This document shows, piece by piece, positions 1 to 47,364 of a DNA stretch of 47,364 bases. Under the pieces are notes generated by a model, which made no database searches, was not told the origin of the DNA, and saw only the letters and a program-made list of their open reading frames with translations. The DNA comes from Acidimicrobiales bacterium (GTDB taxonomy: Bacteria > Actinomycetota > Acidimicrobiia > Acidimicrobiales > Palsa-688). The DNA lies in contig DASUWA010000056.1 in assembly GCA_036378675.1 (NCBI GenBank), positions 1 to 47,364 of the forward strand. The letters are read 5' to 3'. The translations under genes and the position numbers were made by a program. Within the stretch, counting starts at the first letter, position 1. Every line of letters starts with the position of its first letter.

Positions 1-537
1 CCGACGTTCGACGTCCTCCGGTGCAAAACGCTCGGCCATCCGGACGACCATGTCGAGCCCGGTGCCGAGCACGCATGTCATGGCGATCTCGGCCTGGTTC
101 AACATGTAGCTCCACGCTGCCACGAGAGGCCCCGGATCCACGCCGGCGCGCTGGGCTTCCTGCAGGAATTTTGACGAGGTGAAGGACTCCCGGATCAGCT
201 CGGCCTTTGAAGCGACGAACGACTCGGAGTGGACGACCCGGCTGACGTCGCGGCCCCAACGGTCGTACTTCTCCAGGCGCGGAGGGTTGCGGTCGGTCGC
301 CTCTGCGCGCTCGGCGACCGGACCGCCCATCAGGGCGCCGGCGCGCTCCAGATGTGGCTCGGCCCAGCGCATCCCGTCGGCCCCCAGGTGCACCCGCATG
401 AGGAATTGCAAGGTCGGATCGCACGACCACCAGTTCAGCCCGACCGCTCCGGCGTAGCGCTCGGTCGCGTATCGGCGGGTTTTTTCCGGGCTGCCGAACG
501 GAAGCCTGTCGAACGGTTCTGTCACGTAGTCGGCCAC
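1..537 (-). CDS. AidB-like acyl-CoA dehydrogenase, N-terminal part (runs off the window)
   Basis: The 179 residues present are the N-terminal end of a larger flavoprotein. The stretch around residues 83-105 (NPPRLEKYDRWGRDVSRVV) and the later QAEIAMTCVLG segment match the N-terminal domain of AidB-like acyl-CoA dehydrogenases, which oxidise acyl-CoA or act in alkylation response using FAD. The FAD-binding and catalytic domains lie beyond the left edge, so activity cannot be judged. I chose the GTG start because the frame is closed by a stop 25 bases upstream; a GGAGG lies about 15 bases before it, which is rather far. The gene follows the DinB-like gene on the same strand after 62 bases, so the two may be co-transcribed. 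Another acyl-CoA dehydrogenase subfamily is possible. Confidence 0.75.
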   Translation of the reverse strand, partial: MADYVTEPFDRLPFGSPEKTRRYATERYAGAVGLNWWSCDPTLQFLMRVHLGADGMRWAEPHLERAGALMGGPVAERAEATDRNPPRLEKYDRWGRDVSRVVHSESFVASKAELIRESFTSSKFLQEAQRAGVDPGPLVAAWSYMLNQAEIAMTCVLGTGLDMVVRMAERFAPEDVERR

Positions 538-599
538 ATCTGCGACGTTACGCCTCCGTTGTCATTCAGGCAACGGCTGTAATGCGTCACGGAACGCTG

Positions 600-1223
600 T
601 CAGCGCGATTGCAGTACCGCCACTCCCTCGCCGCTCAACTCGTCGAGCACGGCTTTCCGGCCCACCATGGCCATAAGAAGGGGGAGCATCGCGCCGCAGA
701 CCTCGGGACCGTTTCCGTGGGACCAGTCCGTGTCGGTCGCACGCAACGTGAGCCCGGTTACGCGTCGCTTGGTTCCCAGGATCAGGTTCGAAGCCTTGTA
801 GAAGTCGGCGACCTGGATCACCGCGTCCATCGGATAGGTGTGCTGAATCCCCAAAGCGCGCCTGATGTCCTCGGAGTGCACGATCGTCTCGCCGAGCATC
901 GTTGCGGGAGGTCCGGGCGGCCGCTTCTCCGAGTTCAGCACGCCCTCGAACCCGGTCAGGGTGTCTTCGGGGGTGGAGCCCTTCTCTGACGCGATGTCTT
1001 TCGCTTGCATCCGTTCGAAGCTGAAGCCGGATCCGATGAGCTTCGGGAAGAAGTTCGCGGGCGTGACCTTCGCGGTCGCGGTCATGTGGGCAAGGACATC
1101 CCGAACCGTCCACGCCGTGCACAGCGACGGCGTCGCCCAGCGATCTCCCGGCAGGCCGGTGAGATCCGATGCCAGAGCCTTGCGCTCGGTATGAACCACC
1201 GGCCAGATGTGGAGCTTTGCCAT
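600..1223 (-). CDS. Mycothiol-dependent / DinB-like maleylpyruvate isomerase family protein
   Basis: A 207-residue protein of the DinB/maleylpyruvate isomerase N-terminal family (TIGR03083-like), four-helix enzymes that in actinobacteria often use mycothiol to isomerise or detoxify electrophiles. The expected metal-binding set is visible: His46 in DVLAHMTA, and Glu112 and His116 in GETIVHSEDIRRAL. TPSLCTAWTVRDVLAH is the usual family N-terminal signature. The substrate cannot be deduced. The ATG start has a strong AAGGAGGGGG ribosome binding site. It is divergent from the DUF7064-like gene across 97 bases and upstream of the AidB-like gene on its own strand, which fits a stress or detoxification pair. 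Confidence 0.85.
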   Translation of the reverse strand: MAKLHIWPVVHTERKALASDLTGLPGDRWATPSLCTAWTVRDVLAHMTATAKVTPANFFPKLIGSGFSFERMQAKDIASEKGSTPEDTLTGFEGVLNSEKRPPGPPATMLGETIVHSEDIRRALGIQHTYPMDAVIQVADFYKASNLILGTKRRVTGLTLRATDTDWSHGNGPEVCGAMLPLLMAMVGRKAVLDELSGEGVAVLQSR

Positions 1224-1249
1224 TCCCCCTCCTTGTTAGGTAACCGCTA

Positions 1250-1275
1250 AATATGCTTGTGACCGAACAATATGC
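1250..1275. repeat. Two direct AATATGC repeats in a divergent promoter region
   Basis: The heptamer AATATGC occurs at 1250-1256 and 1269-1275, 19 bases apart, in an AT-rich island between the DinB-like gene and the DUF7064-like gene. Such spacing could serve a dimeric activator or be part of overlapping promoters. No regulator can be assigned and the match may be chance. Confidence 0.3.
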
Positions 1276-1305
1276 AGTGACGGCGGGCGAAGAAGCGCGG
1301 TTCTG

Positions 1306-1311
1306 GATAAT
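1306..1311 (+). promoter_or_regulatory. Candidate -10 box for a leaderless transcript
   Basis: GATAAT (5/6 to TATAAT) ends 9 bases before the ATG of the DUF7064-like gene. No spaced Shine-Dalgarno sequence lies between; GGCGG abuts the ATG directly. This geometry matches actinobacterial leaderless mRNAs. No convincing -35 is visible. Confidence 0.4.
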
Positions 1312-1320
1312 GCTTGGCGG

Positions 1321-2343
1321 ATGAAGATCCGCCTGACCGCACAGGATGACTACCTGCACCCGCTTGAAGAAGCGTCCAACTTCAACGAGAGCAGGTACTA
1401 CAACTTCTACGACCCCGGGTGCGGGCTTGGCGGTTGGGTGCGTATGGGGAACCGGCCCAACGAGGGCTATGCCGAGATGACCACCTGCTTCTACCTGCCT
1501 TTGGGGTCGGTGGCGTTCATGTTCGGCCGTCCCAAGATCGAAGGTCACACTGCTCACGATGCAGGCGGTCTCAAGTTCGACGTGGTCGAACCCTACGTCG
1601 AGCATCGAATCAGCTACGACGGGAAGGTTGTCCTTCTCGATCGACCCCGTGACATGGAGGATCCCCGCGCTGCGTTCACGGACAACCCCAAAGTTGCGTG
1701 CCAGATGAATCTGACGCTGAAGGCAGTGGCGAAGCCGTGGGGTGGTGAGCCCGAAGCGGAGGAAGGGGAGGCGGTCCGAGAGGTCGATCCTGAGAAGAGC
1801 TTCGCACGAGGCCACACCGAACAGCACATGGCGTCGACAGGGACGGTGACGATAGGGGACCAGACATTCCGCCTCCATGGCGCACTCGGTTTGCGCGACC
1901 ACTCGTGGGGACCGCGCTACTGGCAGGCGGTCTGGTGGTACCGGTGGCTGACGGTCAACCTTGGGCCGGACCTCGGTTTGGCGACCACGATTTCGGGAAC
2001 CGAGGGTGGAAGCCGGCACGTCCACGGCTTCCTCTACGACCGGAAGCGCTACGGGGACGACCAGTGGGTTCCAATACGAGACGTGAAGCTGAGCTCCGAC
2101 TACGACGAAGGTTGGTATCACCAGGCCGTGCACGCGCTGGTCACGACCGACGATGCCGAATACCCCGTCGAAGGGGAGGTGTGGTCGAACATTCCGCTGC
2201 GCAACCGCCGCGAGGGGATGGTCACCCGTATCACCGAGGGCATGACCCGTTGGCGATGTGGTGATATCGAGGGCGCGGGCCTCGCTGAGTATCTCGATCA
2301 GATAATCGACGGACGCCCGGTGGGAACTCGCGAAGGCATCTAA
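1321..2343 (+). CDS. DUF7064/DUF7065-type CrtC/AttH-like protein
   Basis: A 340-residue soluble protein without a signal peptide. The motif RDHSWGPRYW at residues 192-201, inside a Trp/Tyr-rich beta segment, is the hallmark of the DUF7064/CrtC/AttH-like lipocalin-fold proteins. That group includes carotenoid hydratases and a Diels-Alderase, plus many actinobacterial proteins of unknown role beside lipid, steroid or xenobiotic degradation genes. A hydrophobic ligand or substrate is therefore likely, but the reaction is not known. An acidic insertion (residues about 142-160) separates the two lipocalin-like halves. It stands alone on its strand and probably has a leaderless promoter. Confidence 0.75.
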   Translation: MKIRLTAQDDYLHPLEEASNFNESRYYNFYDPGCGLGGWVRMGNRPNEGYAEMTTCFYLPLGSVAFMFGRPKIEGHTAHDAGGLKFDVVEPYVEHRISYDGKVVLLDRPRDMEDPRAAFTDNPKVACQMNLTLKAVAKPWGGEPEAEEGEAVREVDPEKSFARGHTEQHMASTGTVTIGDQTFRLHGALGLRDHSWGPRYWQAVWWYRWLTVNLGPDLGLATTISGTEGGSRHVHGFLYDRKRYGDDQWVPIRDVKLSSDYDEGWYHQAVHALVTTDDAEYPVEGEVWSNIPLRNRREGMVTRITEGMTRWRCGDIEGAGLAEYLDQIIDGRPVGTREGI

Positions 2344-2385
2344 CCCGCGTTCGTGCCTTTGGATCGCCGCCCCCAAGCCTGGCTG

Positions 2386-2412
2386 TACACTACTGATCGA
2401 TCAGTCAATCGG
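2386..2412. promoter_or_regulatory. Operator overlapping the promoter of the transporter operon
   Basis: TACACT (2386-2391) is a possible -10 box. It is followed at once by the perfect palindrome CTGATCGATCAG (2393-2404) and TCAATC. Read on the minus strand the site is GATTGACTGATCGATC, identical at 15 of 16 positions to the dyad in front of the TetR gene at 10346-10978. It sits 56-75 bases before the ferritin-like gene. Control by that TetR protein is inference. Confidence 0.65.
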
Positions 2413-2467
2413 TAACGCCTCGCCGGTCAGGAGGTCCTCGCTGGGCGGCCCGTTCCTGGGGGGAACC

Positions 2468-3106
2468 ATGAACAAGACACTCGTGCAGGTGCTCGGCGCT
2501 GTCGCGTACGGCGAACTGAAGGCGTACGAGAAGGCGAAATCGCTCGCCGAGGCGGCGACCGACGAATCCGCCAAGCGCCGGTATCGAAAGGTGGCAGCCG
2601 AGGAACTCCGGCACTACAGGGGATTCACCAAGCGTCTCGAGGTCCTAGGCGCAGATCCGGACCGTGCGATGCGCCCGTACCGGGTGCCACTCGATCGCTA
2701 CCACAGTCACGAAACGACCGACACAGTCGCCGCCGGCGTGTACGACTACCTAGGCGAAGGCGTGGCCGATGATCTGCTCCATTGGCTGCGCAGGGTCGTC
2801 GACACCGACACCGCCGCCTTCATCGACACCGTCTTGGAGGACGAGGTCGAACACGAGGCTGCTGCTGCCGGCGACCTCAAGGCATTGCTCGACGAAGTCC
2901 CCGACGGTAAGAGGCGGGCGGCTAAGGCGGCGCAGAAAATGGTTCTTCACATGTTGTGGAGCGGGAGGGACAGGGCTGCGCCGTTCGCCGCCTTCTTGCG
3001 CCTCGGCCGTTCCCTGGATCTGCTCGCCGCTCTCGCCTCCGGCCACTACCGGCGGATGAAAGCGATCGGGCTCGGCCCGCTCGGATTGCCCGTGCCTGTA
3101 CCGTAG
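2468..3106 (+). CDS. MiaE-like ferritin-fold diiron protein
   Basis: A 212-residue helical protein related to tRNA-(ms2io6A) hydroxylase MiaE and other ferritin-like diiron proteins. Likely iron ligands are Glu16 or Glu21 in helix 1, EELRH (residues 45-49), and EDEVEH (residues 124-129), which give the paired ExxH pattern of a carboxylate-bridged diiron site. The substrate is unknown, and because it heads a transporter operon a small-molecule oxygenase or iron/redox role is as plausible as tRNA modification. The ATG is preceded by GGGGGGAA. The fused ABC transporter follows after 35 bases, and the operator just upstream suggests TetR control of the whole operon. Confidence 0.75.
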   Translation: MNKTLVQVLGAVAYGELKAYEKAKSLAEAATDESAKRRYRKVAAEELRHYRGFTKRLEVLGADPDRAMRPYRVPLDRYHSHETTDTVAAGVYDYLGEGVADDLLHWLRRVVDTDTAAFIDTVLEDEVEHEAAAAGDLKALLDEVPDGKRRAAKAAQKMVLHMLWSGRDRAAPFAAFLRLGRSLDLLAALASGHYRRMKAIGLGPLGLPVPVP

Positions 3107-3141
3107 GCGCGGTCGGCGTCGCCAGACTGGGGGGAGACGCG

Positions 3142-6100
3142 ATGGATCAGCACACCTTGGCCCGCCTGACGGCGGCGAGCACCACGGCGCTGACATCGGC
3201 GCGGCGGTGGGCAGTGGGTGTAGCGATCTTCGCGTTGGCGTGCGTTGTCGCCGGCGCGGTCCTTCCTAACGGCCTTCCCTTCGGTGTGGTTCTTCTCGGC
3301 CTGGTGCTCGGGGGTTTGTCGTCCCTTACCGCGGTCGGGCTGGTGATTCTCTACCGGTCGGCACGCATCATCAACTTCGCTCAGGCCGAGATCGGAGGGC
3401 TCGCCGCGTCGGTAGCGGTGGTGATGGTGACCGGCTGGCACCTGACGTACTTCCTTGCGCTCCCGGTAGGGCTTCTTGCTGCGCTAGCGACCGGCACAAT
3501 TGTCGACCTCACGGTCATCAGGACGCTGTTCAAGGCCCCGCGACTGATCGTCACCGTCGCGACCATCGGTTTGGCGCAGGTCATCGGCGCCGCCGAACTC
3601 GCCCTGCCGACAGCGTTCGGGCACCTCAAGCCTCTGACCACCTTCAACACGCCGTTCACGTTCAAGTTCAACGTCGGGCCCATCCTGTTCAACGGGAATC
3701 ACGTCGTGGCGATGCTGGTAATCCCAGCCGTGTTGGGCGGCCTCGCTCTCTTCTTCAGCCGCACATCGTTCGGAATCGCGATCCGCGGCGCAGCCGATTC
3801 GAACGACCGAGCTGTTCTACTCGGCATCCCGGTGCGGCGCCTTTCGACGATGACATGGGTCCTCGCCGCGGGGCTGTCAGGGGTCGCGTCGATGCTGTCT
3901 GCTCCCATCCTCGGCCCGCAGCTCGGCGTGCTCGCAGGACCGGACGCCCTCCTAGCGCCCCTTACCGCCGCGGTGGTCGCACGGATGGAGAGCCTCACCG
4001 TCGCCTTAGCGGCGTCGCTTGCCATCGGTGTGTTCCAGCAGGCGGTGTTCTGGTCATACGCGCGCTCCACGACCGTGGACGTGGCTCTGTTCGTGGTCGT
4101 GCTCGTCGCGCTTCTTCTCCAGCGTGACCGCATCCGGCGTGCCGACGATCGCGACCTCGGCGGCTACGTCGCGCTGCAGGAGGTTCGGCCGATCCCGTCG
4201 GTTCTCGGGCGGCTCCCCGAGGTCCGGATCGGTAGGGGACTGCTTGCCGGTCTGGTGGTTCTGGCGGCCGTGTTGGTGCCGTTCGGTGTGTCGGACTCGA
4301 AGCTCACTCTCATGGCGTACGTCGCCATCTACGGGATTCTCGCGGTGTCACTAGTCGTGCTGACCGGCTGGTCGGGGCAGATCAGCCTCGGCCAGTTCGC
4401 GTTCGCTGGCATAGGCGCGGGCACAACCGCCAGCCTGTTCGTCAACTCCCACGCCGACTTGTTCGCGGCTCTGTTCGCTGCGGCCGTCACGGGCGCGCTG
4501 GCCGCGGTGATCATCGGCATCCCGGCGCTGCGCCTCCCCGGACTGTTCCTCGCGGTGACGACCCTCGCCTTTGCGGTACCGGTTTCCGACTACCTGCTGA
4601 ACTCGGCCTACTTCCCGTGGTTCGCGCCGTCGACCCTCACCCGCCCGTCGGTGCTGCAACGGTTCGACCTCAACTCGGCGGGCACGTTCTATTACTTCTG
4701 CCTGGCTTTCTTGGTGCTTGCACTCCTGGCAGGGTGGAACTATCGCCGGGGTCGACCCGGCAGGGTGAGCGTTGCCGTTCGAGACAACACGAGGGGAGCC
4801 GCCAGTTTCGGTGTCGATCCGGTGCGTGCGAAGCTCACTGCTTTTGCCGTTGCAGGCGCCATGGCCGGGGTGGCGGGCGGTCTCTACGCAATCGGTCTCC
4901 GTGGGATCGGGTTCTCCGGCTACAACCCGGAGAACAGCCTCCAGGTGTTCACCATGGTCGTCATCGGCGGTCTGGGGAGCCTCACCGGTGGACTGCTCGG
5001 GGCGTTCTACGTCGAGGGAGCGCAATTCTTTCTCAAAGGAGCGGCCCAGTTGCTCGCGACTGGCGGCGGACTTCTGCTCGTCGTCCAGCTGTTCCCCGCC
5101 GGCTTGGCCGGGGGCATTCTGTACCGAGGCCGAGACGCGTTGCTTCGGATGGTCGCTTCGCGCCGAGGTTTGTCAGTGCCGAGCCTCAAAGAGGAGCAAG
5201 CCTTCGCCGAGAGCGCTGAAGAAGGCACCGTGGAAATGCCGGCGCTGGACGGTCTGCCTCCACCGGGTCTTCTCACGCTTTCGGGTGTCGATGCTTCGTA
5301 CGGTCAAGTGCAAGTCCTCTTCGGCGTCGAGCTGAACGTTCCCGAGGGACAGATCGTCGGTCTGTTAGGAACGAACGGCGCGGGCAAGTCGACCGTTCTG
5401 CGGGTCGTGTCGGGACTGCTGAAAACCAAACGCGGCAGCGTCCGCTTCGCAGGCACCGATCTGTCCAAGCTTGATCCGATCGACAGAGTGCGGCGCGGCG
5501 TCGTAACGGTCCCGGGCGGGCGAGGGGTGTTCCCTTCGCTGACCGTCGCCGAGAACCTTCGGCTTGGGTCCTGGTTGATCAGGAGAGACCACGAAGCCGT
5601 GGACTCCACGACCACTTTGATACTCGGGCTGTTCCCCGCACTGCGGGACAGGCTCAACGTCCCGGCCGGAATGCTGTCAGGTGGCGAGCAGCAGATGTTG
5701 ACCATCGCCCAGTCGCTGTACTGCAAACCCAAGCTGCTCATGATCGACGAAATGTCTCTCGGCCTGGCCCCGACGATCGTCTCCCAGCTCCTCGACGTCG
5801 TCCAGTCGTTAGCCGACAGGGGAGTGACGGTGGTGATGGTCGAGCAGTCGCTAAACCTTGCGAGTTCGATTGCAGGCACCGCGGTATTCATGGAGCGCGG
5901 TCAGGTTCGTTTCAGCGGCGAGACTACCGAGCTCTCCAATCGGCCGGAGCTGGTTCGCGCGGTCTTCCTCCAGGGCAGTTCCGAAACAAGGCGGACGTCG
6001 GACCGGTCGACGCCCGGAGAGGCTCGCGTCCCCGATGCCGGCCCCGCTTTCGCGGCTGTGGACCTCTCTCGGCGATTCGGCGGGGTGGTCGCCTTGGACG

Positions 6101-6981
6101 GGGTCAGCTTCGAGGCGTATCCCGGCGAGATCCTGGGCATCATCGGCGCGAACGGCGCCGGCAAGACCACTCTGTTCGACATTTGCTCCGGTTTCCTGCG
6201 CCCGACTGACGGACGTGTGCTTCTGCGCGGATGGGACGTCACCTCGATGCCGGCCCATACGAGGGCCGAACTCGGTCTCGGACGAGTTTTCCAGGACGCC
6301 GCTCTCTTCGCTTCGCTTACGGTCACCGAGACGCTGGCAGTCGCCTGCGAGCGCCACCTTGAGGTTCGTGACCCGTTCCTAAGTGTGCTTCGGACCGGAT
6401 CGGTCGCGCGGTCGGAGGAGGGGGTCTCCGCCAAGGTCGACGAACTGATACGAACGTTCGGTCTCGAGCGATACCGCGATGCCTTCGTGAGAGAGCTGTC
6501 AACTGGAACCAGGAGGGTCGTCGAGCTTGCGTGCGCAGTCGCCCACGATCCTTCCGTGCTATTGCTCGATGAGCCGACTTCCGGGATCGCTCAGCGCGAG
6601 AGCGAGGCGTTGGGCCAGCTGATACTGGACCTTCGTGAGCGCACCGGCGCGACGTTCGTGATCATCGAGCACGATGTGCCGCTGGTTTCATCGATCGCCG
6701 ACCGGCTGATCTGCCTGCACCTCGGAGCGTCGATCGCAGAAGGGGCGCCGATGAGCGTCATCGAGGATCCCGCAGTCGTCGAGGCGTATCTGGGTGTCGA
6801 CCCGAGGGCGATCGCGAGGTCGGGACGCAGCCGGCAGCGGACTCCGCGAAAGTCCGCGGAGAAGCGGACCGCCAACACGACTACTCGAGCCGCGTCGCGG
6901 AACGGCAACATTCGTGACGGGTCGGCGGCGCCACCCGGCAAGGCCCGGGCAAGGACTGAACGAGGAGGGAACAGCCGATGA
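3142..6981 (+). CDS. Four-domain fused Liv-type ABC importer (LivH-LivM-LivF-LivG)
   Basis: One 1279-residue polypeptide holds a complete branched-chain-amino-acid-type ABC importer, normally four proteins. The order is a LivH-like permease (about 45-330), a LivM-like permease (about 365-670), a LivF-like ATPase (about 708-945) and a LivG-like ATPase (about 970-1220). The first ATPase has Walker A GTNGAGKST (743-751), signature LSGGEQQM and Walker B LLMIDE. Its Q-loop residue is Gly in VPGGRGVFP where LivF usually has Glu or Gln, and Gln replaces the H-loop His, as is usual for LivF. The second has Walker A GANGAGKTT (1002-1010), Q1051, signature LSTGTRRVVEL, Walker B VLLLDEP and His1177. A basic Arg/Thr-rich tail of about 55 residues ends the protein. 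I chose the ATG after GGGGGAG. The substrate may be lipophilic or aromatic rather than an amino acid, which is inference. Confidence 0.93.
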   Translation: MDQHTLARLTAASTTALTSARRWAVGVAIFALACVVAGAVLPNGLPFGVVLLGLVLGGLSSLTAVGLVILYRSARIINFAQAEIGGLAASVAVVMVTGWHLTYFLALPVGLLAALATGTIVDLTVIRTLFKAPRLIVTVATIGLAQVIGAAELALPTAFGHLKPLTTFNTPFTFKFNVGPILFNGNHVVAMLVIPAVLGGLALFFSRTSFGIAIRGAADSNDRAVLLGIPVRRLSTMTWVLAAGLSGVASMLSAPILGPQLGVLAGPDALLAPLTAAVVARMESLTVALAASLAIGVFQQAVFWSYARSTTVDVALFVVVLVALLLQRDRIRRADDRDLGGYVALQEVRPIPSVLGRLPEVRIGRGLLAGLVVLAAVLVPFGVSDSKLTLMAYVAIYGILAVSLVVLTGWSGQISLGQFAFAGIGAGTTASLFVNSHADLFAALFAAAVTGALAAVIIGIPALRLPGLFLAVTTLAFAVPVSDYLLNSAYFPWFAPSTLTRPSVLQRFDLNSAGTFYYFCLAFLVLALLAGWNYRRGRPGRVSVAVRDNTRGAASFGVDPVRAKLTAFAVAGAMAGVAGGLYAIGLRGIGFSGYNPENSLQVFTMVVIGGLGSLTGGLLGAFYVEGAQFFLKGAAQLLATGGGLLLVVQLFPAGLAGGILYRGRDALLRMVASRRGLSVPSLKEEQAFAESAEEGTVEMPALDGLPPPGLLTLSGVDASYGQVQVLFGVELNVPEGQIVGLLGTNGAGKSTVLRVVSGLLKTKRGSVRFAGTDLSKLDPIDRVRRGVVTVPGGRGVFPSLTVAENLRLGSWLIRRDHEAVDSTTTLILGLFPALRDRLNVPAGMLSGGEQQMLTIAQSLYCKPKLLMIDEMSLGLAPTIVSQLLDVVQSLADRGVTVVMVEQSLNLASSIAGTAVFMERGQVRFSGETTELSNRPELVRAVFLQGSSETRRTSDRSTPGEARVPDAGPAFAAVDLSRRFGGVVALDGVSFEAYPGEILGIIGANGAGKTTLFDICSGFLRPTDGRVLLRGWDVTSMPAHTRAELGLGRVFQDAALFASLTVTETLAVACERHLEVRDPFLSVLRTGSVARSEEGVSAKVDELIRTFGLERYRDAFVRELSTGTRRVVELACAVAHDPSVLLLDEPTSGIAQRESEALGQLILDLRERTGATFVIIEHDVPLVSSIADRLICLHLGASIAEGAPMSVIEDPAVVEAYLGVDPRAIARSGRSRQRTPRKSAEKRTANTTTRAASRNGNIRDGSAAPPGKARARTERGGNSR

Positions 6982-8771
6982 CGGCACCCCTAGGGGGAGG
7001 ACAGATGTCCCAGGCCGAGTTCGATGCGATGATGCGCCGGTGGCTGCTGAAGGTCGGCGCCCGTTACGTTCCCGTCGCGGTCATCGGGCTGGCCATCGGC
7101 CTGATCATCGCCTTTGTACCGACCACCCAGCCCAACAGCGCAGGAGGAGGATTTCAAGCAGGAGCTGCCGGGCAGCAACCGAGCGGGGCACCGGCCCCCA
7201 CCGGCGCCGCGGCGAATCCACAGCCCTCCGGTGCCCAAGGGGCAACCCCCCCGGCGTCGGCGGCCGGAGCGGCCAGCGCGACCGGGGCGGCCTCTGTCGG
7301 GCCGTCCAGTTCGTCGAATTCAACGGGTATCACACCACCGGCGGCATCAGGCGTTTCTCGCACGGGGGTCACCTGCGGATCCGGAGCGCGTCAATTCAGC
7401 TGGTCTCGCTACGCACCGCTGTGCGTTCCTGCGTACCACGGCAACAACGGCGGCGCGACCGCCCCAGGCGTGACGGCATCCACGATCACCTTGACGTACC
7501 GCCTCGCCAACTCGGCCCAGCAGTCGGCCATCAACGCACTCGCGGGCGCCGCCAATGTCAATCAGGACGACTACGTGGCGGACCTGCAGGCATACATCGC
7601 CTACTTCAACAAGCAGTTCGAGCTGTACGGGCGTCAGGTGGTCCTCAAGACCTACCAGGGCCAGGGTGATTACATCGAAGAGGACCAGGGACAGGGTCTG
7701 GCAGCCACCCAGTCTGATGCCGTCACCGCCCACGACATGGGAGCGTTCGGCGACGTCACCTTCACGCTCCAGGCTTCCCAGCCTTACGAAGAGGACCTGG
7801 CCGCCGAGCGCGTGATCGGGTTCTCATCGGTTGGCCTTTCCCAGCAGTGGTTCGATCAGCATGCTCCCTACGAGTACTCGGTTCAGGGACCCTCCGGAAC
7901 CAATGCGGTGACGGGCGGGGCGGCCGTGGTATGCCGCAGGCTGGCCGGACTGCCCGCGGTGTTCAGCAGTGACACTCTGTACCAGCACACCACACGCAAG
8001 TTCGGGATCATTTACCCGCAGACACCGGTGTACACGGCCGAAGCCAACCTCTACAAGCAGCTGTTGTCCAGCGGGTGTGGGGTGCAGGTTTCCAGCAACG
8101 ACACCATCGGATACACCATTAACGTCGCCGAGTACGAGCAGGAAGCAACCACCGCTATGGCCAAACTCAAAGCGGATGGAGTCACAACCGTCCTCTGTTC
8201 GTGCGACCCGATCGTGCCGATCTTCCTTACCAGCGCGGCATCTCAGCAGCAGTATTTCCCCGAGTGGCTCACCGCAGATTTCGGTGACCCTATCGCCCGG
8301 GAGTACACCCAGAGCGAGTGGCAGGACACCATCGTCGGAGGCTTCCAGTTCCCACCCCTACCAACCATCGAAGCGTTCAAGGCCTACCAGCTCGGGTATC
8401 CCGGTCAACATCCTGCAGAGTGGTCGCCGAGCTCCCCGCCGTACTTCTACGTGCCGTATTACACGCTGCTTCAGGTGTTCGACGCCCTTCAGGCCGCTGG
8501 TCCTGATCTCACCCCAGCGACCTTCGAGCGGGGAATGTTTTCGCTACCGCCCTCGCTACCCGGTGATGTCATCGCCGGGCAGTGGAACTTTGGAAACGGA
8601 GTGTTCGACCCGGAGGCTTCGTTCGAAATCGCTAAATGGAACCCGAATGCCGTGAGCGCATTCGACAACACGAAAGGCGCCTACACATGGTGCAACGGCG
8701 GCCAGACCTATCTGATATCGGACCCATCCGCCCTAGGCGGACCCGGTCAACAGCTGCAGTGTCCGGGATAG
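6978..8771 (+). CDS. Membrane-anchored Liv-type substrate-binding protein
   Basis: A 597-residue Peripla_BP_6 (LivK-like) ligand-binding protein, partner of the fused transporter whose stop codon it overlaps (ATGA). Instead of a lipobox it has an uncleaved-looking membrane segment (about 30-48). A Pro/Ala/Gly/Ser-rich linker (about 50-125) follows, then the two-lobed binding domain, starting near CGSGARQFSWSRYAPLC. The domain has several Cys residues that could form disulphides outside the membrane. A GAGGAGGGA ribosome binding site fits the first ATG, and a second ATG nine codons later is possible. Tethering by a transmembrane helix is less common than a lipid anchor. The ligand is unknown. 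Confidence 0.88.
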   Translation: MTAPLGGGQMSQAEFDAMMRRWLLKVGARYVPVAVIGLAIGLIIAFVPTTQPNSAGGGFQAGAAGQQPSGAPAPTGAAANPQPSGAQGATPPASAAGAASATGAASVGPSSSSNSTGITPPAASGVSRTGVTCGSGARQFSWSRYAPLCVPAYHGNNGGATAPGVTASTITLTYRLANSAQQSAINALAGAANVNQDDYVADLQAYIAYFNKQFELYGRQVVLKTYQGQGDYIEEDQGQGLAATQSDAVTAHDMGAFGDVTFTLQASQPYEEDLAAERVIGFSSVGLSQQWFDQHAPYEYSVQGPSGTNAVTGGAAVVCRRLAGLPAVFSSDTLYQHTTRKFGIIYPQTPVYTAEANLYKQLLSSGCGVQVSSNDTIGYTINVAEYEQEATTAMAKLKADGVTTVLCSCDPIVPIFLTSAASQQQYFPEWLTADFGDPIAREYTQSEWQDTIVGGFQFPPLPTIEAFKAYQLGYPGQHPAEWSPSSPPYFYVPYYTLLQVFDALQAAGPDLTPATFERGMFSLPPSLPGDVIAGQWNFGNGVFDPEASFEIAKWNPNAVSAFDNTKGAYTWCNGGQTYLISDPSALGGPGQQLQCPG

Positions 8772-8824
8772 CCTCCGATTCGCCGGCGTCACGCGCGGCG
8801 ACCGCGTCGGCACCGAGGAACGAC

Positions 8825-9451
8825 GTGCGGACGCTGTGCGACGCGTCGAGGATGTTCTTCCGGCAACGTTCTCCGATCGCCATCGCCGTCGTGCTGGTCG
8901 CTGCGGTCGCCGGACGGATCTACGTGGGGGAGTACAGCTGGTGGGACCTTCTGCCGCCGGCCATCGTGGTCGCTGTCCAACCCCTCACCGAATGGCTCAT
9001 CCATGTGTTCCTGCTTCACTTCCGGCCGCGATCGGTCGGCGGTTACAAGTTTGATCCGCTCGTGTCGCGCAAGCACCGCGCCCATCACGCCGATCCGAAG
9101 GATCTTCGGCTGGTGTTCATTCCTGACCAGCCTCTCGTCGGATTGCTCGCCGGCACGGCAGCGGTCTTCCTGATCCCGTTCTCCCTTCCGGTCGGACTGT
9201 CGGGTCTGATCGGGGCGTACGCGATGACCCTCACTTACGAGTGGACCCACTTTCTGATTCATTCCTCCTACCGACCGCGCCACAAGGTGTACCGGTACGT
9301 ATGGCGGGCCCACCGCAACCATCACTACCGGAACGAGCGGTATTGGTTCGGTGTGACCATGCACCTGGCGGATCACATTCTCGGGACCTTCCCGGATAAG
9401 AGCTCTGTCGAGCTGTCGCCCACCGCTCGAACCCTCGGCATGGAGTCATAG
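8825..9451 (+). CDS. Sterol desaturase / fatty acid hydroxylase superfamily membrane protein
   Basis: A protein of about 208 residues with hydrophobic segments and the clustered histidines of the diiron membrane hydroxylases (FA_hydroxylase). The clusters are HVFLLH, HRAHH, HFLIH and HRNHH, each beside an amphipathic or membrane segment. Family members insert oxygen into, or desaturate, sterols, carotenoids or fatty acyl chains using O2. I chose the GTG that has GAGGA five bases upstream. An earlier in-frame GTG at 8759 overlaps the preceding gene and would add 22 residues. It is the last gene of the transporter operon, so it may act on the imported compound or on a membrane lipid. Confidence 0.8.
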   Translation: MRTLCDASRMFFRQRSPIAIAVVLVAAVAGRIYVGEYSWWDLLPPAIVVAVQPLTEWLIHVFLLHFRPRSVGGYKFDPLVSRKHRAHHADPKDLRLVFIPDQPLVGLLAGTAAVFLIPFSLPVGLSGLIGAYAMTLTYEWTHFLIHSSYRPRHKVYRYVWRAHRNHHYRNERYWFGVTMHLADHILGTFPDKSSVELSPTARTLGMES

Positions 9452-9479
9452 ATAGCAATCGCCGCGGCAGAAAAGCACG

Positions 9480-10349
9480 CTACCGGGACAGCTCAGGAGT
9501 CACTATCCGGTAGTTGACCGTGCCGTCGGCAACCAGCCGTCCGTCGGCGGCGCGGCAGATCTCAACGTCGCAGAAGAGAACCTCGCGATCGACATGCACC
9601 ACCCGCCCGTGCCCGACCAGGTCTCCCCGCGGAGCGGGGTCGAGTACCCGGGCCTGCAGTCCCGGAGTGGATGCCTTGAATCGGCCGGGCCCGGTCTTCG
9701 CCCAGGCCGACATCGCGCCAGTGGTGTCGAGGAGCGCGAGGAGCGCCCCCTCGTGGATTTCGCCGTCGGGAGTGGTGTTCGCCTCCGCCTCGGGCATGAC
9801 GATCCGGGACAACCCGTCAGCCATGTGCTCCGCGCTGATCCCGAGCGCGGCATGAAACGGGATGGACGCGATGAACGGGCCCATCGGCCCCTTATCGTTC
9901 CCCGCGGCGAAGCCCGCCACGACCGGCGCAGGTAGGGGCTCGGCGCCGAAGCGGCCTCGCACCGTCAACAGTCCCTTCGCGATCGGTTTGCCGCCGTCGC
10001 CGGCAACTTCCACCTCGACGTGGGCGAGCTCCTTGCCCTTGCGCAGCAGTGTCGCGGTTCCGGTTATCCCCTCTCCCAAAGCCGCCGACAGATATCCGAT
10101 CTGAAGCGCGCTGGTGTGCCAGGGGCCGCTCTCTGGCCCGAGCGAAGCGCGGGCCAGGCAACCGGCCGAGCTCACGATCATCGACCCGGCGACGCCGCCG
10201 TGAAGCGCGGTGTCCCCGTTGGACAGCTCTTCCTTGAAACCGAGCGACAGCCGCGCCTGCTCTGCGGACAGCTCTGTGATGGTCAGGCCGAGGAGCTTGG
10301 CGAACGGCGCATCCTCGATCCAGCGGCTAACCCAATCACTCCCGCTCAT
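9480..10349 (-). CDS. Tandem hotdog-fold (PaaI-like) thioesterase
   Basis: A 289-residue protein with two hotdog domains in tandem. The first (about 15-130) carries the classic N-D-T-x-L-H-G-G segment ([14 protein letters not shown]), where PaaI-type thioesterases bind acyl-CoA. The second (about 165-285) has an equivalent [20 protein letters not shown]. Such double-hotdog proteins hydrolyse acyl-CoA thioesters in the cytoplasm, often in aromatic or lipid catabolism. Its start overlaps the stop of the upstream TetR gene by four bases (ATGA), so it is translationally coupled and shares that promoter. It converges on the hydroxylase gene 28 bases away. Confidence 0.85.
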
Positions 10350-10978
10350 CGTGGGCGAAGGCCGTCCAGGACGAGCGACACCACGAAATCCGCGACGACT
10401 CGGGCCTCCAGCCCGTCGTCGGTGCTGAGGCGACGATGAGCCAGTTGCCCGACGAGCGCGGCCAGGCTGAACGCGACCATGCGAGGCGGCGCGGAGATGA
10501 TTGCCCCCCGCTTCTGGGCGACCTTGATCATCTCCTCTATATCGCTGACGAACCGCTCGTAGATGCCGAAGAGATGCTTCTCGAATCGGTCACTGAGAGC
10601 GTAGGAATCGCGGAACAGGAGCTTCACCGTCGCGCGATCGGCCTCGAAGAACTCGAACGTGGCGCGTATGGCCGCGCGGAAACCCGCATCGGTGGCGTCC
10701 GCGGAATCTATGCCGGCGAGCGCAGCAGCGAGATGGGAGCGGAGGGCCTGCTCCTCGGATGCCATCAGCTCGTGGAACAGCTCATCCTTCGAAGAGAAGT
10801 ACCAGTAGATCGACCCGTAGGCGACCCCTGCTTCTCTGGCGACGTCGGCAATGGTCGTCGCGTGGTATCCCTTGCTCGCGAACACCTTCTTCGCAGCGGC
10901 GAGGATGTCGTCACGGCGAGCCGCCTTGTCGTCCTCGCTGACGGCACGGCGCATCTGTTTCGCGCGCTGCGTTGTCAC
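10346..10978 (-). CDS. TetR family transcriptional regulator
   Basis: A 210-residue regulator. The N-terminal helix-turn-helix is clear ([20 protein letters not shown], then [20 protein letters not shown]), with a ligand-binding helical C-terminus that resembles fatty-acid or acyl-CoA-responsive TetR proteins. The given start is GTG; an ATG eight codons later (MRRAVSEDD) is possible, and neither has a good ribosome binding site. The dyad 24-39 bases upstream is nearly identical to one before the transporter operon. That suggests autorepression plus control of import, with an acyl-CoA as a plausible inducer given the coupled thioesterase. Confidence 0.92.
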
Positions 10979-11001
10979 GGCCGCGAAGGTACCGCTCTTT
11001 T

Positions 11002-11017
11002 GATTGACTGATCAATC
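11002..11017. promoter_or_regulatory. TetR operator (autoregulatory)
   Basis: GATTGACTGATCAATC is an inverted repeat (GATTGA, spacer CTGA, TCAATC) just upstream of the TetR gene that reads leftward. Perfect six-base arms and the near-identical copy at 2394-2410 make it a strong operator candidate. Confidence 0.7.
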
Positions 11018-11060
11018 GAGAGGCCTGGCAGGCGGTTCTCCCAGATCGGTTGTAGCGGGC

Positions 11061-11837
11061 TCAGTCGAAGAGCAACAGGGACGCCGTCTGACTGGCCACC
11101 GCGAGCAGAGTCCCGTCGATCGACCACAGTCGGGCGGCTCCGTGTACGTAACCCCCAGCGATGAAGTGGGGATCCACGTCTATGAGCACCCAGTCGCCGG
11201 CCGGATCGGCGCCGAACCGAATCGAGTTGTCGAGGCTGGTTCCGGCGCCGGTTCGACCGGCGGCCCGCACCACCCCGCTCGGCACCACGTCAGCGACGAA
11301 GGCGAGGGCTGCACGGGTAAGAGGGCGGTCGAGCATGCGGGCCCATAGCGCCCCGCGGTCGCCAGCGTGACGGACCTCAACGCAGGCGAGCCAGCCAGCT
11401 CGATCTGCAATTTGCAGGTTCGGAGCCCTAGGACGCCACGTGGCGCATTGATCAGGAGGCGGGACCGCGGGCATGGATCCGAACTGAGCTTGAAGGGGAT
11501 CTCGACGGAGGTCACCCGTGGCTCCGAGCGCGGAGAACAGGATGCCGTCGCGAACCTTGCCGGTCACCCGCACCTGAGAAGTCCGACGACCCTCGGCGAG
11601 AACCTCGACGTCGCAATCGATCACTTCGCCTACATCGGTCGTCGACACGAACTGCACTGTTGCCCATACTGCGTGCCGGCCGGTCTCGGCTTCCATCGCC
11701 GCCGCGACTGCTGCGAGCCCGGTTCCACCGTAGAACTTTCCATCAAAGCGTGACAGTGGGTTGGTTAGTGCGAAATGCCAGCGGCCCGGCTCGACTCGCG
11801 CCAGGCCGAGCCATTCGAGGTCTGCTCCGTCGTACAT
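11061..11837 (-). CDS. TesB-like acyl-CoA thioesterase (double hotdog)
   Basis: A 258-residue protein of the TesB-like/4HBT_3 acyl-CoA thioesterase family. The first half contains FDGKFYGGTGLAAVAAAM, which corresponds to the G-G-x-L-A helix of TesB, followed by VWATVQFVSTTDVGEVIDCDVE. The C-terminal half has SLDNSIRFGADPAGDWVLIDVDPHFIAGGYVHG, the TesB region with the conserved Asp near DNSIRF and the G-G-x-x-H-G turn. It probably hydrolyses medium- or long-chain acyl-CoA. It is the last gene of the minus-strand run headed by the second TetR gene, 45 bases after the aldo/keto reductase, so membership of that operon is likely but not certain. Confidence 0.82.
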   Translation of the reverse strand: MYDGADLEWLGLARVEPGRWHFALTNPLSRFDGKFYGGTGLAAVAAAMEAETGRHAVWATVQFVSTTDVGEVIDCDVEVLAEGRRTSQVRVTGKVRDGILFSALGATGDLRRDPLQAQFGSMPAVPPPDQCATWRPRAPNLQIADRAGWLACVEVRHAGDRGALWARMLDRPLTRAALAFVADVVPSGVVRAAGRTGAGTSLDNSIRFGADPAGDWVLIDVDPHFIAGGYVHGAARLWSIDGTLLAVASQTASLLLFD

Positions 11838-11882
11838 AGATCAGTCGCGCGCGTTCATCTGTTGATGGTGGGCTTGAATCGG

Positions 11883-12917
11883 CTAGTAGCGGGGCGGCCG
11901 GCGGCGTCGCCAGGCCTGCGACACCGATGGAGGTTCGTATCCCGCGTCGGCCCAGCTGAAGTTCGAGCCAGGCTTGACGATCTGGTCGATGCGGTCGAGG
12001 ATCGACGGTTCCAGCGTCACGCCTGCGGCACCGAGCTGGCTGTCAAGGTGGTCGTGGGTGCGGGGGCCGATGATCGCCGAGGTCACCGCCGGGTGTCCGA
12101 TCACGAACGCGAGGGCCATATGAACCAACGACATTCCCGCTTCTGCGGCCAGATCGCCGAGCGCGGTGGCCGCCTCGAGCTTGGCCTGGTTCGCCGGGAT
12201 GGAGAGGTCATACCGCTCGGGCAGCCGCTCAGCCCGCCGGCTGGTCAGCTCGTCGGCACCCTTCCGCCACCTTCCCGACAACCACCCACCGGCGAGCGGG
12301 CTCCAGGGTATGACTCCCATCCCGTACTTCCGGCAGGTCGGCAGCACCTCGGCTTCAACGCCGCGGACGAGCATCGAGTACGGCGGTTGCTCGCAGACGA
12401 AGCGTTCGCGTTGCCTGCGCTCGGCGGTCCACTGCGCTTCGACAATGGCCGACGGAGGGAACGTGGAGGAACCGATATACCTGACCTTTCCTTGCCGGAC
12501 AAGGTCGGTCAGCGCTCCAAGTGTCTCGTCTATATCGATGTGCGGGTCCGGCCGATGGATCTGGTACAGATCGATGTAATCGGTGCCGAGCCGCCGGAGG
12601 CTGTTCTCGCACTCCTGGATGATCCACCGCCGTGAGTTGCCCTGCTGGTTCGGATCCGAACCCATCGGCCCGTGAACCTTGGTCGCGATGACGAGCGAAT
12701 CGCGCTTCCCTGCGATCGCCTTGCCGACGATCTCCTCCGACTCGCCGGCGGAGTAAACGTCGGCCGTGTCGATGAAGTTGATCCCCGCGTCCAGCGCGGA
12801 GTTGATGATCTTGATGCTGTCCTCGTGATCGGGATTTCCCCAACCGCCGAACATCATCGCTCCCAGGCACAGCGGGCTGACCCTCACTCCGGTCGTTCCG
12901 AGGTTGCGGTAGTTCAT
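11883..12917 (-). CDS. Aldo/keto reductase
   Basis: A 344-residue NAD(P)H-dependent aldo/keto reductase with a TIM-barrel fold. The catalytic tetrad is visible as Asp50, Tyr55 (INFIDTADVYSAG), Lys80 (VIATKVHG) and His121 (LYQIHRPDP). The C-terminal IIGPRTHDHLDSQLGA is the usual coenzyme-binding segment. The N-terminus MNYRNLGTTGVRVSPLCLG favours the ATG at this position; an in-frame TTG three codons earlier begins one base after the sulfatase stop. It should reduce a ketone or aldehyde, or oxidise an alcohol, in the same pathway as the sulfatase and dehalogenase directly upstream. Confidence 0.9.
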   Translation of the reverse strand: MNYRNLGTTGVRVSPLCLGAMMFGGWGNPDHEDSIKIINSALDAGINFIDTADVYSAGESEEIVGKAIAGKRDSLVIATKVHGPMGSDPNQQGNSRRWIIQECENSLRRLGTDYIDLYQIHRPDPHIDIDETLGALTDLVRQGKVRYIGSSTFPPSAIVEAQWTAERRQRERFVCEQPPYSMLVRGVEAEVLPTCRKYGMGVIPWSPLAGGWLSGRWRKGADELTSRRAERLPERYDLSIPANQAKLEAATALGDLAAEAGMSLVHMALAFVIGHPAVTSAIIGPRTHDHLDSQLGAAGVTLEPSILDRIDQIVKPGSNFSWADAGYEPPSVSQAWRRRRPPRY

Positions 12918-12927
12918 GGACCGCAAC

Positions 12928-14448
12928 CTACACCGGCGCCTCGACGTTCAACCTCTCCGCCCGCGGGGCGGGGAGATGGTCGTACAGGTCGGACAGCAAA
13001 TCGTCCCGCACGGATCGGTGAGCCGGATCCGCCCACAGGTTGTGCCACTGCAGGGGGTCGTCGACCAGCGAGTACAGCTCGCCTTCGCTGCCGTCGTATC
13101 CCCCTCCGGGCTCGTAGGCGGTGACCAGCCATCCGTCCCGGTACATAGAGCGCAGATGCAGGTCCTCGCTTGGGAACTGGCTGTCCCATTCGGTGATCAC
13201 CCGCTCCCGTTCAGGGGCCCTACCGATCGGCAGGGGAGAGCCCTGCACCCAGTCCGGCACCGGCACTTCCGCGATCGAAGCGAACGTGGGAGCGAGGTCG
13301 AGCTGGCCGACAGGCTCCTCGACGACCGCCGCGGAGATTCCGGCGGACCGAGCGGGCCGCCAGATCATCGGCAGATGCATGAGAGCCTCGCAGTGGTAGG
13401 GGCCCTTGAAGAGGAGCCCGAAGTCCCCCTGAAGTTCCCCGTGATCGGTCGTGAATATCACGTCCGTGTCCTCGCCCCAACCCCGGCCATCCACACAGTC
13501 GAGGATCCGCCCGATCGCCTCGTCGATCAGTTCGTTCTCGATGTGGGTCAGAGCGTTGACCTCACGAACCTGGTCGTGGGTCATCGCGGCGGGCACAAAG
13601 GACGTCGGTCCTCCTTCGAGGTTCGAATGCGACCCGTCGTAGTACGCCAGCCAGTGGCGTGGCTTCTCGGATAGGACCTCCCGGCATGCGTCGGCACCGC
13701 CAGGGTGGGCGCGAGGCAGGTCCAGGTTCCGCCAGTCGACCCGTTTCAACTCCGATGCGGGCGGGTCCCACGGGTGGTGAGGATCAGGGAAGCTGACCCA
13801 GCAGAACCAATCGTCGTCGGCGGATAGCCCACGCAGCCACGCGATCGCCCGCGCGGCCGTCCAGTCTGTGTGGTACAGCTCGCGCGGCACCGGGTTCACC
13901 GCCACCTGCGGAGCGCTCGTGTCGCCACCGCCTTCACCGTTGAGCTGCCCGCCCTTGAACAACTGGTAAAAGCCGCGCTCCCAATGCCCCGGTTGCTCGA
14001 GGAGCCACTTGCCGTAATGCCAGAGCGGAAGCGGGCCGTGCATAGCCAGTTCGATATGGTCGAAACCCCGATGGGGGCCGGTACTCCCCTCTCGTGCGAA
14101 ACGGTTCTCCGGCCAGCGGCCCTCCAGATCCATGCCCGGCTCGAAGTGAGCCTTCCCGATCAGAGCGGTCCTGTAGCCGTGGTCGTTCAAGTGGGCCGCG
14201 ATGCTCGGGGCATCGGCCGGGAGCGGTACCCCATTGGCGAACACGCCGTGTGTCCGGACGTACTGACCGGTGATCATCGTCGAGCGTGCCGGCATGCACA
14301 CGACGTTCTGGTTCATCGCCCGGCGGAAGTTGATCCCCTCCGCGGCGAGCCGGTCTAGCACGGGTGTCCGTGCGACCGTTCCCCCGTTGCAGCCGAGGCT
14401 GTCGTACCTCTGCTGGTCCGTCGTGATGAACAGGATCTTGCGCCCCAT
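12928..14448 (-). CDS. Sulfatase (formylglycine-type)
   Basis: A 506-residue arylsulfatase/alkaline phosphatase superfamily enzyme. Metal-binding Asp residues appear in the N-terminal TTDQQRYDSLG. The activating motif CMPARSTMITGQ starts at Cys51 and fits C-x-P-x-R, so Cys51 should be converted to formylglycine by a sulfatase-modifying enzyme not in this window. VIFTTDHGELQGDFGLLFKG carries further metal and active-site residues. No signal peptide is visible, so it is probably cytoplasmic and acts on an imported sulfate ester. It starts three bases after the dehalogenase stop, which implies co-transcription. Choline-sulfatase-like or aryl/alkyl sulfate substrates cannot be distinguished. Confidence 0.9.
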   Translation of the reverse strand: MGRKILFITTDQQRYDSLGCNGGTVARTPVLDRLAAEGINFRRAMNQNVVCMPARSTMITGQYVRTHGVFANGVPLPADAPSIAAHLNDHGYRTALIGKAHFEPGMDLEGRWPENRFAREGSTGPHRGFDHIELAMHGPLPLWHYGKWLLEQPGHWERGFYQLFKGGQLNGEGGGDTSAPQVAVNPVPRELYHTDWTAARAIAWLRGLSADDDWFCWVSFPDPHHPWDPPASELKRVDWRNLDLPRAHPGGADACREVLSEKPRHWLAYYDGSHSNLEGGPTSFVPAAMTHDQVREVNALTHIENELIDEAIGRILDCVDGRGWGEDTDVIFTTDHGELQGDFGLLFKGPYHCEALMHLPMIWRPARSAGISAAVVEEPVGQLDLAPTFASIAEVPVPDWVQGSPLPIGRAPERERVITEWDSQFPSEDLHLRSMYRDGWLVTAYEPGGGYDGSEGELYSLVDDPLQWHNLWADPAHRSVRDDLLSDLYDHLPAPRAERLNVEAPV

Positions 14449-14451
14449 CGG

Positions 14452-15375
14452 TCAGGCGTCCTTGGTCGAGTTGATGAAATCGATGATCACGCGGGCCAGC
14501 TCGGGGCCACGGTCCTCTTGGAGGAAGTGGCCTCCTCCCTCGATGGTCGTATGGGGCTGACCCTTGGTGCCCGGCACCTCCGCGAGGAACAACGAGTCTG
14601 CTCCCTTGGTGATCGGGTCCTGGTCGCTGAACGCGCAGAGGAACGGCCTGGTGAAACCGCGCAGCACGTCCCAAGCCCGGCGGTTCGCGTCCGAGGCCGG
14701 ATCGTCGGGCCGGATCGGCACCAGAAGCGGAAACTGCCGCGCGCCCGCCTTGTAGGCCTCGTCGGGGTAGGGGGCGTCGTACGCGGCGACGACATCTGGA
14801 GGGAGTGGCGAAACGCATCCGCCGGCGACGATCCGGCCAACCGGGAGCTCGGGTGTCTCTTGTGAGAACCGCAACCAAGCTTGAAAAGCATCACCCATGT
14901 TCTGGTCCCCCGTGACCAGCCCCGTGTTCGCGGCCACGACCCGGCGGAACCTGTCCGGATTCTCTGCCACCAGGCGCAATCCGACCATCCCTCCCCAGTC
15001 CTGCCCGACCAAAGTCACACCGTTCAGACGGAGCTGGTCGAGGAGGGCCGCGCGCATCCACTCGACGTGGCGAGCGTAGCTGTAGTCAGTCCGCTCGGCC
15101 GGCTTGTCGGACCGGCCGAAGCCGACGAGGTCCGGGACGACGACACGGAACCCGGCGTCGGCCAGGCTGGGGATCATCTTCCGGTAGAGGAAGCTCCACG
15201 ACGGTTCGCCGTGAAGAAGCAAGACGGTCTCCGGTGCATCCGAAGGTCCCTCGTCGAGGTAGTGGACCCTCAAGGTTCCGTCGCCGTCGCCGGTTGCGAC
15301 ATCGACATAGCGCGGGGGGAACTCGTAACCCGGCAGGCCGGCGAACCTGTCGTCGGGTGTGCGAAGGACCTTCAT
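14452..15375 (-). CDS. Haloalkane dehalogenase (alpha/beta hydrolase)
   Basis: A 307-residue alpha/beta hydrolase that matches subfamily I haloalkane dehalogenases. HGEPSWSFLYRKM (55-67) is the oxyanion/halide segment. GQDWGG places the nucleophile Asp126 next to the halide-stabilising Trp127. FSDQDPIT (249-256) supplies the catalytic acid, and GGGHFLQED the catalytic His283. These enzymes hydrolyse carbon-halogen bonds in alkyl halides to alcohols. An epoxide hydrolase is the main alternative, because it also has an Asp nucleophile, but the GEPSW segment favours the dehalogenase. Its start overlaps the TetR stop (ATGA), so it is under direct control of that promoter. Confidence 0.87.
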   Translation of the reverse strand: MKVLRTPDDRFAGLPGYEFPPRYVDVATGDGDGTLRVHYLDEGPSDAPETVLLLHGEPSWSFLYRKMIPSLADAGFRVVVPDLVGFGRSDKPAERTDYSYARHVEWMRAALLDQLRLNGVTLVGQDWGGMVGLRLVAENPDRFRRVVAANTGLVTGDQNMGDAFQAWLRFSQETPELPVGRIVAGGCVSPLPPDVVAAYDAPYPDEAYKAGARQFPLLVPIRPDDPASDANRRAWDVLRGFTRPFLCAFSDQDPITKGADSLFLAEVPGTKGQPHTTIEGGGHFLQEDRGPELARVIIDFINSTKDA

Positions 15376-15995
15376 CTGCCACTACCTCCTGGTGACTTGG
15401 TGCTCTCGAGCAATGAAATAAGGGTTCGGATCACGACTCGCCTGGCCGCGGCCGGGCCGAGGCCCATCCGCCTGCGCAGCTGGTCCCACGTCTCCCACGA
15501 CGCCGCTGCTTCGAGCGCGTCCAGCAGCTCGGCGCGCGCAGGGCCCGCTGCCTGAAGCTCGGGACCGAAGGCGCGTTGTACCGCGCGACGCAAGACGAGC
15601 CGGGCGTTGGACAGCTCCCCGGCGACGGTCGGGGACGCCGCCTCGACTCTGGCCGCGGCGCGCCTCACCGGTGATATCGCCTCGAAGAGGGATTCCCGTT
15701 GGCGCACGATCTGAGCGACTCGTTCTCCAACCGGAAGGGACGGATCCACTGGTCGCAGGTGGTCCCAGTGCCGTTCGACTTGAACTTTCACCGCGGCGCG
15801 GAGCAGCTGCTCCATGTCGTCGAAGTGATGGAAGACCAGCCGGAGAGAGACGCCCGCCCGCGCTGACACCTCCCGCGCGGTGGGTTCGGCGATGCCGTCC
15901 TCGAGCAGCGATATCAGCGCCTCGGCGAGCTGCCGGCGGGTGCGCTCGCCACGGGCAAGGCGACCGTCGCTGGCGAGATCTGCGGTGTCGCGCAT
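15372..15995 (-). CDS. TetR family regulator heading the dehalogenase-sulfatase operon
   Basis: A 207-residue regulator. The HTH region is RTRRQLAEALISLLEDGIAE, then PTAREVSARAGVSLRLVFHHF, followed by a helical effector domain that is unusually Arg/Ala-rich. I start at MRDTADLAS. The frame is open further upstream, but that part would run across the promoter dyad and has no coding character. No ribosome binding site is seen, and TACTGT lies 8 bases before the ATG, so the mRNA may be leaderless. It is the first gene of a run of five minus-strand genes and faces the SRPBCC/amidohydrolase operon across the dyad. Confidence 0.88.
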   Translation of the reverse strand: MRDTADLASDGRLARGERTRRQLAEALISLLEDGIAEPTAREVSARAGVSLRLVFHHFDDMEQLLRAAVKVQVERHWDHLRPVDPSLPVGERVAQIVRQRESLFEAISPVRRAAARVEAASPTVAGELSNARLVLRRAVQRAFGPELQAAGPARAELLDALEAAASWETWDQLRRRMGLGPAAARRVVIRTLISLLESTKSPGGSGR

Positions 15996-16003
15996 CGAAG
16001 CCA

Positions 16004-16040
16004 AACAGTAAACTATTTGCACTAAACATGCAACTAGTTT
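16004..16040. promoter_or_regulatory. 31-bp dyad operator inside a divergent promoter
   Basis: Arms AAACTATTTGCA (16010-16021) and TGCAACTAGTTT (16029-16040) are complementary at 11 of 12 positions around a 7-base spacer. On the minus strand the dyad contains TTGCAT, then 17 bases, then TACTGT (16009-16004), a promoter for the TetR gene. A bound repressor would therefore cover the -35 and spacer. It lies 15-45 bases from the TetR start and 30-60 from the divergent SRPBCC start. Confidence 0.7.
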
Positions 16041-16069
16041 GTGGGTGCTGTCCAGAGCGCCCGCGGACG

Positions 16070-16594
16070 ATGCCGAGTACTCTCCCCTACGTGCAGGAGC
16101 ACACCTACTCGGTCGACGTGGAGGGATCCCCCGAGGAAGTGTGGTCGCTCTTCTGGTCTCATCGGAGCGGCACGCGGTCTCACGGGGACGTGACCATCGA
16201 GATCCTCCACCCGGGCGACCCAACCGGCGAGGGGTTGGTGCGCCATTGCGTGTTTCCGGTCCCTCGCTGGCTCCTGTCGGGAGGCCGGGGGGTGTCGTGG
16301 GAGTGGCTAACCGAGGTTCGCCGCCCGCACTCATGGCGTTACGACGCGATCGGGAAGCCCCTCTGGTCGAAGGCTGCAGGATTCACGAGCCTGGAGGATC
16401 TCGGAGACGGAAGTACCCGTATCCACTTCCGCGAGACGTACCACGCCTTCAATCCGGTGACGCGCACGCTGTTCGAGCGCAGGGTTCACAAGGCGATATC
16501 GCGGTCCAATGACACGACGCTCGCCTCCTCCATCAACGCGGGCCTGAAGATGTTGCGAGAAAGGAGCGGAAGCGGTGGCCGACTCGCGCAGTGA
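16070..16594 (+). CDS. SRPBCC (START/Bet v1-like) family protein
   Basis: A 174-residue single-domain protein. The opening YVQEHTYSVDVEGSPEEVWSLFWSH is the typical first strand and helix of SRPBCC ligand-binding proteins. The middle (VSWEWLTEVRRPHSWRY) and the end, a long C-terminal helix after FNPVTRTLFERRVHKA, complete the helix-grip fold. Members bind hydrophobic small molecules or act as cyclases or hydratases; no catalytic residues can be named. The ATG chosen lacks a clear ribosome binding site, and an in-frame ATG at 16028 inside the operator would suit a leaderless mRNA. It overlaps the amidohydrolase gene by 20 bases. Confidence 0.75.
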   Translation: MPSTLPYVQEHTYSVDVEGSPEEVWSLFWSHRSGTRSHGDVTIEILHPGDPTGEGLVRHCVFPVPRWLLSGGRGVSWEWLTEVRRPHSWRYDAIGKPLWSKAAGFTSLEDLGDGSTRIHFRETYHAFNPVTRTLFERRVHKAISRSNDTTLASSINAGLKMLRERSGSGGRLAQ

Positions 16595-17933
16595 GCCTGT
16601 CCGGCCTGACGGCAGCAACTACGTCGTCGTAACCGCAGACGCGCACGCCGCGCCGGACGACCTCGATCTGTTCTTGTCCTACGTTGATCCCGCCTCCCGT
16701 GAGGCTGTGGCCGGGTTCGGCGATCTGTCGTCCACCGCCATCTCGATGTTCGGCGGCAACGACCCGGGTGAGATCGACGATCCGGACCCGGTGAGGCGGG
16801 TGGCTGCGCGCCGGCTCGCCGGAATGGGTGTCGACATATCCGCCGCGTCGAAGTGGCTCGAGCACTACAGCGCCGACTGGGTGATTCCGGGCGACGGCGA
16901 CGGAAAGCGTCTGGCGGTTCTCGAGGAGCAGGGCATCCACGCCGAGGTCACCTTTCCAGGACCTATCCTCGCCGGGGGGATCTCGCCGGCGATGTATCTC
17001 GGGTCGCAAGCCTCGGAAGGCTTGGAGGTCGTCTGGCCGGCGCTTCACGGGTACAACCGCTGGCTCGCCGACTTCTGCTCGGCGGCGCCTGGCCGGCGCG
17101 CCGGTGTGATGCCGACGGATCTCCACGATCTGAAGCGGGCGGTCGAGGAGGTCGAATGGGCGCGTTCGGCCGGGCTGTTCGGAGGCGTCATGCTGCCGGC
17201 GATGTCGGTCAAATCGCGGCTTCCCGGCTACGCGGACGACTACTACGAGCCTTTCTGGAGCGCGTGCGAGGACCAGGGAATGGTCATCAATCTCCACACC
17301 GGAGCCTCAGGTTCCGCGACGGACACGAAGTACTTGTACGACGCCAAGCGAGGCGGAATGCTCGGCTTGTACGAGGTATTCGTCTTCACCAGGCGGCCAC
17401 TGTGGTTCTTCGTGTTCGGCGGGGTATTCGACCGTCACCCCAATCTCAAGGTGGCCGTCACGGAGAACGGCGTGCAGTGGCTGCCTTCCCTTATCCGCGA
17501 CATGGAACAGTTCTTCGACACTCACGGAGGTGCGCCGGTCCGCGCTGCGCTGAAGCTGCGGCCGGGCGAATACTTCGAGCGCCACGTCCACCTCGGAGGA
17601 TCGTTGATCCAGCGGCAGGACGCGGAGATGCGCGCAGAGATCGGCGTCGACCGGCTCATGTGGGGAGCCGACTTTCCCCACCTCGAGGGTGCTGCCCCGG
17701 TTCACCGTCAGGTACTTCAGCACATCTTTGGTGGCATGCCCGAGCCCGACCTTCGCAAGATTCTGGGCCGTAACGCGGTTGAGCTGTGGGGTTTCGACGC
17801 CTCCCTCCTGCAAACGGTCGCCGATCGCTTCGGTCCCACCGTCGAGGATCTAGCCGCACCCGTGTCTCTCGAAGATATCCCCGAAACGTTCAGCTGGAGC
17901 CTTGCGCGGCCGGTTCCGCTGGCCACTTCCTGA
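16575..17933 (+). CDS. Amidohydrolase-2 family protein (ACMSD-like decarboxylase/hydrolase)
   Basis: A 452-residue metal-dependent TIM-barrel protein of the Amidohydro_2/ACMSD group. The start (VVVTADAHAAP) has D-A-H in place of the usual metal-binding H-x-H. INLHTGASG supplies the central His, and LMWGADFPHLEG the late Asp/His. Relatives decarboxylate aromatic acids (ACMSD, gamma-resorcylate decarboxylase) or hydrolyse ring-cleavage products, and many actinobacterial copies sit in aromatic or steroid degradation clusters. The GTG start has AAAGGAG about nine bases upstream, inside the end of the SRPBCC gene. The following luciferase-like gene starts one base after its stop. Confidence 0.85.
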   Translation: MADSRSEPVRPDGSNYVVVTADAHAAPDDLDLFLSYVDPASREAVAGFGDLSSTAISMFGGNDPGEIDDPDPVRRVAARRLAGMGVDISAASKWLEHYSADWVIPGDGDGKRLAVLEEQGIHAEVTFPGPILAGGISPAMYLGSQASEGLEVVWPALHGYNRWLADFCSAAPGRRAGVMPTDLHDLKRAVEEVEWARSAGLFGGVMLPAMSVKSRLPGYADDYYEPFWSACEDQGMVINLHTGASGSATDTKYLYDAKRGGMLGLYEVFVFTRRPLWFFVFGGVFDRHPNLKVAVTENGVQWLPSLIRDMEQFFDTHGGAPVRAALKLRPGEYFERHVHLGGSLIQRQDAEMRAEIGVDRLMWGADFPHLEGAAPVHRQVLQHIFGGMPEPDLRKILGRNAVELWGFDASLLQTVADRFGPTVEDLAAPVSLEDIPETFSWSLARPVPLATS

Positions 17934-17934
17934 C

Positions 17935-18771
17935 GTGAAGGTTGGTCTGCCCCTCGGGATGCTCAACCCGAGGATGTGGAGGGAGGTCACCCAGACCGCC
18001 GACAGGCTCGGATACGAATCGGTATGGATCCCGGAGCACCTCATCCTCCCGGTCCACTCGAGCGGCAGCCCGTTCAGCGGGCAGGAGCACCCCCCGATAC
18101 CGCCGGACATACCGGTCTTCGACCCGTTCGTGTACATGGGGGCGCTCGCCGGGTGCACAGAGAGCATTCGATTCGGGACCCACGTGTACAACATCGGGCT
18201 CCGCCATCCGTTCATCAGCGCACGCGCGGTTGCAACCCTGGACATCGTTTCGAGCGGCCGGGTGGAGCTGGGTATCGGCGCGAGCTGGCTAGCTGAGGAA
18301 TGGGCTGCCACCGGGCTCGACTTCGGCACCCGCGGCCGGCGCGTCAACGAGGCGATCGCGGTGTGCCGCCGGCTGTGGACCGACAAGGAGATCGAACACC
18401 ACGGGGAGTTCTTCGACTTCGAGCCGGTCATGTTCGAGCCCAAGCCGTTCCAACCCCGCATACCTGTCCATGTCGGTGGTGACAGCGCGGCCGCGTTGCG
18501 GCGGGCAGCGCTTCTGGGAGACGGCTGGATACCTATGAACCACACGCTCGACCAGATTCCGGGGTCCATCGCGAAGATCACCTCGATGCGAGAAGCGGCG
18601 GGCATCACGCCGGACATCGAGGTGACGATGGGGCTTCCTGTCGAGACTCGAGACGATCTCGCTCGCTACGAGGAGGCGGGTGTAGGCAGGGTTCTGGTTA
18701 GACCGTGGTCGAGCAGCCGGGAGGCGGTAGACGGGCTGAAAAGGTTCGCCGGCGAGGTCCTGCACGCCTGA
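17935..18771 (+). CDS. LLM-class F420-dependent oxidoreductase
   Basis: A 278-residue luciferase-like monooxygenase-fold protein. It has the TIM-barrel start VKVGLPLGMLNPRMWREVTQTADRLG, the SVWIPEHL strand, and SGRVELGIGASWLAEEW, typical of actinobacterial F420-dependent members. This size lies close to the TIGR03619-type F420 oxidoreductases and below the two-component flavin monooxygenases. It would reduce or oxidise an unknown intermediate with F420. It starts at GTG one base beyond the stop of the amidohydrolase gene, so the three plus-strand genes form an operon, and it converges on the SDR gene 7 bases away. Confidence 0.87.
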   Translation: MKVGLPLGMLNPRMWREVTQTADRLGYESVWIPEHLILPVHSSGSPFSGQEHPPIPPDIPVFDPFVYMGALAGCTESIRFGTHVYNIGLRHPFISARAVATLDIVSSGRVELGIGASWLAEEWAATGLDFGTRGRRVNEAIAVCRRLWTDKEIEHHGEFFDFEPVMFEPKPFQPRIPVHVGGDSAAALRRAALLGDGWIPMNHTLDQIPGSIAKITSMREAAGITPDIEVTMGLPVETRDDLARYEEAGVGRVLVRPWSSSREAVDGLKRFAGEVLHA

Positions 18772-18778
18772 CTGCTGT

Positions 18779-19636
18779 TCACGCTCGGTCGCCGAACAAC
18801 GTCCAGTTCCCTTGTGCGTTGCGCACCCAGCCTCCCGCCGCCCACGTTCCCCCGTCGACCGGGACGCTGACACCGGTGATGTAGCTCGCCATCGACGAGC
18901 AGAGGAACGCGACCAGCTCCCCACACTCGTCGACGTCGCCCTCGCGGCCGATCGGCACGTAACCAGCAATGCGGCTCTTGTCTTCTTGGCCCAGCGGAGG
19001 AAGCTCATCCGGGACCGATCCCGCGAGCCCTCTGTTGCCGGGGGTGTCGGTCGCATCCGGAGCGATCGCGTTCACCCGGATTCCGTACTCGGCCAGCTCG
19101 AGCGCCATCGAGCGGGTGAAGCTCGCCACCGCCGCTTTGCACGCCGCGTAAACGGCGTACATCGGGGCGGCCCGGGTCGCCTCGATGCTCGTGACGTTCA
19201 CGATCGAGCCGCCTTCGCCTTGGCGGATCATCACCGGAACCGCCGCAGACGTAGCCGCAAAAACGCTGATCAGGTTGATATCGACGTGCCTTCGCCAACT
19301 CCGCTCGCTCTGGTCGATGAACGCCTTTCGGGAAACGCCACCGGCGTTGTTCACGAGTATGTCGATCCTGCCGAAGTCCCGGTCTACGAGGCTCATCGCT
19401 GAGCGGATCTGATCGATATCCATCACGTCGCAAGCCACTGCTGCTCCCCGCACACCATGCTCCTCGACGAGCCGAGCCGTCCTCTCTGCGAGCGACGGGT
19501 CTATGTCGAGCGCCACCACGTCCGCACCGCACCGTGCGAGTACAGTGGCAACTCCTCGACCGATGCCTGCCCCGCCCCCGGTTACCACAGCGACCTTTCC
19601 GGACAGGTCGATGGACGGGCGTTCCATTGCGGTCAT
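18779..19636 (-). CDS. Short-chain dehydrogenase/reductase
   Basis: A 285-residue classical SDR. The cofactor motif TGGGAGIG lies near residues 19-26. DILVNNAGG follows, then catalytic Ser in VTSIE and Tyr/Lys in YAACK, and the late GGTWAAGGW region. An Asp after the second strand (VVALDIDPS) favours NAD(H). It should oxidise an alcohol or reduce a ketone. The start ATG overlaps the stop of the upstream metallo-beta-lactamase-fold gene (ATGA), so the two are translationally coupled. The frame extends upstream but only as antisense to that gene. Confidence 0.9.
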   Translation of the reverse strand: MTAMERPSIDLSGKVAVVTGGGAGIGRGVATVLARCGADVVALDIDPSLAERTARLVEEHGVRGAAVACDVMDIDQIRSAMSLVDRDFGRIDILVNNAGGVSRKAFIDQSERSWRRHVDINLISVFAATSAAVPVMIRQGEGGSIVNVTSIEATRAAPMYAVYAACKAAVASFTRSMALELAEYGIRVNAIAPDATDTPGNRGLAGSVPDELPPLGQEDKSRIAGYVPIGREGDVDECGELVAFLCSSMASYITGVSVPVDGGTWAAGGWVRNAQGNWTLFGDRA

Positions 19637-20571
19637 CGGTCCTGCGAGGCCATGAGCGCCATCAGCGCGAGCGGGTCTCCGGTTTCCTCCGCCCCGAAGT
19701 CGCGGTACAGAGCCCTGAGGTTGACCACCAGCCTCTCCGGTTCCGACCACCCGGCGTAGGGGCCGAGTTCGACATCTCGTGCCGCGGCCACCAGGTCCAT
19801 TCCCTCGTCGAAGCGTGCTCGTGCCTCCTTGGAGAGCCATTCGAAATAGCCTCTCATGTCGCTTACCGCTGACATACTGGCCAGCGGCCCGTGGCCGGGA
19901 ACGACCGTCGTCGCTCCAAGCGAGAGGATCCGATCGCACGCTCCGATCCAGTTGCTCACCGGTCCGGCCCACACGATCGGATGACCTCCGTGAAAGAGAA
20001 TGTCCCCGGTGAAAACGACGCCATCAGCCGGCAGGTGCACGACGACGTCTCCCCGAGTGTGAGCCGGACCAACCTCGATCAGGCGGACCGTGTGGTCTCC
20101 GACTTGAAGTTCGAGTTCCTCGTCGAATGTGCGTGAGGGCGGCACCAATTCGATGTCCTCAAAGGAAAAAGAACCGAAGATTCGTTGCACGAACTCTCCG
20201 GTCTTACCGAGCGCGGGCGCGGCCTTCATAAGGTCGGCCAGCCGCGACGGCGGAAGCTCAATCATCTCTTCGGCGCATGCGCGAGAAGCGATAATTTCCA
20301 CGTCTTTCAGCAACTGGTTCCCGAAGCAGTGGTCGCCGTTTGCGTGAGTGTTGACGACAGTCGCGATCCGGTCTGCCGACGGCGATACCTTCCGAAGCGC
20401 TTGAAGCATCTCCCCGGTCAGTCGGAGATCGAACAAGGTGTCCACGAGCAGCGAGGTGTCGGTTCCGCTGACGAAGCCCGCGTTGGACCATCCCCATCCG
20501 CCATCCGGCTGTAAGTAGGCCCAGATCCCGTCGGCGACCTCGACGGGACCTTTTTCGTAGGAGGCGGCCAT
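19633..20571 (-). CDS. Metallo-beta-lactamase-fold hydrolase
   Basis: A 312-residue MBL-fold protein. The metal motif appears as THANGDHCFGN, a variant of H-x-H-x-D-H in which the second His is Asn. This is common in a subgroup of MBL hydrolases. VGPAHTRGDVVVHLP, TGDILFHGGHP and VVPGHGPLAS give the later His/Asp/His ligands. No signal peptide is present. Family members hydrolyse thioesters, lactones or phosphodiesters, and the substrate here is unknown. It is coupled to the SDR gene downstream and lies 32 bases after the LOG-like gene, so LOG-MBL-SDR is a probable operon. Confidence 0.87.
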   Translation of the reverse strand: MAASYEKGPVEVADGIWAYLQPDGGWGWSNAGFVSGTDTSLLVDTLFDLRLTGEMLQALRKVSPSADRIATVVNTHANGDHCFGNQLLKDVEIIASRACAEEMIELPPSRLADLMKAAPALGKTGEFVQRIFGSFSFEDIELVPPSRTFDEELELQVGDHTVRLIEVGPAHTRGDVVVHLPADGVVFTGDILFHGGHPIVWAGPVSNWIGACDRILSLGATTVVPGHGPLASMSAVSDMRGYFEWLSKEARARFDEGMDLVAAARDVELGPYAGWSEPERLVVNLRALYRDFGAEETGDPLALMALMASQDR

Positions 20572-20603
20572 CGCCGGGGAACGGTAGTCGAGCGGTTGCG
20601 CTG

Positions 20604-21086
20604 TCAGTCCTGGCCGGCAGCAAGCGACAGCGCGATGGCTGACGCGTCGTCTGGCGTCGTGACGGGGACGATCCCGCTGTCCGGCTCACCCCCGGGACGC
20701 AGGAGCGACCAGGTCCCGAGCCCGACGACAGGCTTGCCGGATCTGAGGGCCAGCGCTATCTCGGAGAGGGTGCCGTACTCACCGCCTACCGCGATAACGG
20801 CGGACGATGCAGCCACCACCAAAGCGTTGCGCGTCTCGCCCAATCCGGTCGGGATCGCCACATCCACCCAGGGGTTGGCGTCGCGCCGGCTTCGGCCCGG
20901 CAGGATCCCAACCGTCAAGCCGCCGGCGGATTTGGCGCCTTTGCAGGCCGCGGCCATCACCCCGCCCAGGCCGCCGCAGACAACGACCGCCCCGCTCGTG
21001 GCCAGCATTCGGCCGACCGCCTCCGCTCGCTCTTCGTCCTCTGCGGTTGGTTCGCCGCCGCCGACGACTGCTATCTGTGTTGGCAT
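20604..21086 (-). CDS. TIGR00725/LOG-like Rossmann nucleotide-binding protein
   Basis: A 160-residue single Rossmann domain. It starts with TQIAVVGGG, continues with VVVCGGLGGVMAAACKGAKSAGG, and contains ETRNALVV followed by GGEYGTLSEIALAL. The last two correspond to the R and P-G-G-x-G-T-x-x-E nucleotide-binding motifs of LOG/TIGR00725 proteins, with GGEYGT here. LOG enzymes release the base from nucleotide monophosphates, for example cytokinin precursors, but short TIGR00725 proteins are functionally untested. The gene diverges from a methyltransferase gene across 59 bases. Confidence 0.85.
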   Translation of the reverse strand: MPTQIAVVGGGEPTAEDEERAEAVGRMLATSGAVVVCGGLGGVMAAACKGAKSAGGLTVGILPGRSRRDANPWVDVAIPTGLGETRNALVVAASSAVIAVGGEYGTLSEIALALRSGKPVVGLGTWSLLRPGGEPDSGIVPVTTPDDASAIALSLAAGQD

Positions 21087-21145
21087 CGGCGCGCGATGGT
21101 AATTAGGCCGGGCGCACGCGGGTGGCGTGATGCGATGCTGTTGCC

Positions 21146-21925
21146 GTGCTTCACGAGAATCGCCTCCGTGCGGAGATCTTCGGCGACGACGCCGAGCAAT
21201 ACGACCGCTCCCGTCCCACCTATCCCGACGGCATGCTCGATCACGTGCTGTCCGGCTGGGCGGGCCGCCCGATCGAGGTTCTCGATGTCGGGTGCGGAAC
21301 CGGTATCGCCGCCAGGCAGTTCGAAGCTCGGGGATGTTCGGTGGTCGGTGTGGAGCCCGACGAAAGAATGGCCGCCGTCGCCCGCCGCCGTGGCCTCGAC
21401 GTGGTCACCGGACGGTTCGAGAACTGGGATTCCGGCGGCCGGATCTTCGACCTGCTCACCGCGGGTCAATCCTGGCACTGGGTCGAGCCCTTCGAGGGCG
21501 CCCGCCGTGCCGGCCAGGTTCTGCGGTCGGGCGGCCGGATAGCTCTTTTTTGGAATTACGGAGCACCCGATCCCGAACTCCAGTGCTCCTTCGACCAGGT
21601 GTATGAACGGCTCGCAATCGAGGTCGACCGGGACTCGGTCCGGTCGCGCGGCCAGAACTCGGAGCGTTTCGACGTTGTGGTGGACGGCCTGCGTCGCAGC
21701 GGCTCCTTCTCTGACCCGGAAATCACCAGGTATCCGTGGAACCACGAGTACCGCGCAGAAGAATGGTTGGACCAGATCCAGACCCACAGCGACCATCGGC
21801 TCCTTCCCAAAGAGACGCTCTCGCAGCTACTCGAGGGCCTCGCCGAGGCGATCAACGCGCGTGGAAGCACGGTCCCCGTCGATTACCGGACCTGGCTGAT
21901 CCACGCCGAACGCCGAGCCCGCTGA
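21146..21925 (+). CDS. Class I SAM-dependent methyltransferase
   Basis: A 259-residue protein with a Methyltransf_11-type domain. FGDDAEQYDRSRPTYPDG precedes motif I (VLDVGCGTGIAARQF, near residues 45-59). Motif II follows at VVGVEPDERM, then LLTAGQSWHWVE, typical of actinobacterial small-molecule methyltransferases. The C-terminal half (about 150-250) is the variable substrate region. The start is GTG without a recognisable ribosome binding site. The gene stands apart from its neighbours, with a LimB-like gene 67 bases downstream. The substrate is not predictable. Confidence 0.85.
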   Translation: MLHENRLRAEIFGDDAEQYDRSRPTYPDGMLDHVLSGWAGRPIEVLDVGCGTGIAARQFEARGCSVVGVEPDERMAAVARRRGLDVVTGRFENWDSGGRIFDLLTAGQSWHWVEPFEGARRAGQVLRSGGRIALFWNYGAPDPELQCSFDQVYERLAIEVDRDSVRSRGQNSERFDVVVDGLRRSGSFSDPEITRYPWNHEYRAEEWLDQIQTHSDHRLLPKETLSQLLEGLAEAINARGSTVPVDYRTWLIHAERRAR

Positions 21926-21992
21926 CCGTTCCGATGGCCAAGGCTCCGTTGGGATGGCGCGCGTCCAGCGGACGGGTCGTAATGTGACCGGG

Positions 21993-23180
21993 ATGGACTG
22001 GCCTTTGAGATTCGGAATCTTCCTGGCGCCCTTCCATCCCGCCGGGCAGAACCCGACGTTGGCGATCGAGCGGGACATGGAGCTGATCGTCCGCCTCGAC
22101 GAGCTCGGCTACAACGAGGCATGGATCGGGGAACACCATTCAGCGGGGTTCGAGATCATCGCTTCCCCCGAGGTGTTCATCGCTGCGGCCGCACAGCGGA
22201 CGCGCAACATCCGGCTCGGAACCGGCGTTAGCTCACTGCCGTACCATCACCCGTTGATCCTCGCCGACCGGATGGTGCTGCTCGACCATCTGACTAGGGG
22301 AAGGGTGATGTTCGGAGTCGGTCCGGGAGCGCTTCCCTCGGACGCCTTCATGATGGGGATCGATCCCAATCGCCAGCGGGAGATGATGGAGGAGTCACTC
22401 GAAGCCATCCTGGCGCTGCTGACCAGCGACGAGCCCGTCAACATGGTGACGGACTGGTTCACCTTGAGGGACGCCCGTCTCCAGCTCCGCCCGTACACGC
22501 ATCCCCGTTTCGAGATCGGCGTCGCCGCGCAGGTCTCCCCGGCCGGGCCAAGAGCCGCAGGCCGCTTTGGTGTCGCGCTCCTGTCACTGGGTGCGACCAG
22601 CGCCGGCGGGTTCGACGTCCTCGGCGCCCACTGGGAGACGTGCGAAGAACGAGCCGAGCAGTTCGGCACCAGCGTCGACCGGCGGGCGTGGCGTCTGGTC
22701 GGGCCCATGCACATCCGGGAGACGGAAGAGCAGGCACGGGCCGACGTCGAGTTCGGGCTTGCCGACTGGGTGCGCTACTTCCAGGAGGTCGCGGCCCTGC
22801 CGATCGCCCCGCAGACCGACGATCACACCACGCTCCTCGAGGCGATGAACGCTTCCGGCATCGCGGTCATCGGTACGCCCGACCAGGCCGCCGCGCAGAT
22901 ACAGCGTCTCATCGACCAGTCGGGCGGATTCGGGACCTACCTGTTCATGGCCCACGAGTGGGCGGACCGCGAGGCGACGCTGGCTTCCTACGAGCTGTTC
23001 GCCAAGGAGGTCATGCCGCGCTTCCAGCGATCGGCGGAGCGCACCGTGCGTTCGAGGGACTGGGCGGCCGCCAACCGCCCGGAGTTCATCGGGGCAGCTA
23101 TCGGAGCCGTCGGGAAGGCGATCACCGATCATCTCGCCGAGAAACAAGTCGCGAGCGAAGGACAGCCGGCGTCCACTTGA
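21993..23180 (+). CDS. LLM-class flavin monooxygenase, limonene-1,2-monooxygenase-like
   Basis: A 395-residue luciferase-like monooxygenase close in length and style to LimB, the FADH2-dependent limonene 1,2-monooxygenase of Rhodococcus. Visible segments are RFGIFLAPFHPAGQNPTLA, YNEAWIGEHHSAGFEIIASPEVF, and LDHLTRGRVMFGVGPGALPSDAFMMGI. It would need a flavin reductase, none of which is visible nearby. I start at MDWPLRFG because similar proteins begin there; frame extension upstream has no coding character. Substrate may be a monoterpene or another alkene, inferred from family resemblance only. Confidence 0.85.
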   Translation: MDWPLRFGIFLAPFHPAGQNPTLAIERDMELIVRLDELGYNEAWIGEHHSAGFEIIASPEVFIAAAAQRTRNIRLGTGVSSLPYHHPLILADRMVLLDHLTRGRVMFGVGPGALPSDAFMMGIDPNRQREMMEESLEAILALLTSDEPVNMVTDWFTLRDARLQLRPYTHPRFEIGVAAQVSPAGPRAAGRFGVALLSLGATSAGGFDVLGAHWETCEERAEQFGTSVDRRAWRLVGPMHIRETEEQARADVEFGLADWVRYFQEVAALPIAPQTDDHTTLLEAMNASGIAVIGTPDQAAAQIQRLIDQSGGFGTYLFMAHEWADREATLASYELFAKEVMPRFQRSAERTVRSRDWAAANRPEFIGAAIGAVGKAITDHLAEKQVASEGQPAST

Positions 23181-23204
23181 GGACAACCGTTGATCCACGC
23201 GGCG

Positions 23205-23233
23205 TTGAACCGGCGGGCGCACCGGCGTAGCGT
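23205..23233 (+). promoter_or_regulatory. Promoter for a leaderless cupin transcript
   Basis: TTGAAC (23205-23210), a 17-base spacer, then TAGCGT (23228-23233), which fits the actinobacterial TANNNT -10. The cupin ATG follows 8 bases later with no Shine-Dalgarno sequence. Spacing is ideal for a housekeeping sigma factor and a leaderless mRNA. Confidence 0.55.
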
Positions 23234-23241
23234 CCGTTTTC

Positions 23242-23619
23242 ATGGCAGCTTCGGATCCGGTTCGACAAACCCGTCCCGAAGACAGGGTCGAGGCGGACCC
23301 AACTCCCGGGGTGATCCGGGAGCGCGCCATCGAGGTCGACGGTCTGTGGGCGGGGCTGGCTCGGACTCCTCCGATGTCCGCCACCGCCTGGCATCACCAC
23401 GGCGGGCACCAGACCTCGATCTTCGTTGTATCCGGTCGGCTACGTATGGAATCGGGGCCGGGCGGACAGGACGTCATCGAGGCGCAGCCAGGGGACTTCC
23501 TGCACGTGCCGCCCGGTGCGGTCCATCGCGAGTCCAATCCCGGCGAATCCGAGAGCTCGATCGTCGTCGTTCGTGCCGGCAAGGGCCCCCCGACAGTGAA
23601 CGTCGACGGCCCGGCGTGA
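23242..23619 (+). CDS. Small cupin-domain protein
   Basis: A 125-residue single cupin barrel. Motif 1 is WHHHGGHQTSIFVVSGRLRME (His51-53, His56, with Gln57 where Glu is usual), and motif 2 is PGDFLHVPPGAVHRESNP with His95. These would hold one metal ion. Such small cupins act as dioxygenases, isomerases or ligand sensors; no substrate can be named. It has its own leaderless-type promoter and ends 4 bases before the convergent GNAT gene. Confidence 0.82.
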   Translation: MAASDPVRQTRPEDRVEADPTPGVIRERAIEVDGLWAGLARTPPMSATAWHHHGGHQTSIFVVSGRLRMESGPGGQDVIEAQPGDFLHVPPGAVHRESNPGESESSIVVVRAGKGPPTVNVDGPA

Positions 23620-23623
23620 CGGT

Positions 23624-24256
23624 CTAACTACTGCCGCCCCCCGACTCGAGCCGTTTCGCGAGCCCGCGGCGCACTTCCGGCCATTCGCTTGCGATGAACG
23701 AGAACATCGCCGAGTCGCGGAGCATGCCCTCCTCCCCCCGGGCATGGGACGAGTTCCAGTTGCGAAGTATTCCCTCGAAGGTCGCTCCGAGCGCGCCGAT
23801 CGCCGTTCGTGATCGCGAGTTGCGGGCGTCGGTCTTCAAATCGACCCGGCTCACCCCAAGGACGTCGAAGGCGTAACCCATCAGCAGGAGCTTTGCTTCT
23901 ACGTTGATGCCCGACCGCTGCGCGTCGGCGGCGAGCCAGGTCCAGCCGATCTCCACCGCATACAGCCGGTTGTCCAGTTCGTGCCGCCGGAGGTGGGTGA
24001 AGCGGGTGGTTCCGACCACCCTCCCGTCCGACTTCCGGATCTGGACGAACGGAACCCCCTCACCCGCGTCCCGGTCGGCCAGCGCCGTCTCCACATAGGC
24101 CCGGGTCTCCTCGAGACCGTTCGGAACGGTCGTGAAGCCGTACGTCGATCGGTCGCCGGCGGACGCCTCTGCCAGCGCTTCGACGTGCGCCTCGGACAGT
24201 GGATCGAGGCGTACGATGCGCCCCTCCAGCGGACTGGCGATTCCGACGGTCTCCAC
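23624..24256 (-). CDS. RimJ/RimL-type GNAT acetyltransferase
   Basis: A 210-residue GNAT-fold protein resembling the RimJ/RimL group. It opens with EGRIVRLDPLSEAHVEAL. VVGTTRFTHL is the central strand and EIGWTWLAADAQRSGINVEAKLLLMGYAF the acetyl-CoA pyrophosphate loop region. SRVDLKTDARNSRSRTAIGALGATFEG gives the C-terminal motif B. It probably acetylates an amino group of a small molecule or protein N-terminus. The start codon is GTG. It is divergent from a P450 gene, with a dyad between them. Confidence 0.85.
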   Translation of the reverse strand: METVGIASPLEGRIVRLDPLSEAHVEALAEASAGDRSTYGFTTVPNGLEETRAYVETALADRDAGEGVPFVQIRKSDGRVVGTTRFTHLRRHELDNRLYAVEIGWTWLAADAQRSGINVEAKLLLMGYAFDVLGVSRVDLKTDARNSRSRTAIGALGATFEGILRNWNSSHARGEEGMLRDSAMFSFIASEWPEVRRGLAKRLESGGGSS

Positions 24257-24257
24257 T

Positions 24258-24303
24258 CGACGAGTCTTGCAAGCTTCGTCGTCGGCTCACCACCGATTAC
24301 CGT
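24258..24303. promoter_or_regulatory. Dyad plus leaderless -10 between GNAT and P450 genes
   Basis: A 24-base dyad (24258-24281) has outer arms CGACGA and TCGTCG and an inner palindrome CTTGCAAG; 20 of 24 positions are symmetric. TACCGT (24298-24303) lies 7 bases before the P450 ATG and fits TANNNT, so the dyad covers the likely -35 region. No regulator gene adjoins it. Confidence 0.4.
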
Positions 24304-24310
24304 GGCCCAC

Positions 24311-25567
24311 ATGCAAGCCGAAGGCCTGTCCATAGCCGATCCGGAGTTCTGGTGGCAGCCGCTGGGGGACAGGATGGCCCATTTCGCGGAGCTGCGCGAG
24401 CAGGGCCCGTTCATCAAGGCCGCCACCCCAAACCCCCTTACCGGGGTCGACGACGAATTTCTCGCGGTCACCCGCCACGCAGAGGTGATCGAGATCAGCA
24501 GACGTCCGCACGACTTTTGTTCGGGCGGCGGCTCGACGAGCATCGCTGATCTGCCCGAGGACGCCATGGAGTTCTTCGGCTCGTTCATAGTGATGGACGA
24601 CCCCCGCCACGCACGCCAGCGCGGGATCGTTTCTCGCGCCTTCACTCCTCGGCAACTGCAACGGGTACTGGACTCGGTCGAAAAGATCTGCGACGAAGTC
24701 ATCGACGGCATTTGCGAACAAGGCGAGGTCGACCTGGTCGAGACCGTGTCGCAGCCGTTCCCGCTACTGGTCATCTGCGACATGATGGGGATCCCGCGAA
24801 GCGAATACGAGACGGTGCTTCGCGCAACCAACGTCATCCTCGGAGCAGGCGATCCGGAGATCCTCGCCGGCCGTGAGGACATCCTCGCGGCTCTGATCGG
24901 GGCGGGGATGGAGCTGACGACGCTCATGAACGAGCTCGCCGAGCACCGCCGGTCCCACCCGGGTGACGACCTGACCAGCGCGCTGGTGAACAGCGACGTC
25001 GGCGACGACATCCTCGCTCCGCACGAGCTCGGCGCGTTTTTCATCCTCCTGGCAGTCGCCGGCAACGACACAACCCGCACGGCAATCAGCCTCGGGATGC
25101 AGCTTCTCGCCGAGAACCCGGAGCAGAGGGAGAAATGGCAGAACGACCCCGATCGGGTCACGCCTACAGCGGTCGAGGAGATCGTCAGGGCTGCGTCGCC
25201 GGTCACCTTCATGCGCCGTACCGTTACCCGGGACCTGACCCTGTCCGGGCACGAGTTGTCCGAGGGCGAAAAGCTCGTGCTGTTTTACGGCGCGGCCAAC
25301 CGGGACCCCCGGGTGTTCGAAGATCCGGAACGGTTCGACGTGCTCCGCCAGCCGAACCCGCACGTCGGCTTCGGTGGCCCTGGCCCGCACTTCTGCCTCG
25401 GAGCGCACCTCGCCCGTCGCGAGCTTTCCGTCGCTTTTCCGAAACTGTTCTCGCGGCTGCCCGATATCGAGGTTGCCGGTGACCCGGTGCCCCTTCAGGC
25501 GATGGGGATCCCGCTGGTGGGTGGGATCAAGCGATTGCCAGTGCGGTTCACCCCTCGCCGGCGCTGA
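24311..25567 (+). CDS. Cytochrome P450
   Basis: A 418-residue soluble bacterial P450. The I-helix is AVAGNDTTRT (about 249-257), the ExxR is Glu290-Arg293, and the heme segment FGGPGPHFCLGAHLARRE places the ligand at Cys362. The style resembles the CYP124/125/142 group of actinobacteria that hydroxylate steroid or branched-lipid side chains, but I cannot fix the family. Redox partners are not in the window. I start at MQAEGLSIADPEF; the frame is open far upstream only as antisense to the GNAT gene, and an in-frame GTG lies three codons before. It overlaps the convergent SDR gene by 20 bases at the 3' end. Confidence 0.92.
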   Translation: MQAEGLSIADPEFWWQPLGDRMAHFAELREQGPFIKAATPNPLTGVDDEFLAVTRHAEVIEISRRPHDFCSGGGSTSIADLPEDAMEFFGSFIVMDDPRHARQRGIVSRAFTPRQLQRVLDSVEKICDEVIDGICEQGEVDLVETVSQPFPLLVICDMMGIPRSEYETVLRATNVILGAGDPEILAGREDILAALIGAGMELTTLMNELAEHRRSHPGDDLTSALVNSDVGDDILAPHELGAFFILLAVAGNDTTRTAISLGMQLLAENPEQREKWQNDPDRVTPTAVEEIVRAASPVTFMRRTVTRDLTLSGHELSEGEKLVLFYGAANRDPRVFEDPERFDVLRQPNPHVGFGGPGPHFCLGAHLARRELSVAFPKLFSRLPDIEVAGDPVPLQAMGIPLVGGIKRLPVRFTPRRR

Positions 25568-26366
25568 GAGACGCGATCTGGGCCTGCACGCGCCTCATGC
25601 CGCGCAGCCAGCGTTCGCGGTCCTGGGCGCGTCGCTGCTCGTAAACCGCGACCTGGGGGTGGGGCAGGATCAGGAAGCGTTCCTCGCGCATCCCTCGCAG
25701 AACCGACTCGGCGACCGTCTCGGGTTCGAGCATGCCGTCGCGGCCCGCAGTCGACTCCGCCAGGACGCTCGAGTCCCTGGTTGCTGCGCCGGTCATCGCG
25801 GTCCATACGCCCTGCGGACACAGGCAAGAAACGCGAATACCCGCGTCGTGGTGGGTGATCGAAAGCCACTCGGCGAGGGCGACCACGGCGTGCTTGGTCA
25901 CGCTGTACGGCGCCGATCCAAGTTGGGTGAGCAGGCCGGCGGCGGACGCGGTGTGGACCAGGTACCCCTCGCCTCGGTCGAGCATCGACGGCAGCACCGC
26001 GCGGACCGCGCATACGTGGCTCCGCACGTTGACCTTCCAAATCCGTTCCCAGTCCGCGTCGGGCACCTCGACGCCGCCCCCGATGAGGATTCCGGCGTTG
26101 GCACAGAACACGTCGACCGGTCCGAACCGCTCCGTGGCGGTTGCGACAAACCTGTCGACGTCGTCCTGAACAGATACGTCGCCGGCGACCGCCACCGCGG
26201 CGTGACCCTGCTTGCGTATGCCTTCGGCCACCTCCTCGGCGCCCTTGCCGTTGAGGTCGGCGACGACGACTCCCTTCGCACCGGCCGTGCCGAACGCCTC
26301 GCATAGGGCTCTGCCGATGCCGCTTGCTCCTCCGGTTACGACGCAGACCCTGCCGATCACATCCAT
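25548..26366 (-). CDS. Short-chain dehydrogenase/reductase
   Basis: A 272-residue classical SDR. It has cofactor motif TGGASGIG, VVADLNGKG with an Asp that favours NAD(H), DVFCANAGI in place of the usual NNAG, catalytic Ser in VHTASAAG, and Tyr/Lys in YSVTK. The tail is long and Arg-rich. The start lies 5 bases after the stop of the acyl-CoA dehydrogenase gene, so it is the fourth gene of a P450-alcohol dehydrogenase-acyl-CoA dehydrogenase-SDR operon. A hydroxyacyl or sterol alcohol oxidation step is plausible. Confidence 0.9.
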   Translation of the reverse strand: MDVIGRVCVVTGGASGIGRALCEAFGTAGAKGVVVADLNGKGAEEVAEGIRKQGHAAVAVAGDVSVQDDVDRFVATATERFGPVDVFCANAGILIGGGVEVPDADWERIWKVNVRSHVCAVRAVLPSMLDRGEGYLVHTASAAGLLTQLGSAPYSVTKHAVVALAEWLSITHHDAGIRVSCLCPQGVWTAMTGAATRDSSVLAESTAGRDGMLEPETVAESVLRGMREERFLILPHPQVAVYEQRRAQDRERWLRGMRRVQAQIASLSAGEG

Positions 26367-26371
26367 CTGTC

Positions 26372-27646
26372 TCAGCCGCGGGGGGAGCGCCGCTCCATGA
26401 AGTCGGCGTACTTCACCAGGTCGGGGTCGTTGGCGAAAGCCTCGGCGAACTTCTTCCTCGCCTGTTCCCGTTTCGCCGGCAGGTACTCGGTCGGCCACAA
26501 CCCATCGTGGGGTCTGTAGTCCTTGAGCACGTTGCGAGCGACCGTCACCTTGTGGACCTCGTCGACGCCATCCATGACGGCCATCGTCGGTGCCGACGCC
26601 CACATCGCCTGTAATGGAGTGAGGTCGGTGACTCCCAGCGAACCGAAGATGTGGATCGCGCGGTAGGACACCTCTCGGAGCACCTTCGCCGCGGTGTACT
26701 TGCAGGCAGAGATCTGCGTTCTTGACGCCTGGGTGCTCGAGTTGTCGATCGTCCAGGCGGTCCACAGAACCAGCAAGCGGAGCATGTTGATCTCCGCGTA
26801 CGAGTCGGCGATCGCCTCTTGGACCATCTGGTGATCGGCGATGACCTTGCCGTGCGATTCCCGGCTAAGCGCGCGCTCGCACATCATGTCGAACGCTCGC
26901 TTGCACTGCGCGATCGACCGCATCGCGTGGTGTATCCGGCCTCCCCCGAGCCTGCGTTGCGCCAGCACCTTGGCCCCATCCTCGGGGCCAAGAAGGTGGT
27001 CCAGGGGAACCCGGACGTCCTTGTAGAGAATGTGGTCGTGGCCGCGCGGTTCGTCCATGAACTCCACGCCCGGGGTGTCGCGCGGCACGATGAAGATCCC
27101 GTTTGTGCACATGACGAACAGGATGTCCGAGTACCGCCCAGCACTTGTGAACCACTTCTCGCCGTTGATCACCCACTCCTCGCCGTCTCTTACCGCGACC
27201 GTCTTGAACAGGTTCGGGTCGGAGCCGCCCTGGGGCTCGGTCATCGAGTATGCGGACCAGATCTCCTGGTTCATGAGTGGGTAAAGCCACCGCGTCTTCT
27301 GCTCTTCGGTCCCGTACGCTGCGAGGATCTCCATGTTCCCCGTGTCGGGAGCCTGGCAACCGAATATCGACGGCGCGGTCCCGTACCTGCCGATGATCTC
27401 GTTGAGCAAGGCGAGCTTCAGCTGCCCAAAGCCGGGGCCGCCCAGTTCCTTGTCGAGGAATATGGCCCACAACCCGTGATCCTTCACCTGCTGTTTGAGA
27501 GGGTCGACAAGGGCCTTCATCTTCGGGTCCCGCATCCGGACTGCGTAGGGGAACACCAGCTCCAGTGGCTCTACCTCCTCACGGCAGAACTGATCAACCC
27601 AGTCCAGTTTCTCCTGAAACTCCGGTTCGGTAGAGAAGTCCCACAT
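26372..27646 (-). CDS. Acyl-CoA dehydrogenase (ACAD10/11-like)
   Basis: A 424-residue FAD-dependent acyl-CoA dehydrogenase. It has the YSMTEPQGGSDPNLFKT flavin/substrate motif, WVINGEKWFTSAG, and the late DGVDEVHKVTVARNVL, which is typical of the ACAD10/11-like group acting on branched or long acyl-CoA. It carries out the first step of a beta-oxidation cycle in the cytoplasm. I start at MWDFSTEPEFQ because GGAGG lies nine bases upstream; the frame remains open much further only as antisense-free overlap with the alcohol dehydrogenase gene. It is five bases downstream of that gene. Confidence 0.92.
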   Translation of the reverse strand: MWDFSTEPEFQEKLDWVDQFCREEVEPLELVFPYAVRMRDPKMKALVDPLKQQVKDHGLWAIFLDKELGGPGFGQLKLALLNEIIGRYGTAPSIFGCQAPDTGNMEILAAYGTEEQKTRWLYPLMNQEIWSAYSMTEPQGGSDPNLFKTVAVRDGEEWVINGEKWFTSAGRYSDILFVMCTNGIFIVPRDTPGVEFMDEPRGHDHILYKDVRVPLDHLLGPEDGAKVLAQRRLGGGRIHHAMRSIAQCKRAFDMMCERALSRESHGKVIADHQMVQEAIADSYAEINMLRLLVLWTAWTIDNSSTQASRTQISACKYTAAKVLREVSYRAIHIFGSLGVTDLTPLQAMWASAPTMAVMDGVDEVHKVTVARNVLKDYRPHDGLWPTEYLPAKREQARKKFAEAFANDPDLVKYADFMERRSPRG

Positions 27647-27651
27647 GCTTT

Positions 27652-28701
27652 TCAGCCTCCTGGGGTCGGTACAACCAATATCTTGCAGTGTTGTTCGGGG
27701 TCGGCCAACTCGTCGAATGCGCCCGGCACTCCGTCGATCCCTACCTGCCCGGTGATCATCGGGGCGACGTCTATATCCCCTTCGGCTATCGCCTTCAGCG
27801 AGTCGTTGAACTCGAGAGGGTCGTAGGCGAGCGCGAACTGGACCTGCAGCTCCTTGGTGATCGCCCAGAACGGGACGATCGTGTCGGAGCCCATGCACAC
27901 CCCGACGACTACCACCCTGCTGTGCATCGGAGCCAAGCGCATGACGTCGTTGATCATCCCCGGCACGCCAACGGCCTCGAAGACGACGAGCGGCCTGCCC
28001 GGTGCTGCCCGCTGCCACGCCTCGAAGGAGTCCTCGACTGCAGGGTCCACAACCTCGTGGGCGCCCATGACAGACGCCAGGCCGCGTCGCTTGGGGGAGT
28101 AGTCGGCAGCGACGATCGGCTCGACCGCTCTCAGCTTTAGCGCGGCGATAACCGCGATGCCTATCGGACCGCAACCGAGCACCAGCGCACCTTCGCCGGG
28201 TGATATCGCCGACTTGTTGACCGCGTGCAGACCGACTGCCATCGGCTCGGTCAGCGCGGCACGTTTCGCGTCCAGGCCGTTCGGAACGGTCTGCAGAAGC
28301 GGGGCGGACAGCAGCATCATCTCGCCGTAGCCGCAAGGAAGGCGGTTGCTGTACACAAGTGGCTCCACCCCGGTGAGCCCGACCATCGCGGGGATGGACG
28401 TGACCAGCGTGCCCTGTTTGGGCGCGATGGTGTCCGGGCCGACCTCCAGCACCTCCCCGGCGAACTCGTGGCCCATGTAAACGTCATGGTCGAGGTTCGT
28501 CCGGGCGTCGCCGAAGTCAGGCACGCCGCCCATCTCGTCGACCAGCCCCATCATCTCCCGCCCGTGCTTCACGAAGTGCAGGTCGGATCCGCAGATCCCG
28601 CATGCCTTCACCGACACGAGCACCTGACCGAGGGAGGGCGCCGGGTCCGGCACGTCGTCTGCCACGACTAATCGACCGGCACGCAGGATCGCCGCCTTCA
28701 T
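27652..28701 (-). CDS. Zinc-type alcohol dehydrogenase (MDR family)
   Basis: A 349-residue medium-chain dehydrogenase. Catalytic zinc ligands are suggested by CGICGSDLH (Cys37 region) and GHEFAGEV; the Rossmann domain has ALVLGCGPIGIAVIAALK. The structural-zinc lobe lacks the four-cysteine cluster, as in a subset of MDR enzymes. It should oxidise an alcohol, plausibly the product of the P450 whose stop codon it overlaps (ATGA), to an aldehyde or ketone. Confidence 0.9.
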   Translation of the reverse strand: MKAAILRAGRLVVADDVPDPAPSLGQVLVSVKACGICGSDLHFVKHGREMMGLVDEMGGVPDFGDARTNLDHDVYMGHEFAGEVLEVGPDTIAPKQGTLVTSIPAMVGLTGVEPLVYSNRLPCGYGEMMLLSAPLLQTVPNGLDAKRAALTEPMAVGLHAVNKSAISPGEGALVLGCGPIGIAVIAALKLRAVEPIVAADYSPKRRGLASVMGAHEVVDPAVEDSFEAWQRAAPGRPLVVFEAVGVPGMINDVMRLAPMHSRVVVVGVCMGSDTIVPFWAITKELQVQFALAYDPLEFNDSLKAIAEGDIDVAPMITGQVGIDGVPGAFDELADPEQHCKILVVPTPGG

Positions 28702-29876
28702 GGCGCCACAGAGAACGGGACGCTAGAGAACCCGTGGACGTTGCTCTGGTGGACCCTTCTCAGCCGGTCCTCGTCGACCTCGTATTCCGGAAAAAGGCGG
28801 GCGAACTCGCCGATCCCGACTCTCCCCTCGAGCCGGGCGAGAGCGGCTCCCAGGCAGAAGTGAAGACCGTGCCCGAAGCCGAGCGGGATGTGCGGCGCCC
28901 GCGAGATGTCGTAGCTGTCGGGGTCCTCGTACTCCCGTTCGTCCCGGTTGGCGGCGCCGGTGACGAGCAGCACCCGGCTGCCCGCCGGCATGGTCACTCC
29001 GTGCACGGTGACCTCCTCCGTCAGCGTGCGACCCTGATACTGCGAGGGCGCCCAGTAGCGCAACGTTTCCTCGACCGCGCCCGGAATCACCGCCGGGTCG
29101 GCCACTATCTTCTTCCACTCGGACGGATTCCGCCGCAGAAGCACGGCCGCGTTGGCAAGCAGCTTGGTGAGCGTCTCTGTGCCGGCTGTTCCGATCAACG
29201 AGCAGAAACCGATCACCTCATCGTCGGTCAGCCTCGCAGGTCCGTCCCCGGTCTCGATCTCCGCCTCGCAGAGCCGGCTCATCAATCCGCCGTCCGGCGT
29301 GGTCCGCTTCTCGCGAAGCAGGTCCCGCCAGTACCCGCTCGTCGCGACCATTGCCTTGATGGCCTCTTCGGGCACATACGGTGGCTCTTCGTTGCGATCG
29401 AGCGTGGCGTCCATCCACTTACGCATCTGGTCGCGGTCCTCTCGAGGCACTCCAATCAACTCCAGGATCACGTTCATGGGGAGGATGGCGGAGAACTCCT
29501 CCACGAAGTCACCGCCTCCTTTCTCCCGGAGCGCCTCGAGAAGCGCGACCGCTGTGGACCGGACGAACGGCTCGAGCTCTGACACGGCGCGGGGGGTGAA
29601 GGCCCGGCTCACCAGTTGACGGTGCAGGTCGTGCCGGGGAGGGTCCATGAAGATCATCATCGGAAGCAGGCCACGGGTGTCCAGCCGCTCGACCATCGTC
29701 CCGTCCGCCGAGCTGTAGAGCAGCGGCTGCTGAGAGGCCGCATGGACGTCCGAGTAGCGGGTCAGCGCGAAGAAGTTGAGCTCGGGGTTGAAATGACACG
29801 GGTCCTCGTCGCGAAGCCGCCGGTAGATCGGGTACGGATCGGCATGAAACTCGTGCGAAAACGGATTCAGCTCCAC
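28698..29876 (-). CDS. Cytochrome P450 heading a catabolic operon
   Basis: A 392-residue soluble P450. The I-helix reads IGTAGTETLTK, with Gly/Thr-Glu-Thr in the oxygen-binding site. The ExxR is Glu270-Arg273, and the heme segment LGFGHGLHFCLGAALARLE gives Cys341. DPPRHDLHRQLVSRAFTP is the usual C-helix. The start is GTG, with GGGAGGG eight bases upstream. As the first gene of the P450-ADH-ACAD-SDR operon it would hydroxylate a hydrophobic substrate for later oxidation. It is divergent from a VOC-family gene across 90 bases. Confidence 0.93.
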   Translation of the reverse strand: MELNPFSHEFHADPYPIYRRLRDEDPCHFNPELNFFALTRYSDVHAASQQPLLYSSADGTMVERLDTRGLLPMMIFMDPPRHDLHRQLVSRAFTPRAVSELEPFVRSTAVALLEALREKGGGDFVEEFSAILPMNVILELIGVPREDRDQMRKWMDATLDRNEEPPYVPEEAIKAMVATSGYWRDLLREKRTTPDGGLMSRLCEAEIETGDGPARLTDDEVIGFCSLIGTAGTETLTKLLANAAVLLRRNPSEWKKIVADPAVIPGAVEETLRYWAPSQYQGRTLTEEVTVHGVTMPAGSRVLLVTGAANRDEREYEDPDSYDISRAPHIPLGFGHGLHFCLGAALARLEGRVGIGEFARLFPEYEVDEDRLRRVHQSNVHGFSSVPFSVAP

Positions 29877-29966
29877 GCTCGATCCCTCCCATCGGCCCGG
29901 CCAGCCTGGCCTGTCTGCCGCCGCTGTAATAGCTTGCTGGGAGTTCTCGAATCAAGGGGGGATCCG

Positions 29967-30503
29967 ATGACAGCGCCGTTCGAGTTCCGAGGGATCAACC
30001 ATCTTGCGCTCGTTTGCAGCGATATGGGGCGCACCGTTCACTTCTATCGGGACATCCTCGGCATGCCGCTGGTGAAGACGATCGAGCTTCCAGCGGACAT
30101 GGGCCAGCACTTCTTCTTCGACTGCGGCAACGGCGACTGCCTGGCCTTCTTCTGGTTCCCGAACGCTCCCGGCCCGATCCCCGGCGTGACCGCCCCCGCT
30201 GCCCGACCGGACACGGGCGAGCTCACCTCCGCCGTCGGATCGATGAACCACGTGGCCTTCAACGTCCCGCTCGAGAAGATCGAGGAGTACGCCGATCGGC
30301 TCCGCGCGGCGGGGGTCGACTGCAGCGAGGTCGTGAATCACGATGACAGCGAGTGGGGAGTGAGCAAGGAGCTGCACTCCGGAGTGTTCGTGCGTTCGAT
30401 CTATTTCCAGGATCCCGACGGAATCCTGCTCGAGTTCGCGGCCTGGACCCGCGCCCTGACTCCGGCCGACGTGGTCCACGAGCCCGCCACCGCTCTCACC
30501 TAG
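29967..30503 (+). CDS. VOC (glyoxalase/dioxygenase) family protein
   Basis: A 178-residue vicinal-oxygen-chelate protein. It starts GINHLALVCSDMGRTVHFYRDILGM, with the first metal His, and continues with MNHVAFNVPLEKIEEYADRL (second His) and YFQDPDGILLEFAAW (Glu ligand). This full ligand set fits a metal-dependent extradiol dioxygenase or glyoxalase-type enzyme. AAGGGGGG precedes the ATG. The carboxymuconolactone-decarboxylase-like gene begins 12 bases beyond its stop, which suggests a two-gene operon. Confidence 0.87.
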   Translation: MTAPFEFRGINHLALVCSDMGRTVHFYRDILGMPLVKTIELPADMGQHFFFDCGNGDCLAFFWFPNAPGPIPGVTAPAARPDTGELTSAVGSMNHVAFNVPLEKIEEYADRLRAAGVDCSEVVNHDDSEWGVSKELHSGVFVRSIYFQDPDGILLEFAAWTRALTPADVVHEPATALT

Positions 30504-30515
30504 TCTGCGCCAACC

Positions 30516-31166
30516 GTGCCCCGACTCCACCAGGTTCCCAGGGCCGAGGCGGCCGCCCCGATCGTCACGGCCATGTACGACTACGTTTTCGGCGAGCGCG
30601 ACCCGGTCGCAGAACCAGGAACGGAGTCCGGATCGCCGGGAGACTGGTGGACCGTCTTCGCCAACGTCCCCGACATTCTCGAGCACGCCGTGCAGGGGTT
30701 CGGGATCTACCGCAGTCCCAATCGCAAGCTCGACCCCCTTCTGCGTGAGCTCGGTCAGACCCGCGTGGGCTGGGCGGCTCAGAGCCAGTTCGTATTCTCC
30801 CAGCACTGCAAATCGCTGCGCGCTCTCGGAGTATCCGAGGAGAGAATCGCCGCCATCGCTCACTGGCAGGCCGCCGACTGCTTCACCGAGGTCGAACGGC
30901 TCGTCCTCGCCTACACCGACTGTCTCGCTTTCGACCACGGCCGGGTGCCCGACGGCCTGTTCGACAAGCTGCACGAGCACTTGTCCGACGAGGAAATTCT
31001 CGAGCTGACGTACATAACGTCTCTTTACTTCCAGCATGCGGTGATGTCACGGGCGCTGCGCACCGAGTTCGACGATGTACCCGAGGCGATAGTCGAGGTG
31101 CCCGCGCCGGAGGGAACCGATCCCATAGACGTCGGGCGCTATCTCAGCCGCAACCGCGGTTCCTGA
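30516..31166 (+). CDS. Carboxymuconolactone decarboxylase / AhpD-like protein
   Basis: A 216-residue helical protein of the CMD/AhpD fold. The core segment WAAQSQFVFSQHCKSLRALGVSEERI matches the family's catalytic helix, with Glu/His replaced in part by Gln and a single Cys instead of the CxxC of AhpD peroxidases. A decarboxylase or isomerase-like role is thus more likely than alkylhydroperoxidase. The start is GTG with no ribosome binding site. TAGTCT, which includes the preceding stop codon, lies 9 bases upstream and could be a leaderless promoter. Its stop directly abuts the stop of the convergent VOC gene. Confidence 0.8.
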   Translation: MPRLHQVPRAEAAAPIVTAMYDYVFGERDPVAEPGTESGSPGDWWTVFANVPDILEHAVQGFGIYRSPNRKLDPLLRELGQTRVGWAAQSQFVFSQHCKSLRALGVSEERIAAIAHWQAADCFTEVERLVLAYTDCLAFDHGRVPDGLFDKLHEHLSDEEILELTYITSLYFQHAVMSRALRTEFDDVPEAIVEVPAPEGTDPIDVGRYLSRNRGS

Positions 31167-31898
31167 TCAGGGAACCGCTACCGATCCCTCGGTCCTGAAG
31201 CGAACCCCGCCGATTTCGGCGTCGATCGCGTCATCGCCTTCGAGGACTACTTCGGTGATGCCTTCCTCGCGGTCGGAAGCAAGTCTCTCGAACCGCAGCG
31301 TTTGCCCCGCGGTGTCAAGCTGAATGGACACTGCATCGCCTCTGATGGTCGGGGCGACCCCGAGAGCGGCCGCCCAGCGCTCGGCTCCTGCCGCCGGTTC
31401 GTTCAGCTCGACGGTGATCCTCTTGATAGATCCTCGCTCGTTCGGTGCGCCTTTTTCCTTCCAGTCCGGCCCGCCCCACCGCCACGACTCCGGCGGGTCG
31501 GCCCAGTCGATCGACACGATGGCTCCGGGCACGTCCTTCGGGTGGAGATGGGTTCCAGCGATGTCGTCGAGGTTCACCTGCCAAACGACGCGGATTCCGG
31601 AGCCGGCGATCCTCTTGCGTGCGGCCTTTATGTCAGGCACCTGGAAAATGGCCATGTAGCCGGAGTCTCCTCCGCGCCTCTCCATGTACCGGCCCGCGGC
31701 TGTTCCGTCACGGACGGGCGACACGACCTCGATGAAGGTGTCTCCGGCGGCGAATACCGAGTTCTCCAATCCGAATTCGCCGACGCCTGGATCGTTGAAG
31801 GGGTTACCCCACCCGAAGGTTTTCTGCAGTTCGCCGGAGACGGCGCCGAGGTCGTGAGCGGCGAGGGCAACCTGCCGAAGCCTTGGAAGGTTGGACAT
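31167..31898 (-). CDS. Two-domain VOC/glyoxalase-like protein
   Basis: A 243-residue protein with two VOC-type halves. The first (about 5-125) opens LRQVALAAHDLGAVSGELQ and includes GDTFIEVVSPVRDGTAAGRYMERRGGDSGYMAIFQV. The second, shorter half (about 155-240) starts at IKRITVELNEPAAGAERWAAAL. This arrangement is common for uncharacterised actinobacterial glyoxalase-like proteins. No complete metal-ligand set is obvious in the second half. I start at MSNLPRLRQ. The gene diverges from the long acyl-CoA dehydrogenase gene across about 100 bases. Confidence 0.75.
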   Translation of the reverse strand: MSNLPRLRQVALAAHDLGAVSGELQKTFGWGNPFNDPGVGEFGLENSVFAAGDTFIEVVSPVRDGTAAGRYMERRGGDSGYMAIFQVPDIKAARKRIAGSGIRVVWQVNLDDIAGTHLHPKDVPGAIVSIDWADPPESWRWGGPDWKEKGAPNERGSIKRITVELNEPAAGAERWAAALGVAPTIRGDAVSIQLDTAGQTLRFERLASDREEGITEVVLEGDDAIDAEIGGVRFRTEGSVAVP

Positions 31899-31999
31899 GG
31901 CAACAGCTTCGCGCCTACGTCGGGGTGAACTTGTAGCGAACCCGGGTCGCTTGGGGGTAGAACGGCAATCGACCGACGTCCACACACGGGAGAGAGCCG

Positions 32000-33889
32000 A
32001 TGCCCGAACCGGTGACCGAAAAGCAGTCCCGCGAGCTGGCAGAGCAGTCACGCCAGACAGAGTGGGAGAAGCCGAGCTTCGGCAAGGAGCTGTTCCTCGG
32101 GCGGTTCAGACTCGACCTGATCCATCCCCACCCCGTCCCGAGCGAGCGCGACCGCTTGCACGGGGAAGAGTTCCTCTCGAAGTTGCGCGCGTTTCTCGAG
32201 GAAGGGGTCGATCCGTACGAGATCGAACGGGACGCCAAGATCCCCGACAGCGTGGTGAAGGGCATCAAGGAACTCGGCGCCCTCGGAATGAACATCGACG
32301 CCGAGTACGGCGGCCTCGGACTCAGCCATCTCTACTACGGGAAGGCGCTGGCGCTCGCGTCGACATGGCATCCCGCCATCCCGACGCTTCTCTCGGCCCA
32401 CCAGTCGATCGGAGTCCCCGAGCCGTTGAAGATCTTCGGGTCGGAAGAGCAGAAACGCAAGTACCTCCCGCAGGTCGCATCCGACAAGATCAGCGCCTTC
32501 CTGCTGACCGAACCGGACGTTGGCAGCGACCCTGCGCGAATGAGCATGACCGCGACGCCGGCAGAGGACGGATCTGTATATGTCCTCAACGGAGTCAAGC
32601 TCTGGACGACCAACGGCGTCATCGCCGACCTCCTCGTCGTAATGGCGATGGTTCCAAGGTCGGATGGTCACAGAGGCGGGATCAGTGCGTTTGTCGTGGA
32701 CGCTCATGCTGCCGGAGTCGAAGTGCTGCACCGCAATTCGTTCATGGGCTTGCGGGGAATCGAGAACGGGGTAACCCGCTTCACCAACGTTCGCGTTCCC
32801 CGGGAGGACCTGATCGGAGAAGAAGGCAGGGGGCTCCGGATCGCGCTTCAGACCCTCAACACCGGCCGCCTCTCTCTGCCCGCGACGTGCGTGGGCGGGG
32901 TCAAGTGGTGCTTGAAGGTGGCGCGCGAATGGTCCGCCGAACGGGTGCAGTGGGGGATGCCAGTGGGGAAACACGAGGCGGTCGCCAAGAAGCTGGCCTT
33001 CATGGCTGGCAGCGCGTTCGCGGTCGAGGCGGTGTCCGATCTGTCCTCGCTGATGGCCGACGAGGAACGCAACGACATCCGGATCGAGGCCGCGCTCGCC
33101 AAGCTGTTCTGCTCCGAGATGGCGTGGAAGGTCGCGGACGAGCTGGTTCAGATCCGTGGCGGGCGCGGGTACGAGACTGCGGCGTCGCTTCGGGCGAGAG
33201 GGGAGCGCGGGATCGCCGCCGAGCAGGCGCTTCGCGACCTGCGCATCAACCGGATATTCGAGGGATCCTCAGAGATCATGAAGCTGCTGATCGCGCGCGA
33301 AGCGGTCGATCAGCACTTGAGCGTGGCCGGAGGTTTGATCGACCCGGAGGCGGGCCTGCAAGCGAAGGCAAAGGCGGCTGCATCGGCGAGCCGGTTCTAT
33401 GCCGGCTGGCTACCGCAACTGGCCGTCGGCGAGGGGACCAATCCGCAGTCGTTCGACGAGTTCGGACGGCTCGGCACACATTTGCGTTTCGTGGAGCGTT
33501 CCGCCCGCAAGATGGCCCGTAACACGTTCTACGGCATGGCCCGCTGGCAGGGTGGAATGGAGCGCAAGCAGGCGTTCCTCGGGCGGGTGGTCGACATCGG
33601 CGCCGACCTTTGGGCGATGAGCGCGGTCGTGGTTCGGGCGAAGATGCTCGCCGGTGGATCCGCTCCTGACGGCGCCCCCGAGGACCTCGCCGACCTCTTC
33701 TGCCGGCAGGCGCGCAGAAGGGTCGACCAAGCCTTTCACGACCTATGGCACAACGATGACGACACCGAATACGAGGCGGCGATGCACGTGCTCGACGGCC
33801 GTTACGCCTTCTTCGAGGAGGGCATCCTCGACCCCTCGGGCAACGGCCCCATGATCGACGCCACCGGCAACCCACCTGCAAGTCAGTAA
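32000..33889 (+). CDS. Long-form acyl-CoA dehydrogenase (VLCAD/ACAD9-like)
   Basis: A 629-residue protein, longer than standard acyl-CoA dehydrogenases by a C-terminal helical domain (about 440-625), like VLCAD and ACAD9. The core has FLLTEPDVGSDPARMSMTA, GVKLWTTNGVIADL, and LRINRIFEGSSEIMKLLIAR, which corresponds to the C-terminal catalytic region of the family. The C-terminal HLRFVERSARKMARNTFYGMARW is the VLCAD-like membrane-interacting or dimer region. It should start beta-oxidation of long or bulky acyl-CoA. CGGGAGAGAG precedes the ATG. No operon partner follows on its strand. Confidence 0.9.
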   Translation: MPEPVTEKQSRELAEQSRQTEWEKPSFGKELFLGRFRLDLIHPHPVPSERDRLHGEEFLSKLRAFLEEGVDPYEIERDAKIPDSVVKGIKELGALGMNIDAEYGGLGLSHLYYGKALALASTWHPAIPTLLSAHQSIGVPEPLKIFGSEEQKRKYLPQVASDKISAFLLTEPDVGSDPARMSMTATPAEDGSVYVLNGVKLWTTNGVIADLLVVMAMVPRSDGHRGGISAFVVDAHAAGVEVLHRNSFMGLRGIENGVTRFTNVRVPREDLIGEEGRGLRIALQTLNTGRLSLPATCVGGVKWCLKVAREWSAERVQWGMPVGKHEAVAKKLAFMAGSAFAVEAVSDLSSLMADEERNDIRIEAALAKLFCSEMAWKVADELVQIRGGRGYETAASLRARGERGIAAEQALRDLRINRIFEGSSEIMKLLIAREAVDQHLSVAGGLIDPEAGLQAKAKAAASASRFYAGWLPQLAVGEGTNPQSFDEFGRLGTHLRFVERSARKMARNTFYGMARWQGGMERKQAFLGRVVDIGADLWAMSAVVVRAKMLAGGSAPDGAPEDLADLFCRQARRRVDQAFHDLWHNDDDTEYEAAMHVLDGRYAFFEEGILDPSGNGPMIDATGNPPASQ

Positions 33890-33907
33890 CGCCGGAGGTC
33901 AGGAGTC

Positions 33908-35020
33908 TCAGCTACCCCAGCGGATCGTTTCGACAGAGGTGGTCACCGAGTCGAGCACTTCAGGGTCCGGCCGGACCCCGAGCCCGGGGCCGGAAGGCAC
34001 GTGCAGCCGTCCTTGGTCCAGGACGAAAGGTGGCGTCAGGTCGGTCCGCCAGTAGCGGTCCGACGCGGACGTGTCCCCCGGCAGTGTGAACCCCGGGAGG
34101 GCTGCGAGCGCGACGTTGGCGGCGCGGCCCAGCCCGGTCTCGAGCATCCCACCGCACCAGACCGGCACTCCGCTCGCCGCGCAAACATCATGAACGCGCC
34201 TTGCCTCCAGGTACCCACCCACCCGTCCCGCCTTGATGTTGACGACCGAGCACGCCCCACGCGAGATGGCGTCGGCCGCGGCTCGAGCGGACGTGATCGA
34301 CTCGTCCAAACAGATCGGCGTTCGCAACAATCCTGCGAGCGCCGCATGGCCGGCGATGTCGTCTTCCGGCAACGGCTGCTCGATGAGTAGGAGATCGAAG
34401 GGGTCGAGGTTCGACAGATGCCTGGCGTCGGCCAGCGTGTAGGCAGTGTTCGCATCGACCTGTAGCAGCAGGTCGTCCCCGAAGCGCTCTCTCACCGCGC
34501 GGACCGGCTCTATGTCCCAACCCGGCTCGATCTTCAGCTTGACCCGAAGGTATCCATCGGCCAAGTAGCCGGCGACTACGTCCAGCAGCTCGGACACGCT
34601 CCCCGTGATCCCGACCGACACGCCGCACGGAACCGATTCGGCCACCGCGCCGAGATGGGCCGCGAACGACTCGCCTCGTGCGGACAGCTCGGCGTCGAGG
34701 ATCGCCATTTCAACCGCCGCCTTGGCCATCGGATGCCCCTTCACTCCGGCGAGAACGATCTGGAGTTGCTCAGCCGTGAGGTCCGCCCGGCCCCAGAGTC
34801 GCGGCAAAAGGAACTGGCTGATCACCTGCTGTGCCCCCTCGACGTACTCCGATGAGTAGGCGGGCTCGTTCATAGCGACGCACTCCCCCCAGCCCTCGCT
34901 GTCCGGACCGGTCACGTGCACCAAGAGGATGTCGCGGGAGGCCTGCGTTCCGAACGACGTTCGAAAAGGCGAGACCAGAGGCATCTCGATCCGGATCAGA
35001 TCAACTGCGTCAAACTTCAC
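33908..35020 (-). CDS. o-Succinylbenzoate synthase / N-acylamino acid racemase family
   Basis: A 370-residue enolase-superfamily protein with the full OSBS/NSAR catalytic set. Lys161 and Lys163 are in VKLKIEPGWD. Asp189 is in QVDANTAY, Glu214 in IEQPL, Asp239 in CLDES and Lys263 in NIKAGRVGG. OSBS makes o-succinylbenzoate for menaquinone; NSAR racemises N-succinyl or N-acyl amino acids. No other menaquinone gene is near, and an M20 peptidase lies 40 bases upstream on the same strand, which favours the racemase role. The start is GTG with GAGAGG six bases upstream. Confidence 0.87.
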   Translation of the reverse strand: MKFDAVDLIRIEMPLVSPFRTSFGTQASRDILLVHVTGPDSEGWGECVAMNEPAYSSEYVEGAQQVISQFLLPRLWGRADLTAEQLQIVLAGVKGHPMAKAAVEMAILDAELSARGESFAAHLGAVAESVPCGVSVGITGSVSELLDVVAGYLADGYLRVKLKIEPGWDIEPVRAVRERFGDDLLLQVDANTAYTLADARHLSNLDPFDLLLIEQPLPEDDIAGHAALAGLLRTPICLDESITSARAAADAISRGACSVVNIKAGRVGGYLEARRVHDVCAASGVPVWCGGMLETGLGRAANVALAALPGFTLPGDTSASDRYWRTDLTPPFVLDQGRLHVPSGPGLGVRPDPEVLDSVTTSVETIRWGS

Positions 35021-35060
35021 CGGGAACCTCTCTTCGGTAGGTCCAAGACACCCTGGCGAG

Positions 35061-36191
35061 TCACGTCAGGCGGCGAATCAGTTCCGCCAGCAGGGCGGCC
35101 CGTTCGGCCATCGACGGAATGTGCACCCACTCGCCTTCGGCGTGGGCCTTCCCACCGACCGCTCCGAGCCCGTCGAGAGTCGGGACGCCCAACCCGGCGG
35201 TGAAGTTGCCGTCCGAGCCTCCTCCGACGGCCTCGCCGCGCAAAGGCTCCAGGCCGAGCGTCGCAGCCGCTTCCTGGGCTTCATCGAACAACGATGCCGA
35301 TGCGTCCTTCGAGAACGGAGGCCGGTTTGGCCCCCCGGATACGATCAGCCTTGTTCCGTCGACGTGTGGCCGCAACGACCGAATCTCCTTGTCGACCCTG
35401 TCCTGTTCGTCCTGGGTCTCGGCGCGAACGTCCACGTGTACCACCGCGTTCGCAGGCACCGTGTTGGTCGTCGTTCCTCCAGACGCGACCGTCGGGGTGA
35501 CGGTGGTCCCGATATCGGGCCGTGCCACCTGGGTGACCGCCAGTATCTGATGGGCGAGCTCGACGGTCGCGTTCGCGCCGTTCTCGGGCTCGAGCCCAGC
35601 ATGGGCGGCGCGCCCTTCGACCGCGATCTCGTACATCGAGGTCCCCTTGCGTGCCACCTTCAGCGCGCCGTCCGCACTCGGTTCTAGCACCAGGGTCGCG
35701 GTCGCCCCCTCTGCGATCTGCTCTATCAGCAGCCTCGACGTCTGAGATCCGAGCTCCTCGTCCGAGGTGAGCACGTAGGCGACGTTCTCCGGCGATCCCG
35801 TGTGCGCGAGGGCGTGGAACATCTGGACGATTCCAGCTTTCATGTCGAACGCGCCAGGGCCGGTCGCTCGCTCGTCGTCGAAGGCGAACGGCCATCGGGC
35901 GACGGTTCCGTGTGGCCAGACCGTATCGAAGTGCCCGAGAAGGAGGACCGCCGGCGGCCGGTCGTCCGGACCCGGCCGCCACACAAGATGGATGCGGCCG
36001 GCTGTGTCGACTCTCTCCGGAGCTCTTCCGGTCAGGTCAGCGCTGAGGTCTCGGATGATGTCGGCGCAAGCGCCGATCCCGTCGAGATCCGTCGACCCGG
36101 ATTCGGCGTTCACCAACAAAGACAGCTGCTCGAGCATGGCCGGCGTCTTTTTCCGGAACACCTCTACCGCTGACGTTTCGGCGGTTGCCAT
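35061..36191 (-). CDS. M20 family zinc peptidase/deacylase (glutamate carboxypeptidase-like)
   Basis: A 376-residue di-zinc hydrolase. Ligands and catalytic residues are visible in LLGHFDTVWPHG, GAFDMKAGIVQ, TSDEELGS (catalytic Glu pair), LEPSADGALKVARKG and the late HAEGEWVHI. A dimerisation insert runs about 175-290 (HAGLEPENGANATVELAH). It resembles CPG2-type glutamate carboxypeptidases and N-acyl-L-amino acid hydrolases. No signal peptide is present, so it is probably cytoplasmic. The racemase-like gene directly downstream suggests that the pair converts N-acyl amino acids to free L-amino acids. Confidence 0.88.
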   Translation of the reverse strand: MATAETSAVEVFRKKTPAMLEQLSLLVNAESGSTDLDGIGACADIIRDLSADLTGRAPERVDTAGRIHLVWRPGPDDRPPAVLLLGHFDTVWPHGTVARWPFAFDDERATGPGAFDMKAGIVQMFHALAHTGSPENVAYVLTSDEELGSQTSRLLIEQIAEGATATLVLEPSADGALKVARKGTSMYEIAVEGRAAHAGLEPENGANATVELAHQILAVTQVARPDIGTTVTPTVASGGTTTNTVPANAVVHVDVRAETQDEQDRVDKEIRSLRPHVDGTRLIVSGGPNRPPFSKDASASLFDEAQEAAATLGLEPLRGEAVGGGSDGNFTAGLGVPTLDGLGAVGGKAHAEGEWVHIPSMAERAALLAELIRRLT

Positions 36192-36221
36192 AGTGCAGAC
36201 CCTAGTGACCCTCTGCCGGCC

Positions 36222-36683
36222 TTACGAAGAAGATCCACTCTTGACGAGGCTCAGGATCCGCTCCATCTCCTCGTCCTGTGCGGCTAGATGCTTCTGGATC
36301 TCCATCGCTTCGTGGAGAATGGCGCCGGCGTCCTTGTAGGTGTCCTCCGCTCGCTTGTCGGACGCCTTGGCCTGAATGTTCTGCCCGACGATGATGATCG
36401 GCAAGAGAATCAACTGGAGGAAGTTCGACGATATCCAGGCGATGATGATCGTCAGGTTCCCCGATTTGAAGGCCGACGGCGCGCTCAACAAGGCGATGAC
36501 GGTAAAGAGGTAGGCGCACCACATAGTGCCCACGACAACAGTGATGCCAAGACCCAGGCGCGCGTTGAACCGGACTATCGGGTTCGGATGATTGATCCGT
36601 CGTTGGTCGATGGTTCGCGCAGGACCCTGCAATTTGTGGACGGCGATGTGTGGATGCGGCACGTACTCATATTTCGGGGGCAT
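36222..36683 (-). CDS. Small membrane protein, DUF1003-like
   Basis: A 153-residue protein with two transmembrane helices (about 44-68 and 78-100), which are joined by a short loop PSAFKSGN. The charged C-terminal helix starts QNIQAKASDKRAEDTYKDAGAI, and the QN-x-Q segment after helix 2 is typical of DUF1003 proteins. The function of this family is not known. I begin at MPPKYEYVPHPH, since the extension upstream is antisense to the glycosyltransferase start. It lies 31 bases after the glycosyltransferase gene and 30 before the M20 gene, in one run of minus-strand genes. Confidence 0.65.
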   Translation of the reverse strand: MPPKYEYVPHPHIAVHKLQGPARTIDQRRINHPNPIVRFNARLGLGITVVVGTMWCAYLFTVIALLSAPSAFKSGNLTIIIAWISSNFLQLILLPIIIVGQNIQAKASDKRAEDTYKDAGAILHEAMEIQKHLAAQDEEMERILSLVKSGSSS

Positions 36684-36714
36684 GCCCGAATTCTCGCAGC
36701 CTGCAACTCGCGTT

Positions 36715-37755
36715 TCAGCGATGCCTCGTGGCCCGGCGACGTTCCTCGCACACCTGCGCGTAGACGGCGACGTGCTCGGCGACCATCCTCTCCGCAGAAA
36801 AGCGATCTTCCGCAGCCTTACGGCACGCGAACCGGTCGAGTTCGGCGACTCTTTGCAGCGCTTCGACCAGGTCGCTTTGATCGTGGGCAAGTATTCCGGT
36901 GACCCCATCGTCGACTATTTCAGGTGCCGAACCAACGTGCGCGGCGATCACAGGGGTGCCCGTGGCGAGCGCTTCGATCATCACCACTCCGAACGGTTCG
37001 GGCCAGTCGATCGGGTTGAGGAGGCACGTTGCCTCGCCGAGGAGCTGAAGTTTTTCGGTTCTATTCACTTCACCGATGTACTCGATGTCGCCGCCGAGCA
37101 ACGGTTTGACACTGTCGTTGAAGTAGGCCATTTCGGCCGGCTCGGACATCTTGGCGGCGATCTTCAAGGGCATGCCCGCGGACCTTGCTGCCCTCGCGGC
37201 GTGGTGCACTCCCTTGTCCGGGTTCATCCGTCCGAGGAAGACCGCGTAGTCTCCGCCACCCATGCCAACCGGCCAACCGGCGAGGTCGACGCCATGGTGG
37301 ATCACTCCGGCGAGGTTGACTCCCTGCGCGGTGGACGCTTGATGGTGAGAGATGGCGATGACCGGAACGCGGTTGCTGATCGCCTGGTAAATCGGTCCGA
37401 GCTCGCTCAGGAATGGACCATGGTTGGTGGTAACAACCGGGAGCCACGGGAAGCGGTCCGCGTACACGGGCCCTGTCAGCGTGTGATCGTGAAAGATGTC
37501 GAATTGGCGGGCAACGTCGTAGGCGGACATGACGTGGCGCAACTCGACCGACGGTCCCGCAGTGGCGATGCCGCGAGCCGCTTCGAAAAGCCAGGCCTTC
37601 TTGACCGGGCAGGTGCTGTCTCCCGTCGTAAACAGGGTTACGTCATGTCCGGCCGCATCGAGACCTCGCGCGAGAGTGTCGAGCATGATCTCGATCCCCC
37701 CGTAGGCGCTCGGAGGCACTGCGACCCAAGGCGGGGCGACTATCGCAACTCGCAT
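36715..37755 (-). CDS. GT4-family glycosyltransferase
   Basis: A 346-residue GT-B fold enzyme. The N-terminal domain starts RVAIVAPPWVAVPPSAYGGIE and has FDIFHDHTLTGPVYA. The C-terminal nucleotide-sugar domain has FLGRMNPDKGVHHA, and EPFGVVMIEALATGTPVIA carries the E-x7-E motif of retaining GT4 enzymes. It would transfer a sugar from a nucleotide donor to a lipid, small-molecule or glycan acceptor at the cytoplasmic side of the membrane. No signal or membrane helix is visible. The acceptor is unknown. Confidence 0.9.
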   Translation of the reverse strand: MRVAIVAPPWVAVPPSAYGGIEIMLDTLARGLDAAGHDVTLFTTGDSTCPVKKAWLFEAARGIATAGPSVELRHVMSAYDVARQFDIFHDHTLTGPVYADRFPWLPVVTTNHGPFLSELGPIYQAISNRVPVIAISHHQASTAQGVNLAGVIHHGVDLAGWPVGMGGGDYAVFLGRMNPDKGVHHAARAARSAGMPLKIAAKMSEPAEMAYFNDSVKPLLGGDIEYIGEVNRTEKLQLLGEATCLLNPIDWPEPFGVVMIEALATGTPVIAAHVGSAPEIVDDGVTGILAHDQSDLVEALQRVAELDRFACRKAAEDRFSAERMVAEHVAVYAQVCEERRRATRHR

Positions 37756-37947
37756 GGACCTGTGTTCTCGCTCATTCGGATCTGCCCTTCATCGAATGCA
37801 CTTCGCCGGAACCCCGGTCCGGTGGCCCCGGCAGAACTACTCCTGCACGGTAGTCTTCCCCTAACCCCCCCGAAATCCGAGATCGCTCCGGCCAGGTACG
37901 AGTCCGCCAGAGTTGTACAAAGCCCCTGGTCAAGCCGTATCAGCGCA

Positions 37948-38793
37948 TCAGGCGGAGGCGCTCGCGATCAGGTACCCCCTGGTCAGCCTCACTTCTCCGC
38001 CGACCAAACGTTCTCGCAGCGCGGCGTCGACGGATTCGGCGGCCCGCTGCCGAGTTTCCTCGTCGGCATCCTTCAATGCGTCGCGCGCCGCTCCGACCCT
38101 CAGGCTCGTCGCGGCGTATCGGGAAACCTCATCCTCCGGTACGACCAGCGTGTCGTTGTAGGGCGCGATAACTACCTCGCTGAAACCGGCATCACGGAGC
38201 ACAGAGTTCACGCGTTCCGGATCGGCGAGCGAGAACGGTCCCGGCTCGCCTTCTGCCGGCATCGGTGGGGGCGTTCCCGTCGCTGTCATCACTGCCATGC
38301 CCGGTACCAACATCCACTCATTGGCGAAGATGTGTTGCCAGCACGCGAAAGCGAGTCGCCCGCCGTGGCGAAGCGATCGTCGAACGTTTGCAAAGGCGAG
38401 AACCGGTTCGGCGTAGAACATGACCCCGAATCGAGAGAAGGCCGCATCGAACCTCATCTCCCCGAAGTCCTCGGTCTGGACATCGGCGTGAACGAACTCG
38501 ATATTCGACATCCCCGCCTCATCAGCGCGCTGTCTCGCCTTGACCAGCATCTCGGATGCGATGTCGGCGCCGACCACTTGGCCGCCCGGCTCCACCATTC
38601 GGGCGATCGCAACAGTTGTGCCGCCCGTTCCGCAACCAACGTCGAGAATGCGTTCTCCAGGCCGAGGGTTGAGCGCGCCAAACGCCCTCCTGCCCGGCTC
38701 GGCGGCGGTGCTCTCGATCCGCTCCTCGATCTCGATCCAGGTCGCCGCCATCTCTTCCCAGAACTCAGCCTGCTCCTCGTTGGCAATCGGCAT
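37948..38793 (-). CDS. SAM-dependent methyltransferase (UbiE/Methyltransf_25-like)
   Basis: A 281-residue class I methyltransferase. NEEQAEFWEEMAATWIEIEERI is a lead-in helix. Motif I is ERILDVGCGTGGTTVAIARMV, motif II VVGADIASEML, and FDAAFSRFGVMFYAEPVLAFANVRRSLRHGGRLAF carries the later motifs. This shape is widespread in actinobacteria, with substrates ranging from quinones to lipids. It starts 10 bases after the stop of the anchored hypothetical gene. The 192-base stretch to the glycosyltransferase contains no gene or clear terminator. Confidence 0.87.
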   Translation of the reverse strand: MPIANEEQAEFWEEMAATWIEIEERIESTAAEPGRRAFGALNPRPGERILDVGCGTGGTTVAIARMVEPGGQVVGADIASEMLVKARQRADEAGMSNIEFVHADVQTEDFGEMRFDAAFSRFGVMFYAEPVLAFANVRRSLRHGGRLAFACWQHIFANEWMLVPGMAVMTATGTPPPMPAEGEPGPFSLADPERVNSVLRDAGFSEVVIAPYNDTLVVPEDEVSRYAATSLRVGAARDALKDADEETRQRAAESVDAALRERLVGGEVRLTRGYLIASASA

Positions 38794-38803
38794 CGCGCAA
38801 AGA

Positions 38804-39682
38804 CTAGAAGTCTTGAGGCTGGTAGGTGGCCAATCCGTGCTGTCCGGCGAGCGGGTTCCAAGCCTCGACGAATACCTGTTTGTCGCTATCCGCCTTGGTC
38901 GAGAAAGCTTGCCCAGCGGCGAAGTTCGCATCGCTCATCGGGTTGGCTCCGCAGGTCACACCGCCTCCGGCTATGTCCGCCATCCAGGCTACGTACGCCC
39001 GGTCGGCCTGGACCGAGTCGTTGAGCACTGCAATCAGGCTCTGGATTAGCGAACGGTCAGCGAGCGGGGTTGACTCGACCTTGTCCAATCGATTGAGGTC
39101 GCTGAGCCCTTGCTCGCGTTCGGTGACGACTTGGCCGACTGCAGCCTCGCCATCCGAGGGTTGCATCGAGCACGACTCGACCGCGTCGATGGCGGTTATC
39201 AATTTTTCGCGACCGGCACCCGTCTCGTCGATGATCGCGTTTACCGCCGTGAGCGTCGAGCGGCTGCTCGCGCTCTGTCCGTCAGCCGCAGGAGGGGTCG
39301 TTGTCGAACTGTGTGGAGACTGCGCGCTACGGGACGATGACTTCTTGATGGCAGGCGCCGGCGTTGTAGACCGAGCCTTGGTCGCCGCGCGCGCGGTCCG
39401 TTGTGGATGCGGGTGACCAATCGACGGTAGGCCGGTCGTCAACACCGCCAGAGCGACGAGCGCTGCCGCGCCGAATGCCGCCGCAGATATGAGCCACATG
39501 GTCGCGGTTGCGCTATGTCGCCTGCGTCGGGTGTGCCGAATCACTGAACGGTCCGGCGGACCCGGCGCAGGAACATTGGGCGCCGCCGGGATCAACGGGT
39601 CGGGCGGAGGGTAGGGCGGCCCCCAGCCGCCGTCAGTGGCTCGGCCGTGCGTGACGCGTTTCTCCCTCCAGCCTGAAAACAT
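38804..39682 (-). CDS. Hypothetical membrane-anchored extracytoplasmic protein
   Basis: A 292-residue protein I do not recognise. It has a Pro-rich cytoplasmic N-terminus (WGPPYPPPDPLIPAAPNVPAPG), a basic patch (HTRRRRH), one transmembrane helix (MWLISAAAFGAAALVALAVL), a Ser/Thr/Pro linker, then a mostly helical domain of about 150 residues. The domain has two conserved-looking Cys (SCSMQPSDG and VTCGANPM) that could be disulphide-bonded outside the membrane. I start at MFSGWREKR; an earlier start would add 18 residues. The start region lies opposite the 5' side of the divergent P450 gene. Confidence 0.7.
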   Translation of the reverse strand: MFSGWREKRVTHGRATDGGWGPPYPPPDPLIPAAPNVPAPGPPDRSVIRHTRRRRHSATATMWLISAAAFGAAALVALAVLTTGLPSIGHPHPQRTARAATKARSTTPAPAIKKSSSRSAQSPHSSTTTPPAADGQSASSRSTLTAVNAIIDETGAGREKLITAIDAVESCSMQPSDGEAAVGQVVTEREQGLSDLNRLDKVESTPLADRSLIQSLIAVLNDSVQADRAYVAWMADIAGGGVTCGANPMSDANFAAGQAFSTKADSDKQVFVEAWNPLAGQHGLATYQPQDF

Positions 39683-39788
39683 CAGCCGCCTTTCATTCGG
39701 GATCCGCGATCTCAGGCTAAGGGATCCGACGGACACGGTCTACCACCCGGGCTTGTGGCACACATCCGCTCGGCGGCAAGATGCGGAA

Positions 39789-41015
39789 GTGCGGTCGCTG
39801 TCCGAGGCTCCTTATCTCGATCTGTTTGACCCCGAATTCATGGCGGACCCCGAGCCGAGAGTGGTTGAGCTTCGCAAGCAGGCGTCGGTGTTCCGCACCC
39901 CGCTGGGCGCTTCGGTCGTCGACCGAGACAAGGTTCACGACCTCCTTCGCGACCGCTTGCTGCATAGCTCACTGCTGCACCTGCTCCGGCTGCAGGGCGT
40001 CAACGACGGACCCCTGTACGATCTCGCCTCGTCCTCCCTTCTGGGACTCGAGGGTGAGGATCACACCCGCATCCGGCGGCTCGTTTCACGGTCGTTCACG
40101 CCGAGAGCCGCAGACGGCCACCGGGAGTTCATGAGAGAGCTGGTCGAACAGCTGTTGGACGGTTTCGTCCCGACGGGAAGATGCGAGTTCATGAGCGAAT
40201 TCGCTGACCGCTACCCGGTTCAGGTCATTGCTCATCTCATGGGTGTCCCACGCGAGGATTATCCCCTGTTCTCTCGCTGGGGTGATTCACTCACCCATCT
40301 CCTGTCTCTCGAGCTGTTTCAGTACCGAGCCCAGGTCGAGAGCGCGCAGTCGGAGCTTGCGGCGTACCTGACCGACCTTGTCGCAGACAGGCGCAAGAAC
40401 CCAAAGGACGACCTCGTTTCGGAGCTGATCGCGGCACGGGACGGCTCCGATCGGCTCAATGACTACGAGCTCATGTCCCTGCTCGGCGGGCTACTTTTCG
40501 CTGGTTATGACACGACCCGCAACCAGCTCGGCATGGCGATGTCGATCTTCTCCGATCACTCTGATGACTGGGTTGCGTTGGCCGAGCGGCCCGAGTTGGC
40601 GCCGCAAGCCGTCGACGAGGTGATGCGTGTGGCCGGCGTCGTGTCCGTCGTGCCGAGGGTCACCACAACGGACATCGAGATCGACGGCTGGCTCATTCCC
40701 AAGGACACGCTCGTGTCGTTGTCGCTTGCGGGTGCCAACCACGACCCGAAGGTGTACGACGACCCGAATGCTTTCGACATCTACACCACCAGGCCGGAAC
40801 CTCACGTCGGCTTCGGTGGAGGTGCCCACCACTGCTTGGGGGCGAATCTGGCACGAGCTGAGATGCAGGAGGCGCTCCCGCTTCTTGCCGCAGCGATGCC
40901 GGGGATGCGCATGGCCGAGCCGGCGGAGTGGCGGTCCCCGCTGGGCGGGATATTCGGCCCAACCAAGCTGATGATCGAATTCACGCCGTCGCAGCGCCGA
41001 CAAGTCACGGCCTAG
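39789..41015 (+). CDS. Cytochrome P450
   Basis: A 408-residue soluble P450. The I-helix reads LLFAGYDTTRNQL, the ExxR is Glu277-Arg280, and the heme segment VGFGGGAHHCLGANLARAE places the ligand at Cys349. DHTRIRRLVSRSFTPRAADG is the C-helix. I chose GTG before RSLSEAPYLDLFDPEF because typical P450s begin just before such a segment; no ribosome binding site supports it, and the frame is open to 39636. The alpha/beta hydrolase gene follows after 14 bases, so the two are co-transcribed. The substrate is unknown. Confidence 0.9.
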   Translation: MRSLSEAPYLDLFDPEFMADPEPRVVELRKQASVFRTPLGASVVDRDKVHDLLRDRLLHSSLLHLLRLQGVNDGPLYDLASSSLLGLEGEDHTRIRRLVSRSFTPRAADGHREFMRELVEQLLDGFVPTGRCEFMSEFADRYPVQVIAHLMGVPREDYPLFSRWGDSLTHLLSLELFQYRAQVESAQSELAAYLTDLVADRRKNPKDDLVSELIAARDGSDRLNDYELMSLLGGLLFAGYDTTRNQLGMAMSIFSDHSDDWVALAERPELAPQAVDEVMRVAGVVSVVPRVTTTDIEIDGWLIPKDTLVSLSLAGANHDPKVYDDPNAFDIYTTRPEPHVGFGGGAHHCLGANLARAEMQEALPLLAAAMPGMRMAEPAEWRSPLGGIFGPTKLMIEFTPSQRRQVTA

Positions 41016-41029
41016 GTATCGTCGGACCA

Positions 41030-41809
41030 ATGCCAGTCCTCGAACGCCCCGGCGGCGTGCGGATCCAGTACGACGTCCACGGCCCGGCCGATGCCTACCC
41101 GTTGATCCTGTTCGCACCCGGCGGCATGCACTCTGTAGCGCGGTTGTGGTCGGAGCGCCCAGGTGAGCCCGGCGTACCGATGCCATGGATCGATCCGAGG
41201 CAGGTGCTTTCCGATCAGTTCAAGGTGATCTCGATGGACCAGCGCAATGCCGGTGGGTCAAGCGGCCCGGTTGGGCCGGGCGACGGATGGCAGACCTACA
41301 GCGACGATCAGATCGCTCTCCTCGATGACCTGAATCGGTCGACTACTCACGCGATGGGCGGTTGCATCGGGTCCTCGTACGCCCTTGCGCTTTGTGAGCG
41401 TGCTCCCGGGCGGGTCACCGCGGCAGTGCTGCAGAATCCGATCGGGTTGACTGCGGACAACCGGCGTCTGTTTATCGAGATGTTCGACCAGTGGGCGTCC
41501 GGTTTGCGCGCCAAAGGTATCGGCGCAAGCGAAGACACCGTGAGCGCGTTTCGCGACCGCATGTTCGGAGGTGACTTCGTTTTCTCGGTCGATCGCGACT
41601 TCGTGCGGCAATGTACGGTGCCGATGCTCATACTCGCCGGCAACGACGAGTTTCATCCGACCGCCGCCGCCGAAGAGATCGCGGAGCTGGCGCCTTACGC
41701 CGAACTGGTCTACAAGTGGGCCGGCCCGGAGCGGCACTCCGAAACGGCCGAGCGAATCAGCAGCTTCCTGTCCGAGCACACCCCGAAAGGTCACACTCCG
41801 ACCGGCTGA
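41030..41809 (+). CDS. Alpha/beta hydrolase with a cysteine nucleophile elbow
   Basis: A 259-residue alpha/beta hydrolase. The elbow reads AMGGCIGSSYALALCE, so the nucleophile position holds Cys112 rather than Ser. MLILAGNDEFHP supplies the acid and WAGPERHSETAERI the catalytic His. Cys elbows are known in dienelactone hydrolases and in a subgroup of actinobacterial hydrolases. ILFAPGGMHSVARLW forms the oxyanion segment. It may act on a lactone, ester or epoxide formed by the P450 directly upstream. The convergent TIM-barrel gene ends 31 bases away. Confidence 0.85.
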   Translation: MPVLERPGGVRIQYDVHGPADAYPLILFAPGGMHSVARLWSERPGEPGVPMPWIDPRQVLSDQFKVISMDQRNAGGSSGPVGPGDGWQTYSDDQIALLDDLNRSTTHAMGGCIGSSYALALCERAPGRVTAAVLQNPIGLTADNRRLFIEMFDQWASGLRAKGIGASEDTVSAFRDRMFGGDFVFSVDRDFVRQCTVPMLILAGNDEFHPTAAAEEIAELAPYAELVYKWAGPERHSETAERISSFLSEHTPKGHTPTG

Positions 41810-41840
41810 ACGCGGTTCGAGCCGGCGAGTGGATTCTCAG

Positions 41841-42989
41841 TCACCAACGGAATCCGGAGAGAGCCGCCCACTCCTCGGGGGTTGCTGACTGCCAAACCCA
41901 GAACGAAGCCCCGACTGCGCCGTATCGGTGGGCCTGGGCGAGGAACTCGTTGATCTCGGATGCGCTGGGGGGCACCACCCGACCACCGACGTCGGCCATG
42001 TTGAACGCCTGGCCAATGACATGCACCGGGCGAAGGGTCGAGAGCCGCTGGACAGCGGACTGCGCTGCTGCCCCGGGGTCGACGCATTCCCAGTAGACCA
42101 TCGGGGCGAACGCGTCGACGTACGTGGCTATCGTCGAATACGGGTAGCCGCCGCTCCAATAGGCGTCAAGAGGCGGGTAGACGGTGGCGATAACCGGAAC
42201 CGTCCCGGCGGCCTTTCGGACGTTCTGCAGGTACACGGCGGAGCGCTGGGCGGTCAGGTCGACCCCCTCGCTCGGACGTTCGATGTCAGCGCTGTAGCCG
42301 TCGACCGCCTGGCCGGCCGGTCCCCTCCAGGCGAGTATCTGCGCCGTCCAGTTGGCGTCCCCGACCGGGTCGTAGAGATACGGGAATCCCCACGCCACCA
42401 CGTCCAGGCCGGCGGCGTGGGCGGCCGGCACGAGCGTCTGGAGTTCGCCGGCGCCGTAGAAGCCGTATTTAGAGTCCCCGACTCTGACCCAAAGCTGGTG
42501 CAAGCCTGCAGAAACCGCCTGAGCCACGACCGCTTGCGGGTTGCCGCCGTCCGTCTGCGACCACTGCCAGACCCACATGCCCTTGCCGGCAATGGCATCG
42601 ATGGAGCTGTGCCACGGGGCGGGTGGCTGCACCGGGGGGAGCGCCGAGTCCGGAACGAGCGTGGCCGGATGCCACGTCGGCGGGGAGGGTTGGGTCGGCC
42701 CGGGCTTGGGAGGCACCGGGCAGCCGGCGAGGGTCGCGGTTGCAGAGGGCGCAGCGGTGCTGGTGGTCGGTGGCACCGTCGTGGGCGGCACGGTGGTAGT
42801 TGTGGCACTGGCGGTCGACGGCGGAGTGGCCGTGGTAGACGGCTGCGTCGTGGTCGTACCGGAGGCGACTCGAACGGGATGTGCCGGCCCGCTCCCGCTG
42901 GTGGAGCTCAAGGCGGCCGCGCCGGCCAGACTGCCGATCGCGAGGATCGAAACCGCAGCCCCCAGTGCCCGCTCCAACACCGGGTTCAT
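41841..42989 (-). CDS. Secreted or anchored TIM-barrel protein, glycoside-hydrolase-like
   Basis: A 382-residue protein. It has an N-terminal hydrophobic signal or anchor (about 8-30), a Thr/Pro-rich linker (about 42-86, with repeated TTVPPTT units), then a barrel of about 250 residues. Beta-strand ends carry acidic or aromatic residues: GKGMWVWQWSQ, LWVRVGDSKYGFYG, VVAWGFPYLYD, DGYSADIE (Asp235, Glu237), MVYWECVDPG (Glu301) and ASFWVWQSA. This resembles uncharacterised GH-like barrels. Substrate and activity are unknown, but the neighbouring Rpf-like gene suggests cell-wall glycan. I prefer the ATG to an in-frame TTG sixteen codons upstream. Confidence 0.7.
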   Translation of the reverse strand: MNPVLERALGAAVSILAIGSLAGAAALSSTSGSGPAHPVRVASGTTTTQPSTTATPPSTASATTTTVPPTTVPPTTSTAAPSATATLAGCPVPPKPGPTQPSPPTWHPATLVPDSALPPVQPPAPWHSSIDAIAGKGMWVWQWSQTDGGNPQAVVAQAVSAGLHQLWVRVGDSKYGFYGAGELQTLVPAAHAAGLDVVAWGFPYLYDPVGDANWTAQILAWRGPAGQAVDGYSADIERPSEGVDLTAQRSAVYLQNVRKAAGTVPVIATVYPPLDAYWSGGYPYSTIATYVDAFAPMVYWECVDPGAAAQSAVQRLSTLRPVHVIGQAFNMADVGGRVVPPSASEINEFLAQAHRYGAVGASFWVWQSATPEEWAALSGFRW

Positions 42990-43040
42990 TGTCGCGGACC
43001 CGAGTGCCCTTCGCCCGGCGGCCCGGAAATAGGACAATTG

Positions 43041-44228
43041 GTGCTGGACTCGGGCAACACAGCCCCGCTAGCGTGGGTTCCCGTCTTGGCACTCGTTCCG
43101 AGCGTCCATCGAGGCGACCGCCGCCGGCGGGCTGTCGCCGCAGCGTTGCTGGCCGCACCGCTCGCCCTGGCGGGATCGGCTTTGCCGGCAGCCTTGGGCT
43201 TCGGCGCGCCCAGCGCATCGGCGGACCAGATCTCGGTAACCCGGGCACAAATAGCGTCGCTCGAGGCCACGGTGGTGGCGAGCGCACAACGCATCCACCA
43301 GTTGACCGTCGCCTACAACCGGGCAACCTTCGAGGCCGGGGCCCTAGCCCACGAGGTGGGATCCGCCATCGCGGAGGTCCAGTCGCTCGGTACCCAGACT
43401 GCCGCGATCTCGTTGCAGCTTCGCCAGCAGGCGATCAGCAGCTACACCGGCGCCTACAGCGGGGTTCCGAGCGTGTTGCCGTCCGATCATGGTCCGGATA
43501 TTGCCGTTCGAGCCGAATACGTCTCGGTCGCCTCTGGCGACCTGAAGGACTCGGTCGACCGGTACCGGACGAGCCGACGGGAGCTATCGGCCGCCCAGGC
43601 TCAGCTCGCCGCGCAGCAGACTGCAGCGTCCGCCGCCCTGGCGGAGGTCGGTCAGTCCCGGCAGGCGGCACTTGCAGAGGCCTCCACCGACCAGGCGCGT
43701 CTCGACGGCCTGCAGGCGCAGCTCACCAGCCTGGTGGCTGCGCAAGCCCAACAGCAGGCCCAGTCCAAGGCTGCCGCGCTCGCGGCCCAGGCCAAATCGC
43801 CCGTGCAGGGTCTGCCGGTGAACGGCGGACTGGTGGCGGTGGTGCGGGCGACCGTCGCGTCTACACCTCCACCGGTTCCCGCAGCGCCACCTACGACGCT
43901 CCCGCGGGCAGTGGTTCCATCAACCACGCTTCCCGTGGTCACGGCAGCGCCTGCACCGGCTCCAGCGGCGCAGAGCACGGACGGCGGAGCCGGCGGTGTC
44001 TGGCTTCAGCTTCGGGAATGCGAGTCCTCGGACAACTACCAGGCCAACACTGGCAACGGCTATTACGGTGCGTACCAGTTCAGCCAGCAGACGTGGACGG
44101 ACCTCGGTTTCCCCGGCAGGCCCGACCTGGGCCCCCCGGCGATGCAGGATGCCGCAGCGCAGAAGCTCCAGGCCGAGTCGGGGTGGGGCCAATGGCCAGC
44201 CTGCTCCGCCGCACTTGGCCTGAGCTGA
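43041..44228 (+). CDS. Rpf-like transglycosylase with coiled-coil stalk
   Basis: A 395-residue secreted protein. It has a basic patch and hydrophobic signal (GDRRRRAVAAALLAAPLALA) cleavable after PSASA61. A long Ala/Gln-rich coiled coil (about 62-255) follows, then a Pro/Thr linker, and a C-terminal resuscitation-promoting-factor/transglycosylase domain (about 318-395). WLQLRECESSDNY contains the catalytic Glu326, and Cys327 and Cys388 can form the domain disulphide. GNGYYGAYQFSQQTW is the substrate groove. The enzyme should cleave peptidoglycan glycan strands and affect growth or resuscitation. The GTG start is uncertain; a TTG about 45 bases on is an alternative. Confidence 0.85.
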   Translation: MLDSGNTAPLAWVPVLALVPSVHRGDRRRRAVAAALLAAPLALAGSALPAALGFGAPSASADQISVTRAQIASLEATVVASAQRIHQLTVAYNRATFEAGALAHEVGSAIAEVQSLGTQTAAISLQLRQQAISSYTGAYSGVPSVLPSDHGPDIAVRAEYVSVASGDLKDSVDRYRTSRRELSAAQAQLAAQQTAASAALAEVGQSRQAALAEASTDQARLDGLQAQLTSLVAAQAQQQAQSKAAALAAQAKSPVQGLPVNGGLVAVVRATVASTPPPVPAAPPTTLPRAVVPSTTLPVVTAAPAPAPAAQSTDGGAGGVWLQLRECESSDNYQANTGNGYYGAYQFSQQTWTDLGFPGRPDLGPPAMQDAAAQKLQAESGWGQWPACSAALGLS

Positions 44229-44232
44229 CTGG

Positions 44233-44262
44233 CCGGAGCCCCGCCGATGAATCCGGGGCCGG
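44233..44262 (+). terminator. GC-rich hairpin after the Rpf-like gene
   Basis: CCGG-AG-CCCCG (44233-44243) can pair with CGGGG-CCGG (44254-44262) around a 10-base loop. That gives 9 paired bases with a 2-base bulge, 5 bases after the stop codon. No U-tract follows, so termination is only possible. Confidence 0.35.
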
Positions 44263-44316
44263 TCCTACGTCTTGCGTGGTAGACGGTTTTCGCGACAAAC
44301 CCAACAAGGAGGCTCG

Positions 44317-45432
44317 ATGAGCGCTGTCCGGGTTCTGGTTGGCACCCGCAAAGGGGCCTTTGTGCTGACGGCTGACGGCGGCCGGCGGGATTGGAAAGTG
44401 GAGGGGCCCTTTTTCGGCGGTTGGGAGGTGTACCACGTCTCGGCTTCGCCGGTGGATCCCGATCGCCTCTACGCGTCCCAGTCCACGGGTTGGTTCGGCC
44501 AGCTGATCCAGCGCTCCGACGACGGCGGCAAAACCTGGAACCCGGTGGGCAACCAGTTCTCCTACGAAGGCGAAGTCGGCACCCACCAGTGGTACGACGG
44601 CAGCCTTCGACCGTGGGAGTTCACGAGGGTGTGGCATCTCGAGCCGTCGCCGCTCGAGCGCGACACCGTCTTCGCGGGGGTGCAGGACGCTGCTCTGTTC
44701 CGGTCAACCGACGGAGGGGGAACGTGGGAAGAGATGCCGGCGCTGCGCCAGCATGGCACCGGTCCGGACTGGGCTCCGGGGGCGGGCGGTATGTGCCTGC
44801 ACACGATCGTGATCGACCCGAAGGATCCTTCCCGGATGTTCGTCGCGATCTCTGCCGCGGGAGTCTTTCGCACGAACGACGGCGGTAAGAGCTGGGAACC
44901 GGTGAACCGAGGGCTTCGCTCGGAGCACATCCCGAATCCCGAGGCCGAGGTTGGTCACTGCGTTCACCGGATCGCCTTGAACCCGTCGCGCCCTGAGACC
45001 CTCTTCATGCAGAAGCACTGGGACGTTATGCGCAGCGACGACGGTGGCGACACCTGGCGTGAGATCAGCGGCAACCTACCGAGCGACTTCGGATTCCCGA
45101 TCGCGATCCACTCACACGATCCGGAAACCGTGTACGTCGTGCCGATCAAGAGTGATTCGGAGCACTACCCGCCCGACGGCAAGCTCCGCGTGTACAGAAG
45201 CCGGACCGGTGGCGACGAGTGGGAAGCATTGACGAATGGCTTGCCTCAAGACGACTGCTACGTCAACGTGCTCCGAGACGCGATGGCCGTGGACCAGATG
45301 GAATCATGCGGTGTGTACTTCGGGACGACCGGCGGTCAGGTCTACGCTTCGGCCGATAGCGGGGACACCTGGAGACCGATAGTCCGCGACCTGCCGTCGG
45401 TGCTGTCGGTCGAGGTCCAGACGCTGACCTGA
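44317..45432 (+). CDS. BNR/Asp-box beta-propeller protein (sialidase/sortilin-like)
   Basis: A 371-residue protein built of Asp-box repeats: [39 protein letters not shown] and SADSGDTW. Each marks a blade turn of a beta-propeller of the BNR/VPS10 type. It begins [17 protein letters not shown], has no signal peptide, and is likely cytoplasmic. Similar proteins are annotated as glycosyl hydrolase or exo-alpha-sialidase, but Asp boxes are structural and no sialidase Arg triad is evident, so catalysis is doubtful. AAGGAGG six bases upstream supports the ATG. A MoaD/ThiS-like gene follows after 10 bases and is surely co-transcribed. Confidence 0.85.
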
Positions 45433-45442
45433 GGCAGCACCC

Positions 45443-45739
45443 TTGATCCGCGTGATGCTCCCAGCGCACCTGAAGAATCTTGCCGGCGTGAACGGCGAAG
45501 TTCAGGTCGACGTCGAGCAGCCGGCGACGCAGCGCAAGGTGCTTGACGCACTCGAAACCCGCTACCCGGTGCTCCGGGGAACCATTCGCGACCACGACGG
45601 TGGGAAGCGCCGTGCGTTCGTCCGCTTCTACGCTTGCGAAGAAGACATCTCCCACGAGTCGCCTGACGCGCCGCTTCCCGACAAAGTCGCGGCGGGTGAG
45701 GAGACGTTCTACGTGATCGGAGCGATCGCCGGCGGCTGA
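45443..45739 (+). CDS. MoaD/ThiS-family ubiquitin-like protein
   Basis: A 98-residue beta-grasp protein that ends in the diglycine tail (AIAGG) used for C-terminal adenylation and thiocarboxylation. MIRVMLPAHLKNLAG opens the fold, and VLDALETRYPVLRGTI and FVRFYACEEDISHESPDAPLPDKVA are characteristic of a branch found beside BNR-propeller genes, as here. A sulfur-carrier or protein-modifier role is possible; no E1-like activating enzyme lies in the window. The start is TTG (GAGG eight bases upstream), because the family begins M-I-R-V; GTG and ATG lie three and four codons later. Confidence 0.83.
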   Translation: MIRVMLPAHLKNLAGVNGEVQVDVEQPATQRKVLDALETRYPVLRGTIRDHDGGKRRAFVRFYACEEDISHESPDAPLPDKVAAGEETFYVIGAIAGG

Positions 45740-45743
45740 CCGT

Positions 45744-45758
45744 ACGCACGGGGTGCGT
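45744..45758. terminator. Short hairpin after the MoaD-like gene
   Basis: ACGCAC, loop GGG, GTGCGT: a perfect six-base stem, 4 bases after the stop codon. No U-tract is seen. It lies in the 131-base interval before the convergent L,D-transpeptidase gene. Confidence 0.3.
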
Positions 45759-45870
45759 CCGCCTTCGGGCGCAAGTCGCGTCTTTGGGTATGAAAACAGG
45801 CTGCGCGAGGTCGAATTCCACGCCCGGACAGCGAAACCCACGCCCAGAACGCGTCTCTGTTGCGCAGCGA

Positions 45871-46791
45871 TCAGAACCTGGAGATCTCGCTCACCGGGCC
45901 CATGACGATCAGAGGCGACTCCGACGGCTGCATCCAGCGCAGGAACGTGTCGAGGTCGCCCAAGGGAACACTCACGCACCCGGCCGTTGGACCGCCCGTA
46001 GAAGCGTGCACGAAGATCGCGGAACCGGCGCCGGGGACGATCGGGCCGGCGTTGTAGTCGACGACCGCGAAACTCGGGTACGCGCGGGTCTCGGTCCACA
46101 AGGCTTCGCTGCCGGACGCCCAAGAGGGAGTGCTTCCGCAAGCGACGTGCTGGAAGGTGTTGTAAGCCCCGGACGACGCATTTTCATCCCACCAGTCACC
46201 GCACACCAACGGGTGGTAGGCCTCGTGTACGCCAGGGTTTGCTGCGTTGCCGTACACGACGGGACCGAAACCGTATGCGCCCGTAGGGGTCATTCCGTCG
46301 CCCTCCCGCTTGTGGTCGGAGAACCCGTTGTAACCGATGAACCCGCTCCACGGGCCGCCGGCGACCGACCAGCAGCCGCCCGACCGCTGCCAGAGCGTCA
46401 CTGTCGCGGTCTGGGTTGTGTACCCGGTGCCCTCGACGGTGACTAGCTGCCGAGAGTTCCCCGTGGAGGAAAGCTCCCCGGCCAAAGAGGGAGCGCAAGC
46501 CGTTGGAGTCGTGCTGCGCTGGACCGTGGGTGTCGTTGCCGTTCGCGAGACCGTCGTGGTCGGGCGCCCGATCGTCGATGTGCTCGTAGTGGCGATAGTC
46601 GCCGGGATCGTCGTCGTTGCTGGCACGGTGCTCGAAGTGGTCGCCGCGGTCGACGATGACTTGGATGGCGCTGCTGCACTTGCACTCGACCGTATGGAAC
46701 TCGAGCACGCAGAGAGGGATAGAGAAATCGACGCGGCCGCGACGAAGACCAAAGACGACAGCCGTCTAGGCTTGGCCGGCGTTCTGGTCAT
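45871..46791 (-). CDS. L,D-transpeptidase (YkuD) lipoprotein
   Basis: A 306-residue lipoprotein. The signal ends SLSLSAC, so Cys29 would be lipidated. A long Ser/Thr-rich linker (about 30-100) with TTTVSRTATTPTVQ-type repeats follows. The C-terminal catalytic domain has FVHASTGGPTAGCVSVPLGDL, with His262 and catalytic Cys272 in the YkuD arrangement. Such enzymes form 3-3 cross-links in peptidoglycan or attach proteins to it. The ATG is preceded by GAGG six bases upstream, and overlaps by two bases the ATG of the divergent M15 gene. Confidence 0.88.
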   Translation of the reverse strand: MTRTPAKPRRLSSLVFVAAASISLSLSACSSSIRSSASAAAPSKSSSTAATTSSTVPATTTIPATIATTSTSTIGRPTTTVSRTATTPTVQRSTTPTACAPSLAGELSSTGNSRQLVTVEGTGYTTQTATVTLWQRSGGCWSVAGGPWSGFIGYNGFSDHKREGDGMTPTGAYGFGPVVYGNAANPGVHEAYHPLVCGDWWDENASSGAYNTFQHVACGSTPSWASGSEALWTETRAYPSFAVVDYNAGPIVPGAGSAIFVHASTGGPTAGCVSVPLGDLDTFLRWMQPSESPLIVMGPVSEISRF

Positions 46792-47364
46792 GTCCGCCTC
46801 GACTCTCTCCCGGTTATCCCCCTTACGGTACGCGCTCGTGGCCGTCGTAGTGCTCGCGGTCGGTGCGTGCGGGTCGTCTGGTGACCGCCGGGCTTCGGCT
46901 CGGAATGAGTCGGCAGCCAATGTCGCGACCACGACCTCGTCGACATCTACGGTCCCGTCGACAGTTCCGCCTACGACCAAGTCGACGACGACTTTGCCGG
47001 CGGTGACCAACCCTCCGGCATTCGCTTACAACGTCAGCGCCGTGACTGCGGCCGATGTTCCGTCGACCTGGCGCCCGGGTTGCCCCTTGCCGCCTTCGCA
47101 GCTGCGGATGATCCATATGAGCTACTGGGCCTTCGACTCAACATCTCACACTGGAGCGATGGTGGTGAATGCCGGTGTCGTGGGCGACGTGCTCACCATA
47201 TTTCGGACCCTGTACCAGGAGCGCTTCCCGATCTACGAAATGGTCCCGCAGGACGTATACGGCGGCAACGACAACACCGCCGCCGCCGCCGATGACACGT
47301 CGGGCTTCAACTGCCGCTACGCGGTGACCAACCCGCCGAGCACGTCATGGTCGGTTCACGCCTA
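46790..47364 (+). CDS. M15-family D,D-carboxypeptidase-like lipoprotein, N-terminal part
   Basis: The 191 residues present start with a signal that ends LAVGAC, so Cys27 is the lipid attachment site. A Thr/Ser/Pro linker (about 42-75) follows, then the start of an M15 (VanY/D-alanyl-D-alanine carboxypeptidase-like) domain: QLRMIHMSYWAFDSTSH, then GGNDNTAAAADDTSGFNCRY. The window ends just after SWSVHA, and this His should be the first zinc ligand of S-x-H-x-x-G-x-A-x-D. It would trim stem peptides of peptidoglycan outside the membrane. No ribosome binding site is visible before the ATG. Confidence 0.8.
   Translation, partial: MSASTLSRLSPLRYALVAVVVLAVGACGSSGDRRASARNESAANVATTTSSTSTVPSTVPPTTKSTTTLPAVTNPPAFAYNVSAVTAADVPSTWRPGCPLPPSQLRMIHMSYWAFDSTSHTGAMVVNAGVVGDVLTIFRTLYQERFPIYEMVPQDVYGGNDNTAAAADDTSGFNCRYAVTNPPSTSWSVHA

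Follow-up and report, generated by a model that had tools for sequence, protein, structure and literature searches.

A four-domain fusion predicted to form the core of a Liv-type ABC importer in Acidimicrobiales

Importers of the HAAT family, the LivHMGF-type systems such as E. coli Liv and UrtBCDE, classically carry their four core domains on separate polypeptides. The window analysed here, a stretch of 47,364 nucleotides from an Acidimicrobiales bacterium, raises the question of whether such a core can be encoded as one chain and, if so, what that chain does. The original prediction held that two permease and two ATPase domains of the Liv type lie in one 1279-residue frame with no internal stop, and translation, Pfam and NCBIfam bear this out. 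The frame ends in its only stop codon, and its domains follow the order P1-P2-N1-N2 (TMD-TMD-NBD-NBD, Table 1), all within a single open reading frame rather than the four of a classical system. Its ATG has GGAG 5 bases upstream; the frame is open, stop to stop, from 2926, and an alternative GTG start lies at 2956, within the upstream gene.

Table 1 Features of the fused gene and its partner gene. The hand-set limits of P1 also served as a search query.
Feature	Coordinates	Strand	Description	Basis
Fused importer core	3142..6981	+	Four domains, 1279 aa, P1-P2-N1-N2	Translation, Pfam, NCBIfam, domain searches
Permease domain P1	3262..4146	+	LivH-like by order, aa 41-335	Pfam BPD_transp_2; limits set by hand
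P1-P2 linker	4147..4266	+	Sequence conserved; pLDDT < 50 at aa 334-344	
Permease domain P2	4267..5211	+	LivM-like by order, aa 376-690	Pfam BPD_transp_2 aa 389-635; limits set by hand
P2-N1 linker	5212..5256	+	Variable; weak AAGG-GTG start-like site at 5230	pLDDT < 50 at aa 685-705
ATPase N1	5257..5976	+	LivF-like, aa 706-945; intact Walker A/B, LSGGEQ; Q-loop Gly, H-switch Gln	
Gly792	5515..5517	+	Q-loop position of N1	Alignment
N1-N2 linker	5977..6036	+	Variable	pLDDT < 50 at aa 942-963
ATPase N2	6037..6816	+	LivG-like, aa 966-1225; canonical Walker A/B, Q-loop Gln, His switch; signature LSTGTRR	
C-terminal tail	6817..6978	+	Basic, about 54 aa	Translation
Substrate-binding protein gene	6978..8771	+	597 aa; ATGA overlap with the stop of the fused gene; hydrophobic N-terminal segment, predicted PBP-I fold	

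The domain content is that of a HAAT system. Pfam finds two stretches of BPD_transp_2 (PF02653) and two of ABC_tran in the same protein, and both the NCBIfam models and the structural matches give one LivF-like and one LivG-like ATPase. The top-scoring NCBIfam model on N1 is UrtE, and the best stretch of the LivF model also falls there, while N2 holds the best stretch of the LivG, UrtD and LptB models; by whole-protein scores, UrtE and LptB pass their cut-offs and LivF, LivG and UrtD fall below. Structure prediction, which had been proposed as a check, was run with AlphaFold on aa 25-1224 and returned one compact model (pTM 0.86) in which every residue under pLDDT 50 sits at one of the three junctions. 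In structure comparison, N1 matched the LivF-type ATPase 1ji0 (Z 32.9), and N2 matched LptB (Z up to 31.0) and the branched-chain-transport ATPase MJ1267 (Z 28.1). The matches listed in this comparison covered the ATPases; a phmmer search with the permease half gave no solved relative at 0.01. The model makes no assignment of which ATPase contacts which permease.

The alternative that survives best is that permease and ATPase proteins are also made separately, through internal starts or through proteolysis at the junctions, in which case the long frame would be used partly as parts. Internal starts had been named at the outset as evidence that would overturn the fusion. The P2-N1 and N1-N2 linkers are variable and predicted with low confidence, and in the window AAGG is spaced before a GTG in the P2-N1 linker. 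We counted start-like sites, defined as a start codon with a ribosome-site match of ≥4 bases (also scored at ≥5), in 63 fused ORFs. Such sites occur at ≥4 bases in the three linkers of 36, 35, and 24 of the 63 ORFs; per codon, however, this amounts to 0.0186, 0.0137, and 0.0087, about or below the in-domain value of 0.0174. At ≥5 bases the P1-P2 linker reaches ∼1.5 times background (15/3765 codons, 0.0040 versus 0.0026), whereas the P2-N1 linker, the place at which one would look for a split, equals background at 5 bases as well (0.0026 versus 0.0026). Start codons with a ribosome site thus do not appear clearly enriched at the junctions, the sequences argue at best weakly for internal starts, and we regard use of the frame in parts as unlikely.

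Of the protein's two ATP sites, one is predicted to be degraded and the other canonical. Gly792, in the motif VPGGR, aligns with the Glu of VPEGR in 1ji0, which is the Q-loop position. The original prediction had singled out this Gly; it is indeed present but is no peculiarity of this protein, being shared by 57 of 63 four-domain proteins (1ji0 has Glu). It also occurs in all 24 rows labelled 2+2, which include L180 with its two contig-cut operons, and in 4 of a set of 12 other rows made up of L152 and 11 paralogues from the source genome. The H-switch of N1 is Gln in 63/63 four-domain proteins, and the third position of the N2 signature is Thr in 56/63. In sequence terms, a non-consensus Q-loop and switch on N1 accompany a non-consensus signature on N2, the pattern of a degraded site. 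The putative degraded site would comprise the N1 Walker motifs, with the Gly Q-loop and Gln switch, facing the STGTR signature of N2, and the putative working site would comprise the canonical motifs of N2 and the LSGGEQ of N1. A single-chain importer, with each domain held in position, would let either ATPase be mutated cleanly by itself, and what unequal ATP sites do in Liv-type importers could then be tested directly.

The fused gene had also been called a complete importer. This is true of the membrane core alone, and a separate, overlapping gene encodes the binding protein. The predicted model of the 597-aa neighbour has a PBP-I fold with Leu/Ile/Val-binding proteins among its top PDB matches, and its sequence has no Pfam match at E ≤ 1, so the PBP-I partner of a HAAT system is recognised here by predicted fold and not by Pfam. 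Of the 50 named four-domain loci, 45 contain a homologue of this protein, encoded on the same strand in 43 of them; it is absent from the analysed stretch in the other five, one of which (L109) is cut by the contig. A hydrophobic segment precedes the binding domain in 40 of the 41 binding proteins tested, and a lipobox-like motif occurs in only 1/41. The partner is probably a membrane-anchored binding protein of PBP-I fold.

Our best reading is a HAAT-type importer in two polypeptides, in which the fused ORF very probably encodes the entire membrane-and-motor core as a single chain whose partner is the membrane-anchored binding protein encoded by the adjacent gene. The two permease domains would form the channel, and the two ATPase domains, on flexible linkers, would pair beneath them; the binding protein would capture solute outside and dock on the permeases, and ATP binding and hydrolysis would drive uptake. 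ABC families do change role, and many sister systems depart from the plain Liv scheme in that their ATPase chain also bears an MFS domain, so one could propose that the protein acts in export, or that its ATPases serve some other process, and that the Liv-type domains have simply been retained. We consider this very improbable given the recurrent binding-protein homologue (45/50 loci, and beside the gene in the window) and permeases that are BPD_transp_2 members. As for the solute of the proposed importer, the flanking genes (MiaE-like, DUF7064, fatty acid hydroxylase, thioesterases, TetR, sulfatase, SDRs, P450) are suggestive of the metabolism of lipids or small molecules. When six of them were searched against the ORFs of loci L068-L180, four matched only themselves, one thioesterase gave one weak hit, and the TetR gene gave eight weak hits and one strong; no conserved neighbour pointing to a solute emerged from this search.

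Many related uncultured bacteria carry the same single-chain arrangement. Of 80 named loci, 50 have the four-domain frame, and in 46 of these it lies wholly inside the locus; the proportion is not a frequency, because the 80 are the best of 490 relatives found with an alignment of fused proteins. Among 99 genomes drawn from the order Acidimicrobiales at least 27 have it, a lower bound because the follow-up was confined to matches at E ≤ 1e-150. Full-length identity among four-domain relatives, which come from many assemblies, falls to 43%. That a sequencing or assembly error merged two overlapping genes, a concern raised with the original prediction, can be dismissed: the source genome is a draft of 75 contigs, and overlapping P1-P2 and N1-N2 genes do exist in sister systems such as L070, but orthologues from many assemblies keep the frame open. 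The fusion is real and unusual, yet a variant of a familiar pump. In open-licence PMC literature, mostly titles and the starts of abstracts, we found neither a four-domain Liv fusion nor an MFS fusion of the sister-system type described. The gene is patchily distributed, through loss or transfer, since two genomes of the source's own family gave no match at 1e-150 and 12 same-family genomes gave weak DNA matches only (best 2.2e-20). A search of plasmid records gave no match at 1e-100.

On the drawn tree, the closest relatives with a split core are 2+2 systems that pair P1 with P2 and N1 with N2 in the same way; across the trees, the fused or split state changes 4-6 times. The trees were built from 106 loci, 99 without duplicates, of which 98 were used; a locus missing any of the four domains, or with a domain hit shorter than 170 aa, was excluded, as were 7 duplicates. 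They are quick searches with SH-aLRT support only, and some long branches meet in the concatenated and permease trees. Automatic best-domain choice gave three loci, L144, L180 and L152, a wrong label. L144, a four-domain ORF beside another ATPase gene, was relabelled, and L180 was dropped from the state-change trees. L152 lies inside the fused clade although its N2 is in another frame, through either a frameshift in the assembly or a genuine re-split; these trees treat it as fused. To give the fusion, a permease-permease gene probably became joined in frame to the ATPase-ATPase gene beside it, likely more than once. The source genome also holds partly fused Liv paralogues (3+1, 2+2, and 2+1+1), and with its separate and four-in-one versions it offers a ready-made series in which the reasons for subunit fusion can be explored. 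The MFS-ATPase-ATPase fusions of the sister systems may deserve more attention as well. We put at about even the chance of a broader proposal: that full-length ABC importers in a single chain have evolved repeatedly in Acidimicrobiales and in at least one further lineage of actinobacteria, each holding a canonical and a degraded ATP site within one polypeptide and served by a binding protein anchored in the membrane. Such a two-gene importer would be to bacterial import what the full transporters are in eukaryotes, and paralogues with their parts separate, partly fused or fully fused would stand side by side in one genome.

Compared with known systems, LivHMGF-type importers likewise have two BPD_transp_2 permeases, a LivF-like and a LivG-like ATPase and a PBP-I protein in the next gene; here, in contrast, the four core domains lie in one chain, and the binding protein has a hydrophobic N-terminal segment without a lipobox-like motif (one exception of 41). 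Liv importers already are 1:1:1:1 heteromers, and therefore the claim that fusion fixes this stoichiometry was overstated; what fusion guarantees is co-production. The partly fused systems of the same genome have the same domains, and in 2+2 the same pairings, but they use two or more polypeptides, and many 2+2 ATPase chains bear the extra MFS domain. OppD/DppD of the M. tuberculosis importers (8j5q, 8wd9) have two ATPases fused in one chain and match both ATPases of our model; these are peptide importers whose permeases are separate chains. Eukaryotic full transporters carry TMD-NBD-TMD-NBD in one chain, and exporters of the ABCB1/Rv0194 type combine that order with an exporter membrane fold and have no binding protein. 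The likeness drawn earlier to eukaryotic full transporters is thus loose and reduces to "one chain", because the domain order here is TMD-TMD-NBD-NBD. At that level the parallel extends to four-domain exporters encoded by single genes, eukaryotic ABCB1 and mycobacterial Rv0194, in which a single polypeptide likewise joins two membrane domains to two ATPases (PMC7761784).

The gene at window positions 3142-6981 (+) is translated in one frame, without an internal stop, into 1279 residues with two stretches each of Pfam BPD_transp_2 and ABC_tran, as the original prediction had it. For the first ATPase (N1), UrtE is the best-scoring NCBIfam model and its curated cut-off is passed. For the second (N2), the highest-scoring models are LivG, UrtD, and LptB; the LptB cut-off is passed and scores for LivG, UrtD, and LivF fall below theirs. 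A GGAG lies 5 bases upstream of the start ATG, and the stop overlaps the start of the downstream 597-aa gene (6978-8771, +) as ATGA. The domain assignments and this overlap give an order of two permeases, then a LivF-like and a LivG-like ATPase (P1-P2-N1-N2), with the binding-protein gene next.

To survey relatives, genome contigs were scanned with 11 aligned permease halves of fused proteins as query, and the best 80 of 490 relatives were kept. By title, these 80 are from uncultured Actinomycetota, and 22 carry an Acidimicrobi- name. All four domains occupy a single frame at 50 of the 80 named loci (46 complete within the locus), a proportion that is not a frequency because the query was made of fused proteins. 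By hand count, the other 30 are 22 systems split as 2+2 (core domains per polypeptide), locus L152, and seven that are cut or incomplete. The order of the window was sampled with 99 genomes: matches at E ≤ 1e-150 exist in 41, and in 27 one or more four-domain frames were confirmed, a lower bound since only six candidates per genome were scored. In the phylum beyond the class, 46 genomes were sampled and one (G133) has such a frame. G020, a genome of the order, shares a protein with locus L111, whose title reads Acidimicrobiales, so Acidimicrobiales fall within the order. At 71% identity, L101 is the nearest relative of the window's fused protein that the searches brought up. This recurrence across loci and genomes demonstrates that the four-domain fusion is not an artefact of sequencing. 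Neither of the two order-sample genomes that belong to the family of the window matched at E ≤ 1e-150, so the distribution of the fused gene is patchy.

A different concern, that internal starts yield separate proteins, was addressed by counting, in 63 fused ORFs, in-frame start codons that follow a ribosome-site match. For matches of at least four bases, their density per codon is 0.0186, 0.0137, and 0.0087 in the P1-P2, P2-N1, and N1-N2 linkers versus 0.0174 in the domains, which is no clear linker enrichment. When at least five bases are required, the density is 0.0040, 0.0026, and 0.0017 versus 0.0026, which puts the P1-P2 linker somewhat over background. Of the 63 ORFs, 36, 35, and 24 carry one or more four-base sites in the respective linker, and a single weak site is found in the window (AAGG then GTG at 5230). 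On balance, internal starts are rather unlikely. An AlphaFold model (47 sequences, aa 25-1224) has a mean pLDDT of 86.6 and a pTM of 0.86, and all 54 residues with pLDDT < 50 lie at the three junctions (aa 334-344, 685-705, and 942-963). The P1-P2 linker is conserved; the P2-N1 and N1-N2 linkers vary in sequence and length. The overall impression is one of tethered domains.

The window's own genome contains several grades of fusion: a second four-domain system (contig C11), 2+2 systems (C24, C32), 3+1 systems with the LivG-like ATPase attached to the permeases (C68, C41), six 2+1+1 systems, a permease pair with an ATPase pair whose own order is reversed (C47), one more partly fused system (the second operon of L074), and two systems with four domains in four frames. 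Another 3+1 grade is found in the same phylum at L212 (G108:C73:36000-44000), where P1-P2-N1 are joined and N2 is in a different frame. Trees over 98 loci built from all four domains, the permeases, or the ATPases imply 6, 5, and 4 changes between fused and split states, gains and losses counted alike; the minimum required by strongly supported branches is 5, 4, and 3. In the drawn tree, 2+2 systems are the split relatives closest to the fused proteins and 3+1 systems branch outside, so fusion likely proceeded by joining P1-P2 to N1-N2. The concatenated tree places the window within a strongly supported set of 48 rows, all fused when L152 is counted as fused. At L152 (944-5154), N2 lies in a different frame from P1-P2-N1, which could indicate either an assembly frameshift or genuine re-splitting.

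Of the 24 rows labelled 2+2, 19 have an MFS-like region in the same frame as the ATPase pair (phmmer, query region from L069). The two such chains that were scanned with Pfam each contain MFS_1 (L069, E 5.1e-32; L149, E 8.7e-44), and one of them belongs to the window's own genome. The MFS domain precedes the tandem ATPases, and the chain adjoins a fused Liv permease and a binding-protein gene. In our view, a secondary-transporter fold on Liv-type ATPases in this setting is stranger than the four-domain fusion.

Chains joining an MFS domain to tandem Liv-type ATPases
Feature	Locus and coordinates	Source	Length
MFS + tandem Liv-type ATPases	L069:7105-10134	own genome, C24	roughly 1000 aa
MFS + tandem Liv-type ATPases	L149:7142-10057		roughly 1000 aa

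For the protein encoded just downstream of the fused gene, Pfam gives no match at E ≤ 1; Peripla_BP_6 is matched by 5 of 23 family members scanned (best 1.2e-12). The model of the window's protein (pLDDT 91.7, pTM 0.91) resembles PBP-I binding proteins, among them those for fatty acids and Leu/Ile/Val, at 10-15% identity; for the best matches, the TM-score is about 0.5-0.6 by query and 0.7 by target. Of 41 relatives tested, 40 have a hydrophobic segment ahead of the binding domain and one has a lipobox-like motif (crude test), which suggests anchoring by a membrane helix rather than a lipid. A homologue lies within 45 of the 50 named four-domain loci, on the same strand in 43; at L110, homologues flank the four-domain gene on either side (3218-4849 and 9100-10722). 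Other neighbors are scarcely common between loci, so no substrate is put forward. In the window, 8819-29876 is rich in enzymes of lipid or small-molecule metabolism, with genes for SDRs, P450, acyl-CoA thioesterases, fatty acid hydroxylase, a luciferase-like monooxygenase, a sulfatase, and two TetR regulators.

Walker A, Walker B, and LSGGEQ are all intact in N1. The Gly predicted at its Q-loop position is real, and it is not particular to the window's protein: the position is Gly in 57, Ser in 4, and Ala in 2 of 63 four-domain proteins, and Glu in 8 and Gly in 4 of 12 comparison rows (11 paralogues from the window's genome and L152). The N1 switch is Gln in place of His in 63/63 and 12/12, respectively. 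LivF-type 1ji0 likewise has VPEGR and VEQ; therefore, the Gly is shared and the missing Q-loop Gln is wider than the fusion. N2 retains the Q-loop Gln and switch His in 63/63, and the third signature residue is Thr in 56/63 four-domain proteins (LSTGTRR in the window) and 8/12 comparison rows. ABC ATPases pair head to tail. Given this pairing and the motif pattern, the sequence predicts a degraded site where the N1 Walker motifs meet the N2 signature, and a canonical second site.

The architecture, its conservation, the partner gene, the motif pattern, and a compact model are established here. In the working that we propose, the binding protein would hand solute to the fused permeases, the canonical site would do most of the hydrolysis, and the other would mainly hold ATP. 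Fusion would ensure co-production of the four domains. It had also been proposed to fix a 1:1:1:1 stoichiometry; Liv-type importers were already 1:1:1:1 before fusion, which need not alter it.

In the open-licence literature searched, mostly titles and abstract starts, no four-domain Liv-type importer is described. Among exporters, bacterial transporters with four domains in one gene are on record, such as Rv0194 (PMC7761784). The suggested likeness to eukaryotic full transporters goes no further than the single chain: their domain order differs from P1-P2-N1-N2, and the window protein is not of that type. By comparison with the HAAT (Liv) family, the window system has all of the testable features except separate subunits.
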